DNA of 64,000 nt from the IMG/VR virus record IMGVR_UViG_3300026484_000065, positions 1 through 64,000 of that record. One strand, 5' to 3'. The notes beneath the pieces are model-generated. The model saw only the letters and a program-made list of their open reading frames with translations. It was not told where the DNA came from and searched no databases. The stretch is from a virus. The first letter of the stretch is position 1. Every line of letters starts with the position of its first letter. The position numbers were made by a program, and so were the translations under genes. Shown here piece after piece: positions 1 through 64,000 of this stretch.

Positions 1-3000
1 CGTTAGATGAAGAAACTATTAAATTGATAGAATCAGAGTCTAGCAATAAAGACAATAAGATGTTTTCAGAAGAACTTTACAAGAAGATTGTGCACAATTT
101 GCTTAATAAAGAAAATGACCTAACAAGAGAAAAGATAATAAACGAGGAAATGTTTAGTGATGGTCAACCAACTGGAACTGATGGTGATAGTAAATCAGAC
201 AACAAGACTGCAGAAGATGTGTATACTCAATTTTCATTGTATGATGAAGGCAGTACCAATCAACAAACAACTTTAAGCTCAAAGGATGAATCTTTAAAGT
301 TCTTTGACTCTCTCTTCAAGGGAGAGAGTCTATCTAGTATTTATGGTGATGTAAATCTTGGTACTCATTCATTGGATAAAATTATTCAAGATATGATCAA
401 TAGTGTTATTGCTAAATACGGAAAGATAAAAGTAGATGTTGGTGAAACAAGCAAGCAAGCTTTTGGGTACTCTAAAGGTGGTGGACATATAGGTATCTTT
501 AATTCAACAGCATCAACAATGATTCAGTCAACAAAAGAACTTATAGCTCACGAAATGATGCATGAGGGATTAAGAGAAGCCTTTAAAAAAGACAAGAAGC
601 TTCTACATGATGTTGCGAAACTAAAAGATGCTGTATACAAGGAACTTCTAAAAGATGAAAATAGAAAACATATATTTGCATCAGACAGTACCAAAACAAC
701 ACTAGAGGCAAGTGAAAGATTATATGAGTATTTATTTTCCGTAGATAGCAAAGCTGTTAACAAAACAGAAGAGTTTTTTATATATGCAATGACAAATCCA
801 AAACTAAATAGCTTTATTGTAAATTTAGATGGAAATGTTGATTCTCAATTGTTTGGAAAAATAGATACCTCTGAGGCAAAACTAAAAATAGTAAAACTTT
901 TCTATAAGGTCTTAAATAAAGTTATTGCTATGATAAACAGAATCTACAATAACTACAGACAAAGAAAGAATTACAAAGATGTTTTACTTGGTACATACAA
1001 CAAAGCTGTTGAGATTCAAACTGCAATACAAAACAATTCATATAATAAATCAAAATACGCTGATTTAATGACATACCTAAATAGCTCATCTTCTGGTTGG
1101 TTAAAAAAGATTATTTCAGTTGGGCACAATGATTTTAAAAACAGAGTATTAAATGGATTAGATGGGAATACTGCATTAGCTACAGCCTATGTGAAATACA
1201 AAGACAATAGGTCAGCGAGTCTTATCAAGTTTGTTATGGATTTGTACCACTCAACAGTTGACTCTGTAGAGCCTGAAAAATATAGAAAGTTCTATAAACT
1301 ATTTAATTACATCAAGCAAGTCAATGATGTTGAGAGAAATGCAGAAAAAGAAGCATTAAGAGTTGTTCTGAAGGATATGCTGAAGAGTTATAAAGAAGAT
1401 GAGTTTGGTACTCTAAAAGAATTACTAATTGATACGGATCTCAATGTGCTTCTTGATTCAATGAGCTATGACAAAGTTGTTGAGCTTGTGTCTAACAAGA
1501 ATAAGATAAACAATAGAATAGATATTCTTGAAGAGATTTTATACGATTCAGTTGAGTACCAAGAACATGATAAGTTCATTAATGCTGTGATTCAGCAGTC
1601 TAAGGGTCTTGCTAAATATATGATTCATAAAAAGATTTATTTAAAAAATCAAATGTTCAATCCAACATTGATTTCGATTGGTAAATTTATGACGAAAGAA
1701 GACTTTCAACAGCACCCTGAGCTAATTTCAGTACCAAACTTAGATACATCAGTTATAGATGAACTTGTTACATTGTATGCGCTGAAAGAAGTTGAATCGT
1801 GGAACAAAACAGAGTTGTTAACTAGAGACAAAGAAGCAATAGAAAATGTTTTGAAAGAACACGGAAGACAAGTTGAGCATCAATTAGAGATAGCATCAAA
1901 ATATGATGCCACATATTACGTTAAGGGAATCGAACATGCTGAATATGATATTGATTCAGATGTTGTTAGTACAAATGATGAGAAAAAGAAGAAGTGGTTA
2001 AGAAGAAGTGGATATAAAGAAATTTATTCAATAGAAGATGATTCTGTTTTTGCATATATTGGTACACATAAAAAAGCCTATACTAAAGGAATCATAGAAA
2101 TTGCTGATACAAAAACAGATATTGGTACTCATGCAGAAAGCAAACGTGAAGAAAGTGTTTATACTGATTTCTATACAAGGGAACTTCCAGATAAAGAAAC
2201 TTATGCATATAGACTTGACTCTCATAGCGTGAAAAGAGAGTTTAACTACAACAACCTAGAGAGAGTTATTTCAGTACCAAACTCAATAAGGGTCACATCA
2301 TTGAGAAAAAGCAATAATATTGTTGATGTACTTGTTGGAAATCTTTCAAATATGGAAGAGATTGAAGCTGGAGCAAAATACAATATGATGGCTATTGAAG
2401 AAGCAAATGAAGAATATAAAAGAGCAACTGATGTTGAAAAGAAAGCATTTTATAATATATCTCTAGGTTCAAAAGAATGGAAAAAGCTCCCAACTTACAC
2501 AAAGGATATGTTAAAGAAAAAAGGCATTGAAGATATTTATGTCAGAGCGAATATTCTTAATGACTTTATTGGGTACCAAAATATAAGAACAAGAGAGTTT
2601 ATAGAAAAGCTTAAAATTAAAAATCCAGCTGCATATAAAGGTGCATTGTTTCTAATGGATCATCTTGAAGACTTTATAAAAATATTGAAGCCAACACTTG
2701 TTATAAAAGATATTTTTGTTGTTGGTTCAAACTTCTTAAGTAACTTTTTTCATTTAGTTGCAAAAGGACTGAATCCTATTCAATCATCAAAAGATTTCTT
2801 TACAGCAGCAAGACTTTGGCAAGATTTAAAAAATGATTTAAGGGAGATAGCTAAATTAAAGGTTTTAAGAGGGTCAGACAATAGCAATAGATTAAACAGA
2901 CGTATTAATCATATCAAGGAAAGATTGCTTAATAACCCACTGTACGAGCTTCACAATAGAGGTTTGATATCATCAATGGTTGACGATGAGTCAGTGAGAG

Positions 3001-3554
3001 ATATGAAGGATAAAAACTTGGTACTTGATAAATTAAACAAGGTAGCATCAAGACTTGGAATACCAGAGGATTCAGCTATGAGAGATATTGTAAAAACAGT
3101 ATATGTTCATACAGATACAAAGTTTTTTAGATTCCTTCTTGATATGACTCAGTTAGGAGATGCTTCTGCAAGATATGCATATTATAATCATTTAAAAACA
3201 AATAGCAACATGAGTGAAGATGAGATTTATAGCAAAATAGCAAGTGAATTTGTAATGTACAACAAGAATGAAAATCCATTGATTCAGTTCTTTAACACCT
3301 TTGGGTTTGAAATGTTTACAAAATACTTATTTAAAAATATCGGGGTACAAGGAAGATTAATTCTCGAACATCCTGTTGGAGCTACACTTAGCTACATAGG
3401 TGTATCAGCTGGTCTTCCAACTCCAATGCAGACATTGTTAAGCATTGAGAATAGTGGTGTTGCTGATACTATTTCATATAGAAGTGTTGTTACTTCACCT
3501 ATAGACACTCTTGAAGCAGTTATAACACCTCCTCTAATAAGAGAGGTGCTTTAA
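1..3554 (+). CDS. Large virion/polyvalent protein with zincin-like motif (5' end missing)
   Basis: The frame is open from the first bases of the window with no upstream stop, so the true start lies outside; the visible part is about 1,180 residues. An HEMMH motif (about residue 176 from the first internal start, in the context IAHEMMHEG) matches the HExxH zinc-binding site of metallopeptidase-fold proteins. The rest is long, charged and alpha-helical, with a hydrophobic stretch around residues 890-915 (KDIFVVGSNFLSNFFHL) and another near the C-terminus. Large, multi-domain proteins with such embedded peptidase domains are common among podovirus internal virion (ejected) proteins and phage polyvalent proteins. 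Its plus-strand orientation matches the virion block at the other end of the window. The exact function is inferred; the HExxH motif is seen, its activity is not proven. Confidence 0.6.
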   Translation, partial: LDEETIKLIESESSNKDNKMFSEELYKKIVHNLLNKENDLTREKIINEEMFSDGQPTGTDGDSKSDNKTAEDVYTQFSLYDEGSTNQQTTLSSKDESLKFFDSLFKGESLSSIYGDVNLGTHSLDKIIQDMINSVIAKYGKIKVDVGETSKQAFGYSKGGGHIGIFNSTASTMIQSTKELIAHEMMHEGLREAFKKDKKLLHDVAKLKDAVYKELLKDENRKHIFASDSTKTTLEASERLYEYLFSVDSKAVNKTEEFFIYAMTNPKLNSFIVNLDGNVDSQLFGKIDTSEAKLKIVKLFYKVLNKVIAMINRIYNNYRQRKNYKDVLLGTYNKAVEIQTAIQNNSYNKSKYADLMTYLNSSSSGWLKKIISVGHNDFKNRVLNGLDGNTALATAYVKYKDNRSASLIKFVMDLYHSTVDSVEPEKYRKFYKLFNYIKQVNDVERNAEKEALRVVLKDMLKSYKEDEFGTLKELLIDTDLNVLLDSMSYDKVVELVSNKNKINNRIDILEEILYDSVEYQEHDKFINAVIQQSKGLAKYMIHKKIYLKNQMFNPTLISIGKFMTKEDFQQHPELISVPNLDTSVIDELVTLYALKEVESWNKTELLTRDKEAIENVLKEHGRQVEHQLEIASKYDATYYVKGIEHAEYDIDSDVVSTNDEKKKKWLRRSGYKEIYSIEDDSVFAYIGTHKKAYTKGIIEIADTKTDIGTHAESKREESVYTDFYTRELPDKETYAYRLDSHSVKREFNYNNLERVISVPNSIRVTSLRKSNNIVDVLVGNLSNMEEIEAGAKYNMMAIEEANEEYKRATDVEKKAFYNISLGSKEWKKLPTYTKDMLKKKGIEDIYVRANILNDFIGYQNIRTREFIEKLKIKNPAAYKGALFLMDHLEDFIKILKPTLVIKDIFVVGSNFLSNFFHLVAKGLNPIQSSKDFFTAARLWQDLKNDLREIAKLKVLRGSDNSNRLNRRINHIKERLLNNPLYELHNRGLISSMVDDESVRDMKDKNLVLDKLNKVASRLGIPEDSAMRDIVKTVYVHTDTKFFRFLLDMTQLGDASARYAYYNHLKTNSNMSEDEIYSKIASEFVMYNKNENPLIQFFNTFGFEMFTKYLFKNIGVQGRLILEHPVGATLSYIGVSAGLPTPMQTLLSIENSGVADTISYRSVVTSPIDTLEAVITPPLIREVL

Positions 3555-3557
3555 CTG
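3517..3557. terminator. Hairpin between convergent genes (probable bidirectional terminator)
   Basis: The 3' end of the virion gene and the first bases downstream form a long imperfect stem: CAGTTA pairs with TAACTG and CACCTcCTCT with AGAGAGGTG around an AATA loop. It lies exactly where plus- and minus-strand transcription units meet. The U-tract is weak, so the terminator role is inferred from position. Confidence 0.5.
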
Positions 3558-3706
3558 TTAAATAATCTTTGCAAGGCTTCTTCTGAAGCTTTGTCTTGAT
3601 TGTCCTTGTACCAGCCAATACTTTTGATAGTACCAAACAAAACAATCATAATAATTAATATTAAAAAAACAACTAGTGATATGCCGAGTAATTCAAATAG
3701 AATCAT
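3551..3706 (-). CDS. Small single-pass membrane protein, 51 aa
   Basis: A short reading frame beginning MILFELLGISLVVFLILIIM, with one strong N-terminal transmembrane segment (about residues 3-27) and a charged C-terminal tail. Its ATG overlaps the stop of the 33-residue frame upstream (ATGA), the usual sign of translational coupling in this phage, and its stop overlaps the end of the convergent virion gene. No family is recognised. Small membrane proteins at the end of a phage operon can be lysis or superinfection factors, but nothing here decides that. Confidence 0.5.
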   Translation of the reverse strand: MILFELLGISLVVFLILIIMIVLFGTIKSIGWYKDNQDKASEEALQRLFNS

Positions 3707-3804
3707 TTTATTTTGATCCAACCAAAGTTATTCATAGCATTCAGTATAATAAATACCTCAGCTATGAGCGTATGAACAATAAAGAACCATTGATATTTAT
3801 TCAT
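3703..3804 (-). CDS. Very small hydrophobic protein, 33 aa
   Basis: A 33-codon frame (starts MNKYQWFFIVHTLIAEVFII) with one predicted membrane segment. It begins inside the last codons of the preceding 66-residue gene and ends in an ATGA overlap with the 51-residue membrane protein. The two overlaps are the main evidence that it is translated. Function unknown. Confidence 0.4.
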   Translation of the reverse strand: MNKYQWFFIVHTLIAEVFIILNAMNNFGWIKIK

Positions 3805-3997
3805 CAATATCTCCTTCACTTGGTTCAACTATAGCATCAGCTGTACTTTTAGTTATGACAGGCTTTTCACCTGTCAATGCTCTGAGTTCTTTTCTAAGTT
3901 TGGTACACAATTTATCTTTTAAGATTATGTCTGCATCTGATGTTTCACACATCTTTATTCTATGCATAATATGTGCTATCTCTGCTTTAGCATTCAT
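3797..3997 (-). CDS. Hypothetical protein, 66 aa, downstream of nrdB
   Basis: Starts directly after the nrdB stop codon, so it is part of the nrdA-nrdB transcript. The N-terminal half is helical and basic; the C-terminus is acidic (EPSEGDIDE). Two cysteines (KMCETSD, DKLCTKL) do not form a clear metal site. No family recognised. Confidence 0.6.
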   Translation of the reverse strand: MNAKAEIAHIMHRIKMCETSDADIILKDKLCTKLRKELRALTGEKPVITKSTADAIVEPSEGDIDE

Positions 3998-5401
3998 TTA
4001 AATGTCCTGAAGATTCTCATAGAAACTATCTGTAGTATCTTTATTGATGCTACCAACTAAATAATTTAATCCTGATGTTTCTTTCTGTGCAACTTGAACA
4101 GAAGAAATATTCTTAAATTCATTTAGCCATTTCATTGGATTTTCTTCAACTCTATTTATGAATGTTGGTACCAAACCAATACCCTGCATAACATTATAAG
4201 TGTTGTATTGACTATAAATCTTAGCAGACTGATTGTTTATACCTAATAATCTTGTTCCTTCTGGATATGTGTAATCTATCCATTCCAAATCAGCTTCATA
4301 AGCTTCTTTGTACATAGTTTCAACTTTGCCACTATTGACAACCTTATCAAATATGTACCCTAAATCATTAGACTTCTTTAATCTGTTAATGAGATATACA
4401 GTCATACCGTAATGTGATTGTTCCGCTTGTATTCATATTGCAATCGCTACTTTGCAATATCGAGCTTTTAACTCTGCTATATATTTCTATATAGGCTAGA
4501 CTATATCATAGCCCCCAGCACAACCTGGTAGGGCTCCTTGCTTTTCGACTCGCTTGAGTCTACTCTACTCGCTTCCATATGGTATTTTTTCAACACATAT
4601 GTGCTTTCGATAGTCGTTCGGCTTTTTATTTAGCACGGGATTGTCTTCGTCATTACACGGTCAGAGTTTCCCCGTTTAACAAGGTTTTCGATAGGCGTTA
4701 CTGCCTAAAGCGACTAATAGTTAATCGGCATTAATCTTCGCAATTATCTTGGCTGGTCCATCCATCATTCCGTTCTTAGCAAATGCAAATGAAGTATTAA
4801 AAGATGTGTCAAATAGTATATTCTCAAGAATATTGAGTCCATATAAAGCCAAGACAAAAGACTCTTTATGCTTCTCTATATTGTATCCAGGATGCCCAGC
4901 TATCATCATTGCATTTTGTTGGTACAATTCTTCAAAGACTTCTATAATCATTCTGGCTCTACGCTGAATATTATCATTGACCATAATAGTGTCAAACTCT
5001 TTCTCAGCATTAATTGGAAGAGCTTTAACAATATCTGCATATGCTAATGAATGGATTGATTCTGTAAAACCATGCAGTACCCAAAACCTTTCCATCTGTG
5101 GATTAGTTGTAATGGGTAGGAACATTTCTACAACACTTCTAGTAGCTAAACTATCTACTTCTTGTTGGAACTCTAAATTCTTTAAATATAGAGCTTTTAA
5201 TTCATCCCTCATAGTTGCATAGTCTACACTTGCTTGTGATAAATCAAAGTCACTTGGAAACCATAGTTTTCCTTGTAGTCTATCTGTAGCTTTAGTTATC
5301 CACTCCTCTATAGACAAGTCTAGTCTTGCTATATTTCTTCCAGTACCAAAAAACAAAGGTTCTTTAGTAAAATCTATATGTTGCATTTTAAATAAACTCA
5401 T
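3998..5401 (-). CDS. nrdB: Ribonucleotide reductase class Ia, small (radical) subunit, split by a group I intron
   Basis: Makes the tyrosyl radical that NrdA uses to reduce ribonucleotides. Exon 1 is 5401-4724 (226 codons) and exon 2 is 4423-3998 (141 codons), giving 367 residues once the 300-nt intron (4723-4424) is removed. All expected diiron ligands are visible: D in QQEVDS, E and H in TESIHSLAY with the radical Tyr three residues on, E in LNILENILF, and E and H in DEQSH. That last motif exists only in the spliced product: exon 1 ends with the Asp codon and exon 2 begins with the Glu codon. Without splicing, exon 1 stops at once (TAA) and lacks two ligands. It follows nrdA with 2 bp between them; the start is supported by GAGG upstream. 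Confidence 0.93.
4424..4723 (-). ncRNA. Group I intron (td-like, subgroup IA2 type), 300 nt, no ORF
   Basis: The last exon base is U and pairs with G in a P1 helix (exon CGAU with intron GUCG), and the intron ends in G, as group I splicing requires. Core sequences typical of T4 td-like introns are present on the minus strand: AGACAATCCCGTGCTAAAT (P4-P6 side), AACGACTATC and GATATAGTC (P3/P7), and a GACTCAAGCGAGTC hairpin (P8). It has no homing endonuclease frame. Removal restores the NrdB DExxH motif in frame, which fixes both splice sites. The resemblance to the T4 td/nrdB introns is from memory of those sequences, not from an alignment. Confidence 0.92.
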
Positions 5402-5403
5402 TT

Positions 5404-7629
5404 TTAAACCTCACAATCTGTACATACTAATTTATTATCATCTTCGTTTGGAGAATAAACGTTATGATAATAGATAGATTTTATTCCATACTTTTTACAG
5501 AAATATAAATCACTAATTAATTTTGTCATTGGTACTTTATTATCTTGATATAACTCAGGATTATAAAATACATCTAGTGATATAGATTGATCTATCCATT
5601 TCTGCATAATAGCAGCAACCTTTAGATAGCCAGTATTAACTTCTTCCCTGTCATACACAAAGTCATAATTACCTGCTAGCTTGGCACATTCAGGAGCAAA
5701 GAATTTTGTAACTATATTGGAAGATGATTTTGTATAAACCAAATCTCTAATAGGATAGATACTATTAGTTTGTCCACCAATAACTGCACTTGTTTCCGAA
5801 GGAGGAATTGACGTCAAACAAGTATTTGCCATTCCATACTTTAATACTTGATTCTTTAACCAGTACCAATCTAAAGTAGTCTTGTGCTCTAATAATTTAT
5901 CTACATTCTTATTTCTTCTTTCATAAGGCATTACACCTCTGCTATAAGAAGTCAATCCAAATTTCTTTGGTACAAAATCATATTCTTTTGCATATTCCAT
6001 AGATGCTTTAATTAGATAGTATGTAAAGTGCTCCATGTACTCATCAATAACCTCTAGCGCCTTAGGAGATGTGTATCTGATTCCCTGTTTAGCTAAGAAG
6101 TAAGCTGTGTTAGATACACCAATGCCTAAAGCCATATATTGCTCAACAAATGCATTCGATTGTGACATAGGATGATTTTGCTTACGCACATTGTTATTAA
6201 GCATATACACCAATGATTTAGTTACCGATGGCAATTCCTCTAAGCTGACTTTTCCCATATTCACATTTGATAAAATACAGATAGCTATAGAAGGGTCATT
6301 TGGTAGAAACGACTGAACTGGTTTCGTTGGCAAAGCTATTTCAACACATGCTTGTGATTGAATAATATCTTCATCAAATGGCGTGTTATTGTTCATTTCA
6401 TCGATATGAACAATATAGTGTTTACCTATCTCCTGTCTGACTTCTGGTAATTGTTCCAATAGATACTTAGCATTAATCTTTTTATTGCTAACTCCTCTTG
6501 CTTCTAGTGCCTCATAAACAAGAACAAATTCTTCATAGTTTTTACTTGTGAATAACTCATACAGTACCAAACTATCTCTTGAACTAAATAGTGTTATATC
6601 TTCATTCTTAGCAGCTCTGTCATACAGCAACTGATTAACTTTGATTCCATAAGATAAATTAACTATACGTTTATTTGCTTCTGTTCTTGGTGAAGCTATA
6701 TTTAGTATTGTTTCTATCTCTGGATCAAAGAATGCTATAAAAGCTGTTCCTGTACCTCTTCTACCATTTTGCTGTGAAGCATTAACATCAGCTTCTAGTT
6801 TCTTTAGTAGTGGTACTTTCCCAGAATGCTTAATCTTGCCATTCTTGACCATATCACCTATAGATGCCACTAGTGAATAATCTAACCCAACACCTGAACT
6901 AGCTGCTGTATGATTTACCACAGCTTTACTAGCTTCATTCCAACTATCAATGTTGTCACCAACTGTAATTTTGGTACATGAAGCTAAAATAAATTCATTT
7001 GTTCTTATATGGTTCATAGCTGGTGAAGGTAAAGATATTTTGAAAGTTGATAGATCGTCATAAAATTCGATACATTCATCAATTTTACCTGGATGCAGTA
7101 CCAAAGCTATAGCAGCAAAGATTACATTAGGAGATTCAATTACTCTACCATCTTTGTTATGTATAGTATATTTCTTTTTGAGATACTCTATGCCTGCACC
7201 TGTAAAAGTAAAATCTCTATTGTGATCTATAACCTCATTAAATTTATCTAAATCTTCGTCTGTAAATGAATTCAGAATATCATCTACATAGTACCCTCTA
7301 TCAATCAAATCCTTGATAATAAGTTTTATATGCTTAAAGTCTTCATTCTTTGATATACCAAAAGCTTCTTTACGTATATTCAAGCTCATTAATCTTGCAT
7401 ATACAAAATCATAATTTGGTCTACGTAAATCAGCCATATCTTTGATAGTGTCCATAACTATTTTATCTATAGCTGATGTTTTAATCCCATCATAGAAGTG
7501 TATTTGTATATTAGCTTCTATATCTATTGTTGATACTTTATCTAAACCACTACATGCCCATTCAATAGACTTAGATATCTTACTAATATCTAATGGTTCA
7601 TATGTACCATTTTTCTTTAATACTTTCAT
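5404..7629 (-). CDS. nrdA: Ribonucleotide reductase class Ia, large (catalytic) subunit
   Basis: Reduces ribonucleoside diphosphates to deoxyribonucleotides for phage DNA synthesis. The 741-residue length is normal for the class. An N-terminal ATP-cone (about residues 1-90) should give allosteric control. The redox cysteines are in place: FILASCTK (C225-like), SQACVEIAL (C439 and E441-like) and AICILSN (C462-like). The radical-transfer tyrosine pair is in KSIYYHN, and the C-terminal thioredoxin-shuttle pair is CTDCEV. The gene is uninterrupted, unlike nrdB. It lies 2 bp upstream of nrdB and after a terminator that separates it from the broken HU gene. Confidence 0.95.
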   Translation of the reverse strand: MKVLKKNGTYEPLDISKISKSIEWACSGLDKVSTIDIEANIQIHFYDGIKTSAIDKIVMDTIKDMADLRRPNYDFVYARLMSLNIRKEAFGISKNEDFKHIKLIIKDLIDRGYYVDDILNSFTDEDLDKFNEVIDHNRDFTFTGAGIEYLKKKYTIHNKDGRVIESPNVIFAAIALVLHPGKIDECIEFYDDLSTFKISLPSPAMNHIRTNEFILASCTKITVGDNIDSWNEASKAVVNHTAASSGVGLDYSLVASIGDMVKNGKIKHSGKVPLLKKLEADVNASQQNGRRGTGTAFIAFFDPEIETILNIASPRTEANKRIVNLSYGIKVNQLLYDRAAKNEDITLFSSRDSLVLYELFTSKNYEEFVLVYEALEARGVSNKKINAKYLLEQLPEVRQEIGKHYIVHIDEMNNNTPFDEDIIQSQACVEIALPTKPVQSFLPNDPSIAICILSNVNMGKVSLEELPSVTKSLVYMLNNNVRKQNHPMSQSNAFVEQYMALGIGVSNTAYFLAKQGIRYTSPKALEVIDEYMEHFTYYLIKASMEYAKEYDFVPKKFGLTSYSRGVMPYERRNKNVDKLLEHKTTLDWYWLKNQVLKYGMANTCLTSIPPSETSAVIGGQTNSIYPIRDLVYTKSSSNIVTKFFAPECAKLAGNYDFVYDREEVNTGYLKVAAIMQKWIDQSISLDVFYNPELYQDNKVPMTKLISDLYFCKKYGIKSIYYHNVYSPNEDDNKLVCTDCEV

Positions 7630-7652
7630 ATTAAACCTTTATATCTCTATTT

Positions 7653-7704
7653 TAATCACCTAAGTGATTACAATAAAAATAAAGAGAGGAATTGTATCCT
7701 CTCT
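7653..7704 (-). terminator. Intrinsic terminator after the HU remnant, plus a second hairpin in the nrdA leader
   Basis: On the minus strand AGAGAGGA and TCCTCTCT pair around a TACAAT loop (7683-7704) and are followed by a T-rich tract (TTATTTTTATT). This is a classic rho-independent terminator. Directly after it AATCAC-CTAA-GTGATT (7653-7668) forms a second hairpin about 25 bp before the nrdA start, so nrdA probably has its own promoter or a processed leader. Confidence 0.75.
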
Positions 7705-7707
7705 TAC

Positions 7708-7973
7708 TTATTGGATTGTTAACCCTGCAGCTTTATCTTTTAATGTTTTACTAACTTTAAATTTTACAGCCATTTTGTCTTTTGTTTGGTACTTTTTATT
7801 TGTTCTTGGCACAACACTAGTCTTGCCTTTTTTTTTGCAACGAAGTACCAAAACTACCAAAGCCTTCAATAGCAACAGAAATCTTTATTTAGTAACGCTT
7901 TCTCAATGGATGTAAATACATTACTAATAGCTTCTTCTGCTTCTTTTCTGTCTTAATAACTACCTATTTTCAT
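7708..7973 (-). pseudogene. Broken HU/IHF-family DNA-bending protein gene
   Basis: Three adjacent frames give one HU-like protein: EEAISNVFTSIEKALLNKD, then SVAIEGFGSFGTSLQKK, then GKTSVVPRTNKKYQTKDK and KFKVSKTLKDKAAG. The IEGFGSF motif and the conserved arm proline are hallmarks of HU. Reading is broken by an extra T near 7880 (GATTTCTG) and an extra A in a run of nine (7828-7836), and an in-frame TAA (7953-7955) cuts off the usual N-terminal 20 residues. It could be a decayed gene, a frameshifting gene, or homopolymer errors in the assembly. The stop codon sits just before an intact terminator. Confidence 0.75.
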
Positions 7974-8205
7974 TGATTTTCTCCACAAAGAATTCACCTT
8001 TGCCTTCCGATTCAACATACTTGTCGAAAAGCTCAATATAATTGTCACGTTTAACAGTTATACTGCAAATCATATTCTCAACAACTTCTGATTTCAATAC
8101 TGAATTAAGCTCGCCTAGTTCATCAATAATGTTATCTAAGTCAACAGCTGCTAATTCTAATAGAAACATTGTGTTTCTGTCTTTACGTGTAATTTTTTTA
8201 CTCAT
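7960..8205 (-). CDS. Hypothetical protein, 81 aa
   Basis: The start chosen (MSKKITRKDRN) has a good AAAGGATAGAT ribosome site; a longer frame upstream to 8256 lacks one. It is helical and acidic, with no recognised domain, and overlaps the beginning of the HU remnant. It lies between thyX and the HU remnant and is probably co-transcribed. Confidence 0.6.
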   Translation of the reverse strand: MSKKITRKDRNTMFLLELAAVDLDNIIDELGELNSVLKSEVVENMICSITVKRDNYIELFDKYVESEGKGEFFVEKINENR

Positions 8206-8267
8206 ATCTATCCTTTTGTTTTTTTCTATGGACTTACATGCAATAGGCAAAGCCATAGTTCATTCTA

Positions 8268-9122
8268 TTAGCTTCTCTTAGTGATGAGTGTTCTATAATT
8301 ATCTGGTGTAACTTTAATTATTTGTTGAGCTAATTCTCTAATCATAAAATAAGCAGCACCTGAATCTCTCAAATCAATAAAATGTTTCAATGATCTTGCA
8401 TTGAATGTAAGTACCAAGTCAACAGACCAATTATCTGTAACAATAAACTTGAATGGATCACCAATGTTTCTCTTTTGCTTAAGAGACATCATATGTTGGT
8501 ACTCTTTAGTGAATTCAACTTGAGATTGAAAATCTTTAAACTCTATGCTCTCTTCTATATCTTTAGATATATAATCTTTGTAATTAGGATTACGTAAAAA
8601 GAACATAGTTAGTTTTGCCCACATAGCATCTATCTCTAAATCAATAAGTGAACGATCTTCTAACGCAAACATATCCAATGACTGTATAGTTTTTGTAAAG
8701 AATGATTTATGCATATTTCTATTATGTATTTCTAGCCCAAGTATATAAGCATTAATAACATTAGACATTGTATATCTAGTTGATTGCACAGTTGGTGATA
8801 CATTTATCCTATGACGGCTAGTTTCTTGGAGCACTCCTCTACTTGTGCCCTGTATTAGATAAGACAATACGATATGCTCACTAATACTATTGTGATGAAA
8901 TACGTGTACCAAATCAACAACCAATCTACTATTCTCAATAGACTTTAATTTATCAACATCCAATAGATTTCCATTGCCAAAATCTTTGACAACATCATGT
9001 TCTGATTTATCATAGCTTTGGTACGCTGTTCTTGAAGCTAATTCAGCTACACCAATACCTGATGCATTAAGTAGTGTAACTGTTGGTGTTTTATAATAGA
9101 TATTATCTTTTATTAAACTCAT
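8268..9122 (-). CDS. thyX: Flavin-dependent thymidylate synthase ThyX
   Basis: Converts dUMP to dTMP using methylene-tetrahydrofolate and FAD. The ThyX signature is seen as RHRINVSPTVQSTRY (RHR...S type, about residues 103-117). The C-terminal dUMP/FAD-binding part is also clear (FNARSLKHFIDLRDSGAAYFMIRELA). At 284 residues it is slightly longer than the usual 210-260, with an insertion before the C-terminal motif. It sits in the nucleotide-metabolism group together with nrdAB and, further on, a dUTPase that supplies dUMP. Confidence 0.92.
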   Translation of the reverse strand: MSLIKDNIYYKTPTVTLLNASGIGVAELASRTAYQSYDKSEHDVVKDFGNGNLLDVDKLKSIENSRLVVDLVHVFHHNSISEHIVLSYLIQGTSRGVLQETSRHRINVSPTVQSTRYTMSNVINAYILGLEIHNRNMHKSFFTKTIQSLDMFALEDRSLIDLEIDAMWAKLTMFFLRNPNYKDYISKDIEESIEFKDFQSQVEFTKEYQHMMSLKQKRNIGDPFKFIVTDNWSVDLVLTFNARSLKHFIDLRDSGAAYFMIRELAQQIIKVTPDNYRTLITKRS

Positions 9123-9133
9123 CTTTGTACCAA

Positions 9134-9358
9134 CTAATCAACACAATGAATAGAATCCAATAGATTCATAATATCATTCTTTAGCCTTCTTGTTGCAAAC
9201 ACTTCATCCTCAACAGATTCTCTATCGTTCTCATTCTCTAACGAATTTAGAAGACTACTAAAATTATGTTCATGATCCTGCAATGAATCAAACATAATTC
9301 TCAATTCCTCAATCTCTAAACTAACGTGTACTTTTGTTTCAATATTGTTAACTAACAT
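9134..9358 (-). CDS. Hypothetical acidic protein, 74 aa
   Basis: An acidic, mostly helical protein with no recognised family. The start overlaps the stop region of the upstream SF1 helicase gene by 7 bp, so it is translated from the same message. Confidence 0.6.
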   Translation of the reverse strand: MLVNNIETKVHVSLEIEELRIMFDSLQDHEHNFSSLLNSLENENDRESVEDEVFATRRLKNDIMNLLDSIHCVD

Positions 9359-10794
9359 TTTTTATCCCTTATAAGTTTTATCATAAAGTTTAAATCAACT
9401 TCATGTTTTGCTCTTGTAGCAGCAACATATGCAAGCCTCATTGCTTCTGGATTATTTGAATTATCATAGAACCAACTAATAAGCTTGCTATCTAAAATTA
9501 CTTTATCAGCTGTTAAGCCTTTACTTGAATGAGCCGTAGATAGAACATATCTATGCTTTTCTTTTGTCTTGAAAGCCTCAGACGCAATATCTTTCAGTAT
9601 TACAAAATCTTCTATCTTTCTAGAGAAAGCTTGCTTTTTAAATATTGCATATTCTTCACTTTTTTCATATACCTCATCAAGATAATCATAACAACTTTTA
9701 TAATCCATTTTTAATAGTTGGGAGTTGTGGTACTCTTTAATATCTTCATTAAGATAAGACATGTCGCCAATAAGCTTGTTTGCTTTAGCACCAATTCCTC
9801 TAAAAGAGATATAGTCTTGAAATACAGCATCTAAATTTCTAGTGAGATTGAACTTTTTCCCTTCGCTTGTCATACTTAGAACATAATTTGCTAGCTCATT
9901 ATTTGTTCTTGTCAGTATTAATGTTGTATCTATAGAAGTATCTTCATGCTTAGTACCAACAAATACAAAGTCGTCATCAAAGAAGTCCTTGCCAAAATCT
10001 TGAACAACAGTAGCTATTGCTTCGTTGCATCTGTATGACTTAGTTAGCTTTAAATGTGTACCAACATCACTATAAAATTTAAACATTGATTCTGTATGCA
10101 TAAATCCAAATATCTCTTGGTTTTTATCTCCAACTACAATCTTCTGTTTTGCTTTTACATTTTCAAACAATATAGCTGTTGAACCAATAGCATCGTTAGC
10201 CTCATCAATAGCAAGAACATCTACTTCGTAATTAACTTGATTGCTTTGTACCAACAATGAAGCCCATTTAAGATATCCATTATGACTAAAGGCCTTGTTG
10301 TCTAGCATGAAGTACATAATCTTTTTTAATGCATTTGAGTAATTACTTTTATTAGCTAGATTTTCAAACGTATCAACAAAATCTTCAACTTTTTGTATAG
10401 ATGATGCACAATATCTATCTAGCAAATCAATAAGAATATCTGTGTCTGTTTTTTTGCTATACACTTTTGATAGATATATTATTTGCCTATTTGATTTAAT
10501 CTCAATAGTACCAACAAATGCTCTAACTATTTCATAAGCCAATGAGTGAATTGTTCTTGGATCAACATTTGATGGCATTGCTTCAATTGCTTCTTTTTGT
10601 TGCATCTTACTAAAGACAATATATTTAAATGTTCTGTTTGGATTATCATTTGCAATCATTTTTAATGTCGTTGATTTAGCTGAACCAGCAACAGAATCAA
10701 TAATAATTAACTCATCCCCACTTTTAAATGTATTTAAGATTGTTTGTTGTTCTTGTGATGGTACAAGTTTTATAGAATTTAACAGCTCATCCAT
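9352..10794 (-). CDS. Superfamily 1 DNA helicase (UvrD/Rep-like)
   Basis: ATP-dependent DNA translocase for replication or recombination. The SF1 motifs occur in order: motif I SVAGSAKSTT (about residue 34), motif II LAIDEAND, motif III VGDKNQEIFGF, motif IV-like KSYRCNEAIA, motif V STAHSSKGLTADKV and motif VI YVAATRAK. At 480 residues it is shorter than UvrD (about 720), so the accessory subdomains are reduced; the size suits phage and FBH1-like compact helicases. It follows the ssDNA-binding protein gene. Confidence 0.88.
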   Translation of the reverse strand: MDELLNSIKLVPSQEQQTILNTFKSGDELIIIDSVAGSAKSTTLKMIANDNPNRTFKYIVFSKMQQKEAIEAMPSNVDPRTIHSLAYEIVRAFVGTIEIKSNRQIIYLSKVYSKKTDTDILIDLLDRYCASSIQKVEDFVDTFENLANKSNYSNALKKIMYFMLDNKAFSHNGYLKWASLLVQSNQVNYEVDVLAIDEANDAIGSTAILFENVKAKQKIVVGDKNQEIFGFMHTESMFKFYSDVGTHLKLTKSYRCNEAIATVVQDFGKDFFDDDFVFVGTKHEDTSIDTTLILTRTNNELANYVLSMTSEGKKFNLTRNLDAVFQDYISFRGIGAKANKLIGDMSYLNEDIKEYHNSQLLKMDYKSCYDYLDEVYEKSEEYAIFKKQAFSRKIEDFVILKDIASEAFKTKEKHRYVLSTAHSSKGLTADKVILDSKLISWFYDNSNNPEAMRLAYVAATRAKHEVDLNFMIKLIRDKKC

Positions 10795-10858
10795 TAGCTT
10801 ATTCTCCTGTGTTATATTTGACGTATATGGACTTTTAATCCATATACTATATTTGGTA

Positions 10859-11512
10859 CTACATTAAAGCTTTTGCAGCTTCAGCAGCAGCTGGTGATGC
10901 AGCAGTAGCAGTTGTAGTAGCTGATGCTTTATTGCCTTTTGCTTTCTTAACAAGTCTAGGTGTTTTCTCAAGTTTCTCTTTCCATTTAGCTAATGGTTCA
11001 TCTGAATAGTTTCCATCTTTGTCTTTGATTTTGCCTTCAACATCAGCAAACCCTTCAATGTCATTGTATACTTGGAATTGTTCTTTGTTTGGATCTTCAA
11101 TTTCACGCACTAATACAAGAACAGGACGTCCCTCAAGACTTAATTTAGTTCCTTGTACTTTTTTACCATACGCTTCAAATTCAGCTTGTGCAGTAGTGAT
11201 TTGAGCTGGTTCCATATGTAATGCATCAACAAGTGCTTTGAAAGCTTTTGTACCACTCTTGTTCTCAGTTACTTCATTAGTTTTTTTATCTACATACGAT
11301 GTATTGAAATAGAATACTCTATCTTTCTTAGATGTTTCATCTGTAAGTTCAATTTTAAGCATCTTAGCTTTCTTCTCTGTTTCAAATACAGCAACTTCTT
11401 TGATAACCATTTTATAAGCACCTGACTCTAATACGCTTGATTCTCCTGCTGGTGCAGCAACTGTTTCTGTATATGTCTCTTGGCTAATGCCCATTAAATT
11501 TAAAATATCCAT
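10859..11512 (-). CDS. Probable single-stranded DNA-binding protein (DUF669-like)
   Basis: 217 residues. The N-terminal part has a beta-rich pattern (SGAYKMVIKEVAVFET...MLKIELTDE) and a middle segment (GRPVLVLVREIEDPNKEQFQVYNDIEGFAD) like the phage DUF669/OB-type replication proteins that coat ssDNA. The C-terminus is basic, then rich in Ala and Thr, and lacks the acidic tip of bacterial SSB. Placement between a helicase and a RecA-like ATPase supports the role. The family call is from pattern memory and moderately sure. Confidence 0.6.
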   Translation of the reverse strand: MDILNLMGISQETYTETVAAPAGESSVLESGAYKMVIKEVAVFETEKKAKMLKIELTDETSKKDRVFYFNTSYVDKKTNEVTENKSGTKAFKALVDALHMEPAQITTAQAEFEAYGKKVQGTKLSLEGRPVLVLVREIEDPNKEQFQVYNDIEGFADVEGKIKDKDGNYSDEPLAKWKEKLEKTPRLVKKAKGNKASATTTATAASPAAAEAAKALM

Positions 11513-11566
11513 TGGATTTCCTTTGTTTTTATGTTTTTATTTTTTGATTGGATTTACATTGGTTGT

Positions 11567-11605
11567 GTACCAAATACCAAAATTGGGGTACAAATTGTAC
11601 CAACT
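11567..11605. repeat. Cluster of three GTACC/GGTAC motifs upstream of the SSB-like gene
   Basis: Within about 40 bp upstream of the ssDNA-binding protein gene there is TGTACCAAA followed by an imperfect inverted pair, TTGGGGTAC and GTACCAA, separated by AAATT. This is the densest group of the window-wide motif and could be an operator. Confidence 0.45.
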
Positions 11606-11659
11606 CTATACTTTAATCTGTATCAGATTTTTGGCACTTCTTGAAAAGAAGGAGTACCA

Positions 11660-11821
11660 CTACTTCTTTCTTTCGTGAGGTTTCGTTTTTGGTTCTTTAT
11701 CAGCAACTAGATGAGCAATATACGCAGCCATCGACATTCCAGCTTCATGAGCCAGAATCTTAATTTTCTTATGAATATGTTCACGTACCAACATTGTTTT
11801 TAATTTTGCTTTCTTTTCCAT
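11660..11821 (-). CDS. Ribbon-helix-helix protein, 53 aa
   Basis: A 53-residue basic protein whose core (LKTMLVREHIHKKIKILA, then HEAGMSMAAYIAHLV) fits the ribbon-helix-helix fold: a short beta strand, helix, turn and second helix, as in Arc/CopG/ParD regulators. The GGGAGC ribosome site lies inside the last codons of the ParB-like gene, so the two are translationally coupled. A ParB-like plus RHH pair beside GC-rich inverted repeats resembles a partition or copy-control locus. Function is inferred from fold and context. Confidence 0.7.
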   Translation of the reverse strand: MEKKAKLKTMLVREHIHKKIKILAHEAGMSMAAYIAHLVADKEPKTKPHERKK

Positions 11822-11823
11822 TT

Positions 11824-12678
11824 CTATGCTCCCTTTTTAAATTGACAGATTTTTGATAATTCCTCAACAGTAACGTCAACATCAAAATCAAATTCCGATG
11901 GGTACGCTTCTGATAACAGATAATGCATAATCTTTATTTTCTCATTGAATGATGCTTTGTCTACGATATTTACAATTCCCCAGAATGTGTCGGCAACATA
12001 ATCATTAATGTCATATAGTGCCAAAGCGCTATTGTAATCAACAATATACTCCACATTTGGACCTTCTTTTGGTTCACCACCATTTGCTATATATTCATCA
12101 TATTTATCAAGCGTTGTTTTGATTGTTAACAAACCTGTTGAATATTTTACTTTATCAGTAACTTCTTCTGGAAGTCTCACAGCTTTTCTTTCTGATAATG
12201 TCTCTATATAATTATGAGTTATCGCATACTTGTTTTCACTTATTGTTTTTGCATAGCTTATATAATGTCTTTTAACTCCACTTTTAACTGCTGCCTGAGC
12301 AATGCTTAAATTGTGTCCAGCAACATATCTTCTGTAAGCTATAATTGCTTTCTGTGTTGTTGTTAGATCTTTGTTGATCATTTCTTTTGATGTTACAATG
12401 TCTTCAATGTCTTCTCTTGAATACACTGTCTTATCATATACATTTGCTTTTACTTTTAATCCCAATGCTAAACAAGCTTTACAGCGATGTCTTCCATCCA
12501 TCAGTTTGCCATTATAGACTATTATATTTTCGAGTTGTCCATTTTCTTTTATTGAATTTGCTAATGCACGTATTGCGTCCTCGTTAATCGGAGTTATTTC
12601 AGCAACAGATTCATCTATATTTTCTAGCAGCAGCCTTGGGTCCAACTCTTCAACTACAATATTTGAGTTTTTTATCAT
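11824..12678 (-). CDS. ParB-like DNA-binding protein 1
   Basis: 284 residues. The N-terminal ParB/Srx domain is clear: IRALANSIKENGQLENIIVY followed by GKLMDGRHRCKACLALGL (about residues 35-75). A helix-turn-helix region follows (TTTQKAIIAYRR...NLSIAQAAVKSGVKRHYIS). Proteins of this build bind specific DNA repeats for partition or regulate transcription. Four GC-rich inverted repeats lie 110-205 bp upstream and are natural candidate sites. A second ParB-like gene lies at 33894-34628 in the same kind of setting. The gene lacks the GGTAC motif that is otherwise everywhere. Confidence 0.8.
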   Translation of the reverse strand: MIKNSNIVVEELDPRLLLENIDESVAEITPINEDAIRALANSIKENGQLENIIVYNGKLMDGRHRCKACLALGLKVKANVYDKTVYSREDIEDIVTSKEMINKDLTTTQKAIIAYRRYVAGHNLSIAQAAVKSGVKRHYISYAKTISENKYAITHNYIETLSERKAVRLPEEVTDKVKYSTGLLTIKTTLDKYDEYIANGGEPKEGPNVEYIVDYNSALALYDINDYVADTFWGIVNIVDKASFNEKIKIMHYLLSEAYPSEFDFDVDVTVEELSKICQFKKGA

Positions 12679-12788
12679 TTTTTTGATCCTTTTTTTTTAT
12701 TATTAATATGGACAGTTTACACTGTTTAAATTTAAAATTGGCTTAATTATGTATCTTTCATTTCTTAAAAGATATCATGAAACCTCAG

Positions 12789-12883
12789 TTGGCCCAGTGG
12801 GCCAGTTGGCCCAGTTGGCCAGTTTTCCCAAACAAGCTAGTTGGCCCAGTGGGCCAGTTTATTGAGTTGGCCCACTGGGCCAG
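12789..12883. repeat. Four GC-rich 17-bp palindromic repeats (candidate ParB-like binding sites)
   Basis: Units at 12789-12805, 12806-12822, 12841-12857 and 12867-12883 follow TTGGCCCANTKGGCCAG; three contain the near-perfect palindrome TGGCCCA-N-TGGGCCA. They are striking in AT-rich DNA. They lie just upstream of the ParB-like gene, so they are probably its centromere-like or operator sites. Confidence 0.8.
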
Positions 12884-12976
12884 TTTTTCTATTTAACTCT
12901 TTTTATTATTGCGCCCCCTTTATTTATATAATAAAGGAGACACTACTTAAAACGTTTTATTAAAATTAAACTAACC

Positions 12977-13156
12977 TTAAACCATTCCTTCTTTACCCCT
13001 ACCCCCTTTAGAGAGAAAGGCCAGAGTAAAATATCAGGATTTGAATAGCGAAAGTTTACCTGCGAAGCAGGGCAGCGTTAACGAAGCGTTAGCGGAGAGC
13101 TGCTTTCGATGTTCAAACCTTCCTGACTATTTTACGGCAGGTTTTTCTCTCTAAAA
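12977..13156 (-). other. Structured element C: long stem closing two hairpins, purine-rich tail
   Basis: Read on the minus strand, TTTAGAGAGAAA (13155-13144) pairs perfectly with TTTCTCTCTAAA (13018-13007). Inside, GTAAAATAGTCAGGA pairs with TCCTGATATTTTAC, and TTTGAA/CGAAAG with CTTTCG/TTCAAA. The stem closes two terminal hairpins, TAACG-CTT-CGTTA and CCTGC-TTC-GCAGG. The element ends in a purine-rich tail AAAGGGGGTAGGGGTAAAGA and ATGGTTTAAG. It belongs to a four-copy family with elements A, B and D. Confidence 0.7.
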
Positions 13157-13191
13157 AGAAGCCTAGTGCTAACGATAAATATTCACTCTCC

Positions 13192-13253
13192 CTTAATTAG
13201 TACCAAACATAAAAGTTGTTTAATTATTATTGTAGTGTTTGGTACTAATTAAG
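13192..13253. repeat. 18-bp perfect inverted repeat built on AGTACCAA
   Basis: CTTAATTAGTACCAAACA (13192-13209) and TGTTTGGTACTAATTAAG (13236-13253) are exact reverse complements separated by 26 bp. It lies between structured elements C and A and contains two copies of the window-wide TTGGTACT motif. It could be a terminator-like hairpin or a binding site. Confidence 0.8.
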
Positions 13254-13450
13254 AGAGATAAAAAGTTTTTCAAATCTAAAGTCATTTTTGTTGTAACTGC
13301 TCTGCCGTCACTCAGTTCTTAATTTTTCAACAAGCAACTCTCCATCCATCCAAGGCTAACGCCTTGTATGTATGCAGCGACCCTTATTTAAAAACCAGCG
13401 AGCCTCGCTAGTCACGCAGTTACAAAAAGGGGTAGTGGGAAAGAGGGGGT
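13254..13450 (+). other. Structured element A: long stem closing several hairpins, purine-rich tail
   Basis: TTTTTGTTGTAACTGC (13285-13300) pairs with GCAGTTACAAAAA (13416-13428). Inside are a long hairpin (CATCCATCCAAGGC with GCCTTGTATGTATG, TAAC loop) and AGCGAG-CC-TCGCT. The 5' flank ATAAAAAG..TTTTTCAA.TCTAAAGTCATTT also starts element B. The 3' tail is GGGGTAGTGGGAAAGAGGGG. The element faces away from element C. The remaining non-coding stretch to 13564 holds two TAGAATTAAT copies (about 13487 and 13553). Confidence 0.7.
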
Positions 13451-13564
13451 TGTTAGTTTGGTACTCAATCAACCTATATCTTCCCTAGAATTAATTTTTT
13501 ATCTAAAACGATAAATCTATCGAGAAGATATTTATCTTTCTTTCTAGGTACATTAGAATTAATC

Positions 13565-14014
13565 CTATAGAGTTTCTAAATCCACACCTTTGTATTCAAG
13601 GTACCCAATAACATATGGAGATGTTTTTAGAAACATAGGAGTGTTTGCACCAATGGCAAATACACCGTTATACACAAATGCTTTCCAAGAAACATAAGTA
13701 CCCCAACTAAAGAGCTTGTGTAGCTCTCTAGCTGCTGTAGATTTGTTTTCTTCTTCGAACGCAAGTTCAGCAGCTTTATTAAACATTTTTGTTCTTAGCT
13801 TTATCATCTCCACAAAGAAACTTTTGTCTACATGCAACTTATTATCTTTTTTAATAACTATGTCTTCAAAGTCATAGTGTTGTCTTTGTATGTAGAACGA
13901 TTGTCTTTTGATTCCAAAGTAATTCACAAATGTCTTAACATTGACAAAATCTCTTTTGCTTTTTTTTATGCAGACATCATAAATTTTTGGATGTATTCTT
14001 TTTTTCTTCTTCAT
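13565..14014 (-). CDS. Hypothetical basic protein, 149 aa, possible helix-turn-helix
   Basis: Very basic N-terminus (MKKKKRIHPK) followed by KTFVNYFGIKRQSFYIQRQ, which has the spacing of a helix-turn-helix. The C-terminal half is aromatic-rich. It starts just downstream of the Sak4-like gene and is probably co-transcribed. The family is not recognised; a DNA-binding role is only suggested. Confidence 0.6.
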   Translation of the reverse strand: MKKKKRIHPKIYDVCIKKSKRDFVNVKTFVNYFGIKRQSFYIQRQHYDFEDIVIKKDNKLHVDKSFFVEMIKLRTKMFNKAAELAFEEENKSTAARELHKLFSWGTYVSWKAFVYNGVFAIGANTPMFLKTSPYVIGYLEYKGVDLETL

Positions 14015-14018
14015 TTCT

Positions 14019-14747
14019 CTATGCTAAACCAAACTTCTTAGCAAGTTCTTTATCTTTAGCAAACAAAACATCTTTATCTTCCCAATCAATCTTATTACCA
14101 TTTAATCTATCAAAGATGAGAGATAAGTCATTGTTTGGTACTTTGTGAGGAAATAGCCCAAGAGGACTTCTTGCATTTGTATTTCTATTCTCTTGCCCTG
14201 GCTTTGTAACGAATCCGTACCCAACATAACTGCCAAATGGATTTGGTTCTGCTAAATCATATGTATATGTCTCTAATACAGTACCAAAGAAAGATTCTAA
14301 TCCAAGCTTAGAAAGTGAACCTTTAACCATTCCTTTTTTCTTTCCACCTGTTTCATCATTTGTATGGATAAAGAAGATCCAATTCTTTTTACTTTTCAAT
14401 CTTGCAAAATTCAATAGTTCTTTTCCCCATTGAGCATACAGCCCCCATGCAGCTCTAGTATCATCAGCTGTTAATACATGCATGCTCTCTAGCTGCTCAA
14501 ACCAAAAGCTAAGGCTATCGATTACAATTGTTTGGTACTCACTCTCTTCAAACGCTTGTAGTGACTGAATCACCTGAATGGGGTCCATCGGAATTATAAA
14601 TTTCCCAAATTCATCTTGCATATTAAAATCCATCTCATTCTTCCCATCCGTAGAAATATAAATGATTGATTTTAAATCCATATTTCTTAAACTCGCACTC
14701 TTCCCTGTTGAAGGCAAACCAGATACCATAATACAGTTCTTATTCAT
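14019..14747 (-). CDS. Sak4-like RecA-fold ATPase (phage recombinase)
   Basis: 242 residues from the start MNKNCIMVSG, chosen because AAAAGGAAGAAAAAG precedes it; a longer frame has no better site. Walker A is GLPSTGKSAS (about residue 10) and Walker B is TIVIDSLSF. The architecture and size fit the Sak4/AAA_24 family of phage RecA-like proteins used with an SSB for strand annealing or invasion. The ATG overlaps the stop of the 38-residue zinc-ribbon gene (ATGA). The SSB-like protein, RuvC-like resolvase and RecB-like nuclease in the same operon block would make a recombination set. Confidence 0.8.
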   Translation of the reverse strand: MNKNCIMVSGLPSTGKSASLRNMDLKSIIYISTDGKNEMDFNMQDEFGKFIIPMDPIQVIQSLQAFEESEYQTIVIDSLSFWFEQLESMHVLTADDTRAAWGLYAQWGKELLNFARLKSKKNWIFFIHTNDETGGKKKGMVKGSLSKLGLESFFGTVLETYTYDLAEPNPFGSYVGYGFVTKPGQENRNTNARSPLGLFPHKVPNNDLSLIFDRLNGNKIDWEDKDVLFAKDKELAKKFGLA

Positions 14748-14860
14748 CTTTTTCTTCCTTTTACTAATTCTCTGTTTGTTTTGGTACATATTTTACATAT
14801 ACCATTTTCATTAACATCCTTTGTTGATGTACATATTTTGCAATTAACTTCTTTGTCCAT
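14744..14860 (-). CDS. Zinc-ribbon microprotein, 38 aa
   Basis: A 38-codon gene with two CxxC knuckles (NCKICTS and ICKICTK) spaced 15 residues apart, a compact zinc ribbon, and a basic C-terminus. It starts overlapping the stop of the primase/helicase gene (TAATG) with AGGAGG upstream and ends in an ATGA overlap with the Sak4-like gene. These overlaps and the Cys pattern make it real despite its size. A nucleic-acid or protein adaptor role is likely but unproven. Confidence 0.75.
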   Translation of the reverse strand: MDKEVNCKICTSTKDVNENGICKICTKTNRELVKGRKR

Positions 14861-17061
14861 TAGTTCCTCCTAGCTATTGAAGTTACTTCTTTATCGCTCA
14901 ACGGCTCAGAAAGTAGGTTATTTAGCTCAAACAGTACCAACTCAACATTATGTACTCCTATCTCCTCAAGAAGCTTCTTCGCAGAATATAGGTTACTATT
15001 TCTTGAACCTGTTGCTGTATTAACAACAAACCATTTCTTGATTCCTGCAACACGTCTTTCTACCTCATCTTCATAATCAACTCCAGAATCCATTAGTTTG
15101 TTAAGGATCTCTAATGCATGATTACCTTGTTCTGTTTCAGGTATAAACGCTTGAGCATTTAATTTTGTACCAACATTAGTAAATACCTCAGCTTCTGGAT
15201 TCGTGAACCAAAGTCTTGATATGTTGGTTGTAGCTTGGTCATATACCTTGAACCCAAAGAATTCAGCTATATTCTTATACATCTTCTTATGTTGTTCAGG
15301 ATCTACATAATACTTATTTGTTGTTGGTACTAAAATACGAAATCTATCACCTTGCATTTCACCATTTTTTTCTTTTCTATGAGACCTTGTTGTGTAGATG
15401 ATGTATGTATAGTCTTTTAAAAGCTCTCTAGCTTCTTTAAGGGTCATTCCATCATCTATATCGAATCCAATTAGATTTTGTCCCTTAATAGCATTATCTG
15501 CCCTTCTATGACCTGCTCCCTGAGTAGTTGCAAGTTTCTCAGACATAGCTGTTGGTTCATACCATGATGTAGTAAAGCTTTTTGCTTTATTGGAACGTAC
15601 CAAAGCTTCTATAGATGGAGCTTCTCCAAAGAAATTAACTTCCAATGGAAGAAAAGATGCAGATGCTTGAGGCTCTATCTTCTTTTGCTCATAATCATGA
15701 ACATCGATTGAACAAATAATCTTATCCATCTCTGTTTTAGATGGTTCTTCCATATAGAAATATCTTGTATTCTTTCCTGTAACATTAGGAACATAGCCTT
15801 TGTAATAAGCATAGTCTTTAAATAGCTCTATTGTCTCTTCACGTATTTGTTTGGTACTCCCCAGGTTAACACCATAAGAATCAAGCTCGTGTATAGACAA
15901 TTTTCTCTTAGCCAATTTCAGAACATTGAATAAATCTTTATGAATACTTATTGGATTGATTATATTTGAGATAGTCTCTCTTGACTCTTTAAAGATTGAA
16001 TATGCAGATTCTAAATGCTCTAAAGTTAATGTCATTGAGCTATCAAGAATGCATAATAAGTGAGCTATATTATCAATCATGTCAATTGAAGACACATCTA
16101 TTGTTAACCACTTATCAGCAAGATTGTCATTTGCCTTGTCTATTAGTTCGTCTTGTATTGAAACAAGTCTTTCTTTATAATCTTGTTGGTGCCCAAACTC
16201 TAAAGCTTCTTTGTAGTTCTTTGTGTTTGATTTGATAATAGCTTTTATTGAATCTATATAGCTAAATAGCTCATTAAGTTCTTCTTCTTGCATCTCAACA
16301 TTTTCACTGCTTTGACGTTCAATAGGTTTTGGCTCAAAGTTGAAGATTACAGATCTTCTGTATAGACCAGATTCAAGAAGCTTGAGTAATTGTTCTTTAT
16401 CTTTCTTTGATACACCAGCTTCAGAACCAAACAATAGTATATTTGTTGTAAGATTATCTACTTGAGGAGTGTTCTCAGATTTTGTTACTTTAGCTTTAAT
16501 GGTACCATCATATGCTTCTTTCAGCTTATTCAAAGCTTCTGCTGAATTTGTAACAATATCACCAAGTTCACTAACAGAAACATTGATGCTTGAAAATTGA
16601 GCAGCAGCAACTGCATATGATGTAGCAACAAAACCCTCTTTTGTACCCTCAATAGATACAGTTATATCTCTTGGAATATAATTCAACAAGGCATCTAAAC
16701 CTTTCTTTTCTCCAAGAACAAAACTATTCTCAACTTCATGTTTTAATCTTTCATCACCTTCAACATTCGCAATCAATTCTTGTTTCATAGCTTCATGATA
16801 TACAGTTCTGTTAAAGTTAAACACATCAGCAACAGTACCAAAACTAAAGTCCTTACCAAATCCACTTCCAGCAAGAGTTACACCAAAAAACTTTATATTC
16901 TTACCATTACTATTAAGTACCAAACCTGATGTTAAGTTTGCCAATATTGATGTATAAAACAATAATGGGTTTAGATAGATGTACCTATCTGATTTAAATT
17001 TACCTTGTATCTCAAGCTTATCAAGTATGTATTTTAAAGATTCTGTTTCTTTAATTTTCAT
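14860..17061 (-). CDS. Replicative helicase-primase: N-terminal DUF3987-like ATPase, C-terminal AEP-type primase
   Basis: 733 residues. The N-terminal part (about 1-400) has a Walker-A-like loop LAGSGFGKDFS and resembles DUF3987 helicase-type ATPases. The C-terminal part carries archaeo-eukaryotic primase features: LIGFDIDDGMTLKEARE (acidic catalytic pair), IIYTTRSHRKEKNG...QGDRFRILVPTT, then a PriCT-like end (NSNLYSAKKLLEEIG...LSDKEVTSIARRN). Primase usually comes first in phage fusions, so the order is reversed. It would unwind DNA and lay primers at the phage fork. It sits next to a RepL-like protein. Confidence 0.75.
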   Translation of the reverse strand: MKIKETESLKYILDKLEIQGKFKSDRYIYLNPLLFYTSILANLTSGLVLNSNGKNIKFFGVTLAGSGFGKDFSFGTVADVFNFNRTVYHEAMKQELIANVEGDERLKHEVENSFVLGEKKGLDALLNYIPRDITVSIEGTKEGFVATSYAVAAAQFSSINVSVSELGDIVTNSAEALNKLKEAYDGTIKAKVTKSENTPQVDNLTTNILLFGSEAGVSKKDKEQLLKLLESGLYRRSVIFNFEPKPIERQSSENVEMQEEELNELFSYIDSIKAIIKSNTKNYKEALEFGHQQDYKERLVSIQDELIDKANDNLADKWLTIDVSSIDMIDNIAHLLCILDSSMTLTLEHLESAYSIFKESRETISNIINPISIHKDLFNVLKLAKRKLSIHELDSYGVNLGSTKQIREETIELFKDYAYYKGYVPNVTGKNTRYFYMEEPSKTEMDKIICSIDVHDYEQKKIEPQASASFLPLEVNFFGEAPSIEALVRSNKAKSFTTSWYEPTAMSEKLATTQGAGHRRADNAIKGQNLIGFDIDDGMTLKEARELLKDYTYIIYTTRSHRKEKNGEMQGDRFRILVPTTNKYYVDPEQHKKMYKNIAEFFGFKVYDQATTNISRLWFTNPEAEVFTNVGTKLNAQAFIPETEQGNHALEILNKLMDSGVDYEDEVERRVAGIKKWFVVNTATGSRNSNLYSAKKLLEEIGVHNVELVLFELNNLLSEPLSDKEVTSIARRN

Positions 17062-17105
17062 ACGTATCTCCTTTATGTTTTGGTACTATATAGTTTATTA
17101 TATAG

Positions 17106-17321
17106 TTAATCTTTTAATTCAATTGTCATTGAATCTGCCTTAAAAAGCTTAGTTGCTTTTCTTACAAAATCAAGTTCTTTTTTATCTGGATGAAGCTTGT
17201 TCATCATATCAGCAATCTCTTTTCCTTCAAGGTATTTCTCCTTGAAGTTATCTTTTGCATGAAACATTGGTTTACCATTTATATCTTCAGATATCAAATC
17301 AATCTTTATCTTATAGCTCAT
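17106..17321 (-). CDS. Hypothetical protein, 71 aa
   Basis: A basic, helix-rich small protein with no recognised domain (ENGKPMF-like N-terminus, FVRKATKLF in the middle). It lies between the HNH remnant and the helicase-primase gene and has AGGAT upstream of its ATG. Probably co-transcribed. Confidence 0.55.
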   Translation of the reverse strand: MSYKIKIDLISEDINGKPMFHAKDNFKEKYLEGKEIADMMNKLHPDKKELDFVRKATKLFKADSMTIELKD

Positions 17322-17324
17322 AAT

Positions 17325-17537
17325 CTAATCCTCATGTTTTTCTTGATGACAGCTTTTATATAATGTAATAAGATCATCAAGTTCTTCATTGTATAAAAAG
17401 TGTGACAATTGATGCTATAGCAAACAGTACCAATATATGCCATGTTTAAAAAGTGCTTTGAAGTACCATTGTTAGGAGCCAAAAAAGGCTTTGTTGCAAT
17501 ATTCTCTTTATACAAAAGAAGCAAATTCTTATTTATT
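17325..17537 (-). pseudogene. Remnant of an HNH-type nuclease or zinc protein
   Basis: At 17414-17325 a frame without a start codon reads HQLSHFLYNEELDDLITLYK then SCHQEKHED and a stop. This matches the typical C-terminal end of HNH nucleases (His, then 'DLITLC..CH...H'). Upstream, CYSINC and KHGIYWYC fragments fall in other frames, separated by stops. It looks like a decayed homing-type HNH gene squeezed between the RepL-like and 71-aa genes. Sequencing error cannot be excluded. Confidence 0.5.
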
Positions 17538-17906
17538 TTAATAAATAGTATCCCATTCAATTTGGACAGCAGTAATATCTTTTGATTCCATTGTAGATGG
17601 AATATATACATATGGATTTAACTTATATACTAAAATATCTTCAACCTCTTTAACCTTTTTAATATAGTCCAATTCTTGGAATTTATCTAAAGTTTTAGAT
17701 ATTGTTTGATGGTTAACTTTTATATCTTTTGCAATCTCTGTTGGGTTCAGTGAAATAATTAGCTTATCCCTTGTAGCCATATCCATTAAAGCAAAAAATA
17801 ATATTCTCTCATTCTTATTGTTCAGAGCCATTACTAATTTCTCTAAAGCATCTATGTTTGCAAAATCCCAACCATCTTTAATAGTTGACTTAGTTTTCTT
17901 GTTCAT
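17538..17906 (-). CDS. RepL-like winged-helix replication/regulatory protein, 122 aa
   Basis: The pattern ERILFFALMDMATRDKLIIS, NPTEIAKDIKVNHQTISKTL, DKFQELDYIKKVK and LVYKLNPYVY is that of a winged helix like the RepL initiators of small plasmids: helices, then a recognition helix after 'VNHQTISK', and a beta wing ending in 'NPYVYI'. Beside the helicase-primase it may act as origin-binding initiator or as a regulator. The domain is fairly sure; the role is inferred. Confidence 0.65.
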   Translation of the reverse strand: MNKKTKSTIKDGWDFANIDALEKLVMALNNKNERILFFALMDMATRDKLIISLNPTEIAKDIKVNHQTISKTLDKFQELDYIKKVKEVEDILVYKLNPYVYIPSTMESKDITAVQIEWDTIY

Positions 17907-17960
17907 TATTTATCCTTTTTATCAATTGTTTTTATTGTTGGTACTATTTAGAATAACTCC

Positions 17961-19772
17961 TTAAAATGGAATATCTTCATCTTCTATGTCATCGTTGTCA
18001 CTATTGTCTATAACACCCATATATCTTTTTTGTTCTTCAAGTTCATCAAGATATCTTTCTTCCAAGAACTCCAAAAAGAATGCCCATCCAAACATATTCT
18101 TGCCTTCCTTGATGATATTTGTGCCTCTTGTTTTTAAAGCCTTGAACCATCTTCTGTGTTGTCCATGGTACTTATCCCAAATAGGCATCATTTTCTTAAA
18201 GAAGAAATTTGATGAAGGTTTATATTCATATCCATCTTTGTTCTTAGGCAATCCATTGATATACACATGAATATCTATAAAAGCTTCAACAAGCACTTCT
18301 ATATTTACTGTAGTTTTGTATACCTTAATAATATCAGCTATACGTTCTTGAGGATTCTTGATTCGTACAATAGTATCATCTGTTTTTCTTTTTACAGTAC
18401 CAACATGAACTTGTTCAACTTCTTCTTTCTTTTTGTATAACTCTTTCTCAAGCTCTTCAAGTCTAGCTATGCGTTCATTGTACCAATCTCTACTTATCTC
18501 TTGTACCACAACATCTTTATCAATAAGTTCATCAAGATTGAGTAATGCTAATCTATCAACCTCTTTGGCAAGGTTTATTATGTTTTGTTCTCTATCTTCT
18601 GTTTTTGGTACTGGATTAAAGTCATCATAATAAAATCCAAATCTTGCAAAATTAGAACCACAATCAAGAAATCTCTTAGTTTCGACCTTATCTGTTCTAC
18701 GGAGATTTCTTCCCAAAATCTGTAGTTCTTTTGGTCTTGACCCTATTGATGTTGCAATAACTAAATCTTCAATCTCTGTGTCTGAGAAACCTGTTGATAA
18801 TGCATTTACATTGACCAAGCATTTTACAGTGAATACATTATTTTCAAATTCAGGTAGTGCTTGCTGTGCTGAATTTGGATCAATATACTTTTCTTGATTG
18901 ATAAATGATTTTAAAATTGCATCACGTTGTTTGTTTGGTACTTTTGAATGATATACCATAGAACTAAAACCATTTGCTTGAAGTACCTCATTCAGTACCT
19001 CTGCTGTATGAATTGATGATGTAAACAATAATACTTTTCTGTCTTGCATATTCATATGCTTCATCGTATTAACAACATTGTTTATATATGTATCTTTTTC
19101 AATTATATTATTTAACTGGTATTTGTCAAAGTCTCCTGATGAAGTCACTTTGATATTATCAAAATCTAATTTTTCAGCGAATGAAGCTACATATGTTTCA
19201 ATGTTTGGATGCCAAACTGATTTAGCCATTTCTGCATTAGTCATTGTTTGAATTGTTTTGTAAACATTGTCTAATTGATAGCCAAATGCATTGTAGGGAG
19301 TACCTGTCATACCTATTCTAATGCTATATCCGAATTGCTTCTTAAGTTTATTGATAGTACCACCACTTGAGAACTTATGTATTTCATCTTGAATTATGAT
19401 TGTTGGTACAAAATTCAAAGTACCCTTTTCAAGTCTTGATACAACAGATTGGAACATTCCTATTTGAATATTGCAATTTTCACATTGGTTATCATACCCA
19501 GAAGCAATAACGCCTACTTCAAGGTTTATCAGTTTTGCTGTGTCAACAAATTGTTCTATCAAAGCTCTGATTGGAAATACGATAAGCACTGTTTCAAACT
19601 CAGATAGCTTCTTTGCTATTTCAAGAATTGCTATGCTTTTCCCCCAGCTCACCTGAGCATCAAGGACAATAGTGTCTCTCTTTTCCCCTTCAAGGTCTTG
19701 GGCAAACATTAAATCGTTGACTGCTTCAAGTACTTTGTCGACAGCTTCTTGTTGATATGGACGTAACTTCAT
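17961..19772 (-). CDS. SF2 DEAD/DEAH-type helicase with SSB-like acidic C-terminal tip
   Basis: 603 residues. SF2 motifs in order: Q-like RPYQQEAVDKV, Walker A AQVSWGKSIA (about residue 43), motif II IIQDEIHKF, motif III MTGTPY, motif V VNALSTGFSDTEIED and motif VI QILGRNLRR. A basic, coiled C-terminal part follows. The last residues, DNDDIEDEDIPF, match the acidic DDDIPF tip that bacterial SSB uses to recruit replication and repair enzymes; this is unusual on a helicase. It has its own AATATATATTAAGGAGTAGTG leader. Probably fork remodelling or replication start. Confidence 0.85.
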   Translation of the reverse strand: MKLRPYQQEAVDKVLEAVNDLMFAQDLEGEKRDTIVLDAQVSWGKSIAILEIAKKLSEFETVLIVFPIRALIEQFVDTAKLINLEVGVIASGYDNQCENCNIQIGMFQSVVSRLEKGTLNFVPTIIIQDEIHKFSSGGTINKLKKQFGYSIRIGMTGTPYNAFGYQLDNVYKTIQTMTNAEMAKSVWHPNIETYVASFAEKLDFDNIKVTSSGDFDKYQLNNIIEKDTYINNVVNTMKHMNMQDRKVLLFTSSIHTAEVLNEVLQANGFSSMVYHSKVPNKQRDAILKSFINQEKYIDPNSAQQALPEFENNVFTVKCLVNVNALSTGFSDTEIEDLVIATSIGSRPKELQILGRNLRRTDKVETKRFLDCGSNFARFGFYYDDFNPVPKTEDREQNIINLAKEVDRLALLNLDELIDKDVVVQEISRDWYNERIARLEELEKELYKKKEEVEQVHVGTVKRKTDDTIVRIKNPQERIADIIKVYKTTVNIEVLVEAFIDIHVYINGLPKNKDGYEYKPSSNFFFKKMMPIWDKYHGQHRRWFKALKTRGTNIIKEGKNMFGWAFFLEFLEERYLDELEEQKRYMGVIDNSDNDDIEDEDIPF

Positions 19773-19815
19773 TCACTACTCCTTAATATATATTTTATTG
19801 ATGCAGAAGATATCT

Positions 19816-20556
19816 CTACATCAATAAGTTTTTAGTTGCAAAGTGATTGTTGGTACTATTTCTCTTTTTCCAGTACCCACACTTATCTCTCCAACCACAA
19901 TAATATGCACATCTGTTTGGTTGCTTTTCTTTGTTTTTACCAAACTTCCAGATATCGCATTCTAATACTTCATCAGGATGCTCTATTAAATATTCAATCT
20001 CATTTGTTTTATCAATAATCATATCTTCAACCAAATCGAAATCATATGTTTCAATATCTACAAATGTATATATATTCTTTAATACAGCAGAACCACCTTT
20101 GTTTAAAGCAAGTAGTTTGATTTGGTACTCTTCTCCAAGTTCTTTAAAAAGGAGATATCTATAGATATTTAATTGTGTTTCATAAGTACCAACATCACCA
20201 GATGCTACTTTTTTATAGCCTCCAGCAGACAATAACTTATAGTCATAGATAATCTTATCTTCGTGGTCAATTAAATCAACTGTGCCCGTTATTGTCCAAT
20301 TATTTACTTTGTGGCTGAGTGGTTTTTCTACCTCAAAACCATCCTTGCTTTTAAATATTTCCTCAAAGCCTTTATGAATAACAGAACCTAAAGTATTGTT
20401 ACCAAATTCATCATCATCTGATGGGTCTCCATTCTTCCATCTCAATAAGAGCTGTTGATTTTCAAGGCCAAAAGATGATGCAGATAAAGACTTTGTGTGT
20501 TTTGGTACTCCATTATATTTAGTACCCTCTATAACTGCTTTGATTATTCGTTCCAT
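19816..20556 (-). CDS. PD-(D/E)XK exonuclease, Cas4/RecB-like
   Basis: 246 residues. The nuclease core is seen as GSVIHKGFEEI (conserved His), ITGTVDLID (catalytic Asp), KIIYDYKLL (D-x-K) and TQLNIYRYLL (QxxxY motif IV). The C-terminal cysteine group CAYYCGWRDKCGYW suggests an iron-sulphur cluster, as in Cas4/AddB-type nucleases. It likely resects DNA ends for recombination together with the Sak4-like ATPase. Starts after the 177-aa gene with a GGAGAAATG site. Confidence 0.8.
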   Translation of the reverse strand: MERIIKAVIEGTKYNGVPKHTKSLSASSFGLENQQLLLRWKNGDPSDDDEFGNNTLGSVIHKGFEEIFKSKDGFEVEKPLSHKVNNWTITGTVDLIDHEDKIIYDYKLLSAGGYKKVASGDVGTYETQLNIYRYLLFKELGEEYQIKLLALNKGGSAVLKNIYTFVDIETYDFDLVEDMIIDKTNEIEYLIEHPDEVLECDIWKFGKNKEKQPNRCAYYCGWRDKCGYWKKRNSTNNHFATKNLLM

Positions 20557-20565
20557 TCATTTCTC

Positions 20566-21099
20566 CTATCTATGTCTTTTCCTATATACTTGTCCCCTAT
20601 AGCATTTATAAATATCATTAAACCAAATGCTTCTGACAAACGATCTCTGTTCATTAACAAAGCATTTATGTGTTTGATAATACTCAACCTGTTGTTGGAT
20701 ATCAATAGATAGTATAGACTTTGCATCTTCTTTTGTCTGCGTATCTATTGTTTTGGTACTACAATAGTTATCTATATCTTTTAATTGTAAAGCTAATACT
20801 TTTAATTCATCTTCATAAGAAAATGATAACTTTGAATGATAGTGATGATAATCGTGCCATACTCTAGCTTTTATATTCACAGCTTGATTCTCATAGATTG
20901 ATGATAGTGTACCGTCTCTACTGATAGTGAAGTACCCATCTTTATTTATTTCTTCTATAAACTCATTATAGTTATCTGTTGTTGTATCTTCTATCTCAAA
21001 TTTAATGTATCTTGTAATATCAAATACAACATCTATAAGTAAGTCTATAGCCTTATTCCATCTGTGATCTAATTGTTTATAGATTTCATTATGTGTCAT
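20566..21099 (-). CDS. Hypothetical protein, 177 aa
   Basis: No recognised family. The protein is rich in Asp, Ile and aromatic residues, with HDYHHYHSK in the middle and a basic aromatic C-terminus (YRGQVYRKRHR). Its start (AAAGGAG site) overlaps the end of the RuvC-like gene by 11 bp, so it belongs to the recombination operon. Confidence 0.6.
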   Translation of the reverse strand: MTHNEIYKQLDHRWNKAIDLLIDVVFDITRYIKFEIEDTTTDNYNEFIEEINKDGYFTISRDGTLSSIYENQAVNIKARVWHDYHHYHSKLSFSYEDELKVLALQLKDIDNYCSTKTIDTQTKEDAKSILSIDIQQQVEYYQTHKCFVNEQRSFVRSIWFNDIYKCYRGQVYRKRHR

Positions 21100-21715
21100 T
21101 TTCTTTCTCCTTTAAATAGTTGTACCCAATCAAAAAAGACTCAGCTAATCCATCTTCTGATGATTTAAACTCTATGTTGTCTTTGGTACTATTTTTTTTA
21201 TCAAATATGTTGATAATCCAACCATCGTTTCTAAACTCATTTAAGAGCTCTATAGCAAGTTTTATTGCTTCAGACTTATCTTTGGATAGGTTAAGGTTTT
21301 TCTTCCATTTATTGGCAGGTATAGGTTGTATATCAACATTATTCAATTCTGCTACAGCTAATAACTTTCCATAGTTTCTAGCTACCGTAGAGCTGCTTCT
21401 ACTGCTGTTGCCAGTTGTAATGCCTGGTTGTTCTATCTGCAAAACATCTATGCCCTTAAATAAGTCATTTATACTGTGAACATCTAACTCATTATGAGAC
21501 TTCTCAGGTGTTTTGATTATCTTTTTATATGAACCTTTGTTGGGTCCTGACTTAATCATAATCTTATTGTTTTTGCCATCCTTGGCAAACACAGTTATAG
21601 CTTCCTTGTCTATAATTTTACGAATAGGCATTGGGACAACATTTATAATCTTCCTTGATTCATTTATGATTGTTATCCCTCCACTCAAACCAATATCGCA
21701 TCCTGCTACAATCAT
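21089..21715 (-). CDS. RuvC-like Holliday junction resolvase
   Basis: 208 residues with an RNase-H-fold resolvase pattern. The first acidic residue is in AGCDIGLSGG at the N-terminus, the second in VLQIEQPG, and the C-terminal pair in SEDGLAESFLIGYNYL. These match the catalytic D/E/DxxD set of RuvC-type enzymes. It would resolve four-way junctions and branched DNA before packaging. It has an insertion after strand 2 compared with bacterial RuvC. Adjacent to the RecB-like nuclease. Confidence 0.8.
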   Translation of the reverse strand: MIVAGCDIGLSGGITIINESRKIINVVPMPIRKIIDKEAITVFAKDGKNNKIMIKSGPNKGSYKKIIKTPEKSHNELDVHSINDLFKGIDVLQIEQPGITTGNSSRSSSTVARNYGKLLAVAELNNVDIQPIPANKWKKNLNLSKDKSEAIKLAIELLNEFRNDGWIINIFDKKNSTKDNIEFKSSEDGLAESFLIGYNYLKEKENDT

Positions 21716-22233
21716 TTTAATTCCTTGCCTTTTGTAAAGAATAATTTGAGTATTTCTAGTTTCGTTTCGTCATGTTTTTGTCCTTCATTTGGTTGTGACC
21801 AAATATCTGAAAATTCCAGACAATCATATAGTTTTTTTAGTTCTTCTAATATTTTATTTATAGTATTTTCATCTCTTTCTCTTTTGAGCTTCTTTTGAAT
21901 AATACCCTCTTTTAAGTTCAATATTGTTTTGTAGTCCAAAAACAATACTTTTGTTTTTGGTACTTGCTGAAGAAATAAATGTCTATGTTTGTTAGATACA
22001 TGGGACCTGTTTGCAGTTCGTTGGTTTACTACATACTTATCGTGTTCAATATTGTATTCAACAAGGGTATTTTTGTATGTTCTTAATACTATAGAGTCAC
22101 CAGTGAAATATATGGATAGATTTGAATACTTGTTTTCGTACACAATATTTATATCGTCAACATTGTCAATTGTTGCATCTTCGCATGTATTTATATACAA
22201 AGATACTACTTTCTCATTTGTTAGCCTAGACAT
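21712..22233 (-). CDS. Hypothetical protein, 173 aa
   Basis: Beta-rich N-terminal half and charged helical C-terminal half (KLKRERDENTINKILEELKK). No family recognised. Overlaps the RuvC-like gene start by 4 bp (ATGA type), so it is co-translated. Confidence 0.6.
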   Translation of the reverse strand: MSRLTNEKVVSLYINTCEDATIDNVDDINIVYENKYSNLSIYFTGDSIVLRTYKNTLVEYNIEHDKYVVNQRTANRSHVSNKHRHLFLQQVPKTKVLFLDYKTILNLKEGIIQKKLKRERDENTINKILEELKKLYDCLEFSDIWSQPNEGQKHDETKLEILKLFFTKGKELK

Positions 22234-22237
22234 GGTG

Positions 22238-22615
22238 CTAATCCCATAGCTTTAGCTTAGTAGCTAATTCTTTGCACTCTTCCTGTTTAACAAGCAACAT
22301 ATCTTCATTTGTTTCATAGAAGCAATTGCGTATCTTTTCTTTGTACCCCAGTTGATTTAATACTTGCTCAACAATTTCATCAGGTGTTGCTTCAGTAAGC
22401 AGTCTATCGATTGCATAATGTACTGTCTTCTTTTTCTCTCTTAAAGAATTCGTACCGCTATGTCTTGAACCGATATTTGTTGTAAGAGATTTTGCCAGAT
22501 TTCCTTCGCTGAAGCTCCATTTCATATAGCGTGCTAAGGAGTCAATATCATCTACCCACTCTGGAAACTTGTAAAAATTGTTTTTACCGCCGTCTGATTT
22601 AATTTCTTTATTCAT
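22238..22615 (-). CDS. Hypothetical phage protein, 125 aa (DUF3310-like pattern)
   Basis: The start MNKEIKSDGGK is chosen for its AAAGGAAAATAAG site; an upstream in-frame ATG is less likely. The run SDGGKNNFYKFPEWVDDIDSL, then YMKWSFSEGNLAKSL and KTVHYAIDRLL, resembles small T7-like phage proteins of the DUF3310 kind ('NYY...F..GN..K...R'). Their function is unknown, perhaps nucleotide-related. It sits next to the dUTPase. Confidence 0.55.
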   Translation of the reverse strand: MNKEIKSDGGKNNFYKFPEWVDDIDSLARYMKWSFSEGNLAKSLTTNIGSRHSGTNSLREKKKTVHYAIDRLLTEATPDEIVEQVLNQLGYKEKIRNCFYETNEDMLLVKQEECKELATKLKLWD

Positions 22616-22639
22616 CTTATTTTCCTTTGCATTCATGTT

Positions 22640-23260
22640 CTATACAAGTCTATATTCGTTTTCTAGTTTTTGGTACAGTTCGATTTCAAAACTATCTAAT
22701 GAGCATTCGTCAGCTAATTTGAACGCAGACACGTTATCTTCTTCGCCGTTCCAAATCTTAATATATTCCCCTTCTTTATACCCATGTTCTTGTCTAAATC
22801 TATTTAATACATGTTTAGACATATAAGCTTTGTAGATATCTTCCACATCCATATCTAGCTTCTTGAATAAAACTCCTATTGCTTCGGTACTATTTGATTT
22901 AACAATATCATTAATAACAATAGTGCCAATATCAAAAACATTGACTAGTTGACTACCAATGCCATCAAAGATGTTATATCCAAATTCTTTATAGTTTGTA
23001 CCGCTTGCAATAGCATGGCTGATTGCAAAAAATAGAATATCAATAGCTTCTACTTTAACATTGAACCAATCTGCTTCATTCTTCTTCCAATGGTAGCAAT
23101 TAGGTAAACTTTCTAACAGTTCACATGCTTCAATAATTTTATATTTTTCCCATCTCTCTGGTGATACAAAGTTCTCATTGAACGATTTATCCCATCCAAT
23201 ACCAGCTGTTTGATTATTTAGTTCCATTTGTTTGTTAAACATTTTTTTAATTAAATTCAT
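22640..23260 (-). CDS. Dimeric (all-alpha) dUTPase
   Basis: Hydrolyses dUTP to dUMP, keeping uracil out of phage DNA and feeding ThyX. 206 residues with the dUTPase_2 pattern: QMELNNQTAG at the N-terminus, KIIEACELLES (ExxE metal site), ADWFNVKVEAIDILFFAISHA (ExxD metal site) and the C-terminal signature YMSKHVLNRFRQEHGYKEGE followed by YIKIWNGEEDN. This differs from trimeric dUTPases and is typical of Campylobacter, Leishmania and many phages. Confidence 0.92.
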   Translation of the reverse strand: MNLIKKMFNKQMELNNQTAGIGWDKSFNENFVSPERWEKYKIIEACELLESLPNCYHWKKNEADWFNVKVEAIDILFFAISHAIASGTNYKEFGYNIFDGIGSQLVNVFDIGTIVINDIVKSNSTEAIGVLFKKLDMDVEDIYKAYMSKHVLNRFRQEHGYKEGEYIKIWNGEEDNVSAFKLADECSLDSFEIELYQKLENEYRLV

Positions 23261-23278
23261 TTTGTTTTTTCTCCAATA

Positions 23279-24097
23279 TTATAATTTCAGTTTATTTTTA
23301 AACTCTATATTCTCTACAACGCTGTCAGATAACTTTCCACCATTAATAAAGTATTGCGTGACAAGAGAACTAATTAATCTTGCACCAATTTGATTTTCTT
23401 TATATGTATTTTTTATTGCTTCTTGGATGTCGCATACTGCTTTAGCATGCTCAGTGTTATATAGTTCACAGTACATTTTTAGCTCGTTTGAATCATTTAC
23501 CATTTCTAGCATTGCTTCAAGTGACAGCTTTTCTATGTTAAACACCAATCCAACTCTACCAAGGAATTCTGTTTTGAGTCCAATATCCTGAAGCCTTTGT
23601 AAGTTTATATTATCTTCATTGTTAAACGCACCAGCAAACACGAATAATACTTTTGAGGTTTTGACTGTTACATACTTTCCGTAATCACCAAAAACTTGAG
23701 TACTGTCTCCTTCGAGAACTTTTAGGAATTCATTCTGAACTCCTGTCGTAGATTCGTGGGCCTTTGAATCGTTGGAATTTCCACTAATGAAAAGTTTATC
23801 GAACTCATCAACAAAAACAACCGTCAATCTATTTCCAGCTTCATTTAGTGGAGACAATGCCTTTGATAAACTGTTGCCAGCCATTCCTTCTTTTGTTAAT
23901 GCTGCTGCATTAATTTCAATGTAATTTAATTTCTTAATTTTACATATTTGTTTTATGGTATAAGATTTGCCACTTCCGCTTGGACCAGTTAGAATAAAGT
24001 GTGGACGCAGTAATCCTTCACTAGCTTTGAATATGTCAAATATTTTCACCATTTTATCACTAGTTGCCTGATATTTGTTTATTTTGTTTTGTTCCAT
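23279..24097 (-). CDS. AAA+ ATPase (ClpX/FtsH-like module)
   Basis: 272 residues, essentially one AAA+ module. Walker A GPSGSGKSYT (about residue 40), Walker B VVFVDEFDKLF, sensor 1 VLFVFAGAFN, an arginine-finger-like FLGRVGLVF and a sensor-2 IGARLISSL. Pore-loop-like GMAGNS precedes Walker B. No protease domain. It could be an unfoldase, a replication loader or a regulator. This gene holds none of the GGTAC motifs common elsewhere. Confidence 0.8.
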   Translation of the reverse strand: MEQNKINKYQATSDKMVKIFDIFKASEGLLRPHFILTGPSGSGKSYTIKQICKIKKLNYIEINAAALTKEGMAGNSLSKALSPLNEAGNRLTVVFVDEFDKLFISGNSNDSKAHESTTGVQNEFLKVLEGDSTQVFGDYGKYVTVKTSKVLFVFAGAFNNEDNINLQRLQDIGLKTEFLGRVGLVFNIEKLSLEAMLEMVNDSNELKMYCELYNTEHAKAVCDIQEAIKNTYKENQIGARLISSLVTQYFINGGKLSDSVVENIEFKNKLKL

Positions 24098-24130
24098 TGC
24101 TTTGTTCCTTTTTTTTATTGTTTTTTTTCA

Positions 24131-24547
24131 CTATTGAATATCGTTCAATAATTCTTCTATATATTTAGTACCAAGTATCTCTTTCCCTAGTGCGCTGTCT
24201 AAAACATTATTTTCATATCCTATTCTGATACCATTTTTATATTCAATGTATTGAATATAATTATCGCCTTCCTCATATTCCATAAACTCCATGTTTAGTG
24301 TTGGTACTAATTTGAGTAAATCATTTATTAGTGGTTCTTCTTCACAAGACCACCTTCCATCACAATCAATCTTTATGTCATATTTAATATCGTCATCACT
24401 AACTAACTTTATGTTATTGACAACAATTTTATATCTGTGTATGAAAGTTGTATCATCTTGTTGTTCCACAAACAGTTTCTTCACATTGAGGGCATCAAAC
24501 ACATTTAAGTCATATATATCTATCTGCGCCGTTGACCAGTTCGCCAT
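24131..24547 (-). CDS. Hypothetical protein, 138 aa (possible api92-like ferredoxin fold)
   Basis: The segment CDGRWSCEEEPLINDLLKLV and PTLNMEFMEYEEGDNYIQYI recalls the ferredoxin-like domain of phage api92/DUF1281 proteins ('W.PP...L....P.l.f...Y.E.G'). The rest is acidic and beta-rich. Good AAAGGATGGATA site. Function unknown. Confidence 0.55.
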   Translation of the reverse strand: MANWSTAQIDIYDLNVFDALNVKKLFVEQQDDTTFIHRYKIVVNNIKLVSDDDIKYDIKIDCDGRWSCEEEPLINDLLKLVPTLNMEFMEYEEGDNYIQYIEYKNGIRIGYENNVLDSALGKEILGTKYIEELLNDIQ

Positions 24548-24559
24548 TATCCATCCTTT

Positions 24560-25168
24560 TTACCACCATGCAGAATATTCATATACTCTATCATCATTCC
24601 ATCTAGCAAGCAGAGATTTTAAATCGTTAATATTTTCTTTCCTATCAAATTCATCTTGATACTCTTCGCAATACTCTATAGCTTTAGCAAGAACTTCTTT
24701 TGAAAAGAATACAGGTGATAGACTTTCTGCACCCAGTTCGTCACACATATAATTATTAAAGGTATGATGTTTTCTAAAGTAAAATTCTTCGTGTCGTTCA
24801 CCTTTCTTATGTCCAATATTCCTGTTTGTATCTCTTAGTTTTAACACTAACTCTTTTACTTTTTCTGCATATGGATTTTTTGTATTTGACAACAGCAATT
24901 GTGTAATTGCATAGTACCTATCTCTTCTTATCTCATTTTCCTCTAGATACGTAAATGGTAATCTAATATGATAAATCAATTCCTTTTTTGAAAATTCTTT
25001 AAATAGTTCTCTATTCTTTAGTGCAATAAGAGCAATCTCTTCTCTAAACTTATCAGTGTTGAACCACTCACTAAGAATAGATTCCAATTCGCCATCTAGC
25101 TTTGATTGCTCATCTTTAAGTTCTTTGTATGTTTTTGGGTACGAATAGATATTTTGATCTAGTTCCAT
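24560..25168 (-). CDS. Hypothetical protein, 202 aa
   Basis: Charged, helical protein with a His-rich middle (GHKKGERHEEFYFRKHH). No recognised family. It has the conserved AATATTAAGGAGTAAAAATG leader, so it probably begins a transcription or translation unit. Confidence 0.6.
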   Translation of the reverse strand: MELDQNIYSYPKTYKELKDEQSKLDGELESILSEWFNTDKFREEIALIALKNRELFKEFSKKELIYHIRLPFTYLEENEIRRDRYYAITQLLLSNTKNPYAEKVKELVLKLRDTNRNIGHKKGERHEEFYFRKHHTFNNYMCDELGAESLSPVFFSKEVLAKAIEYCEEYQDEFDRKENINDLKSLLARWNDDRVYEYSAWW

Positions 25169-25232
25169 TTTTACTCCTTAATATTCAGTTGTTTATTTGT
25201 TGGCACTAGATAAATAGTGCCAACAAGTATAT

Positions 25233-26648
25233 CTACGGTAAAGTAATTTGCTTACCACCTACAATTTTTGGATTCATCTCTCTACCATCATTTGTTACCA
25301 GCCAGATAGGATGAGATTTTTTCAATGTTGGATAATTTCCAATTAAAGATTCAATATCACTATACATATCTGATAAACTAATGAAGATTAATTCATCTTT
25401 TGAATTCTTCATAATCTGTTCCGCTCTATCAAACACAGCTTTATGAGAAGTGCCACCACTACCATGTCTTGTAGAAAAAGCTTCTCTAAACATAGAGTCG
25501 TTTTTAATATCATACTCATCATTTAGGTGGTACTCTTTAATAATATCTGTTGTATGAATTAACACATGCACTTCATTAATCTTTTTAGATTTCTTTTTCA
25601 TAACATATAGAAGTTTCTGCAAGTCTTCTGTATGAAATGAGCCTGATTGGTCAATGGCAATAATGAGCTTTAATTTTGTGTCTGCATTAATCTCAGTAGG
25701 AGCTTTATAGATATGTCTTAATTCGCTATCAATATTTTCCCATGATTGATAAGACTCATGAGTCTTGTGATTAACTTGTACTTCAAAAGTACGTTTAAAA
25801 TCTTTAAACCAATCTACATTAATTTTTACTTCATCAAATACTTGTTGAAATAAAGTACCAATACTTGTACCTTTCGTTGCTGTAGAAATACTCTCTTCAA
25901 TGCGTTCAGCTAATGCAGCCAACGTTCTATCTCTATCATCTTTTTTGATAGATTGAGCACCTTTAAAAGAACCATTATCAATAGCTTTATCTTTCTGTTT
26001 CGTAACATAAGTTAAATCTGTATGTGTTACTTTTGCAAACTTACCTTTGAACTTTTTGATCTTTAGTTTGGTGCTATCTAATTGTGTAATGATAGTTTCT
26101 GCAGGTTCTAATTTGCCCCACGAATTAACAATGTAATCGATTGTCTTCCATTTATCTAACCCACTTGATTGACTAAGTAGCTCTTTAACAAATGTATTGA
26201 TAGCTAATGTATTTGCTAATTCAATAAGATAGAATGGTTCCTCCCTATCTTGTACCAATCTAAACATTTTAGCTTCATGCGCATAAGAAAAGTACCCTCT
26301 AACAATCCACTGAATAGATTTTAAATATTGATATGTAAAATAAATAGTATGCTTCTTGGAAACTTTTAAAATATGTTTTAGATGCTTATCATCTGCATAT
26401 AGAATTGTAAGCTCTACTGCTTCATCTGTTACTTCTACAGATATTAATTCATCTAATTGTTGCACATCAAGTTTTTTGGTACTCTCTACTTCATCCGACT
26501 CTTCAAGAATAATCTTGATTGGTAGCTCAAGAAACAAACCTGTAGACAAGAAAGCTGTTTTGCTTTGTCCCATAACTTGATTTAAATCTACTACAACTTC
26601 TTTAAGAACTTCTCTTCTAAACTCTTTGATAAACTTTTCTTTAGTCAT
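25233..26648 (-). CDS. VWA/MIDAS protein (DUF2201/CoxE-like), partner of MoxR ATPase
   Basis: 471 residues. The C-terminal third is a von Willebrand A-type domain: LIIAIDQSGSFHTED (MIDAS DxSxS), GSGGTSHKAVFD (MIDAS Thr loop) and FISLSDMYSD. The N-terminal part is helical and unassigned. MoxR-type AAA+ ATPases and VWA proteins act together as metal-dependent chaperone systems (RavA-ViaA, MoxR-CoxE); the MoxR-like gene is directly upstream. A phage copy may remodel a host or virion protein. The roles are inferred. Confidence 0.8.
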   Translation of the reverse strand: MTKEKFIKEFRREVLKEVVVDLNQVMGQSKTAFLSTGLFLELPIKIILEESDEVESTKKLDVQQLDELISVEVTDEAVELTILYADDKHLKHILKVSKKHTIYFTYQYLKSIQWIVRGYFSYAHEAKMFRLVQDREEPFYLIELANTLAINTFVKELLSQSSGLDKWKTIDYIVNSWGKLEPAETIITQLDSTKLKIKKFKGKFAKVTHTDLTYVTKQKDKAIDNGSFKGAQSIKKDDRDRTLAALAERIEESISTATKGTSIGTLFQQVFDEVKINVDWFKDFKRTFEVQVNHKTHESYQSWENIDSELRHIYKAPTEINADTKLKLIIAIDQSGSFHTEDLQKLLYVMKKKSKKINEVHVLIHTTDIIKEYHLNDEYDIKNDSMFREAFSTRHGSGGTSHKAVFDRAEQIMKNSKDELIFISLSDMYSDIESLIGNYPTLKKSHPIWLVTNDGREMNPKIVGGKQITLP

Positions 26649-26725
26649 TTTTTTCTCCTGTTTTATTTAATAGAAAGTTTATAATAAACTCCCTATTTTT
26701 AGCGTTAAATATAGTGTCTAGTGCC

Positions 26726-27910
26726 CTACAGAATATAATTACTTATTTTTTGAAGGAATGTCTTTTTGTCTTTGAAATCAACTTTCTCTAAAGCTTTCTC
26801 ATCTTTCTTAGATAACTTGTATTTGGTACTATCAAATGTACCCATTAATTTCTCAAGCACAATTTGTTGCCCTTTGGTAATCTCTTCACCATTGACATTT
26901 TGAGAATATTTACTAGCCATTTCAGCAGACAAGAATCCAATAAACGTATCATTCTCATCTAATGCAGTATTGATAAGATCAAGCATATATTTTGCATCTA
27001 TAGGCTTAACTATATGATTAAAGATATATGAATATAAGATCTCATCAATAAAGTCCATGTCTTTGAAGTTTGGTACTATTTGTTTATTTACCTTTTCTTC
27101 AAAGTTGATAGAGTTAACATATTGCACATGTTTATTGAATTCTCTTGCAACATCATTAGACACAAAGCCTTTAGCAACCATATAAGCATTTTCACTAATA
27201 AATGCATTATCTAATGAATCTAGCATATTTGAAAAATATTCCCAGCTTCTTGGTGATGCTGAAGATTCAAGATCTTCTGTTTCTTCTTCGCTAATATAGC
27301 TTGGATTCTTTCTCACGAAAGATGAAACATACATATTTAGTTTGGCACCAAAATTATCAATCCAGTATTCGCTGTTTAACTCAACTTCAACTAGCTGCAT
27401 TCTATCTTTAACTGGTGTATCCATTAACTGCATACCAGCAGCTTCACTATCATTCATAGTTAGTACAATAGCTACTTTATCGTGCAGCCTATATTGTCCC
27501 ATACGTCTATCTAATAATAATTCGTATAGAACTGCTTGGGTAGATCTATTTACCTTATGAACATCATCTAGTAGTACCACACATCCACCATGCTTTTCAG
27601 CTTCAAGGTTAGCTCTAACAACTAATTCAGGAGCTGTCCACTCTGTAACCTTTGATTGTGTTAGTCCATCAATTTTGTATTTATTCAGTTCTTCTGCATC
27701 TACAAAATCTGGTAATCCTAAATAATATTGAATTCCTCGTGATGGCATAGATACTTCTACTGTTGGTACTCCTAATTCCTTAGCAATTGTTTTCACACTG
27801 CTTGATTTACCTAGTCCTGGCTTACTTTTTAAACAAATAGGCAGAACCTGTTTGTTATCTAATTGTGCTTTTACATTAGCTCTTAATAATTGCATTACCG
27901 TGTTATTCAT
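26726..27910 (-). CDS. MoxR-family AAA+ ATPase
   Basis: 394 residues. Walker A KSKPGLGKSSSVK (about residue 30), Walker B CVVLLDDVHKVN, sensor 1 VAIVLTMNDSEA, arginine finger PVKDRMQLVEV. The order and the loop SMPSRGIQYYLGLPDF fit the MoxR clade. It forms a two-gene set with the VWA protein downstream (77-bp gap). It overlaps the upstream 148-aa gene by 8 bp. Confidence 0.82.
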   Translation of the reverse strand: MNNTVMQLLRANVKAQLDNKQVLPICLKSKPGLGKSSSVKTIAKELGVPTVEVSMPSRGIQYYLGLPDFVDAEELNKYKIDGLTQSKVTEWTAPELVVRANLEAEKHGGCVVLLDDVHKVNRSTQAVLYELLLDRRMGQYRLHDKVAIVLTMNDSEAAGMQLMDTPVKDRMQLVEVELNSEYWIDNFGAKLNMYVSSFVRKNPSYISEEETEDLESSASPRSWEYFSNMLDSLDNAFISENAYMVAKGFVSNDVAREFNKHVQYVNSINFEEKVNKQIVPNFKDMDFIDEILYSYIFNHIVKPIDAKYMLDLINTALDENDTFIGFLSAEMASKYSQNVNGEEITKGQQIVLEKLMGTFDSTKYKLSKKDEKALEKVDFKDKKTFLQKISNYIL

Positions 27911-28349
27911 TTGTTTCTCCTTGATTGTATAGTTTTAATAGCTCTTCAGCTTCTTTTGTTTCTTTATGAAAAATTAATTTCATCACATATGATTTGAATG
28001 TTTTATCTACTGTTGCGTAGTCTTTGTAGCTTACATTATCAAATGACTTCATTTTATTGATGTAAACAATCATTAGTCTTAATGGGTACTTCAAGTAGGC
28101 TACGGCTTTAACTTTGTCTTTTACAAAATCAATTGTTTTATAGTTGTTGGTAAATATATTTTCTCTTGTAAAACCAAGTGACATATCAAATGAAGGACTA
28201 TAAACTTTGTCTACTTTGTCAAATACGACTCTTTTTGTTTTATGTAATTTTGGATGTTTTGATAATTGTGTTTTTGAAGTTGTATTAAGGATGACTTCTT
28301 TTAGAGTTGCATACTCTAGTCCCGTCATAACTATTTGCTCATTATTCAT
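27903..28349 (-). CDS. Hypothetical protein, 148 aa
   Basis: Basic, helical protein without a recognised domain. It overlaps the genes on both sides by 8 bp each, so it is translated as part of the MoxR-VWA operon and may be a third component of that system. Confidence 0.6.
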   Translation of the reverse strand: MNNEQIVMTGLEYATLKEVILNTTSKTQLSKHPKLHKTKRVVFDKVDKVYSPSFDMSLGFTRENIFTNNYKTIDFVKDKVKAVAYLKYPLRLMIVYINKMKSFDNVSYKDYATVDKTFKSYVMKLIFHKETKEAEELLKLYNQGETNE

Positions 28350-29241
28350 TTGTTTCTCCTTTTAATTCTCTTTGTAATCTTTTACCTAATTTGCCCAATA
28401 CATTTAAAGATTCTATAGCCTTGTCTAAATCTTCCAAAGTTATCTGTTTGTTTGATATATCTTCTAAATGCTCATTGATTTGATTGTGTATATTTTTAAA
28501 TTGCATATGGTTCTCTCCCAAGTAGAGTCTGAATACCAATAGCATAGCTATCTGTCCATTTCTGAACGATGTCTTTTTAAAGTCTAAGGTGTCTACTGTT
28601 AGATCTAAGGCTGCATGCACTTTGTTTGCAAATGTTTTATTTGCATCGCTAGTACAAAGTTTTAAATTCCACGTAAACCACAAGGCACTTCTATATCCGC
28701 TATGGTAAAAAACCTTTTTATCCACTTTGCTCAACACTTTACTAATGTAATTGAATTGATCATATCTGTTTCTATGTTCTGTTTCAAGCTGGATATTGAT
28801 GTTTCTATAGTACGTGCTTTTAAAATTAGTTAATCGAAGAATCAAAATACCTTTATTTACTGCATTTAAAAGAATATAGCTTTTATCATCTGTCAAATGT
28901 ATACTTTTTACAAATTCTGCAATATCATCCAGCATACTAGCAAATTGATTGCGCATTACATGAGTTAAAAATACTGTTTCTATTGTAAACGCATACTCAT
29001 CTAATTGTCTTTTACTTAAAACATCAAAAGACATAATCTTTTTAGATATGGTATATTTATGCAAAGCATTGGCCATCAATTTATTCAATAATGTTGCTTT
29101 GTATAGAAGAGGTATTTCTTTGTCGTTATATTCATGTATTTCATTAAACAAAGATTTAACTTTGGGCCTAGTCAAAGGTTCATTGATTTTGTTCTCTAAA
29201 ACTAAATAAACTAATCTATTAACTCTAAATTTCTTTTCCAT
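28342..29241 (-). CDS. Hypothetical protein, 299 aa, first gene of the MoxR-VWA operon
   Basis: Long alpha-helical basic protein with no family recognised. It starts after the conserved AAATTTTAAGGAGAAACAAATG leader. Shares the operon with the 148-aa protein, MoxR and VWA genes. Lies in a stretch of almost 1.9 kb without the GGTAC motif. Confidence 0.6.
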   Translation of the reverse strand: MEKKFRVNRLVYLVLENKINEPLTRPKVKSLFNEIHEYNDKEIPLLYKATLLNKLMANALHKYTISKKIMSFDVLSKRQLDEYAFTIETVFLTHVMRNQFASMLDDIAEFVKSIHLTDDKSYILLNAVNKGILILRLTNFKSTYYRNINIQLETEHRNRYDQFNYISKVLSKVDKKVFYHSGYRSALWFTWNLKLCTSDANKTFANKVHAALDLTVDTLDFKKTSFRNGQIAMLLVFRLYLGENHMQFKNIHNQINEHLEDISNKQITLEDLDKAIESLNVLGKLGKRLQRELKGETNE

Positions 29242-29348
29242 TTGTTTCTCCTTAAAATTTTTATTGTCTTACATAGGACTCCAGCTAATACATCTGTATT
29301 GCTTTGCTTCAGCTTTTAACGTTAATCCAGCTTGGACGTATGATTAAG

Positions 29349-29927
29349 CTACATCAGCTTATTGAGCTTCTTCAGTGCCCTAAATATTTCAACTCTCGTT
29401 TTTTTATCACGTAATTCTTTTTTGTCCATAGACTTCATTGCTATCACAATGTTTTGATATCTATGTATAATATCTTTGTCTTTATGGGTATCAAATATAA
29501 ATAAGTTAATCTTTCTGTTGCTTACATCATAATAAATTAACAATTCTATGATATTGCGCCATTCTTTTCCTATTTTATCGTTGTTAATATTTTCATCTTT
29601 TGAATTAATTAAATCCACTATCAATATCTCTGATGGCACATTAGCAATAGTTACAGACTTTTTTAAACTATGTGAAATAGCAGCAATTGAACCATAGGTA
29701 TCCTTGTGTTGAACAGTATGATTTAAAATCTTGTTTTCTTTAGCATACTCTTTTATTATTGCTCTGCCATTGTTTAGAAAGTCATATTTGGTTACATTAT
29801 TAGACAATAATTTGCTAACATCATCACGACTTATTACAATATCGTAACCACTACTTTCAATCTCAACGCCAAGCGCTCTGCTTCCTATTAGTTCTCCACC
29901 GTTTGATAATAATTTTTCTACTGTCAT
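29349..29927 (-). CDS. Nucleotidyltransferase-fold protein, 192 aa
   Basis: The start MTVEKLLSNGG is preferred: its ATG overlaps the upstream stop (ATGA) and has GGAGC nearby. The motif ELIGSRALGVEIESSGYDIV resembles the GS...D.D signature of minimal nucleotidyltransferases (as in MNT/RNA-modifying and phage NTases), but the second Asp of the pair is replaced (DIV), so catalysis is doubtful. Function unknown. Confidence 0.5.
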   Translation of the reverse strand: MTVEKLLSNGGELIGSRALGVEIESSGYDIVISRDDVSKLLSNNVTKYDFLNNGRAIIKEYAKENKILNHTVQHKDTYGSIAAISHSLKKSVTIANVPSEILIVDLINSKDENINNDKIGKEWRNIIELLIYYDVSNRKINLFIFDTHKDKDIIHRYQNIVIAMKSMDKKELRDKKTRVEIFRALKKLNKLM

Positions 29928-30130
29928 CCTAGCTCCCATAATGCTTCACACAATTCACTTGGTTCAAAGTACCAACCATATGCATTTAATTGTTTATGCA
30001 ATCTCTTAATATCTTCAACTACAGTTAAAGCATTAAGCTCTTCCAGAGCAAATCCAAGTTCACCACGAAGACGTTTCTCGTAATCATATTCTTGTTTTAC
30101 TTGGTACTCTTTTTCTTCTTTACAATCCAT
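29924..30130 (-). CDS. Hypothetical protein, 68 aa
   Basis: Charged small protein (MDCKEEKEYQVKQEYDYEKR). It starts inside the end of the 123-aa gene with AAGGAGAATTCAA and ends in ATGA overlap with the NTase-like gene. Confidence 0.6.
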   Translation of the reverse strand: MDCKEEKEYQVKQEYDYEKRLRGELGFALEELNALTVVEDIKRLHKQLNAYGWYFEPSELCEALWELG

Positions 30131-30491
30131 TTGAATTCTCCTTGTCTGCTACATTTAATAGAAATAACAACTTGTTTCTATCCATACCACTTAGTTTGTC
30201 AGCAATGTCTTTAGCATCTTGTCTATTTGCACTTTCTCGGACATTAAGTAGGCAAAGAAAACATCTACTATCTTCGCAAGTAGCATTAAAGCATGATACT
30301 CTATCGTCTATAAACAATGAAGCAATTCCGATTTCTACCTTACTATTTTTCATTGGAACAAGCAATCTGTTTTGTGCTTCCTCTGTAAACCTTAGATGAA
30401 GATGTCTATTATTCTTCTGCAACAAAATGCCGTTTATTAGACCATTATTATTTTTTACTGGTTTTATATCAAACCCATCCACTTGCAACAT
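30120..30491 (-). CDS. Hypothetical cysteine-containing protein, 123 aa
   Basis: Beta-rich N-terminal half, then CFNATCEDSRCFLCLL, whose four cysteines could bind zinc. No family recognised. Preceded by the conserved AATATTAAGGAGTAAAGAATG leader. Confidence 0.6.
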   Translation of the reverse strand: MLQVDGFDIKPVKNNNGLINGILLQKNNRHLHLRFTEEAQNRLLVPMKNSKVEIGIASLFIDDRVSCFNATCEDSRCFLCLLNVRESANRQDAKDIADKLSGMDRNKLLFLLNVADKENSNGL

Positions 30492-30835
30492 TCTTTACTC
30501 CTTAATATTGTGTTGACACAAGATGCCTTACTAGAGAAGTATAAGCTACTAATATAAATTATCTTAGTTGTAAATTATGAAAATAATTACATTTATATTC
30601 AGCAAGAGTGTTCATCATATAGGATTTTGGTTGAATAAATAGTTGCCTCAAAAACTTTTAAGAAAGGAGCTTTGTTTTCTAAGACCGTACACATAACAAA
30701 ATTGAAAAGGTAAAAAAATTATATGATTATTTTAATTACCTATATGATTACTAACCCAAATGAAAACTCTTTTTATTCTTATTAGGAATATTATATTTTC
30801 ACTTATACTTCTCAAATAAGACATCTTTATATGTC
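30492..30835. other. Non-coding stretch, very AT-rich
   Basis: About 345 bp with no convincing gene. A 20-codon plus-strand frame at about 30722 (after AAAAGGT) and a 30-codon minus-strand frame near 30820 exist, but neither has other support. A hairpin AGACAT-ATAAAG-ATGTCT lies just after the 79-aa gene and may end its transcript. Confidence 0.4.
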
Positions 30836-31075
30836 TCACATGTGTTTTAAAACTATTTTAGGTAATACTTTAGCTTCAGCTTTAAATTTGCACGCCATTA
30901 TGTCTTTGTACTTTGAGCACGCAAGTATATTTAGTACCAACCTATGTATAGTTGTATCTGATAGAAAACCAAACTTTAACTCAGTAAAAAACAAATTGTT
31001 GTAATACTTTATTAATTTTTTGTATTTTCTATATGTCATATACTTTACGTATAAACGCTTTAACTTGTTAAACAT
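30836..31075 (-). CDS. Hypothetical basic protein, 79 aa
   Basis: Strongly basic, Tyr-rich N-terminus (KLKRLYVKYMTYRKYKKLIK) followed by a helical part. AAAGGAATTTATATG precedes the start. No family recognised. It stands apart, with non-coding DNA on both sides. Confidence 0.5.
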   Translation of the reverse strand: MFNKLKRLYVKYMTYRKYKKLIKYYNNLFFTELKFGFLSDTTIHRLVLNILACSKYKDIMACKFKAEAKVLPKIVLKHM

Positions 31076-31191
31076 ATAAATTCCTTTGTAGATTTAATTA
31101 ATGCCTTCTGTGGTACTTATAATGTCATATGCAATAGCTCGTCAATACTGCACATGTAAAAGATTATACTGTCAAAAATAAGGAAAATACT

Positions 31192-31296
31192 ATGTCAAAA
31201 AAATTCACATCTAAAGGTCGCATGAAAAAAAAATGTAAATATAAAGCAACACAGAAGGACTTACATAACCAAGCTATAAGCTATAGGGAAATATAG
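31192..31296 (+). CDS. Small basic protein on the opposite strand, 34 aa
   Basis: MSKKFTSKGRMKKKCKYKAT begins a 34-codon frame with a good AAGGAAAATACT site and an upstream GATTATACT (-10-like, about 31162). It is the only plausible plus-strand gene inside the minus-strand block. Its basic nature suggests RNA or DNA binding. Evidence is the ribosome site and position only. Confidence 0.4.
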   Translation: MSKKFTSKGRMKKKCKYKATQKDLHNQAISYREI

Positions 31297-31363
31297 TGGC
31301 AACAAATAAAAACTATAGCTTTGTAACTCTTAAGCAGTTTAATGACGTACTTAGGTCAAACAT

Positions 31364-31807
31364 CTATGAAACTAATTCATCTACAGCTTTATCTATATTA
31401 GATATTAGGTTTTTAGCTACAAGTCTTGTATCTTCAATAGCTTGTTTTGGTACTGCCTCATTATGAAGCTTAGTTGATGCAGCTAGAAATATATCTATCT
31501 CTTTTTGATTGAATATATCTTCTGTATCGAGTGCCAAACATTCAATCAATTCACCTGCAGCTAACATTAAAGATTCATCTTTCTCTTTAAAACTAACACT
31601 ATCTTTCCATAATCTATTAGTTAATTCTTGCAACTCTTTATATTCTGTACCTAGCACATTAACAATATCATTATCATTCATGCTTGTTGTAAGCTGTTTA
31701 GCTTTGATATATGAACCTTTTGTTTTATATTTCTTGCTTACCATATCATCTAATATAAATAGTATATAGGTTGAATATAGTACTCTCTTTAACTGCTTAC
31801 TTCTCAT
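31364..31807 (-). CDS. Hypothetical protein, 147 aa
   Basis: Helical protein, basic at the N-terminus (MRSKQLKRVLYSTYILF) and acidic at the C-terminus. No recognised domain. Preceded by AGTATTAAGGAGTAAGGAG. Confidence 0.55.
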   Translation of the reverse strand: MRSKQLKRVLYSTYILFILDDMVSKKYKTKGSYIKAKQLTTSMNDNDIVNVLGTEYKELQELTNRLWKDSVSFKEKDESLMLAAGELIECLALDTEDIFNQKEIDIFLAASTKLHNEAVPKQAIEDTRLVAKNLISNIDKAVDELVS

Positions 31808-31811
31808 CTCC

Positions 31812-32195
31812 TTACTCCTTAATACTTTTCTCTGCTTTTAATATGAAATAATATTTATTTAATGGAATTGTATTTAGTATGTCTCTTAGCTCTCTCACGT
31901 TTTGTTCTTCTTTGTAAATAGCACTACTGAGAAGACACACATCTCTAACTACTCCTGCACATACCATATTGACGCATTCTAGTTTATTGCTCAATTTGTC
32001 TTTAATGATTATATCTGAGTACCTTGTATCTAAAAGTCTTTTAATCTTAAAAGGATTATATTCTTCAGCGATTGGTATTCCTATATAATTTAAGTCTTTT
32101 CTATTCCCTAACCAAAGTATTATCACCTCTACCCCATCCACTTCTTCTAAAACAATATTTATATTATCTTTCAGCAACATCTCCTTGCCCATCAT
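31812..32195 (-). CDS. Hypothetical protein, 127 aa
   Basis: Start MMGKEMLLKD chosen because AAAAGGAATTT precedes it and the ATG overlaps the upstream stop (ATGA). Alpha/beta pattern, no family recognised. Two cysteines in LECVNMVCAG. Confidence 0.55.
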   Translation of the reverse strand: MMGKEMLLKDNINIVLEEVDGVEVIILWLGNRKDLNYIGIPIAEEYNPFKIKRLLDTRYSDIIIKDKLSNKLECVNMVCAGVVRDVCLLSSAIYKEEQNVRELRDILNTIPLNKYYFILKAEKSIKE

Positions 32196-32530
32196 AAATT
32201 CCTTTTGAATCCTTGACATCCAATAACAGCACCATCTTTATCTCTAATAACATTGCCTGGACATACAATATCATCTCTTTTGTCTTGTAGGTACTTCATT
32301 ACCAATGCAGAGACTATATAAATGGTTCCTTCTTCTTTTTCAGGCATATTCACTATTAATTTTAATTTAGATTCATATACCCCTATGCCTAGATTATTTA
32401 ATGGATGTTCTACTATTTCATTAGATTCCATGATTGCTCTTGCAACCTTTCCAGATTGCTGGAATCTAAGTCCTGTATTTACATCATGTACTTCATGAGG
32501 TGTTACATTTACTATTTTAACTTTACCCAT
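32192..32530 (-). CDS. Conserved phage protein of unknown function, 112 aa
   Basis: The pattern VKIVNVTPHEVHDVNTGL, SGKVARAIM, EGTIYIVSALVMKYLQ, RDDIVCPGNVIRDKDGAVIG and CQGF recalls a widespread small phage family with 'LTPH.V', 'G.IYIVS.LV' and 'R.DVV.PG..VRD..G.VIGC.GF'. I know this pattern from phage genomes but not an established function. Beta-rich, soluble. Confidence 0.65.
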   Translation of the reverse strand: MGKVKIVNVTPHEVHDVNTGLRFQQSGKVARAIMESNEIVEHPLNNLGIGVYESKLKLIVNMPEKEEGTIYIVSALVMKYLQDKRDDIVCPGNVIRDKDGAVIGCQGFKRNL

Positions 32531-32532
32531 AT

Positions 32533-32886
32533 CTACTCCTTTAATCTATAGATATACTTTATGGCTTCTTCTAGATTATCAAATGATTTCTTTGCTTTAA
32601 CTAGTAAAGTACCCTTAATGCCTTTAACTCTATAACCGACACTATCTTTATTTAGTACCACATCTAATCTAACCCCATGATTAAAGTAAGCATATCCATC
32701 AATAACAATATTAACTGTCTTAGCTTTCTTTACTAATGTTGATTGTTTGGTACTATGTAGTTCACCTTTAATCTTCTTGATGAGATTATATTGTTGCATT
32801 CCAACGACTGTTTGAACAACTACCTTACCTTTGTTATCAAGTAAATCATATATCTCATAAACTTTCTCTTCTCCTATCTTGAACAT
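32533..32886 (-). CDS. Hypothetical protein, 117 aa
   Basis: Basic alpha/beta protein with several beta strands and a C-terminal helix (FDNLEEAIKYIYRLKE). No recognised family. Carries the conserved AATATTAAGGAGTAAATATG leader. Confidence 0.6.
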   Translation of the reverse strand: MFKIGEEKVYEIYDLLDNKGKVVVQTVVGMQQYNLIKKIKGELHSTKQSTLVKKAKTVNIVIDGYAYFNHGVRLDVVLNKDSVGYRVKGIKGTLLVKAKKSFDNLEEAIKYIYRLKE

Positions 32887-32901
32887 ATTTACTCCTTAAT
32901 A

Positions 32902-33051
32902 TTATTTAGCTAGTCTCTTTTTTAATCTTCTAAATTCTCTACTTAATAAGAATAACTTTGTATTGGTACTCTCTAATTTATATTTAGTTAGTACCCAACC
33001 TAATAATGTAACCAAATTAGTTACAACTAATACCTCATCTATTAATGTCAT
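32902..33051 (-). CDS. Small membrane-anchored protein, 49 aa
   Basis: N-terminal hydrophobic segment (EVLVVTNLVTLLGWVL, about residues 6-21) followed by a basic tail (REFRRLKKRLAK). AAAAGGAGAAATAG lies inside the end of the preceding gene, so it is coupled to it. Function unknown. Confidence 0.55.
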   Translation of the reverse strand: MTLIDEVLVVTNLVTLLGWVLTKYKLESTNTKLFLLSREFRRLKKRLAK

Positions 33052-33495
33052 CTATTTCTCCTTTTGTGCATATAATTTAATCATAAACAATAGCTTGCCT
33101 ATTAATTCATCTGTAGCCCAGCTACGGTTGTTTTTATTATCTCCTATACACATTTCGCACGTAATGCCGCTACATGCTAAATAAACATCCGACACCTCAT
33201 AAGATATATTGCATAACGGAATGTCTTTGTATATTTTTTCAATCTTGTCAATGGCTGTATAGATATCTTCAGAAACATATAGAATGGGTGCTTTCTTTTT
33301 AAAATTACTGCTTTCCGCTAACAATCGCATTATTGCATTTTCTATATCTTTTGCTTCGGAAAAAAAATCATCTTTTGGAATTTCATCTGCTTCTACCTGA
33401 ACAACAATAAGACCATAATCATTTAATATTTCTATAGTATAGATTTTTTCCACTTTGTCTATGTCTATATCACTTGCGTCTATTTCTTCAATCAT
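33052..33495 (-). CDS. Hypothetical protein, 147 aa
   Basis: Acidic N-terminus (MIEEIDASDIDIDKVEKIYT), and a Cys group CSGITCEMC in the second half that could bind metal. No family recognised. Shares a transcript with its neighbours (1-bp spacing to the next gene). Confidence 0.55.
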   Translation of the reverse strand: MIEEIDASDIDIDKVEKIYTIEILNDYGLIVVQVEADEIPKDDFFSEAKDIENAIMRLLAESSNFKKKAPILYVSEDIYTAIDKIEKIYKDIPLCNISYEVSDVYLACSGITCEMCIGDNKNNRSWATDELIGKLLFMIKLYAQKEK

Positions 33496-33801
33496 CTAGT
33501 TCCCCTTTAGTTTTTCCTCTATAACATCTAATTCTTTTAATGTCTTATTGAATAGATTAATTCTATGGACAACACTTCCACTTCTATCTGATTTATATAA
33601 TTTGTCAAGATAGAACTCCACAGCTTCTCTTATAAGCTTTGTGTCCAATATTCTTAAGGCTCTTGTGTACCCATTTTTATCTACAATTGTTTTGTATTTT
33701 GGTTCTAAATGATTAAGATAGTTATAGTCATATCTAAGCAACTTATTAAATAGAACTTCCTTTAACCCTTTATCTCTAAAATCCTGTCTTGTGAATTCCA
33801 T
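33496..33801 (-). CDS. Hypothetical protein, 101 aa
   Basis: Basic helical protein. It has the conserved AAATTTTAAGGAGTAGAG leader and opens the 33801-31364 run of small genes. No family recognised. Confidence 0.55.
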   Translation of the reverse strand: MEFTRQDFRDKGLKEVLFNKLLRYDYNYLNHLEPKYKTIVDKNGYTRALRILDTKLIREAVEFYLDKLYKSDRSGSVVHRINLFNKTLKELDVIEEKLKGN

Positions 33802-33893
33802 TCTCTACTCCTTAAAATTTGTACCAACATATACATAAAGATATATAAGTTATATTGGTACTGTTTGACTTTATTAAACCATCTCTTTACTCA

Positions 33894-34628
33894 TCATCTT
33901 CGACGGAATTTAAAATTGGCCAGATCGCCAAGCATATTTAATAATAAAAGATCATTTGTTAAACCAAGTGATTTTCTTGTATTTAACTGTTCGTAGAACC
34001 AATCTTTTCCTGCTTGTGTTTTTATCTTTGCATTTACATCGTATCCATATTCTTCTTTTGGCTTCTTGACTTTCTCTTCCAGTCTTTTAAGATGTGCATA
34101 TACAGCAGATACTTTAGAAGATGCAACCTCTTTTCCATCTTTGTTCACTATCTCTACAGCCATACCGTCAAATAAAGCCTGTGCAATGAATTTATCATGT
34201 TCCCAGATATATTTAGCATTTTTAAACAAGCCTTCGCTTATGGACCAGCTAGCAGCTATATCAGATGCTTTTCTGTTATCTATCTTGTCTATTTTTGATT
34301 TTGCACCAGACATTGCTTTTTGAGTTATAGTAAGATTTCTTCTTGTGTTTACTGATTTAACAAAAGCAATAACTTCTTTTTCTGTTAAGTCCTCATCTAA
34401 TTCCTTATAATCTATTGACCATCCAAGAGATTCGAGTGCTTTTAATCTACATCTACCATCTACGACTTTCCCTCTCCACAGAACTATAGGTTCTCTTTGT
34501 TGGTTCAATCTTATATCTTCTGTTAATGCAGCCTGTTCTTCTGGTGTAGCCATAGGAACTAATCCTGCAAGTTCGTGGTTTATAATGAACTTTTCTTCAT
34601 TTGGCAATCTCTTTTTTATAATATTCAT
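33894..34628 (-). CDS. ParB-like DNA-binding protein 2
   Basis: 244 residues with the ParB/Srx core: ALTEDIRLNQQREPIVLWRG then KVVDGRCRLKALESLG (about residues 33-70), followed by a helix-turn-helix part (NLTITQKAMSGAKSK...ASDIAASWSISEGLFKNAKY). The layout is the same as ParB-like protein 1 (11824-12678), including an AAGGATC ribosome site, upstream inverted repeats and a hairpin element. It is more basic and ends FKFRRR. Likely regulates or partitions by binding the repeats at 34739-34834. Confidence 0.78.
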   Translation of the reverse strand: MNIIKKRLPNEEKFIINHELAGLVPMATPEEQAALTEDIRLNQQREPIVLWRGKVVDGRCRLKALESLGWSIDYKELDEDLTEKEVIAFVKSVNTRRNLTITQKAMSGAKSKIDKIDNRKASDIAASWSISEGLFKNAKYIWEHDKFIAQALFDGMAVEIVNKDGKEVASSKVSAVYAHLKRLEEKVKKPKEEYGYDVNAKIKTQAGKDWFYEQLNTRKSLGLTNDLLLLNMLGDLANFKFRRR

Positions 34629-34738
34629 TAAAAAGATCCTTTTTTGTTTGTTTTTATAACAAAAACTATATAGTTTTATGTCTTAACATCATCTTAATCT
34701 CCAGAAAAACTAGACATTTTTAAGATATACGTAAGTCT

Positions 34739-34834
34739 AATTAGACAAAAATGTCTAATTTTTTTAATATTTTTTTTGATTTCTAAGTATGTCAGACAAA
34801 ACATACTTTATATATTTCTATTATGTTTTGTCCG
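34739..34834. repeat. Inverted repeats upstream of ParB-like gene 2
   Basis: AATTAGACA-AAAA-TGTCTAATT (34739-34760) is a perfect 9-bp-arm inverted repeat. CAGACAAAACATA (34793-34805) and TATGTTTTGTCCG (34822-34834) form a second, near-perfect one. All carry AGACA. They occupy the same place relative to the gene as the GC-rich repeats of ParB-like gene 1, so they are candidate operators. Confidence 0.65.
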
Positions 34835-34860
34835 ATTTAGTATTTCTTAATCAAAACTTA

Positions 34861-35075
34861 AACCATCTCTCTCTTCTTCTCTACCCCTCTTCGTGGAGCT
34901 GGTTCCAGTGCGAGCGCACGGAAGAAACAAAGACAAGTCACAAGCCTTGTCTGCGTAGCAGAAAAAATCCGTAGGATTTTTGGTTGGGAGCTTGTCTTTT
35001 TTCTGAGTACGATTGCTCTGGATAAAGTTCCACAGAAAGAAATGACTTTAGATTGAAAAACCTTTTTATTCCTCG
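34861..35075 (-). other. Structured element B: hairpin cluster with purine-rich tail
   Basis: On the minus strand it opens with ATAAAAAGGTTTTTCAATCT (nearly identical to element A). It contains AAAGACAAGC paired with CTTGTCTTT, the hairpins AAAATCC-TAC-GGATTTT, TCTGC-TAC-GCAGA and GTGC-GCTC-GCAC, and ends GAAGAGGGGTAGAGAAGAAG followed by ATGGTTTAAG, as in element C. It begins at the stop of the 62-aa gene. No gene lies within it. Confidence 0.65.
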
Positions 35076-35254
35076 CTTGAAATAGAACCTAAATAAAACA
35101 ACATTAAATCAGCTCCTAAATTTATATGCACAAGAAAAATACGGATAGCATTATCTCTGTGATACATAAGAGTATCTATTGCAAATAAATGAGCTAATAT
35201 AAAAAATGTTGCAAGAACAACAAATATCCATATGGAGTAGCTTTCCATTTTCAT
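35066..35254 (-). CDS. Small membrane protein with two membrane segments, 62 aa
   Basis: Two hydrophobic segments (about residues 8-24 and 40-56) joined by a charged loop (YHRDNAIR). AGGGGAAATAAA precedes the start. It lies between structured elements B and D with two paralogous genes. Holin-like size and shape, but no lysis context. Function unknown. Confidence 0.55.
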   Translation of the reverse strand: MKMESYSIWIFVVLATFFILAHLFAIDTLMYHRDNAIRIFLVHINLGADLMLFYLGSISSEE

Positions 35255-35330
35255 TTTATTTCCCCTATATAAATTTTTATCTCCAATACATCTAAATGTA
35301 CCAATAAAGATATATCTTCATGATTTGATA

Positions 35331-35412
35331 CCTTAGAATTAATTCTATAACCTATCAATTAGTACCAACAATATCATTCTATAAAGAGTAGTTATGTTTG
35401 GTACTCAATCAA
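35331..35412. repeat. Intergenic repeat: TAGAATTAATTCTA palindrome and AGTACCAA/TTGGTACT pair
   Basis: A perfect 14-bp palindrome (35336-35349) is followed by AATTAGTACCAAC and, 34 bp on, GTTTGGTACTCAATC. The same arrangement follows the paralogous gene at 36404 and resembles the DNA after the 149-aa gene at 13565. Possibly 3' processing or terminator hairpins. Confidence 0.5.
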
Positions 35413-36198
35413 TTATAATTTAGTTCTGGTATCATCAAGTCTAGTTCTTATTAAATCCATAAGCCAATCAATATCATCAACAAACATTTTTACGAATTTA
35501 TTGTCAAATCCATGTTTGTGAAATATGTACCCAGCAAGAAGTTTGTAGGTATATCTATATAGCTCTTTCTTTTCAATTTGTTTTGCTTGAACCAAATCTC
35601 GAACATAATAGAAGATTATTTCATTTACAATAACTATATTGCTAATTTCATCACCTGTATTATAAAACATCAATTTATCGTGATACTCTTTATGAGGACT
35701 ATAATACATATCATAAATTATTTGCGGTTCTTTTATCTTATTGCTAAATACCAATAAATCTTCTATAGCTTTAGTTTCCCATCTATCAATCAAATTTGTA
35801 ATATTATCTATGCCAATATTATCTATGCTCTGTAGAGTACTAGTATCAAACTCATAGTCAAGTAGTTTTAAATAAATATCATACAGAACATCTCTTGGCA
35901 CATAATTCTCTCTCAGGAGCTTTATTTGGTCATCTGAAAGACTTTTATAATTCAATATAAATTTGTTATACAAAACTATAAAATATCTAAAAAACTTTTT
36001 AGTTAAGAAATTTGTTTTCTTTATTTCATTTGTTCTTTTAAAAAGAGAATATATCCCTATAAATACATTAGCTTGGATTTTATAATCTCCATATTTGTAT
36101 CTAAAAGAATATAATTCATCCGCCATAATCTCAAAATCTTTTATCGCTTCCATCTCATCAACTTTTGCTACAAAAGATAATAACTGTATTCCATTCAT
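35413..36198 (-). CDS. Hypothetical protein, 261 aa, tandem paralogue of the next gene
   Basis: Alpha-helical protein of unknown family. It is clearly related to the 254-aa protein at 36404-37168: shared stretches include DQIKLLRENYVPRD/DEQIKLLKENYVSRD, LVFSNKIKEPQIIYDMYY, and VIVNEIIFYY...YKLLAGYIF. Located inside the region bounded by structured elements B and D. Confidence 0.6.
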   Translation of the reverse strand: MNGIQLLSFVAKVDEMEAIKDFEIMADELYSFRYKYGDYKIQANVFIGIYSLFKRTNEIKKTNFLTKKFFRYFIVLYNKFILNYKSLSDDQIKLLRENYVPRDVLYDIYLKLLDYEFDTSTLQSIDNIGIDNITNLIDRWETKAIEDLLVFSNKIKEPQIIYDMYYSPHKEYHDKLMFYNTGDEISNIVIVNEIIFYYVRDLVQAKQIEKKELYRYTYKLLAGYIFHKHGFDNKFVKMFVDDIDWLMDLIRTRLDDTRTKL

Positions 36199-36403
36199 AA
36201 TCTACTCCTTTGGATTGTTTGTTTGGTACTTAATTAGAATAACCCATATCTTCTCTACAAGAGAACTTTGTACCAATACAATAAAAACATATGTATAGAG
36301 ATATATCTTTGCTGTTTTGATACTTAAGAATTAATTTAATAAGGTATAGATAATCTAGTACCAAACAATACAGATAGGTTAGTTTTGTTTGGTACTAGAT
36401 TAA
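36199..36403. repeat. Intergenic region with a 16-bp perfect inverted repeat
   Basis: ATCTAGTACCAAACAA (36353-36368) and TTGTTTGGTACTAGAT (36385-36400) are exact reverse complements with a 16-bp loop. Upstream are GATATATCTTT and AGAATTAATTTAA, similar to 35301-35350. No gene fits. Confidence 0.7.
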
Positions 36404-37168
36404 TTATAATTTATTTTTGATTTCTTCAAAAGCACTTTTGATTAGATTCATAAGCTCATTAATATCGCCAACAAACATTTTTACAAGCTCATTATCAAAC
36501 TTATATTTGTAAAATACATATCCTGCAAGAAGCTTGTAGGTATATTCATAGAATTCTGGCTCTCTTAATTGATTGGTTTTAATTAGGTTTGAAGCATAAT
36601 TGAATATTATTTCATTTACAATAACTACATTCATAAACTCATTTGTTGTATCGTAAAACACTCCTTTGCAATGTCTTTTATTTTTGCCGTAGTACATATC
36701 ATAAATAATTTGCGGTTCTTTTATTTTGTTACTAAATACCAATAAATCTTTTATGTTTCCGCCTTCTCTCTTGTCGATTAACTTTACAACATCATTTAAA
36801 TTCTGCACAGCATACATATTAAGTTCGTGCCCAAGTTCTAAATAAATATCATATATAATATCTCTTGATACATAATTCTCTTTTAAGAGCTTTATTTGTT
36901 CATCTGTAATGTTTTTATAATTCATTAAGAACACATCATACAAGACTGTAAAAGTTGTAGAGAATTCTTCATTTAAAAGCTCTATTTCTTTTATCTCTTT
37001 TGATTTTTTGATGACAGAATATATTCCTATAAGTATATTGAATTTAGCATGTTCATCATAATTTTGATACTTGGAGTAATTTAACTTTTTCAAGATGTGC
37101 CCTAATTCTACTCTTGTTCTGGTGTGACGAACGCCTTCCAGGAAAGACATTAGCTGTAGTTCATTCAT
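36404..37168 (-). CDS. Hypothetical protein, 254 aa, tandem paralogue
   Basis: Paralogue of the 261-aa protein (see 35413-36198), about 40-50% identical by eye, with the strongest match in the central IKEPQIIYDMYY block and the C-terminal third. The pair arose by tandem duplication that also copied the downstream hairpin. No known domain. Confidence 0.6.
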   Translation of the reverse strand: MNELQLMSFLEGVRHTRTRVELGHILKKLNYSKYQNYDEHAKFNILIGIYSVIKKSKEIKEIELLNEEFSTTFTVLYDVFLMNYKNITDEQIKLLKENYVSRDIIYDIYLELGHELNMYAVQNLNDVVKLIDKREGGNIKDLLVFSNKIKEPQIIYDMYYGKNKRHCKGVFYDTTNEFMNVVIVNEIIFNYASNLIKTNQLREPEFYEYTYKLLAGYVFYKYKFDNELVKMFVGDINELMNLIKSAFEEIKNKL

Positions 37169-37210
37169 TGCATAGTCCTTGTGTATTTTTTTTAAAAGAA
37201 TTAATAAGAT

Positions 37211-37395
37211 AATTTTTCTTTTTTTTTGTTGTTATAGCTTTTCACCGCCATTCGCTCCGTTGCGTTTGGTACTCTTTTGATGGCTATTCGCTTCGCTCAT
37301 TAAACGCCACCCTTCGGGCAGGTCAAAAAGTACCAATCCCCGACTCACTCATTTGTGAACGCTATAACAAAAAAGGGAGTAAGAGAGAGCAGAGA
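37211..37395 (+). other. Structured element D: long nested stem with purine-rich tail
   Basis: TTGTTATAGC (37229-37238, after a T-run) pairs with GCTATAACAA (37361-37370, before an A-run). Nested inside, TTTGGTACTCTTTTGA (37265-37280) pairs with TCAAAAAGTACCAA (37323-37336), and CCC-TTC-GGG sits near the tip. The tail is AAAGGGAGTAAGAGAGAGCA. Same build as elements A, B and C. It fills the gap between the paralogue gene and the beta-helix gene. Confidence 0.65.
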
Positions 37396-37397
37396 GA

Positions 37398-39356
37398 TTA
37401 ATTCAGCTTAGGTAGCTTTGATTTCAAATAATCCCAATATCTATCATAGAAATCAGCACCATGATTAAACAGAGTGTTAAAATTATCTCTGGTTAAGCTC
37501 TTCCATTCATTCCATGTTTTTTTTGCATATCCTATCCTTAGGTATTCATCTAGCTCTGTAACTAATATTCCATTATATAGATATTCACTAAAGTATGTTT
37601 TATCTTGTCTGCATATGTCATCTATGTATGCAGGAGTTACAAAATAAGCACCATCAGAAAGAAAAGCATTACCAGTTACTTTTATGTACGCACTATTATT
37701 TTCTAGCTGATTGTATACACCCACGTTGTCTCTTAATATTGCATTGCCATCAACTATAGAATTTCTGTATACATAAACTTTATTATGTAGTTCTGCATTA
37801 CCTAAGACAATTCCGTTGTATCTAATTGTTGGGTAATTTGCTCCATCACCAGTAACTATTGCATTCCCACCTATCAAGGCATTGTCTTGCAGATAACAAC
37901 TTCCCTCCAAGTATGCGTGCTCTGAAACTGTTGCATTGTCCAATATATTTATTTTAAACCACTTTATGTTTCCGTTTATTCTTGCTAAATCTTTGACTGT
38001 TGAGCTTCCAGATATATAAAATCTTCCATTTAATATGACTTCGTCTTTTATTTTTGCATATTTGTTCACAACAGAATATGTTTTATCAACACCTCTTATT
38101 CTAACTTTGTCTAGCACCATTGCATTGTCCTTCACTGAACAATAAGCTATATCTATGTATCTTCCTATGTGTGTTTTGGTACTGAGATAACATTTGTATA
38201 CAGAGCCTTTAAAGTTGTTAAAGTACATACCTGCTTTACGATAAGAATAAACGCTATACAAGACGCGAACATTGGAATCTGATACATTATATCCTGTTAC
38301 AGAATCTTCAAGCTCAGAGTCGTCTATTGTTGTGTCTCTTATATTTATAATGTTATCTATATAGTCACTTTCGAGTGTGACAAATGACTTAAACTTGTTG
38401 TTTGAATTAACACGCAATGTGCACTCTTTAAAGACGCCGCTGGATATCTCAACTGTGTCATTGTTGATTGAATTGAATTGATACATATAAATTGGTTTAT
38501 TAATATTGAATTCATCATCATCAATATTTTTATTTGTAACATTTTTCAATGTTGAACGTATTACTTGTATAGCACATGTATCTATTGAGTCATTATCCAT
38601 TAGTTTGAATTCTACATTGTCCAATGTTGAATTATCTATAGTACTTGTTGATAAACTACTATAAGAATTATGAAACAACCAATAGCTACCAGAATTGTAT
38701 TCTTTTGATGTATCTTCTTTTGAATAAACATGAAGTCTATTTGTTAATAGCTTACTATTTCTAATAGAAGAAGAATGTACGTATGAACTTGTTATTTTTG
38801 AATCAACTATTGTATCAGTTCTAAAGCATTCTATTCTTGTATCGCCATAAGCTTTTATGTTTTGGTACACAACATTTTCTTCAATATTGTGAAAAAATAG
38901 TCCATTATCTCTTGAATATTTACCATCATCAAATGAATCGCTTATCAATTGTATATCTGTATCGTCACCAGATATTGTTACTTCATGTTCTCCGCTAAGT
39001 GTTACAATATAGCCATATCCATCATATTTGCCGTTGTCTTTGATTATTAATTTACAGTCACTATTGTTACCATATAATTTTATATTGCCTGAGATAGCTG
39101 GAGCATCATCTATTTGGACATGATTGCCAATTATTGCATTATCAGATATTCTAGCATCTGAGTTTTTTACTAAGCCATCAGGCCATACCCAACAAGTTCC
39201 ATTATCTAAATCATTATCTAAACAGTCCTCTGATGCTATTAATCCACCGTCATCCCCTTCGTTTATTTGTGTGCCATCAATTAGTGTGAAATCAGTAGAA
39301 GCTGTTATTCTTAAATAATCACCCTCTTCCGATGTTGTATATTTTGTTGTAGCCAT
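37398..39356 (-). CDS. Repetitive beta-helix/hexapeptide-repeat protein, 652 aa
   Basis: The middle and C-terminal parts are made of short imperfect repeats such as DNATVSEHAYLEGSCY, DNALIGGNAIVTGDG and RNSIVDGNAILRDNVGV, with the A-x-V/I-x-G-N-A periodicity of beta-helix (bacteriophage 'hexapeptide-like') proteins. The N-terminus is beta-rich; the C-terminus is basic and helical with several Trp. Such proteins are often virion-surface or adhesion factors. It is unusual here on the minus strand, far from the tail genes, and just after the RNA polymerase terminators. Confidence 0.65.
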   Translation of the reverse strand: MATTKYTTSEEGDYLRITASTDFTLIDGTQINEGDDGGLIASEDCLDNDLDNGTCWVWPDGLVKNSDARISDNAIIGNHVQIDDAPAISGNIKLYGNNSDCKLIIKDNGKYDGYGYIVTLSGEHEVTISGDDTDIQLISDSFDDGKYSRDNGLFFHNIEENVVYQNIKAYGDTRIECFRTDTIVDSKITSSYVHSSSIRNSKLLTNRLHVYSKEDTSKEYNSGSYWLFHNSYSSLSTSTIDNSTLDNVEFKLMDNDSIDTCAIQVIRSTLKNVTNKNIDDDEFNINKPIYMYQFNSINNDTVEISSGVFKECTLRVNSNNKFKSFVTLESDYIDNIINIRDTTIDDSELEDSVTGYNVSDSNVRVLYSVYSYRKAGMYFNNFKGSVYKCYLSTKTHIGRYIDIAYCSVKDNAMVLDKVRIRGVDKTYSVVNKYAKIKDEVILNGRFYISGSSTVKDLARINGNIKWFKINILDNATVSEHAYLEGSCYLQDNALIGGNAIVTGDGANYPTIRYNGIVLGNAELHNKVYVYRNSIVDGNAILRDNVGVYNQLENNSAYIKVTGNAFLSDGAYFVTPAYIDDICRQDKTYFSEYLYNGILVTELDEYLRIGYAKKTWNEWKSLTRDNFNTLFNHGADFYDRYWDYLKSKLPKLN

Positions 39357-39400
39357 ACCTATGCCTTTGTTTGTATTTTATTTGGTACTGCAATTATAAG

Positions 39401-39435
39401 ATAAAAAAAAATAAGATCAGAGCGTAAGCTCTGAT
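39401..39435 (-). terminator. Intrinsic terminator 2 after the RNA polymerase gene
   Basis: On the minus strand ATCAGAGC-TTAC-GCTCTGAT is followed by CTTATTTTTTTTT. Strong stem and U-tract. Confidence 0.88.
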
Positions 39436-39443
39436 ATACCTTT

Positions 39444-39475
39444 AAAAAAAAATAAAACCCCACCCGTAGGTGGAG
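39444..39475 (-). terminator. Intrinsic terminator 1 after the RNA polymerase gene
   Basis: CTCCACC-TACG-GGTGGGG on the minus strand, followed by TTTTATTTTTTTTT, 5 bp after the stop codon. With terminator 2 it gives a tandem barrier between the polymerase gene and the beta-helix gene. Confidence 0.9.
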
Positions 39476-39479
39476 TTAT

Positions 39480-41225
39480 TTACTTCATACACTTTCCAGA
39501 TATCACATCATCGTCATTAAGCATTTGTACATTATGCTCAATAAATTCTTTAGATTTTGTATCTGAAATACCTATAGATGTGAAATAGTTGTGCAATATC
39601 TCTTTTCTATTATCATAGATATACTCCATGAAGTTAACAGCTTTTTGCTTAGCTTCTTCAACTTGATTACCAGATAGCACAATAGCATCATGAATAGATA
39701 TGCCATTAACATGTTTCATGATATAGTTAATCAATTGACTATCTAGATTATGTATTAATGCAGTTATGAAGAATCTTTTGAACTGTTTAAGATTTGGTAC
39801 TTTCTTAATGCTAGTATTGCAGAAAGACACAATCTCTTTATCTGAAGTATATGTATAGTATTTGATAGTATGTTCACCAACAATATCAAACCTATTACAA
39901 TCTACAGTAATAGTTTCTCTACCTATTTTCAGTTCCATAGTTTCTTTTGGTACTACATTATCAAGAATGAAGTCTCCAAAATTCATAGCGTTTTTAAACA
40001 CACCGTTTTTGGCCTCAAACTTAATTTTGGCAACATCCAAAGAGTTGAACTCAAGTTTGTTCTTTCTCCAGAGTTCCTGTGGAGAAGCTTGAGAGCCATA
40101 CAGATGAGGAGTAAAGTATTTCTTCACTTGTTCACGTTCTAGGCCATCGATAGTCCAAACATCAGATAGAGTGTCTCCAATAACGTTTGTAGATTCAAGC
40201 ATATCCCTATCACCAAGCAATAGACCTTCAACAACAAGCATAGATGCTGTAAAGTCTATTTCTACTGGTGTAGTAAATAGATGATTGTTATCTAAGTACC
40301 AACCGTCTAACTCTGCATATAGTCTTTCCAACCAGATATCTTCGTGTATATGTTTGGTACTTGAAGAGTTGTTGAATAGTCTCTGCTTGTAAGCCTTGAA
40401 TCCAGCTTTTTGTTTACTGAATTCAGTTTCAGCCTTAATACCTAGTAATTCAGCAATAAATAGGTGCATATACTTAATGTTTTCAGTATTCATCTTGTAA
40501 GGCTCAACAACCATCAATGCTCTTGCATCTTTATTGGATACAGGATTGAATACCTTCTTTAACATGTCATAGACTTGACGGCCTCTTGAGTCAACAAGAG
40601 AGTCTCCTGCATAGTACCAACTGTTACCTTGAATAATAGCTTTTATAATCATAGAGCTTATCTCTGTATAATGAAGTTCATCTCTTAGAGATTTATATTT
40701 CTTCATCATCTCGATAAGGTCATTATTCAGATTAGATTCTATTTGAGAATAGTATTTCTTAATCATTTCAGTATCAAATCTGAATTTGAATTCAGCATTA
40801 CGTTTAAAACCATCTCTTTCATTGTTGAAAGATTTGATTCCAGATGGTCTTTTACACAATACCTTGTTATTGATGTTTGGTACTGTATCGGATAACATAT
40901 ATTGCTGACCTTTGAGCTTGATTCTTAGGTCGCTCAAAGCCTTATCATCAAGCCAAATAGCTTCACGTTTTAATATCATTGTTGCGTAGTCACCACGAAC
41001 TTCGCTGTTAATGATATTATTGTCAACTAAATACTTTTGAGCTTTCAGAAAGTCTTTAGTAGATTTAAACTTGTTATGCCAATGAGGCACAGATACACTG
41101 TCCATTTTAAGTAAATACTTATAGACAATAGCCTCTGCCATTTCAATGAAAGTTTCTACAGACTCTTTATGTTTAAAATTAACTTTAGTTTCAAATTCCT
41201 CTTCAATGTTTATATAAAATAACAT
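39480..41225 (-). CDS. T7-type single-subunit RNA polymerase (divergent, 581 aa)
   Basis: Phage-encoded RNA polymerase. Motifs of the T7/mitochondrial family are present in order: DSRGRQVYDM (T/DxxGR-type), motif A VEIDFTASMLVVEG (catalytic Asp), motif B REQVKKYFTPHLYGSQ (Arg, Lys and YG), and motif C NGISIHDAIVLSG (HD, second catalytic Asp, about residue 513). At 581 residues it lacks most of the T7 N-terminal promoter-recognition region (T7 is 883), as in the reduced N4-like and crAss-like groups. Two strong terminators follow. Its leader has a hairpin TAGGTAA...TTACCTA and TAATTTTAAGGAGTACACA. Confidence 0.85.
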   Translation of the reverse strand: MLFYINIEEEFETKVNFKHKESVETFIEMAEAIVYKYLLKMDSVSVPHWHNKFKSTKDFLKAQKYLVDNNIINSEVRGDYATMILKREAIWLDDKALSDLRIKLKGQQYMLSDTVPNINNKVLCKRPSGIKSFNNERDGFKRNAEFKFRFDTEMIKKYYSQIESNLNNDLIEMMKKYKSLRDELHYTEISSMIIKAIIQGNSWYYAGDSLVDSRGRQVYDMLKKVFNPVSNKDARALMVVEPYKMNTENIKYMHLFIAELLGIKAETEFSKQKAGFKAYKQRLFNNSSSTKHIHEDIWLERLYAELDGWYLDNNHLFTTPVEIDFTASMLVVEGLLLGDRDMLESTNVIGDTLSDVWTIDGLEREQVKKYFTPHLYGSQASPQELWRKNKLEFNSLDVAKIKFEAKNGVFKNAMNFGDFILDNVVPKETMELKIGRETITVDCNRFDIVGEHTIKYYTYTSDKEIVSFCNTSIKKVPNLKQFKRFFITALIHNLDSQLINYIMKHVNGISIHDAIVLSGNQVEEAKQKAVNFMEYIYDNRKEILHNYFTSIGISDTKSKEFIEHNVQMLNDDDVISGKCMK

Positions 41226-41295
41226 TGTGTACTCCTTAAAATTAAAAAATAGGTAAGTTTATAGACATTACCTAGGTCTTTTGATGTTTGGTACT

Positions 41296-41877
41296 CTAGT
41301 CTTCTAAGTCAAACGCTTCTTGGTCGTCGAAGCGTTTTTGTGCTCTCTCTAGAGCTTTAGAGTTTAGAACTTTCCATTGTTCGAGAGTACCAGTCTCGAT
41401 TAATTCTGGATTTAAACCAAGACTAATCGATGCCTCTTTGATTAGAGGTTCTAATGCTTCGAAACTTGATTCAACTCCATTAATAACTACATGGTTGTTC
41501 TTGCTGTAATAAGCAAGGTTACCAGCGTTATCAATGATGTCCTCAGCTAAGTCTTCAGATATATTGATAGCACTAAGGGCAAGCTCTCTGTCTTCAATTT
41601 TAGAGAAGTATGCAGATTTTAAAAGTCCTACGATTTTATTTGCGTAACGAGACAGTCCTTGATGAAACTGTAGTTTTCCAACAGTTGCTTCAACGATAGC
41701 TTCTAACTCTTTTAATCTATCGTTAAGAAGAGCATACTGTTCTCTTTTAGCAAATGCTTCAGTTCCAATTGTATTAAGTTCAGCAGTAAGAACTGCAACT
41801 TCATATTGTTCTTTCGCTTGTTCTTTAAAAGCCTTTTTCTTGGCTTCCAACTCTTTTAATAGTTGTTCTTTAGTCAT
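41296..41877 (-). CDS. Coiled-coil hypothetical protein, 193 aa
   Basis: The start MTKEQLLKELEAKKK is chosen for TTTTAAGGAGTACCAA before it; a longer frame to 41952 runs through the promoter-like element. The first 90 residues are a long charged coiled coil; the C-terminal half is acidic (DDQEAFDLED). Directly upstream of the RNA polymerase gene, so it may be expressed with it. Function unknown. Confidence 0.65.
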   Translation of the reverse strand: MTKEQLLKELEAKKKAFKEQAKEQYEVAVLTAELNTIGTEAFAKREQYALLNDRLKELEAIVEATVGKLQFHQGLSRYANKIVGLLKSAYFSKIEDRELALSAINISEDLAEDIIDNAGNLAYYSKNNHVVINGVESSFEALEPLIKEASISLGLNPELIETGTLEQWKVLNSKALERAQKRFDDQEAFDLED

Positions 41878-41920
41878 TTGGTACTCCTTAAAATTTATTT
41901 GTTGTAGGTCGACTAAAACC

Positions 41921-41940
41921 TCAGTAGATCCATGTCTTAA
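41921..41940 (-). promoter_or_regulatory. Candidate phage RNA polymerase promoter (AAGACATGGATCT element)
   Basis: Minus-strand TTAAGACATGGATCTACTGA lies 44 bp before the coiled-coil gene start. Closely related copies occur at 42678-42710 and 43552-43570, each upstream of a minus-strand gene. Conservation over about 19 bp in non-coding DNA suggests a promoter for the phage polymerase. Confidence 0.5.
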
Positions 41941-41998
41941 AAAAAAAGACACTGTTGTGTGTTGGATATTGTTGTGTTAAAAAAAAGTGCAGTAGTAG

Positions 41999-42031
41999 TC
42001 ATTTATATACCGTGCCCTACTGCTGACACGG
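41999..42031 (-). promoter_or_regulatory. Hairpin plus GGTATATAAATGA element, copy 1
   Basis: CCGTG...CACGG stem followed by TATATAAATGA on the minus strand. A second copy of equal length lies at 42433-42465, with compensating changes in the stem (CCGCA...TGCGG). Conserved position upstream of genes suggests regulation. Confidence 0.55.
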
Positions 42032-42038
42032 TTGAAGC

Positions 42039-42395
42039 TTATTGCTTCTTTTCAATGTTGATTGTAAAACTACAATCAACATCCTCTTCAAAAGCCTCAA
42101 TTAGCTTTTGAATGCTTTCAAAAGCATCGAGAACGTCGTTCTCAGTTATACTATTTGGGTGGTTCGAATACTTGAACCCCCCAATATATTTGATGCCTTT
42201 GTGTTTATGGAGACGCACAGTCCCCAATTGTATGCGCTCAGGAGCATAATAGTCTCCTGGTATATTCGCCTGGAGCTTTACAGCCCCAGAATATAACGCT
42301 TCGAAGTTTTCTACAACGAATTTGTTTAATTTCTCATACTGATTATATATTTTGTTAGCACCGCCTTTACTAATTGTTAATTCTAATGTTTTCAT
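42039..42395 (-). CDS. Hypothetical protein, 118 aa
   Basis: Alpha/beta protein with a basic middle (RLHKHKGIKYIGGFKYS) and acidic C-terminus. No recognised family. AACAAGGAAATAAATT precedes the ATG, and a hairpin/TATATAAATGA element lies 40-70 bp upstream. Confidence 0.6.
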   Translation of the reverse strand: MKTLELTISKGGANKIYNQYEKLNKFVVENFEALYSGAVKLQANIPGDYYAPERIQLGTVRLHKHKGIKYIGGFKYSNHPNSITENDVLDAFESIQKLIEAFEEDVDCSFTINIEKKQ

Positions 42396-42432
42396 AATTT
42401 ATTTCCTTGTTTAGTTTTATTTGGTACTGCAA

Positions 42433-42465
42433 TCATTTATATACCGCACCCAGTACCTGTTGCGG
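42433..42465 (-). promoter_or_regulatory. Hairpin plus GGTATATAAATGA element, copy 2
   Basis: CCGCA...TGCGG stem followed by TATATAAATGA, upstream of the 118-aa gene. See copy 1 at 41999-42031. Confidence 0.55.
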
Positions 42466-42475
42466 CTGGAGAGGT

Positions 42476-42640
42476 CTAGTACCAGTCGGCGTAGACCTTT
42501 TCATTTAACAACTCTCTAATTGAGAGTCTATCAGCAAAGTCTAACTTACTGATAGACTTCTCTGCTTCTTCTCTCGAAGAGAAGAATTTGTTGGACGCGA
42601 TTGCGCCCTTGTTATCGATGATGATGAAAATTGAGTTCAT
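42476..42640 (-). CDS. Hypothetical protein, 54 aa
   Basis: Start MNSIFIIIDNKG chosen for AATTTTAAGGAGAAAGAG directly before it. A beta-strand then helix pattern with 'SSREEAEKSIS' gives a small alpha/beta fold. No family recognised. Confidence 0.55.
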   Translation of the reverse strand: MNSIFIIIDNKGAIASNKFFSSREEAEKSISKLDFADRLSIRELLNEKVYADWY

Positions 42641-42677
42641 CTCTTTCTCCTTAAAATTAGTGTGGCTTTGAACCACT

Positions 42678-42710
42678 TCAAGAGATCCATGTCTTTTAAT
42701 CCATGTCTTA
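42678..42710 (-). promoter_or_regulatory. Candidate phage promoter, duplicated AAGACATGGAT element
   Basis: Minus strand shows TTAAGACATGGATT and, 4 bp on, AAAAGACATGGATCTCTTGA. It lies just after a terminator U-tract and 38-70 bp before the 54-aa gene start, the expected place for a promoter. Confidence 0.5.
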
Positions 42711-42743
42711 AAAAAAAATGTGAATACCCTAATTGAAGGGTAT
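42710..42743 (-). terminator. Intrinsic terminator after the 56-aa gene
   Basis: ATACCCT-TCAATT-AGGGTAT on the minus strand followed by TCACATTTTTTTTT. A second hairpin, CACCAGCAC...GTGCTGGTG (42758-42786), lies just upstream. Confidence 0.8.
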
Positions 42744-42798
42744 CCACATTGGTGAACTCACCAGCACCATGAACCATAGTGCTGGTGATAAAATAAAT

Positions 42799-42969
42799 CT
42801 AATCATTTTCAATCACCTCTATTATATAATCGTAGAGGTGATCTATCCAGTCGAGCATGTCCCGCTCGACCTCGTCCATTCTTCCATTTCTAGCCTCTTC
42901 AAGAGTGCAAAAATCCCATTCCCCTAATATTCTTTCAGTCTTTTTATTTATCTTAATTAATTTATACAT
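42799..42969 (-). CDS. Hypothetical acidic protein, 56 aa
   Basis: MYKLIKINKKTERILGEWDF starts a 56-codon frame, acidic at the C-terminus (DWIDHLYDYIIEVIEND). It has the conserved AAATATTAAGGAGTTCATT leader and ends before a terminator. No family recognised. Confidence 0.6.
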   Translation of the reverse strand: MYKLIKINKKTERILGEWDFCTLEEARNGRMDEVERDMLDWIDHLYDYIIEVIEND

Positions 42970-42989
42970 AATGAACTCCTTAATATTTA

Positions 42990-43400
42990 CATAGGCTGTG
43001 GTACTCCACTTATGAAGACCTATGGTAATCTTTATAGCTAGATTACAAAGCTGTTAAATGTACCCTTTGAGTGTATAGCTTCTTGTGTATGGTAAAGAAG
43101 TATACTTTAGGGTACAACTAATGGGTTATGTTGTGCACTATAGTTGGGTGAGTGTACTGCTAAGTGTCCTGCAAAGGACTTTGGGAAGAGCTGGGGAAAA
43201 AGCCAGACCTCTCTAGCAAGACCTCTATAGTTCCCTGTTTTAGGGGCTTTCAAGCAACTCCAGAACTAACCCAACCAATTGACTAAACCTCCATAAACCT
43301 CAATCACCCCGTGTGGTACTATCTCAATAACCTTATAGAGTATTAACGCTCTATGTTAATTATTGTTGTTAGATAGTACCAACAGGATTATTGTTGTGGT
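42990..43400. ncRNA. Hairpin-rich non-coding region, candidate structured RNA or origin
   Basis: No gene fits. By eye it holds GTAATCT...AGATTAC (about 43024-43046), a long hairpin TGTACCCT...AGGGTACA with inner CTTCTT/AAGAAG (43059-43116), a domain closed by GTTGGGT (43143-43149) and ACCCAAC (43269-43275) with inner hairpins such as GTCC-TGCAAA-GGAC, and TGGTACTATCT (43314-43324) paired with AGATAGTACCA (43371-43381) around ATAGAG..CTCTAT. Such density suggests a structured RNA or a replication/control region. The strand is undecided. Confidence 0.5.
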
Positions 43401-43416
43401 GGTAAACGAATGGGGA

Positions 43417-43530
43417 CTACTTTTCGTCCCCATCCATTAGACCTTTAAAGGTCTCTACGTAGGCGCTTAACGCCTTGTTAACGATTTTATAGAACACTAC
43501 ACTAAACCCGAATATAATTGCTAATTCCAT
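43417..43530 (-). CDS. Small hydrophobic protein, 37 aa
   Basis: MELAIIFGFSVVFYKIVNKA begins a 37-codon frame with AAAGGAGCTAAT upstream and a promoter-like AAGACAAGGATC element before that. The N-terminal 17 residues are hydrophobic. A hairpin ATGGGGAC...GTCCCCAT overlaps the stop codon and may terminate it. First gene of the minus-strand block. Confidence 0.5.
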   Translation of the reverse strand: MELAIIFGFSVVFYKIVNKALSAYVETFKGLMDGDEK

Positions 43531-43551
43531 ATTAGCTCCTTTATTTTTATT

Positions 43552-43570
43552 TCAATAGATCCTTGTCTTA
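43552..43570 (-). promoter_or_regulatory. Candidate phage promoter (AAGACAAGGATCT element)
   Basis: TAAGACAAGGATCTATTGA on the minus strand, 22 bp before the 37-aa gene. Third copy of the element found at 41921 and 42678; it lies next to a run of nine G/C. Confidence 0.5.
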
Positions 43571-43613
43571 TTGTTGGGGGGGGGAGTGAAAGATGAGGAA
43601 TGTGTATATAGTG

Positions 43614-43619
43614 TATAAT
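43614..43619 (+). promoter_or_regulatory. Sigma-70-type -10 element
   Basis: TATAAT in the context GTGTATAATG, reading toward the structural genes, upstream of four direct repeats. No good -35; an extended -10 promoter. Confidence 0.45.
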
Positions 43620-43621
43620 GC

Positions 43622-43815
43622 CTCTAGACTTAATTATTAAATTTCCTGTCAAAACCGTTTTATGATCGCTTCATCGACTTGCTCTTAGACTTAATTTTTA
43701 AAATTTACGTATATAGCTTTTAACTTACTTCTAGACCTAATTATTAGTTTTCTTGCTATATAGTTTTCTGTTTTACCTCTAGACCTAATTATTGAATTTT
43801 ACGTACATAGCTTTA
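43622..43815 (+). repeat. Four imperfect direct repeats upstream of the terminase genes
   Basis: Units starting with CTAGAC(C/T)TAATTATT recur with TAGAC at 43625, 43686, 43732 and 43780 (spacing 61, 46 and 48 bp). Each continues with an AT-rich part and, in two, TTTACGTAYATAGCTTT. They could be origin iterons, activator sites or phage promoters. Confidence 0.7.
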
Positions 43816-43870
43816 TGGCTTAACCCTTCTTAGTACCACGATGCTTTATTTGGATTTATTGGTACAAGTT

Positions 43871-43883
43871 GATATGATATAAT
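43871..43883 (+). promoter_or_regulatory. Sigma-70-type promoter of the structural block
   Basis: GATATGATATAAT with TATAAT at 43878-43883, 28 bp before the first structural gene. The same TATGATATAAT string precedes the gene at 62725, so host RNA polymerase probably reads the structural genes. Confidence 0.6.
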
Positions 43884-43910
43884 ATTTCAAATTACACACA
43901 GGAGACAGCA

Positions 43911-44627
43911 ATGGGGTTAAAGATGCCACAGAAAGAAAGAAGCTATAGCAAAAGAGCTTTTGTCAAGAATATGCCTTATAAGAGTGGTACTCGCAAGAAG
44001 AAGAATGTATCACAGAAGGCATATGATAAAGTTATGGAGATGTTGCAAGATGGAGATATGGACTTCAGAAATGACTTTATGACATTTAGCAAAGTATTCT
44101 CTGAGAAGAAGATATCTCTTCAACATTATGCAGAGGCTGTTAAGTTTGTTGGGTACAGATTGTTAGGGTACAAGAATGTAGAAGCATTTAGAAGGGTTTT
44201 TCCAGAAAGAGCTGAAGCATTAGAAGAGGTTAGTTTCGAGAACTTATCTTTCGTTGCAACAAGATATGGGAACAATAAGACAGTTACTGAACTAATGTCA
44301 ATGGCTATGGTGCCAACATGGATAGCAAATATGGATTATTATCAAGAGGCTATTAATGTTAATGTTATGCTTATGCGTAATGCTAAGAGTGAGATGGTTA
44401 AACATCAAGCAGCTAAGACACTAATGGAAGAATTAAGACCTCCTGAACCTGTTAAGGAGATACAGGAAGATACAATCACAATAACAAAAGAGGATACACT
44501 TCAAGCCTTAGAAAATGCAATATTTAATCTTGCAGAAAAACAAGTTCAAGGTATAGAGGATGGGATTATTTCAACAGCTGATGCAATAGATGTTCAATTG
44601 GTTGGTACTAAAAATGAAGAAGATTAG
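43911..44627 (+). CDS. Probable small terminase subunit
   Basis: 238 residues, basic N-terminus (PQKERSYSKRAFVKNMPYKS), helical body and acidic C-terminus. It is the first structural gene and overlaps the large terminase by 14 bp, the usual place of the DNA-recognition subunit. The sequence itself is not diagnostic, so the call rests on position, size and helical content. Ribosome site AGGAGACAGCA. Alternative: another DNA-binding packaging factor. Confidence 0.6.
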   Translation: MGLKMPQKERSYSKRAFVKNMPYKSGTRKKKNVSQKAYDKVMEMLQDGDMDFRNDFMTFSKVFSEKKISLQHYAEAVKFVGYRLLGYKNVEAFRRVFPERAEALEEVSFENLSFVATRYGNNKTVTELMSMAMVPTWIANMDYYQEAINVNVMLMRNAKSEMVKHQAAKTLMEELRPPEPVKEIQEDTITITKEDTLQALENAIFNLAEKQVQGIEDGIISTADAIDVQLVGTKNEED

Positions 44628-46182
44628 TGTAGATGAGCATTTAGACAACATAGATTATACATCGCAGTATAGTCCAACAGTTAGTAGTGTTTATTTCACA
44701 AACTTCATAAAGCTTGTTGAAGATGGAGAGCCTGAAAATAAAACACCAGTTGTTCACCTGAGGATACTTGATAGTATTTTTACTAGGCATCAAAGTACCG
44801 CAATCATGAGCCACAGGGGTATTGCAAAGTCAACATTGATGGAATATATATTGTGGCATTGTGCAGTGTTTGGATATATACCTGATGGTGTTGGAAAGTT
44901 TAAAGTTGATTTCGCTTTATATATTTCAGATGCAATAGACAATGGTGTTAAGACAATGAGGAAATCTATTGATAGTAGATTTGAGAGAAGCAACTTCTTA
45001 AGAAAGCATATCAAGGAAATTAAAACAACAGAGACAAGGCTAGAGTTCACAAGGATTAATGGTACAAAGTTTATAGTTAGAATGTATGGTGCTGCAACTG
45101 GTGTTCGTGGTGCCAGAGAACTAGGGCAAAGACCAACATTGGCAATACTGGATGACTTGGTGCAAAAGGAAGAACTAGCTAGAAGTAAGCCATTTATAGA
45201 AAGTATTAATTCAACAGTATATTCTGATGTTGAAGATGCAATGCACCCTACTAAAAGAAAGGTTATTTGGCTTGGTACTCCCTTTAATCAAGGGGATCCT
45301 TTATACGAGGCAATTGAGTCTGGCGCATGGAAAACAAGTGTGTACCCAATAGCAGAGAGATTCCCATGCACAAGAGAAGAATTTAAAGGCTCTTGGGAAG
45401 AAAGATTTACGTATGATGCGGTAATGACAACATACAAGAAACGTCTTGCTGCTGGGCTTGTAGATAAGTTCTATAGGGAACTTATGCTTAAGGTAAGTTC
45501 AGAAGATGAACAGGTATTGGATGTTAATGATATTATAGAGGTAAGCGAACTAGATATTTCTAGTTGCAATATATATATAACAACAGATTTTGCAACAAGT
45601 GAAAAAGAGAAAGCGGATTATAGCGTTATAAGTGTTTGGGCGCTAACACAGGATAAAGAATATGTCTTGATAGATGGTATATGCAAAAGACAATTGATGG
45701 ATGCAAACGTAGAAGACCTTATGGAATTTATAGCTAGATACAGACCATTTGGAGTAAGTATAGAAAGAAGTGGTGCTCAAAAAGGGTTTATAGAATGGAT
45801 AAAAGGAAAGATGATTGAGAGAGGATTATACACTCAAATATTAGGAAATATAGGTTCTAATCAAGAAGGCGTGTACCCAAGCAAGGATAAGTTAAGTAGG
45901 TTTATGGAGGTTGTTCCTTTGTTTAGATCTGGAAAAGTAAAGTATCTAAGTTCATTGGATAGCTCTTATAAATCTGAATTACTCAACGAGCTAAAGAACG
46001 TAACAATATCTGGAATAAAGTCAAAGCATGATGATGTTTTAGATACAATATCTATGCTAATTCTTTCAGAGTTGATTTTTCCAGATAGTGGTGGAAACTA
46101 TTCGGAGGACCAAACAGTTCACAGGTATGATGAAATAGGTATAGAAAGCAACAATGAATTAATAAGTTTATTTGAGGATTAA
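44614..46182 (+). CDS. terL: Large terminase subunit (packaging ATPase and nuclease)
   Basis: Pumps DNA into the head and cuts it. The ATPase part has Walker A SHRGIAKST (about residue 58), GVRGARELGQRPTLAILDDL with Walker B, and the coupling motif IWLGTP. The nuclease part has TDFATSEKEKADYSV, VSIERSGAQKGF and SKHDDVLDTISML with the expected acidic residues. 522 residues from MKKISVDEH; an in-frame ATG eight codons upstream (44590) is possible. Type resembles podovirus terminases. Starts inside the end of the small subunit gene. Confidence 0.92.
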   Translation: MKKISVDEHLDNIDYTSQYSPTVSSVYFTNFIKLVEDGEPENKTPVVHLRILDSIFTRHQSTAIMSHRGIAKSTLMEYILWHCAVFGYIPDGVGKFKVDFALYISDAIDNGVKTMRKSIDSRFERSNFLRKHIKEIKTTETRLEFTRINGTKFIVRMYGAATGVRGARELGQRPTLAILDDLVQKEELARSKPFIESINSTVYSDVEDAMHPTKRKVIWLGTPFNQGDPLYEAIESGAWKTSVYPIAERFPCTREEFKGSWEERFTYDAVMTTYKKRLAAGLVDKFYRELMLKVSSEDEQVLDVNDIIEVSELDISSCNIYITTDFATSEKEKADYSVISVWALTQDKEYVLIDGICKRQLMDANVEDLMEFIARYRPFGVSIERSGAQKGFIEWIKGKMIERGLYTQILGNIGSNQEGVYPSKDKLSRFMEVVPLFRSGKVKYLSSLDSSYKSELLNELKNVTISGIKSKHDDVLDTISMLILSELIFPDSGGNYSEDQTVHRYDEIGIESNNELISLFED

Positions 46183-46185
46183 AAA

Positions 46186-46863
46186 ATGGACATAACTAAA
46201 TATAGAGTTTTTGTAAAAGATTATGGGTTGACTGATGATGAGTTTGAAACTATTGCTTCTGTTGTTCTAGGTGATATATTTGTTGGTACTGAGACAAACT
46301 ATACAGGTATTAGTTCGACACTAAAGCATGATGAAAAAGAGATTGATTTGATGAAGAAAATAGATTCAAGTTCAGATACTGAATTAGTCTATAGTCTTGG
46401 AAAAAGTATTCCTGTTACAACAACTTCCACAACAGATATTCAGATTATCTCAATCATAGATGCAACTGTAACTTATGAGAACAATAATGTTAAAGAAGAG
46501 ATCTCTTTAATATATGATGGATTCTTAGTGAATGAAAGTGGAAATAAATATATTGTAAATACTGATGCATTAAAATCTTTATTTGGTACTGAATACAATA
46601 TAGATATAAAAATAATTGCCACAGTAAGTATTGCGCATGGCTTGATTGATGAAACGATGGAAGAGAAGATAAGAAATGCTTTTATTGCTGGTATTCAATA
46701 TTATGCTAGTACCACAATGCAATCAGCGCAAGATACGCAAACTGAACAGTTTAACTCACAAGTCTACTACAGAGCAAAACAAGCTCTTATGTATAGATAT
46801 GGAAATCAATATAGTGTTGTTGACCATAGAACAGTAGAAAACTCATGGAAACTTAGAGGATAA
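46186..46863 (+). CDS. Hypothetical structural protein, 225 aa (possible adaptor or tail component)
   Basis: No family recognised. The N-terminal 150 residues are beta-rich and acidic; the C-terminal part is helical (EEKIRNAFIAGIQYYASTTM). It follows terL by 3 bp with GAGGATTAAAAA before the start and precedes the tail proteins, so a connector or tail role is likely. Confidence 0.5.
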   Translation: MDITKYRVFVKDYGLTDDEFETIASVVLGDIFVGTETNYTGISSTLKHDEKEIDLMKKIDSSSDTELVYSLGKSIPVTTTSTTDIQIISIIDATVTYENNNVKEEISLIYDGFLVNESGNKYIVNTDALKSLFGTEYNIDIKIIATVSIAHGLIDETMEEKIRNAFIAGIQYYASTTMQSAQDTQTEQFNSQVYYRAKQALMYRYGNQYSVVDHRTVENSWKLRG

Positions 46864-46866
46864 AGT

Positions 46867-49458
46867 ATGAGAGTTCATATTTTCAATAAATTCTCTGACA
46901 AGAGAAAAAAGATTTATGAGTGGGACAATAATGATTCGATATTCTATATTCATTATTTATTAGCTAAGTATCTCATTGATGGTAGTGAATCATATGTATC
47001 GAAACTGTACAAGAAGATAGATTTAAGTGTTGGTACTCTTGATAATATGTATATTAAGAAGTTTATCAACGCATTAACTATGTCTGATAGCTCACTTGAA
47101 GTTACAGCAACTAGCAAATGCTTATCACAGGAACAAGCTCTGGATACTAATGGTTTATATTCTTTACCTGAAACAACAGTTCAAAAAGGAACAAATACAT
47201 TGACTCAATTATTTGGTGGTGTTAGTTTTAGAGGGTACTCAAATAATGGTGGAAGCAGATTGATACTTGGTACTAAAGATGATGATAAATTTGTTTACAG
47301 AGATATTGATTGTAGAAAGCAAGTTGATGTTGGATTTGATGTTGATATTTCAACTCTTCCTGCAGGTGTAGTATATGCTCTGTATTTGGTACCAATGAAG
47401 TTCTATGATGAAGACACTATAAAAGATACAATAAAAAATAATGCTGTAGGAGATATTGTCCTTGATGATGATGGGCACTTCAATGGTCTTGAGGATGAAT
47501 GGGGAATAGGTTATGGGGATGCACAGTATATCCAAGATATGGGAACTATAGAGATAGATATACTTGAATGCTCTACAACTGGTATGCAAGCTACTTTACA
47601 TGGGTACATAAGAAATGATGGCGATGACATAATAGAAGATGATGATGGCGTACCGCAATTGGATAGAGCTGGTATATGGAAGTCTATTCACGGAATGTGC
47701 CAAACAGACCAAAATAGATTTGAAGACAATGCTGTTATTTATACTGATTCTTATGGTGACTATAATGCAATGACTTTTGGTCCAGGAGAAAGCTTTAAAA
47801 TAAATTCACTAAAGCCTTTTAGAGTTGAATGTTCGATTTATGGAGGCGAACACCCTCATCATGGAAAAGATGATGTCATTAAGATGCAGGTATCAATAAT
47901 GCAAGGTTCTGAATGTTTCATAATTGAGGTTGAATCAAAAGGATTTCCAGTTGATGCACTAGAAAAAATGCATCTTGTTAGTGCTATATGGGCTACTGAA
48001 CATCAGGATTCGATAGGGCAAGATGAAATATTTAAGACATCATGGTGGCTTGATGGTTTTAGATGGGACAAGGAACCACCAAGAGATTTTAGAGGATGGT
48101 GTACCACAAATAGTTCTCATTCAAACATCAAGATAGTACCACATCTAACAAGTGAGGAGAGGTATAGATTTTATTCATATGCAAATAAATCAATGTTTTT
48201 AATAGAGCACAATGATACAAACAGCTATGATAGCTTATTGCCTGTGTATTCTCAGATGTCAAACCTTTCAATAGTATGTGATACAGATAATGATGTTATA
48301 GATAACGATGATGTTTGGGTACTAGATTATATGTATAGAGGACTCTCTAGCCAGAGCAGTCTGAATAATTGGCATGGAACATATGGTTCAACATATGGCG
48401 TATTTTTTAATAATAAAGATTTAATTTCTGGTGGTAAGAATTATCTATCAAAATATATGGTTAATGTTGATGCTGGTACAAGCAAAAAGGCTTATATTGA
48501 TAAATTAAATACAAATTGGAACGTAGAAGATTCTTTCACTAAGTCACTAAGAAAAACATTGTCTACTGATGGTGTAGCTCCAGCAAATGAAAACATTGAG
48601 ACAACTTTCGATGAAGGAAGTTCTGATGCAAATGTAATAAAAACAACTTTTAAATCAATAGAAGTAAAAACAATACGTGATGCAGATTTGTGTATAAACT
48701 ATGACGATACAGTTCTCGATGTGAAAGTAGAGGATGAGGAGAACGGAAAAGATTTTTATGAGTGGTACTTTGATTTTGAAGATGAAACAAAAAGCTCAAC
48801 TTCAATGCATCCATTATGGGATGAACCTTATAGTACCAAAATATGTACTTTTACAACACCAGAGTTTATTGATTCAAGTGAGCCAAATGCAAGAAAATGG
48901 TATATGAAGAAAAATGGAGATGATAACCATTACTCATTCAGTATAAACGATACAGATTATCTTGAAGATGTTGGTACTCTATCTTTTGAGATACTTTCAG
49001 TTGATATGTCTGCATCAACAATTGAGGAACGAGCTGAATCTGCTGAAAATAATTGGCTAAGCGGAAACGGATATGGTGAATACAGTCTCAGAGTTGATAG
49101 TTATGGAAGAATTGTTATTAATTATCTTAAATGGAATGGTTCTAGCTTTTCTGGAACATCATGGCATAGCAGGGAATATACAATACTTGTAAACACAAAA
49201 TATATAGTAACGTTTGTTTTTACGGACAATAAAGAAAAGTTGAATCTGTATTTAAATGGTGTACCTATCGTTGTATTGGACAGAGGAACTCCTGGAGCTA
49301 TATTTAAAAATACATCTATGAAATTTGGTCCTGCTGCTGATAGTGGAAAAGTAAACATAACTGCCAGCATAGATAAAATCTATATCTCAAACAAGATTCT
49401 TGATAAAAATGAAGTTTTTGAGCTGGCAAACAATAAATACAAAATCAAATCGTATTGA
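46867..49458 (+). CDS. Tail/receptor-binding protein with lectin-like C-terminal domain, 863 aa
   Basis: A long acidic beta-rich protein. The last 230 residues fit a concanavalin-A/LamG-like jelly roll: TLSFEILSVDMSAST, GEYSLRVDSYGRIVINYLKW, KYIVTFVFTDNKEKLNLYLN GVPI and ASIDKIYISNKIL. Such domains bind surface glycans. Position after the terminase and before another modular tail protein supports a tail fibre or baseplate role. Direct function is inferred. Confidence 0.65.
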   Translation: MRVHIFNKFSDKRKKIYEWDNNDSIFYIHYLLAKYLIDGSESYVSKLYKKIDLSVGTLDNMYIKKFINALTMSDSSLEVTATSKCLSQEQALDTNGLYSLPETTVQKGTNTLTQLFGGVSFRGYSNNGGSRLILGTKDDDKFVYRDIDCRKQVDVGFDVDISTLPAGVVYALYLVPMKFYDEDTIKDTIKNNAVGDIVLDDDGHFNGLEDEWGIGYGDAQYIQDMGTIEIDILECSTTGMQATLHGYIRNDGDDIIEDDDGVPQLDRAGIWKSIHGMCQTDQNRFEDNAVIYTDSYGDYNAMTFGPGESFKINSLKPFRVECSIYGGEHPHHGKDDVIKMQVSIMQGSECFIIEVESKGFPVDALEKMHLVSAIWATEHQDSIGQDEIFKTSWWLDGFRWDKEPPRDFRGWCTTNSSHSNIKIVPHLTSEERYRFYSYANKSMFLIEHNDTNSYDSLLPVYSQMSNLSIVCDTDNDVIDNDDVWVLDYMYRGLSSQSSLNNWHGTYGSTYGVFFNNKDLISGGKNYLSKYMVNVDAGTSKKAYIDKLNTNWNVEDSFTKSLRKTLSTDGVAPANENIETTFDEGSSDANVIKTTFKSIEVKTIRDADLCINYDDTVLDVKVEDEENGKDFYEWYFDFEDETKSSTSMHPLWDEPYSTKICTFTTPEFIDSSEPNARKWYMKKNGDDNHYSFSINDTDYLEDVGTLSFEILSVDMSASTIEERAESAENNWLSGNGYGEYSLRVDSYGRIVINYLKWNGSSFSGTSWHSREYTILVNTKYIVTFVFTDNKEKLNLYLNGVPIVVLDRGTPGAIFKNTSMKFGPAADSGKVNITASIDKIYISNKILDKNEVFELANNKYKIKSY

Positions 49459-49464
49459 TTTATG

Positions 49465-49470
49465 TATAAT
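49465..49470 (+). promoter_or_regulatory. Sigma-70-type -10 element before the 80-aa gene
   Basis: TATAAT in TTTATGTATAATTAC, overlapping the intergenic gap after the 863-aa gene and 45 bp before the next start (AAAGGAACACAT site). Confidence 0.5.
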
Positions 49471-49514
49471 TACAGAATTGCTGTATGCAATAAAACAAAC
49501 ACAAAGGAACACAT

Positions 49515-49757
49515 ATGAGAAGTGTTAAGTTAAAATACAAACAATGGGTACAGGTGAGTGATGATAAATGCTCGTACCAAAACAGAGCAAAGCATGAAGT
49601 TCTTATGAGCACAAGTGTTGATGAGCCAGTAAGCACAGAAGAAGCTTTTACTTTCAAGGCAGGAGAGTTTGGGTCTTTTGAGTCGTCAAATAGTTCAAAG
49701 CTATGGGCATATAGCGATGTGTTAAGCAATGGATATATTTCCGTAGAGGATGAATAA
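49515..49757 (+). CDS. Hypothetical protein, 80 aa
   Basis: Small beta-rich acidic protein with no recognised family. Its stop touches the start of the 1018-aa tail gene, so it is probably a tail-associated partner or chaperone. Confidence 0.55.
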   Translation: MRSVKLKYKQWVQVSDDKCSYQNRAKHEVLMSTSVDEPVSTEEAFTFKAGEFGSFESSNSSKLWAYSDVLSNGYISVEDE

Positions 49758-52700
49758 ATGATTGCTAAAGGATTTGATAATAAAACAGGAATCACGCTAG
49801 GTAGCGGGTCTGATGTTTCTAAAGATAAAGCAATTTATGATGCTTCAGATTCAATAGATGGCATACTGGATATTTCGTATAATGCTTATGGGTACACAAA
49901 AGAACTGAAGAAAAGTGAAAGGTTTGAGGAGACAAATACTCCTTATATTATTCAAGAAAAGGGTGGAGACGCCATTAGATTTAGTAAAGGATTAGTAAAA
50001 AGAAATAATGCAGAAAACATTCATTTGCCCTTAGCTCCTTTTGCTGATGGTTCAACAGATGAGTTGCTGAGCCATAGTGACAATGGTTTTGAAACACAGG
50101 TGGACCACAAAGCTGGAGACATTATTCATTGTGGAGATGGTGCAGAGTTGGTTAGTAATGGTACGTTTGACAGTGATGTAGATGGATGGGAGGCACATAA
50201 TGCAGATATTAGCTCAGAAAGTGGAAAGCTAAAGGTTGATGACAGTGCAGATAGTGGAGGCAATAGTTGTGCTTCGCAAAGCTTAAGCCTAGTTGCTGGT
50301 GTTAAATATTTAATACGAGTAGATTTAATTGATGCTACTGATACTACATATGTTCAAATAGGCTCATCATCATCAAAATATGAAACGTTAGAGAGAGTGC
50401 TTTCGCTTGGAGACAACTCGTTTGAGTTTACCGCAGATGATAAATCTACAAACATAAACTTAGTGGTTGCAAACGACAAGATAGCTTACTTTGACAACAT
50501 CTCAGTAAAACCAGTTGAACAAACATATCAATCATTAGTACCAACAACTAGCGGAGATTTAGTCACAGATGGTACAAGGTTCTCAAAGATTGATTTTGTT
50601 TCAAGACAAGATGTAATCTTCATTGGAGAAGATGGTAAATATAAAACAATCAAAGGTTATCATAACTTCCCAGCTGGCTTTAGTGCAGATGATGTAGCTA
50701 ATGCTTATGGGTTTACTAAAAAAGGTAAAGGTTTATTTGAAGTAAATGATTTAGAATGTGTTGGAGATGATGGAGTTGCAACTACTTATACTGGAGAGAT
50801 TACAAGCATTAGTTTAGTTAGCAGATTGAATGCAGGTGCTTATCATCCTGCTCACAACGCATTTGGTACTTCAGCAACTTCCGAAACTGATGACCCTGGC
50901 AGTATTTCCGCAAGAAGCTGGTATTCTCGTGACGCCTACAACATTACAAGCACTTACGAAACATTTGAGACCTGTGAGCTTGAAGATGATGTAGCAAAAG
51001 GCAGTAGAAATTACCGAAACTACATAAATGAGTCTGAAGATAACTCATATAGACCTGATAAGAAACATTGTGATAAAGTTTATTTTGAGGGACTTGGTGG
51101 ATTAATTTTCAGAAATACGTTGGCTATTAAACCAAATAAAAAAGATTTATTGGAAGATGAAACTAACGAGCTAGTTGATGTTGATGAGATGAATGAAGAG
51201 TGTGGTGTTAGGTGTAAAATGATTAAAGGTAACTCGGCTTACCTGTGGGGTTCAAATAATGGAAAAACAAATGAGGTTAGATTTACAGGATTAGTAGATA
51301 CTTCTACAATAAGCATTGGAACTGGTTTGAGTGGATACTACTTAGTATCAGGCACAGTACACGCAGTTAGAGGAACTGTTACATCTATGCTAGATAATAG
51401 TTGGGTTACAATAACAGTAGATAGTGGTTTGACCAATGGAAATACTGGTGCATCAGATAGATATGGTGTTGATGCAGTGCTGACAACACCATTGAATCAG
51501 CTCCTTCAACAGGGCAAAGTATTAACTATTGATGTTGTAGGTAATCCAGCTAAATATTCTATTTCAGATAGCCCAGATGAATTACATTCAGACTCAACAG
51601 ATAGTGGAGAGTTATTGAGACACGGTGCATTGTGTTGGAATGTAGACACAAATAAAATGTATATTTACCTAGATACAGATGACAGAGACAATGTGGATAT
51701 GACAGCTGAAGACTTTAATGATGTAGCCAAATATAAGTATGTTATTGGACGCTATCCTGATAGTTGGCACAATAGATTAGATAGTGGTCTGAGTTTGCCT
51801 TTTAATCCGTTACTAGTTGGGCAAGAGGGTAAGAATTACATACCTAGAGATATATCGAATCTCACAATACTTAGTAAAAAATCAAAACAATACTATTTGC
51901 TTTCGTGGAATGTAAAGGATAGTGATAAAACATTTTTTAATCGAGGAATTTATCCCCCACACCTAGAATCTAGCAAGGTGAATCACGTTTTACAACGCGG
52001 CACTTTTAAAACAAATATGGTTAGTGCCATTTTTTATCATTCTCTACCAACTCCAACAACACAATCAGACCCTAAACAGGTATTGATGGTAAGTGATAAA
52101 GTATTGGCATCGAATTCACTTTCTTGGTATCAAGGTGGGGGCATTGTTAATGCTGTAACTGGCAAGGTAAGTGTAGGAAACAACGAAATTACAGAAGTGA
52201 ATAGTCTAAATGGTTCCGTATGCGCAGATGGCTCAATAAAAGGAAAACTAGGGCACTCAACAATAAACCTAGACAATAGCAACTCTCCAGCTGCTAAAGC
52301 ATTTACAACTTTGTGTGTAGATGATAATGATGAGTTGCTTATAGGTCTTGTTGGTGAGGAGATAGTATGGGATTTTGAAGATGGTACACCGCATACATTT
52401 ATTAGCTGGGACAAGGATGATGATGAAGAAATAACATTGGTTAAAAATAGCATATATGTGTTCATACCAGAAAATCCAAATGGTACAAATAAAAATAGGA
52501 TTGATAATATATTCGCTAACAGAGTATATAGATATATTGGCGATGGGATGACAATAAACAGAAATGATGTTTATAGCTTAAAATTTAAGCTAGACAACGG
52601 TGGAGGTTCAAACTTTGGAAACATGATGATTCTTCCAGACGGAACACTTATGTACACTGGTGGAGCAAAATGTATTAACTTTGAGCTGTGGGGCGGCAAT

Positions 52701-52814
52701 GGCTTTGGAGATAATCGAAAATTCAATCAGTTGGCAAATGGAACTGTGACCGACCTAAATGGAAATGCAGTTAGAACATACAATGGTTTTAAAAGAACTG
52801 GTTACTATATTTAA
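49758..52814 (+). CDS. Modular tail protein with carbohydrate-binding module, 1018 aa
   Basis: Residues about 125-255 form a CBM4/9-like jelly roll: ELVSNGTFDSDVDGWEAHN, CASQSLSLVAGVKYLIRVDL, NSFEFTADDKSTNINLVV and IAYFDNISVKPV. The rest is beta-rich and Gly/Asp/Ser-rich, as in tail fibres or spikes. It probably binds cell-surface polysaccharide. The sequence is rich in Asp and has no catalytic signature that I can see. Confidence 0.65.
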   Translation: MIAKGFDNKTGITLGSGSDVSKDKAIYDASDSIDGILDISYNAYGYTKELKKSERFEETNTPYIIQEKGGDAIRFSKGLVKRNNAENIHLPLAPFADGSTDELLSHSDNGFETQVDHKAGDIIHCGDGAELVSNGTFDSDVDGWEAHNADISSESGKLKVDDSADSGGNSCASQSLSLVAGVKYLIRVDLIDATDTTYVQIGSSSSKYETLERVLSLGDNSFEFTADDKSTNINLVVANDKIAYFDNISVKPVEQTYQSLVPTTSGDLVTDGTRFSKIDFVSRQDVIFIGEDGKYKTIKGYHNFPAGFSADDVANAYGFTKKGKGLFEVNDLECVGDDGVATTYTGEITSISLVSRLNAGAYHPAHNAFGTSATSETDDPGSISARSWYSRDAYNITSTYETFETCELEDDVAKGSRNYRNYINESEDNSYRPDKKHCDKVYFEGLGGLIFRNTLAIKPNKKDLLEDETNELVDVDEMNEECGVRCKMIKGNSAYLWGSNNGKTNEVRFTGLVDTSTISIGTGLSGYYLVSGTVHAVRGTVTSMLDNSWVTITVDSGLTNGNTGASDRYGVDAVLTTPLNQLLQQGKVLTIDVVGNPAKYSISDSPDELHSDSTDSGELLRHGALCWNVDTNKMYIYLDTDDRDNVDMTAEDFNDVAKYKYVIGRYPDSWHNRLDSGLSLPFNPLLVGQEGKNYIPRDISNLTILSKKSKQYYLLSWNVKDSDKTFFNRGIYPPHLESSKVNHVLQRGTFKTNMVSAIFYHSLPTPTTQSDPKQVLMVSDKVLASNSLSWYQGGGIVNAVTGKVSVGNNEITEVNSLNGSVCADGSIKGKLGHSTINLDNSNSPAAKAFTTLCVDDNDELLIGLVGEEIVWDFEDGTPHTFISWDKDDDEEITLVKNSIYVFIPENPNGTNKNRIDNIFANRVYRYIGDGMTINRNDVYSLKFKLDNGGGSNFGNMMILPDGTLMYTGGAKCINFELWGGNGFGDNRKFNQLANGTVTDLNGNAVRTYNGFKRTGYYI

Positions 52815-52821
52815 AGGGTGA

Positions 52822-53436
52822 ATGATGCTAGATAGAATTAAATTAGCTTTAGAACAAAATAAAGAAAAAGGTGCAAAGGTTCTCATTAGAGAATACTTTG
52901 CCAACCAGCATAAAGATAAATGGCTAGAAGATAAACGTAAAAACTATGAAGAGCTTAAATTAGATATTACATTTGATGAATGGTTAAACGAAGAAGTTGT
53001 GGTACAAGAAGCTACGGAAGATGAGCCAGAGATTACTGAATTAGTCAGAGAATATATGCTGCCGACCGATGAAGAATTTGAAGAATATTTAAATAACTCT
53101 TATTTATGGAAAGAGTACCAAACAAAGAAAGCTAAAGAAGCAAAAGCTAATTTACTAGCTACTATGAAAGTAGAGTTAGACAACTTAGAACTACAAGCTG
53201 ATAGTACTTCATTAGTATATATGAATAGTGTTGGTACTATTGCAAGTAAATATTTTAACAAATTGCTTGCTAGCGGAGCAAATGCAGAAGATGCTTATAG
53301 AACTATTTATATAGAGACAACTATCGACTGGAAAGATGCAAATAACACAGTCAATCCAGTTAGCGTAGAAACTATTATTGATGGACTAGAATTAGCTGTT
53401 AGAAAGGTAGGCGAAATTGTTAAACAAAATTCTTAG
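52822..53436 (+). CDS. Hypothetical helical protein, 204 aa (possible tail-fibre chaperone)
   Basis: Highly charged and alpha-helical; N-terminal 80 residues contain a long acidic helix, C-terminal part 'ANLLATMKVELDNL...'. Located directly after the large tail protein, where tail-fibre assembly proteins are often found. No family recognised. AAAGGGTGA precedes two ATGs (52822 and 52825). Confidence 0.5.
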   Translation: MMLDRIKLALEQNKEKGAKVLIREYFANQHKDKWLEDKRKNYEELKLDITFDEWLNEEVVVQEATEDEPEITELVREYMLPTDEEFEEYLNNSYLWKEYQTKKAKEAKANLLATMKVELDNLELQADSTSLVYMNSVGTIASKYFNKLLASGANAEDAYRTIYIETTIDWKDANNTVNPVSVETIIDGLELAVRKVGEIVKQNS

Positions 53437-53701
53437 ATACCCAGAAAAAATCCCATCGGATAAAAGACTTCACGCCTTAATCGGCGTTGTCTTGTCATCT
53501 ATATTGCTAAGCCTCAATATTAATCTGTATATTTTTATTGCAGTTTTATTTATTGTAGCTTGGGGAATTGAGTATTACCAACTCGCTACAAAGAGTGGAA
53601 ACTTTGACCACTATGATGCAATAGCAGTGGTTGTTGGAGGATTGTTGGTGCTAGCTCCATATCTATTGAAGGGCTATAATGAAGTTAATTTTTTATGGTA
53701 A
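53417..53701 (+). CDS. Small membrane protein, holin-like, 94 aa (TTG start)
   Basis: Three hydrophobic segments (about residues 19-35, 36-52 and 68-84). The pattern DKRLHALIGVV...WGIEYYQLATKSGNFDHYDA resembles VanZ-like small membrane proteins common in phage lysis cassettes. The TTG start follows AGGTAGGCGAAA and overlaps the gene upstream. It could be a holin or an antiholin. Confidence 0.55.
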   Translation: MLNKILRYPEKIPSDKRLHALIGVVLSSILLSLNINLYIFIAVLFIVAWGIEYYQLATKSGNFDHYDAIAVVVGGLLVLAPYLLKGYNEVNFLW

Positions 53702-54209
53702 TCAAAAAGGGAACTGGATAGATAAACTAATTAGATGGTGGACTTCTCCACTATCTTGGAAGCTTAACGGTGATTGGAAGTATGCTCCTAGTCACGTAGA
53801 GATACTTTTCAGCGATGGGTTAATGTTTTCTGCTAGTGGAAGAGAAAATAAAGCAAGATTTAAAAAGCATAATCCAAAAGGTAAAGCTTGGATAAGAGTT
53901 CCTAGCGAAACAGACAGAGCTAGTGAAGCAATTGTAAGATTGTTTTGTACTAGTTTGGCTGGAAGAAGTTACGATTATGCTGGTGTATCTGGCTTTGCAT
54001 TGCCGATTAAGCAAGATAAACGAAAATGGTTTTGTAGTGAAATAACTACAAGAGCATTACAGCAACTAGATATTAGTGAACTAAAGTGCTTGGTACCACA
54101 CAAAACAAGCCCGTTAGATTTATTATTGGCTACTGGAGCCGAATTTGATAGTAAATTTAAAGAGTGGAAAATCAAGCCATTAAAGGTTTTAAATGAACTT
54201 GGAAGTTAG
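53679..54209 (+). CDS. NlpC/P60-like (YiiX-type) papain-fold hydrolase, 176 aa
   Basis: The order His then Cys is that of permuted papain-fold enzymes: SHVEILFSDGLMFSASG carries the His, and RKWFCSEITTRALQ carries the catalytic Cys, with YDYAGVSGF between them. These cleave amide bonds, often in peptidoglycan or lipids. It lies inside the lysis cassette and overlaps genes on both sides. Confidence 0.7.
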   Translation: MKLIFYGNQKGNWIDKLIRWWTSPLSWKLNGDWKYAPSHVEILFSDGLMFSASGRENKARFKKHNPKGKAWIRVPSETDRASEAIVRLFCTSLAGRSYDYAGVSGFALPIKQDKRKWFCSEITTRALQQLDISELKCLVPHKTSPLDLLLATGAEFDSKFKEWKIKPLKVLNELGS

Positions 54210-54591
54210 TACATTAATAGAGATAGTTGGGGTTATATTTGCTATATACGGTAGCTTTGTTGTATCTAAATTTAAAGTGTCGGCACTTGAGGAAAGAATG
54301 GAAAAAATGAACGCCCAAATAGATATTGCAAACGACTTTATGACGAGTAATGTTAGAAGACTTGAGCATTATGACAAAATAGAAGATGCTATGTTTAGAA
54401 AATTAGATAGGTACGGCACGGATATAACAACGTTAAAAGAAGCTGTAAATCAGAGTGTAACAATAAAAGACGTAAGTGACCAATTTACACATATATCTGA
54501 ATATTTAGCACAAAAAGAGTGTATGAACTCAGATATAAAGAAGTTGGAACATAGAATTCATAGACTAGAAGAAAGAATATATCATAGCTAG
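54193..54591 (+). CDS. Membrane-anchored coiled-coil protein, 132 aa (spanin-like or holin partner)
   Basis: One N-terminal membrane segment (about residues 7-25) followed by a long coiled coil (residues 30-125). This shape fits an inner-membrane spanin or similar lysis factor; no lipoprotein partner is seen. Starts in the end of the NlpC-like gene. Confidence 0.55.
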   Translation: MNLEVSTLIEIVGVIFAIYGSFVVSKFKVSALEERMEKMNAQIDIANDFMTSNVRRLEHYDKIEDAMFRKLDRYGTDITTLKEAVNQSVTIKDVSDQFTHISEYLAQKECMNSDIKKLEHRIHRLEERIYHS

Positions 54592-54612
54592 AGTTCAATT
54601 AAAGGATAAATA

Positions 54613-55539
54613 ATGTTTGGATTAAGTATTTTAGAGACCGTAGTAGATGGAGTAAAAGACCACTTTAAAGGCAAGCAAGAATTGAAGAAGCTAGAGGCAG
54701 AAGCCAAAAAGAAAATCTTAGAAGTTGAAACACAAGCTAAGGTTGCAACACAACAAGCTAAGATTGACATGTTGAGAGCTTCACAAGACAATGATTTTAA
54801 GCTAGATATGATAGCTATGCAGTCTATGAACAAGTCTTGGAAAGATGAATTTATACTAGCAGTATTCACAGCGCCATTAGTTTTAGCATTTGTACCATCA
54901 GCACAAGGCTATATAATGGGAGGGTTTCAACTAATGGAGTTTATACCCGAATGGTGGATTTATCTAGTTATAGGCATGGTTGTGAGTATTATGGGACTTA
55001 GAGGACTACTTCACGAGTTTATGAAGAATAAGCCTAAACTTAGTTTTGGTGGCAAATCAGTACCAAAAAAAGAAGTGTTTCATTCTCCAGCTAATCCAAA
55101 GGAATTAGTTAGCAACTACAAGTCTAAGTACTTTAAGATTGAAGAGTTGGTACCAAAAGAGTTATATGAGAAACACAGTGAAAATGAATTATGGAGCATG
55201 TTAGATGATAGGTTGTTAAAAGATTTAGACAAGCTAAAAGAAGTATTTGACAAAGGAACAATGACTATTAATAATTGGAAATGGGGCGGTAATCGTAACT
55301 GGTCTGGGATAAGAACAGAAGGCAGTCCTTACTATAGTTCAGGAAGTATGCACTCATTTGGCAAAGCCTTTGATATCATATTTAGTGATTATGGGGCAGA
55401 GGAAGTTAGAAAGCACATAAAGGAACATAAAGAAGAATTTCCGGCTATTAAAGGTTTGGAACACAAAAAGAATGGCGAGCCGATTAGTTGGGTACACTTA
55501 GATACTAAAGACAGAGGACATCTGTTTTTTAATGTTTAA
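54613..55539 (+). CDS. Fusion of holin-type 3-TM domain and M15 peptidase endolysin, 308 aa
   Basis: Residues about 78-140 resemble the 'holin of 3 TMs' of gene transfer agents and phages: NKSWKDEFILAVFTAPLVLA, FQLMEFIPEWWIYLVIGMVVS. The C-terminal half is an M15-type D-Ala/L-Ala-cleaving peptidase: SMHSFGKAFDI (SxHxxGxAxD zinc site) and SWVHLDTKD (second His). The N-terminus is a coiled coil. So a membrane-inserting domain and a peptidoglycan hydrolase are in one chain. The frame is uninterrupted, and the linker (residues 140-175) is basic and flexible. Confidence 0.78.
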   Translation: MFGLSILETVVDGVKDHFKGKQELKKLEAEAKKKILEVETQAKVATQQAKIDMLRASQDNDFKLDMIAMQSMNKSWKDEFILAVFTAPLVLAFVPSAQGYIMGGFQLMEFIPEWWIYLVIGMVVSIMGLRGLLHEFMKNKPKLSFGGKSVPKKEVFHSPANPKELVSNYKSKYFKIEELVPKELYEKHSENELWSMLDDRLLKDLDKLKEVFDKGTMTINNWKWGGNRNWSGIRTEGSPYYSSGSMHSFGKAFDIIFSDYGAEEVRKHIKEHKEEFPAIKGLEHKKNGEPISWVHLDTKDRGHLFFNV

Positions 55540-55555
55540 CACAAAAGGATAAAAA

Positions 55556-56152
55556 ATGAGTTATTATGAAACAATACAAGAGACATATGATGCTCTTAAA
55601 GACAAAGTTATATCAGATCTTAATGATCAGTTTACAGCTGGTAGAATAAGAGGTACTGAGTATGCAGACGTGTATGCTCAGCTAATGCAGATAATTATAC
55701 AAGAATCATCTAGAGCTCCAGAGGCTGTATACAATGCTGAAAATATTCTTCCTGCACAAAAACTAAAAATTGATTCAGAGATAAAGAATATGGAAACTGC
55801 AACTTCTAAGGTTAATCTTGAGATGACTACATTGGTACCAGCTCAAGAAGCTAAATATAGATCAGACATTGCGTACCAAAACAAGATGACAGATAAAACA
55901 GCATATGAATTATCTTTTATACTTCCTAAGCAAAGAGATCAATTGGAAGCTAGTTCAATGGCTAATAATGCTCAAGCTGCATTAACAACAAGACAGACAA
56001 AAGCTTTTGATGACAATGTAAAGCAGAAGGCTCTTGAGACTGTTATTGGTGTATGGGGTGTTGCTTATTCAGCTGGAAAAACAGAAACTATGCTAAGCAT
56101 AGCATCTGATGCAAATGTGTCTGACCTGTATAATTCATTAATAAATACATAG
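55556..56152 (+). CDS. Hypothetical structural protein, 198 aa, coiled coil
   Basis: Alpha-helical with several 'AEN..LPAQ...' near-repeats (ILPAQKLKIDSEIK, LVPAQEAKYRSD, ILPKQRDQLEA). Such heptad-rich proteins are typical of virion or tail-needle parts. Between the lysis gene and a 620-aa virion protein. AAAAGGATAAAAA site. Confidence 0.55.
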   Translation: MSYYETIQETYDALKDKVISDLNDQFTAGRIRGTEYADVYAQLMQIIIQESSRAPEAVYNAENILPAQKLKIDSEIKNMETATSKVNLEMTTLVPAQEAKYRSDIAYQNKMTDKTAYELSFILPKQRDQLEASSMANNAQAALTTRQTKAFDDNVKQKALETVIGVWGVAYSAGKTETMLSIASDANVSDLYNSLINT

Positions 56153-56162
56153 GTACAAAACA

Positions 56163-58025
56163 ATGAATATCAGTGGAGGATGGAAGGCTTTCAATAAGAA
56201 GTTTGGATTGTTTCAAAATAAAAAGAAAACAATCCTTGCTTCTTCTTTTGTACCACTCTTTGATGAGTCAGCGACAGCAGGCAAGATGCTGTCAAATAAG
56301 ATTATTGAAGGTGATGATAGCACGAAAGTGCTAGTTGGTACTTTTATGCAGGAGGCGTCAAACAATAATCCAAAAAGGATTGACTCTTTGAAACCTATAT
56401 ACACTTGGGACAATGCCACTAGTCAAGCAAACAAAGGGTTTTACACGTTAAGAAAAGATAATCAATACTTGGATGTGTTTGAGAAAATGTACTATAGAGC
56501 ATATGTCAAGAAGGCTACAAATGTCTATAGAGATATAGAAGATACAGAAGAGGTTGAAGAGCATCAACTTAGAGTAAAATTTATTCTTTCTATGCTTGAA
56601 TCAAATAACTCAAACGAGCAGAGTGTAAAGATAAAATCATCGCTAAAAGAATACAATTACAATGTGTACCAATACAAATGTAAATGTGATGATGATACAT
56701 TTTATAGTCCAATACTAGATGGTGATTATATAAAGACAAGAAATGGTGACTATTATGCATCAATAGAGATAGCATTTGATATTGATGGCAATGAAGAATA
56801 TATCCTATTTAAAGATGGTGATTGCTTTTTTGATATTGGTACTATCCCAACTAAATTTTCAAATTACCATGTAGAATTCGACGGATTGGTACATGAATAT
56901 AGTATTAGTACTGCTGCACATAGAGATCTTGCTTCTAACTACTTCATCCAGCCAACAAGTCTTTTTCTTCCAGTAAAAGTTGAATCAACTGATTTTATTA
57001 TAAAACCTGGTACGCAATATTCAGCGTATTTAAAATCGCTTGGTATAGATATCAACAACATGGCTGGTATCCTTGAAGATGACAAAATTAAATATGCATT
57101 TATTACATATGCAGCGAAGAAAGATGATCCGTTAATTGAAAAGACTCTTGGTGCAACATATGATAATTTAATTGGGTACACAGAACTATTCAATCTTGTT
57201 GGCAAGCCAGAAAATTTTGAAAGCTACTTTGCTGCAAGGTTTTATGTTGACGATGGTGATGTTAAGTGTAAAGTTCACAACTTGTTTTTGCCAGGTTCTG
57301 GTCCTGCGGAGGTTATTGTCGATAGAGTACCAATTCCAGTACCAACATATAACTCTGGGTTTTACAAAATATCATCATCTGTATATGGCAATGAAAATAC
57401 AGTACCAAACAATACATTTTCGTTAACAGATTTTAGACTTAAGAATTTATGTTTGTATGTAGTTACAGAAGAGGAAGTTGATATATCTTTTATGGCAACA
57501 GCTGATGGTAGAGCGTTCCAGTTTGCACTTTCAAGCGTTGGTACTATTGCCGCATTAGCATCTGGAAATCCATATTTAGCGGCAATGGCCCTAACAGGAA
57601 TGATGGCCAACCAATACAGAACTGAGATGCATAGTAATGATTACAGTAATTTACAGATAGGGCTAACTATAGCCTCGCTTGGTGCAGGTGGATACTCTAT
57701 ATATAAGCAAGGCTTTAATATGTCATCAGCCATACATGCGGGAAACATGGCGGTAGATGTGTACAGTATTTATACAGAACAAATGTTTAACGATAAGTTT
57801 AAAAAACAGCTAACTGAAAAAAAAGAAATAGAAAAGGAAGACAGAGACCTTCAAAGAGAACTCGATGAACTGCTAAATCCTTTTATGTTAAGCCCATTTA
57901 AAAAAATAGATACTTATTTCGACACTGTATTTGAGCTGCCTTCCATTACGACATCTATTCCTGATATAATGTTGCAATTACCTAAAGCGGAGATAAATGA
58001 TGAGCAAGTTAAAAAACTCTATTGA
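56163..58025 (+). CDS. Probable virion protein, 620 aa, with hydrophobic C-terminal part
   Basis: The N-terminal 440 residues are beta-rich. Residues about 445-525 hold hydrophobic Gly/Ala stretches (SSVGTIAALASGNPYLAAMA, IGLTIASLGAGGYSIY), like membrane-penetrating regions of ejection proteins. A charged coiled coil follows. The end overlaps the portal gene start by 29 bp. Possibly an ejected or tail-core protein; inferred. Confidence 0.5.
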   Translation: MNISGGWKAFNKKFGLFQNKKKTILASSFVPLFDESATAGKMLSNKIIEGDDSTKVLVGTFMQEASNNNPKRIDSLKPIYTWDNATSQANKGFYTLRKDNQYLDVFEKMYYRAYVKKATNVYRDIEDTEEVEEHQLRVKFILSMLESNNSNEQSVKIKSSLKEYNYNVYQYKCKCDDDTFYSPILDGDYIKTRNGDYYASIEIAFDIDGNEEYILFKDGDCFFDIGTIPTKFSNYHVEFDGLVHEYSISTAAHRDLASNYFIQPTSLFLPVKVESTDFIIKPGTQYSAYLKSLGIDINNMAGILEDDKIKYAFITYAAKKDDPLIEKTLGATYDNLIGYTELFNLVGKPENFESYFAARFYVDDGDVKCKVHNLFLPGSGPAEVIVDRVPIPVPTYNSGFYKISSSVYGNENTVPNNTFSLTDFRLKNLCLYVVTEEEVDISFMATADGRAFQFALSSVGTIAALASGNPYLAAMALTGMMANQYRTEMHSNDYSNLQIGLTIASLGAGGYSIYKQGFNMSSAIHAGNMAVDVYSIYTEQMFNDKFKKQLTEKKEIEKEDRDLQRELDELLNPFMLSPFKKIDTYFDTVFELPSITTSIPDIMLQLPKAEINDEQVKKLY

Positions 58026-59937
58026 AAATATGAGTCACGAAGAACAACTAAAAATAGTTGACACTCTCTCTAAGGATTTGAGAGATTGTCTTCCAGTAAA
58101 AACTGAGATTGATAAATATGTGTCAGATATGAGAGACATTTATGAAGGAAGATTAGATACCAAAACAGGTGTATCTAACTATATAAGCAGAGATGTGTTT
58201 AAGCAGATTGAATGGGCAAAAGCTCAATATAAAAATCCTTTTATTTCTAATGATACAATCGTTAGATTGCAGCCAAATGCTATGTCAAAAAGAGACCAAA
58301 CTGTTCAAACAGAAAAGTTAGTTAACCACTTCTATATTAAAAAGTTTGATAGATATAACTTTATGACAGACTATCTTGACGCTCTACTCATTGATGGTAC
58401 TACAGTGATAAGAACTGGTTGGGATTACGAGAGCGAAACAAAGATTGTTCAAGAGGAAGTTAAAGACCCATTGACAAATCAAGTGATAGATATAGCCGAA
58501 ACAGAAGTTGAAGTACCAATAGTGAATGTACCAACATCAGAACTATATAAAATAGAAAACTGTTTTATAGATCCAACAGCAACAAAAAATAGTGAGATAA
58601 CTTTTATTGGTACTAAGAAAGAAGTATCAATTAATGAATTGGAAAAAGATGGAATCTATTTCAACCTAGATAAAATAAACAAAGACCATAACGATTTGAT
58701 ATCTCAGACAGCAACAACATCTGTGTTTGATTTGGAATTCAATAGAGATAATCTAATTTCAAACTTTGAAGATGACAAACGTAAAAAGTTATCTATGTAT
58801 GAATATTGGGGTACTGTTGAACTAGATGGTGAGCTTCATAATATTGTTGCTTGCTTTATTGGTACTACATTAATAAGGCTAGATGAAAATCCATATCCAG
58901 ATGGAAAGATACCTTTTATAATCAATCAATGCTACAGACAGCCGCACACGTTATATGGTAAAAGTATGGTAGATATGCTTAGTGATTATCAATATGTGAA
59001 GACTGCCCTGTATAGGGGAATCTTTGACAATATCGCTTTATCCAATAGCACACAAATAGGAATCCCAAAAGGCATGCTATCTCCTAAAGAAGAAGAGAGA
59101 TATATTGATGGAAAAGTGTTTCATTTTAATGGAAGCAACTTTACTCCATACAAAGGGCAATACAACAGAATTCCAAACGAAGTATTTGGAATGCTTGATA
59201 AGATAGATACTGAATCAAACTTAACTTCAGGTGTGGTACCAGCTCAAGGAGGGCAAGGCTCACAAGGAATCTATGGTTCTCAAGCAGGAAAAGCTGGACA
59301 GCTAAATTCCTTAGCATTAAGAGAATTAGACATGGTCATTAATATATCCGACAATCTAATCAAGCCAATGTTCAGAAAATGGATTGGGTACATGTATGAG
59401 TATATGGACAGAAACCAAATAGAGGATATTACAGGTGTTGATTATGTTGATGTTGAGAAAGATTATTCTGAGCACAGAAACGACTTCATGATTGATATTA
59501 GTACCCAACATACAGATGAAGTTAAAGCGAGCGAATTGTCATTCCTTCTTCAAACACTTGGACAATCAATGCCTGAAGAACTAACTAGATTGATTATGAG
59601 TGAAATAGTTAGACTTAAAAAGATGCCTGATTTTGCTGAGACTATTAAGCAGTATCAACCAGAGCCTGATCCTTTTGAGCAGCAAATGAAACAACTTGAA
59701 CTTCAAAAGCTTCAAGCTGAAATACAAGCAATAGGTTCTTCTATTCAGTCTGGACAAGCAGATGCTAATCTTAAAGCAGCTAAAGCTAGAGAGGCAGAAG
59801 CAAAAGCAATTGATACAAATATATCTGCGGTTAGAAAGAAATATGGTATTGATGCAAAAGAACAAAGAGAGGTTATAACAGCTAAAGCAAATGCTGATAG
59901 AGATAACCTAATCACTAAAGCTGCCTATTCAGGTTAG
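57997..59937 (+). CDS. Portal protein (P22/podovirus type), 646 aa
   Basis: Forms the ring through which DNA enters. Features: N-terminal helix-rich clip region with 'DIYEGRLDTKTGVSNYISRD', 'LLIDGTTVIRTGWDYE', 'IENCFIDPTATKNSE', 'PYPDGKIPFIINQCYRQPHTL' and a late 'ALRELDMVINISDNLIKPM', typical of P22-like portals of podoviruses. The C-terminal 100 residues are a long coiled coil (barrel-like). Length fits. GGAGATAA precedes the start. It is followed by a small protein, scaffold and capsid, the usual order. Confidence 0.85.
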   Translation: MMSKLKNSIENMSHEEQLKIVDTLSKDLRDCLPVKTEIDKYVSDMRDIYEGRLDTKTGVSNYISRDVFKQIEWAKAQYKNPFISNDTIVRLQPNAMSKRDQTVQTEKLVNHFYIKKFDRYNFMTDYLDALLIDGTTVIRTGWDYESETKIVQEEVKDPLTNQVIDIAETEVEVPIVNVPTSELYKIENCFIDPTATKNSEITFIGTKKEVSINELEKDGIYFNLDKINKDHNDLISQTATTSVFDLEFNRDNLISNFEDDKRKKLSMYEYWGTVELDGELHNIVACFIGTTLIRLDENPYPDGKIPFIINQCYRQPHTLYGKSMVDMLSDYQYVKTALYRGIFDNIALSNSTQIGIPKGMLSPKEEERYIDGKVFHFNGSNFTPYKGQYNRIPNEVFGMLDKIDTESNLTSGVVPAQGGQGSQGIYGSQAGKAGQLNSLALRELDMVINISDNLIKPMFRKWIGYMYEYMDRNQIEDITGVDYVDVEKDYSEHRNDFMIDISTQHTDEVKASELSFLLQTLGQSMPEELTRLIMSEIVRLKKMPDFAETIKQYQPEPDPFEQQMKQLELQKLQAEIQAIGSSIQSGQADANLKAAKAREAEAKAIDTNISAVRKKYGIDAKEQREVITAKANADRDNLITKAAYSG

Positions 59938-59996
59938 CTTTAATTTATTTTTTATGGTACTATTTTAGACGAACATTAAAACACAGGAGAAGAAAA

Positions 59997-60269
59997 ATGA
60001 ATAATGTTAACGAGATCAATGAGTTTAAAGCTGCGATAGGTGAAGCTGAGTACAATGAACAAGAGAAGTTATTAGCTGAGGCGTTAGTGCGTTTAGACGA
60101 CAATGAAGATTTTAAATTATTAGTTGATACATACACTAAAGACTTAGTAATGGATTCTGCACAGTTGGCTTCTTTAGCTCCAGATCAAAGACCTCAACAC
60201 TTTGAGACAATCCTAAATGCAATGGCATTCAAAAACTATCTTGAAAATATTAGATACGTTTTAAGATAG
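59997..60269 (+). CDS. Hypothetical protein, 90 aa, between portal and scaffold
   Basis: Acidic helical protein. CACAGGAGAAGAAAA precedes the start. Small proteins here are often head accessory or protease-related factors, but no family is recognised. Confidence 0.55.
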   Translation: MNNVNEINEFKAAIGEAEYNEQEKLLAEALVRLDDNEDFKLLVDTYTKDLVMDSAQLASLAPDQRPQHFETILNAMAFKNYLENIRYVLR

Positions 60270-60282
60270 GCAGGGTTCTACA

Positions 60283-61314
60283 ATGTCTAAACCAATTAAG
60301 CTTGATAGTATTGATGATAACGCTTTATCTAGTGAAGAAGCTTCACTAGATAGAATGGATGACATAGGTGATTCTGAATATGAAGATGACTCTATTGAGT
60401 ACCAACAAGAAGAAACTACTGAAGATGAAGAAGAGTTTGGTACTGAAGATGAAAGCGAATATGAAGATGAAGAATCTGAAGAGGAACCTGAAAAAGAGGA
60501 AGAGTCTACTGAAGAATTAGAACCTGAATCTGACGATGAGCCTGATACTGAAGTGGTACCAAAAAGAACTATCATTGTAGACGGTAAAGAGATTGAGATT
60601 GATTCAGAAGAAGAGCTTGTTAAATTGGCTGAAACTGGATTAAAGACAAAGTCTAAATATGACAAAAGCAAAGAAGACATAGCTATCCTTGAGGGGATTA
60701 GAGAACAGGGATTATCTGAGCAAGACTTATATTTACTTGTTGAAGCTAAAAAAGGAAATCCAAAAGCATTAGCCAAGCTGCTAAAAGATTCAGAAGTATC
60801 ATTAGATGATATAGAAGATGTGGATCCAGAGGATTATGTTCCAAACGAATATAAAGCTGATCAAAATGTGATTGAAGTAAAATCAATCCTAAGTGATATT
60901 GAAAAGTCTAAAAACTACGATACTTTCGAAGGTCTAATCAAACAAGATTTTGACTCTGAATCAAAAAGAAAACTATTTGAAAACCCAGATGCATTAAAAT
61001 ATGTTGCAGATATGGTTGATACTGGTATCTTTGACAAGATCTCTGGACAGTACACAAAGAATAAACTTCTTGGTGCTAACAGCCTTGATGCATTAGTTAG
61101 TGCTTATGATGCTTATAGAGAAGAGTACCAAAGCACACAAAAGAAGCAAATCAGCAAGAAGAAGAAAGCTTCTGATGATAAAGCTATTAAACGCAAAAAA
61201 GCTTCTGTTGGTACCAAAGGCAGAAAACCAGCAAGTACCAAAGTAAAGTCTGTTGAAGAGATGACAGATGAAGAATTTGAAGCATATTATAAAAATGTAA
61301 CAGAACAATTTTAG
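60283..61314 (+). CDS. Acidic scaffolding-like protein, 343 aa
   Basis: The N-terminal 100 residues are extremely acidic (runs of Glu/Asp with Ser), then a moderately charged helical part, then a basic Lys-rich C-terminal tail (KKKKASDDKAIKRKKA) before an acidic end. This polarity and the position just before the capsid gene fit a scaffold for head assembly, with the basic tail binding the capsid protein. Confidence 0.75.
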   Translation: MSKPIKLDSIDDNALSSEEASLDRMDDIGDSEYEDDSIEYQQEETTEDEEEFGTEDESEYEDEESEEEPEKEEESTEELEPESDDEPDTEVVPKRTIIVDGKEIEIDSEEELVKLAETGLKTKSKYDKSKEDIAILEGIREQGLSEQDLYLLVEAKKGNPKALAKLLKDSEVSLDDIEDVDPEDYVPNEYKADQNVIEVKSILSDIEKSKNYDTFEGLIKQDFDSESKRKLFENPDALKYVADMVDTGIFDKISGQYTKNKLLGANSLDALVSAYDAYREEYQSTQKKQISKKKKASDDKAIKRKKASVGTKGRKPASTKVKSVEEMTDEEFEAYYKNVTEQF

Positions 61315-61320
61315 TTTCTA

Positions 61321-61340
61321 GTACCATCTACGGATGGTAC
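61321..61340 (+). promoter_or_regulatory. Perfect hairpin GTACCATC-TACG-GATGGTAC
   Basis: Eight perfect base pairs and a TACG tetraloop, in the gap between scaffold and capsid genes. It contains two GTACC/GGTAC copies. No U-tract, so it may be an mRNA stability or processing site that raises capsid mRNA. Confidence 0.65.
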
Positions 61341-61400
61341 AATGAAGCTAAGCTTTTAGTTAAGTTTCAAAAAATAAAATAAAATTTGGAGGTAGTCACA

Positions 61401-62621
61401 ATGGCTATTTACGTATACTCAAAGGATAGTACTAGCGGTAATAGTACACAAGGTATGCAAGTACAGACTTTTTACTCAAGAATTGCTAGAAGAACAATCG
61501 ATCAAGATTTTAGCTTTTCTAAATTCTGTAACTTTCAAGACATGATGAAACAAAAGTCAGGTGAGACTTTTAAAGTTTCTACTTACTATTGGTCAATCTA
61601 TAGAAATGTTGTTGCTGATGATGGATCTTATGCTGGTGTAGATGGTGGTTATATTTCTGCACGTGATATGAAAGATATTGATAGCAAACTTCAAAGTATG
61701 ACTGTAACTCAAGAAGGTGTTTATAACAAGTCAGACATCTACCAACTTGGTACATTCCGTAAAGTTACTTTTGAAACACGCATGAAGAAATTTGCTGGTA
61801 TCGTAGAATTAACAGAAGATGCAGAAACTTACTCTGAAGATGCAGTTAGAGCTCTTACAATTGAAGATGTTACTAAGCAAATGAACCTTGCTTACAATGA
61901 CTTAATTATGAAAGATATTTTATCTTCTACGTTCAAAGTTTACGGTGGGGATGCAACATCTCGTGGTGATCTTGGTGGTACTGACGATAGCACTGCTAAA
62001 AACTATAGATTAACAGAAGCACTAACTACTAAAGTCTATGGTACTCTAATTGAGAACAAAGCTAAACCTATGGCACGCATTATTGCTGGTCAAAACAAAA
62101 TTGGAACTAAGCCAGTACCAAAATCATTCTATGTAGTTGTTGGTACACGTATGCATAATGCATTAATCAATAAAGATTTATTCCCTGAATTCCAATCTTT
62201 TGAAGAGTACCCAGACCCTTCAGTTCGCATGGTGATGGATGGACTTGAAGAAATCGGACGTATTGGACGTTTCCGCATTTTATTCTCTGAACTACTACCT
62301 GAGTACAAGCACCAGGGACATTTAGTTAACGATGATGGTGAGAACCAATCAAACACTTGTTGGTCATCACAAGACGAGGACGATGATGATAAATGGAAAT
62401 ATGATGTTGCTCCTATCGTTGTAATGTCTCAAGATGCTATTTCTACTGTTGGTTTACAAGGTAAAACAAAACATATGATTTATACTCAATTCCCTGAGCA
62501 AATTGACGGTACAAACCCAATTGGTGAACGTGGTTATATTGCATTCAAATTCCGTTATGCATCTGTAATTACTAAACCTGAATCTCTTGCTGTTATGGAA
62601 GTTGTAACTCCTATCGCATAA
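61401..62621 (+). CDS. Major capsid protein, N4-gp56 type, 406 aa
   Basis: The shell protein. Fits the N4 gp56/HK97-fold family: middle 'NKIGTKPVPKSFYVVVGTRM', 'LFPEFQSFEEYPDPSVRMVM', 'EEIGRIGRFRILFSELL', and end 'GYIAFKFRYASVITKPESLAVMEVV'. Start MAIYVYSKD is chosen for GGAGGTAGTCACA before it. Codon use differs from neighbours, with CGT/CGC for Arg and GCA/GCT, as expected of a very highly expressed gene. Flanked by hairpins on both sides. Confidence 0.85.
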   Translation: MAIYVYSKDSTSGNSTQGMQVQTFYSRIARRTIDQDFSFSKFCNFQDMMKQKSGETFKVSTYYWSIYRNVVADDGSYAGVDGGYISARDMKDIDSKLQSMTVTQEGVYNKSDIYQLGTFRKVTFETRMKKFAGIVELTEDAETYSEDAVRALTIEDVTKQMNLAYNDLIMKDILSSTFKVYGGDATSRGDLGGTDDSTAKNYRLTEALTTKVYGTLIENKAKPMARIIAGQNKIGTKPVPKSFYVVVGTRMHNALINKDLFPEFQSFEEYPDPSVRMVMDGLEEIGRIGRFRILFSELLPEYKHQGHLVNDDGENQSNTCWSSQDEDDDDKWKYDVAPIVVMSQDAISTVGLQGKTKHMIYTQFPEQIDGTNPIGERGYIAFKFRYASVITKPESLAVMEVVTPIA

Positions 62622-62635
62622 CATCTCAGAGTAAC

Positions 62636-62670
62636 TTAGTGCCTATTCATTCTCCTGTGGTAGGCACTAA
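62636..62670 (+). terminator. Strong hairpin after the capsid gene
   Basis: TTAGTGCCTA (62636-62645) and TAGGCACTAA (62661-62670) form a perfect 10-bp stem, followed by TGAAAAAGTTTT. The tract is not pure T, so it may be a partial terminator. A promoter follows. Confidence 0.65.
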
Positions 62671-62686
62671 TGAAAAAGTTTTATGA

Positions 62687-62692
62687 TATAAT
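62687..62692 (+). promoter_or_regulatory. Sigma-70-type -10 element after the capsid hairpin
   Basis: TATAAT in TTTTATGATATAATCTG, 32 bp before the next start (AACAGGAGATCCAAAT). The same TATGATATAAT precedes the terminase genes. Confidence 0.6.
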
Positions 62693-62724
62693 CTGCAAAT
62701 CATAAAACAACAGGAGATCCAAAT

Positions 62725-63156
62725 ATGGAAACAAAAAAACTACAAAAACTCACACTTGGCGAACTAAGAACAGAATGTACAAAAGAAGGTATTGAATTTA
62801 CAGACAAAGATACTAGAGCTGTTTTAATTGCAAAGCTATCAGAAGACAGAAGTCACAAAGTAAAAAATGCTGGTGGAATTGCATCAGTACAGGAAAGATT
62901 CAAAAAGAAAGTAAAAATTATTGTTACAAGAATGAATCCAGAAGATTCTAGAGATTCTTACATGCATACAATTATTAATCAGTATGGTACTTTTAGATTT
63001 CCTATTACATTTAACAAAGAAATTGAAGTTCCTGAGCCATTCGTTAAGTCTCTTGAAGAAATAACTTATCAAGGGTACAGAAAAGTTACTACAAAAATGG
63101 GTGTGTTTGATGAAGCTTTTACAGCTCCTGCGTTCATTGTAAAAGTTATGGGATAA
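62725..63156 (+). CDS. Probable head completion or virion protein, 143 aa
   Basis: Basic at the N-terminus with a SAP-like helix pair (LTLGELRTECTKEGIEFTDK), then a beta-rich part (VKIIVTRMNPEDSRDSYMHT). It lies after the capsid gene. No clear family; a head-accessory role is inferred. Confidence 0.55.
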   Translation: METKKLQKLTLGELRTECTKEGIEFTDKDTRAVLIAKLSEDRSHKVKNAGGIASVQERFKKKVKIIVTRMNPEDSRDSYMHTIINQYGTFRFPITFNKEIEVPEPFVKSLEEITYQGYRKVTTKMGVFDEAFTAPAFIVKVMG

Positions 63157-63161
63157 GAGCA

Positions 63162-63659
63162 ATGAGCTTTCCAGAAGATGAAAACTTTGATTCATTATTC
63201 AATAAAGGGCTAAACAAATCAAGTCCTATTGGATTCACTGGAACAAATGGATCAGAATACACACAATTGGCAAATATAGATAATTACAATACAGAGGAAT
63301 TAAGAAACCTTGTTGAAGACTATAGAAAACAAGGAATTAGTACCACAATTATAGGCAATAAGCTATATAATAAAAAAGAATTAGGTTTCCTTGATAAATA
63401 CGGACAAGGGATCAAGCTAGGCCTAGGAGCAGCAAATCTTGGATTCAATGTATTCCAAACAGGTGTTAACACAGCTCTTAAGAAAAGAGAGCTATCTGCA
63501 ATAGAAGACGCCAATGCTCAAGGTTGGGAAAATGTAGATCTTAAAAAACAAGAGCTAAATAGACTTCATGAAGTTATTGCAAGAAACGATGCAAAGATTT
63601 CAGGAAAACCTCAACGTAAAGTTAAAAAATATAAACTTCATTCAGAAAAAACAAACTAA
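63162..63659 (+). CDS. Hypothetical virion protein, 165 aa
   Basis: Gly/Asn-rich start, hydrophobic stretch GQGIKLGLGAANLGFNVFQT near residue 85-105, and a helical basic C-terminus. Short hydrophobic virion proteins like this may be ejected. Function unknown. Confidence 0.5.
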   Translation: MSFPEDENFDSLFNKGLNKSSPIGFTGTNGSEYTQLANIDNYNTEELRNLVEDYRKQGISTTIIGNKLYNKKELGFLDKYGQGIKLGLGAANLGFNVFQTGVNTALKKRELSAIEDANAQGWENVDLKKQELNRLHEVIARNDAKISGKPQRKVKKYKLHSEKTN

Positions 63660-63661
63660 GA

Positions 63662-63667
63662 TATAAT
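63662..63667 (+). promoter_or_regulatory. -10-like TATAAT before the last gene
   Basis: AAGATATAATAACAC, 31 bp before the start of the gene that runs off the window (AAAGGAAACAAAT site). Confidence 0.5.
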
Positions 63668-63698
63668 AACACTCATATTAAACACAAAGGAAACAAAT

Positions 63699-64000
63699 AT
63701 GAGTGTTATATCATACAAAGACCTCAAACCCTCAGCAAATGTAAATTCAGCAGTAGCAAATATAATCAATGCATTACCAGACAAGAAAGAATCAAATATT
63801 GATTCCATTAATGCAAAATATATGGCAGAACAAGAAAGGCTTATCTCCAAGAAAGCTTCACTTGAGAATAATTTGAAATTAGATGGTACCAAAGAAGAGA
63901 TTATTAAAAGTGATGGTACCTTTAGTGAAAAAAGAGACAAACTAAACAAACTGTATACATCTTATATTTCAGCTCAAGCAGCAGCAGGAAACACCTCTGA
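63699..64000 (+). CDS. Virion protein, partial (3' end beyond the window)
   Basis: The first 100 codons are helical and charged (MSVISYKDLKPSANVNSAVA...KYMAEQERLISKKASLENNL). It runs off the right edge without a stop. Probably another structural or internal virion protein. Joining its end to position 1 of the window puts a stop codon (TGA) almost at once, so it is not simply continuous with the first gene. Confidence 0.55.
   Translation, partial: MSVISYKDLKPSANVNSAVANIINALPDKKESNIDSINAKYMAEQERLISKKASLENNLKLDGTKEEIIKSDGTFSEKRDKLNKLYTSYISAQAAAGNTS

Follow-up and report, generated by a model that had tools for sequence, protein, structure and literature searches.

Among the described systems closest to the locus analysed here, the nrdB gene of phage T4 is interrupted by a group I intron (598 nt as recovered here) that carries an endonuclease remnant, the defective I-TevIII. 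A td intron has been reported in the N4-like Vibrio phage pVa5 (PMC5746245), and a GIY-YIG nrdF intron of B. thuringiensis has been listed (PMC3073962). Collaborative homing of ORF-less phage introns, driven by free-standing endonucleases, has been described (PMC3984707), and the nrdA gene of Aeh1 provides a split reductase that functions without an intron (PMC3653736). Here we analyse the window, a stretch of 64,000 nucleotides (positions 1 to 64,000 of IMG/VR record IMGVR_UViG_3300026484_000065, a contig of 73,470 bases), in which a first-pass annotation had placed a compact group I intron in nrdB at positions 4424-4723. The gene belongs to ribonucleotide reductase, which makes the building blocks of DNA. 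Judged by sequence and predicted fold, this call is confirmed: the segment is a group I intron, and the nrdB that it interrupts is that of an N4-like phage.

Pieces of a large virion RNA polymerase are encoded at both ends of the contig (24-3554, plus strand, in the window, and contig positions 65434-73470, or L005 2435-10471; 1,176 and 2,679 residues, respectively), suggesting a nearly complete genome that was opened inside this gene. Together with a terminase that shares 44-49% identity with its counterparts in Acinetobacter phage Presley, Vibrio phage phi 1 and phages like them, these pieces assign the virus to the N4-like phages. Searches with NrdB and NrdA found no close relatives, although records very near the window may escape such searches. 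On the minus strand, nrdA (5404-7629) is followed by nrdB in two pieces. Exon 1 (4724-5401, minus strand) encodes residues 1-226 (M...IAKINAD) and terminates in ...GCC GAT at 4724 (Ile-Asn-Ala-Asp), and exon 2 (3998-4423, minus strand), which opens with GAA CAA TCA CAT at 4423 (Glu-Gln-Ser-His-Tyr-Gly), encodes residues 227-367 (EQSHYG...) and the stop codon.

Joining GAT to GAA yields the DEQSH motif, as had been proposed, with the joint between Asp226 and Glu227, and gives a complete class Ia small subunit (R2) of 367 amino acids that aligns with E. coli class Ia R2 across almost its entire length. The PF00268 profile matches the joined protein with E=6e-37, versus 1.4e-22 and 1.9e-7 for the separate parts, and its two halves adjoin exactly, exon 1 covering profile positions 10-191 and exon 2 positions 192-281. 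When the joined protein is aligned with six NrdB proteins from phages, all six metal ligands and the radical tyrosine (D83, E114, H117, Y121 and E193 in exon 1, E227 and H230 in exon 2) prove invariant; by these ligands and the tyrosine, the predicted joined product is the class Ia reductase small subunit, NrdB. In the alignment, Glu227 and His230 correspond to E. coli Glu238 and His241, which are metal ligands. The insertion point is thus a conserved, functionally critical codon boundary, and its invariance agrees with the earlier remark that insertion at such an active-site codon is typical of homing introns. The comparison with intronless relatives that had been suggested as a check gave a uniform result: Asp and Glu are joined without interruption in every one of 86 R2 genes retrieved from phage genomes and viral contigs.

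The intron reads TAACTATTAG...ACAAGCG from 4723 to 4424 and ends in the terminal G at 4424 (G↓GAA, the arrow marking the splice site here and below). Its boundaries are exact: the junction cannot slide, because intron and exon 2 open with different bases (T and G, respectively), and exon 1 and intron likewise close with different ones (again T and G). A search with the Rfam group I model, the other check that had been suggested, returned a full-length match of RF00028 (model positions 1-253) to positions 4733-4477. The match begins 10 bases ahead of the 5' splice site, extends to the end of P9 and scores 63.4 bits against a gathering score of 50 (E=1.1e-15 in a search of 751 bases and 2.6e-17 in a search of the phage's own genome). 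RF00028 scans of the whole window missed the intron, presumably through speed filters. RF00028 also matched weakly within the primase gene (16288-16410, 19.8 bits), which was taken as chance. The intron has a folding z of -3.4. All three forward frames contain several stops, so that the 300 nt hold no ORF of note, in line with the claim that the intron carries no endonuclease gene.

A model of helices P1 to P9.2 was drawn by hand from the window's own intron sequence, and all its helices consist of standard pairs. In P1 (4711-4727; this and all following helices on the minus strand), which reads CGAU↓UAA-cua-UUAGUCG in full, exon bases CGAU (4727-4724) and the adjoining intron UAA pair with UUAGUCG, leaving a U.G pair at the 5' splice site; the pairing of CGAU with GUCG, this U-G pair and the terminal G were all named in the first-pass annotation and are all found in the sequence. 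P2 is a hairpin (UAGGC/GCCUA, 4692-4707). The core, predicted by both RF00028 and the hand-drawn model, comprises P3 (CCUUG, 4680-4684, with CAAGG, 4536-4540), P4 (ACGGGG/UCCCGU) with P5 enclosed (4635-4675), a short P6 (GC/GC, 4621-4634) and P7 (GACUA, 4611-4615, with UAGUC, 4499-4503); P9 (CUAUAUA-GAAA-UAUAUAG, 4477-4494) has the same two sources. The model alone provides P7.1 (CAUAUG/CAUAUG, 4576-4601), P7.2 (GACUC/GAGUC, 4547-4560), P8 (AGCCC/GGGCU with CCAG/CUGG, 4510-4535) and P9.1 with the 9-bp P9.2 (4435-4474). Pairing of P10 with exon 2 is poor.

Covariation was assessed in an alignment of this intron with the nrdD intron of Fusobacterium phage phiKSUM and the nrdE intron of an Enterococcus phage, that is, three introns from three genes. 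Both sides change in 33 of the 77 helix pairs, and 90.6% of cells are paired, a value somewhat favoured by the drawing of the model from the window sequence, which does not favour the double changes in the other two introns. When partners were slid by 1-3 columns as a control, 32-42% of cells were paired and 3-6 pairs were double-changed; none of 500 shuffles matched the observed pairing values. P1 covaries (GUGU↓...GCAC in the nrdE intron versus CGAU↓...GUCG in nrdB), as do P2, P3, P4, P7.2 (three of five pairs double-changed), P8 and P9.2, whereas P7 is invariant, and P7.1 (55.6% of cells paired) and P9.1 are weakly supported. A core of P3 to P8 with the guanosine site in P7 is present and is backed by covariation. 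The additions between P7 and the 3' strand of P3, of which P7.2 is supported and P7.1 weak, hint, as in the T4 introns, at a possible IA2-like subgroup. The core had been described as td-like, which is borne out as far as this anatomy and the similarity to the T4 nrdB and other phage introns go.

Group I introns splice by an established route, in which guanosine bound at P7 cuts the 5' splice site, releasing exon 1 to attack the 3' splice site. In nrdB, the first cut would fall behind the U of GAU in P1 and the attack by exon 1 behind the terminal G, linking Asp226 to Glu227 and so restoring DEQSH and the R2 subunit. We put the probability that the intron, compact and without an endonuclease gene, self-splices from nrdB RNA in this way and restores R2 at roughly 0.93.

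How the intron spreads is a separate matter. Models of GIY-YIG, HNH_3, HNH_2, LAGLIDADG_3 and NUMOD4 had no match in the 73,470-base contig, and scans of most contig ORFs against PHROGs and Pfam revealed no homing endonuclease. The intron therefore appears to be either immobile by itself or reliant on help in trans, in agreement with the first-pass annotation, and it could be a relic left after loss of an endonuclease gene, or a passenger that would spread only by recombination or through an endonuclease supplied in trans. Continued movement with an endonuclease encoded elsewhere, a rival to immobility and not to splicing, is the less probable course, given these searches, but deserves some weight. 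Such collaborative homing has precedent in ORF-less phage introns (PMC3984707), and the helper may be an undescribed free-standing endonuclease or one in another phage. A viral nrdF intron with a GIY-YIG-like frame occupies the identical codon boundary, which makes it probable that there are enzymes for this site. A further point in favour is an 18-residue stretch, LDDLITLYKSCHQEKHED, at 17331-17384 (minus strand), between two ORFs, which resembles the C-terminal half of an HNH nuclease at 16-17 bits, below the HNH cut-off and without an intact gene, and is perhaps the remnant of an endonuclease gene. A 471-residue protein encoded at about 25233-26648 (minus strand) and named 'HNH endonuclease' by phrog_1314 was not accepted as an endonuclease on the strength of that name, its only Pfam hit being a VWA-like domain below the cut-off. 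The gene adjoins an AAA-type ATPase gene (26726-27910), and the PHROG name may be wrong.

Two other rivals concern splicing itself. A dead gene or an assembly artefact, with a broken nrdB and an insert that has lost splicing, is very improbable: the intron DNA matches exactly only itself, in its own contig, one contig alone is known, and close relatives were not found, but the insertion is codon-precise, both exons are open and conserved up to their last residues, all core helices of the insert pair, and the insert has relatives in other phages. Least probable of all is a split gene without splicing, with halves translated separately and assembling into an enzyme, since, for all that such a reductase works in Aeh1 (PMC3653736) and both nrdB frames are open, the insert folds as a conserved ribozyme and an exon 2 half made from its first ATG (4405, six codons beyond the junction) would lose Glu227 and His230. 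Unspliced RNA would be translated only as far as Asp226, giving 226 residues, because the intron opens with an in-frame stop codon, TAA; the first-pass annotation rightly anticipated this end and the absence of two iron ligands, the equivalents of E. coli Glu238 and His241. Since exon 2 offers no usable start codon ahead of Glu227, splicing explains the locus more economically. By default, nrdB would be called as two truncated genes, and the intron thus calls for a correction of the annotation.

By sequence, the intron is nearest to the one that phiKSUM carries in nrdD, to those that Vibrio phages have in an ssb-like gene and to one in the nrdE of an Enterococcus phage, and not to the nrdF intron that shares its insertion site (viral contig L148); P1 is practically the same in the phiKSUM and Vibrio introns as in nrdB. 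The phiKSUM intron resembles the present one in lacking an ORF, in its length (318 nt), in its P1 (CCGAU↓UAACUA.UAGUCG) and in the covarying P2, P3, P4, P7.2 and P8, but lies in an anaerobic reductase gene in another insertion context. This unannotated intron (L012 3006-3323) splits nrdD at SP(M)GCR, and the annotation of that nrdD as several pieces suggests further interruptions. In Vibrio phage 495E54-1, an unannotated group I intron (81 bits; L002 3012-3330, record positions 52179-52497) interrupts the last codons of the ssb-like gene, which reads ...DDD↓IPF-stop once joined; the annotated protein stops early, at the intron.

None of the branches in a tree of seven introns was supported, so that statements of kinship rest on pairwise identity, and separate arrival of the nrdB intron is a lead, not a result. 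It is conceivable, if on balance doubtful, that the Asp-Glu boundary is a shared homing site hit repeatedly in class Ia and class Ib genes, and that the nrdB intron reached it independently, derived from an nrdD- or ssb-type intron that has the same CGAU guide and not from the nrdF intron. Near-identical short CGAT↓TAA introns occur at at least two different sites in loci L108-L138, many of them in tape-measure-like genes of probable prophages, and are possibly one ORF-less intron spreading to new sites. The many ORF-less CGAT↓TAA introns raised the idea of an IStron, an intron fused to an IS605-type element, which was rejected: the loci had the look of plain introns, often within tape-measure-like genes, the stretches read showed no transposase, and the CGAT common to these loci was imposed by the search pattern.

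The intron at the identical boundary was detected by a pattern search. In L148 (2334-3366), nrdF is cut exactly between Asp and Glu of DExxH, with PF00268 split between positions 191 and 192 as in the window's nrdB; this intron also has U before it and G at its end and matches RF00028 (in two pieces), but differs in its length of 1,033 nt, its GIY-YIG-like frame, its class Ib gene and its guide (GGGAU/GUCC), and is not the closest by sequence. It is possibly of the same kind as the B. thuringiensis nrdF intron (PMC3073962). It was the one true case for the nrdF pattern among viral contigs, the remaining hits being chance. The corresponding pattern for class Ia, designed to find R2 genes with a break behind Asp, which recovers 49 of 80 intact R2 loci and would therefore miss about four in ten, found none in viral_contigs or genome_contigs, and the 11 hits of a looser pattern were all rejected as chance.

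Two other group I introns interrupt the DExxH region of nrdF, both with HNH-type frames: that of the SPbeta type (phi3Ts, YosQ), 10 nt upstream of the present site, and that of Enterococcus phage 3e, about 19 nt downstream, with boundaries placed by P1 and terminal-G rules and not taken from a paper. With introns at or within 20 nt of the Asp-Glu boundary in several R2 genes, the DExxH helix is a recurrent target. The T4 nrdB intron shares the gene, the RF00028 match and a core 67-70% identical, but lies about 74 nt upstream, where it splits the Cys codon of SFAC behind its first base. The pVa5 intron likewise belongs to group I and interrupts a gene of nucleotide metabolism in an N4-like phage, and is 279 nt without its endonuclease, but lies in td and is accompanied by an HNH gene. 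The present intron leaves the understanding of group I introns unchanged, offers a small ribozyme handy for splicing tests and extends the set of phage reductases split by introns to an N4-like nrdB. Compared with the known systems, it is a clear but ordinary addition to the known phage introns, probably IA2-like, compact and ORF-less, in a known target gene and at a recurrently hit site, where its 300 nt occupy the exact boundary that holds an endonuclease-type intron in a reductase of another class.
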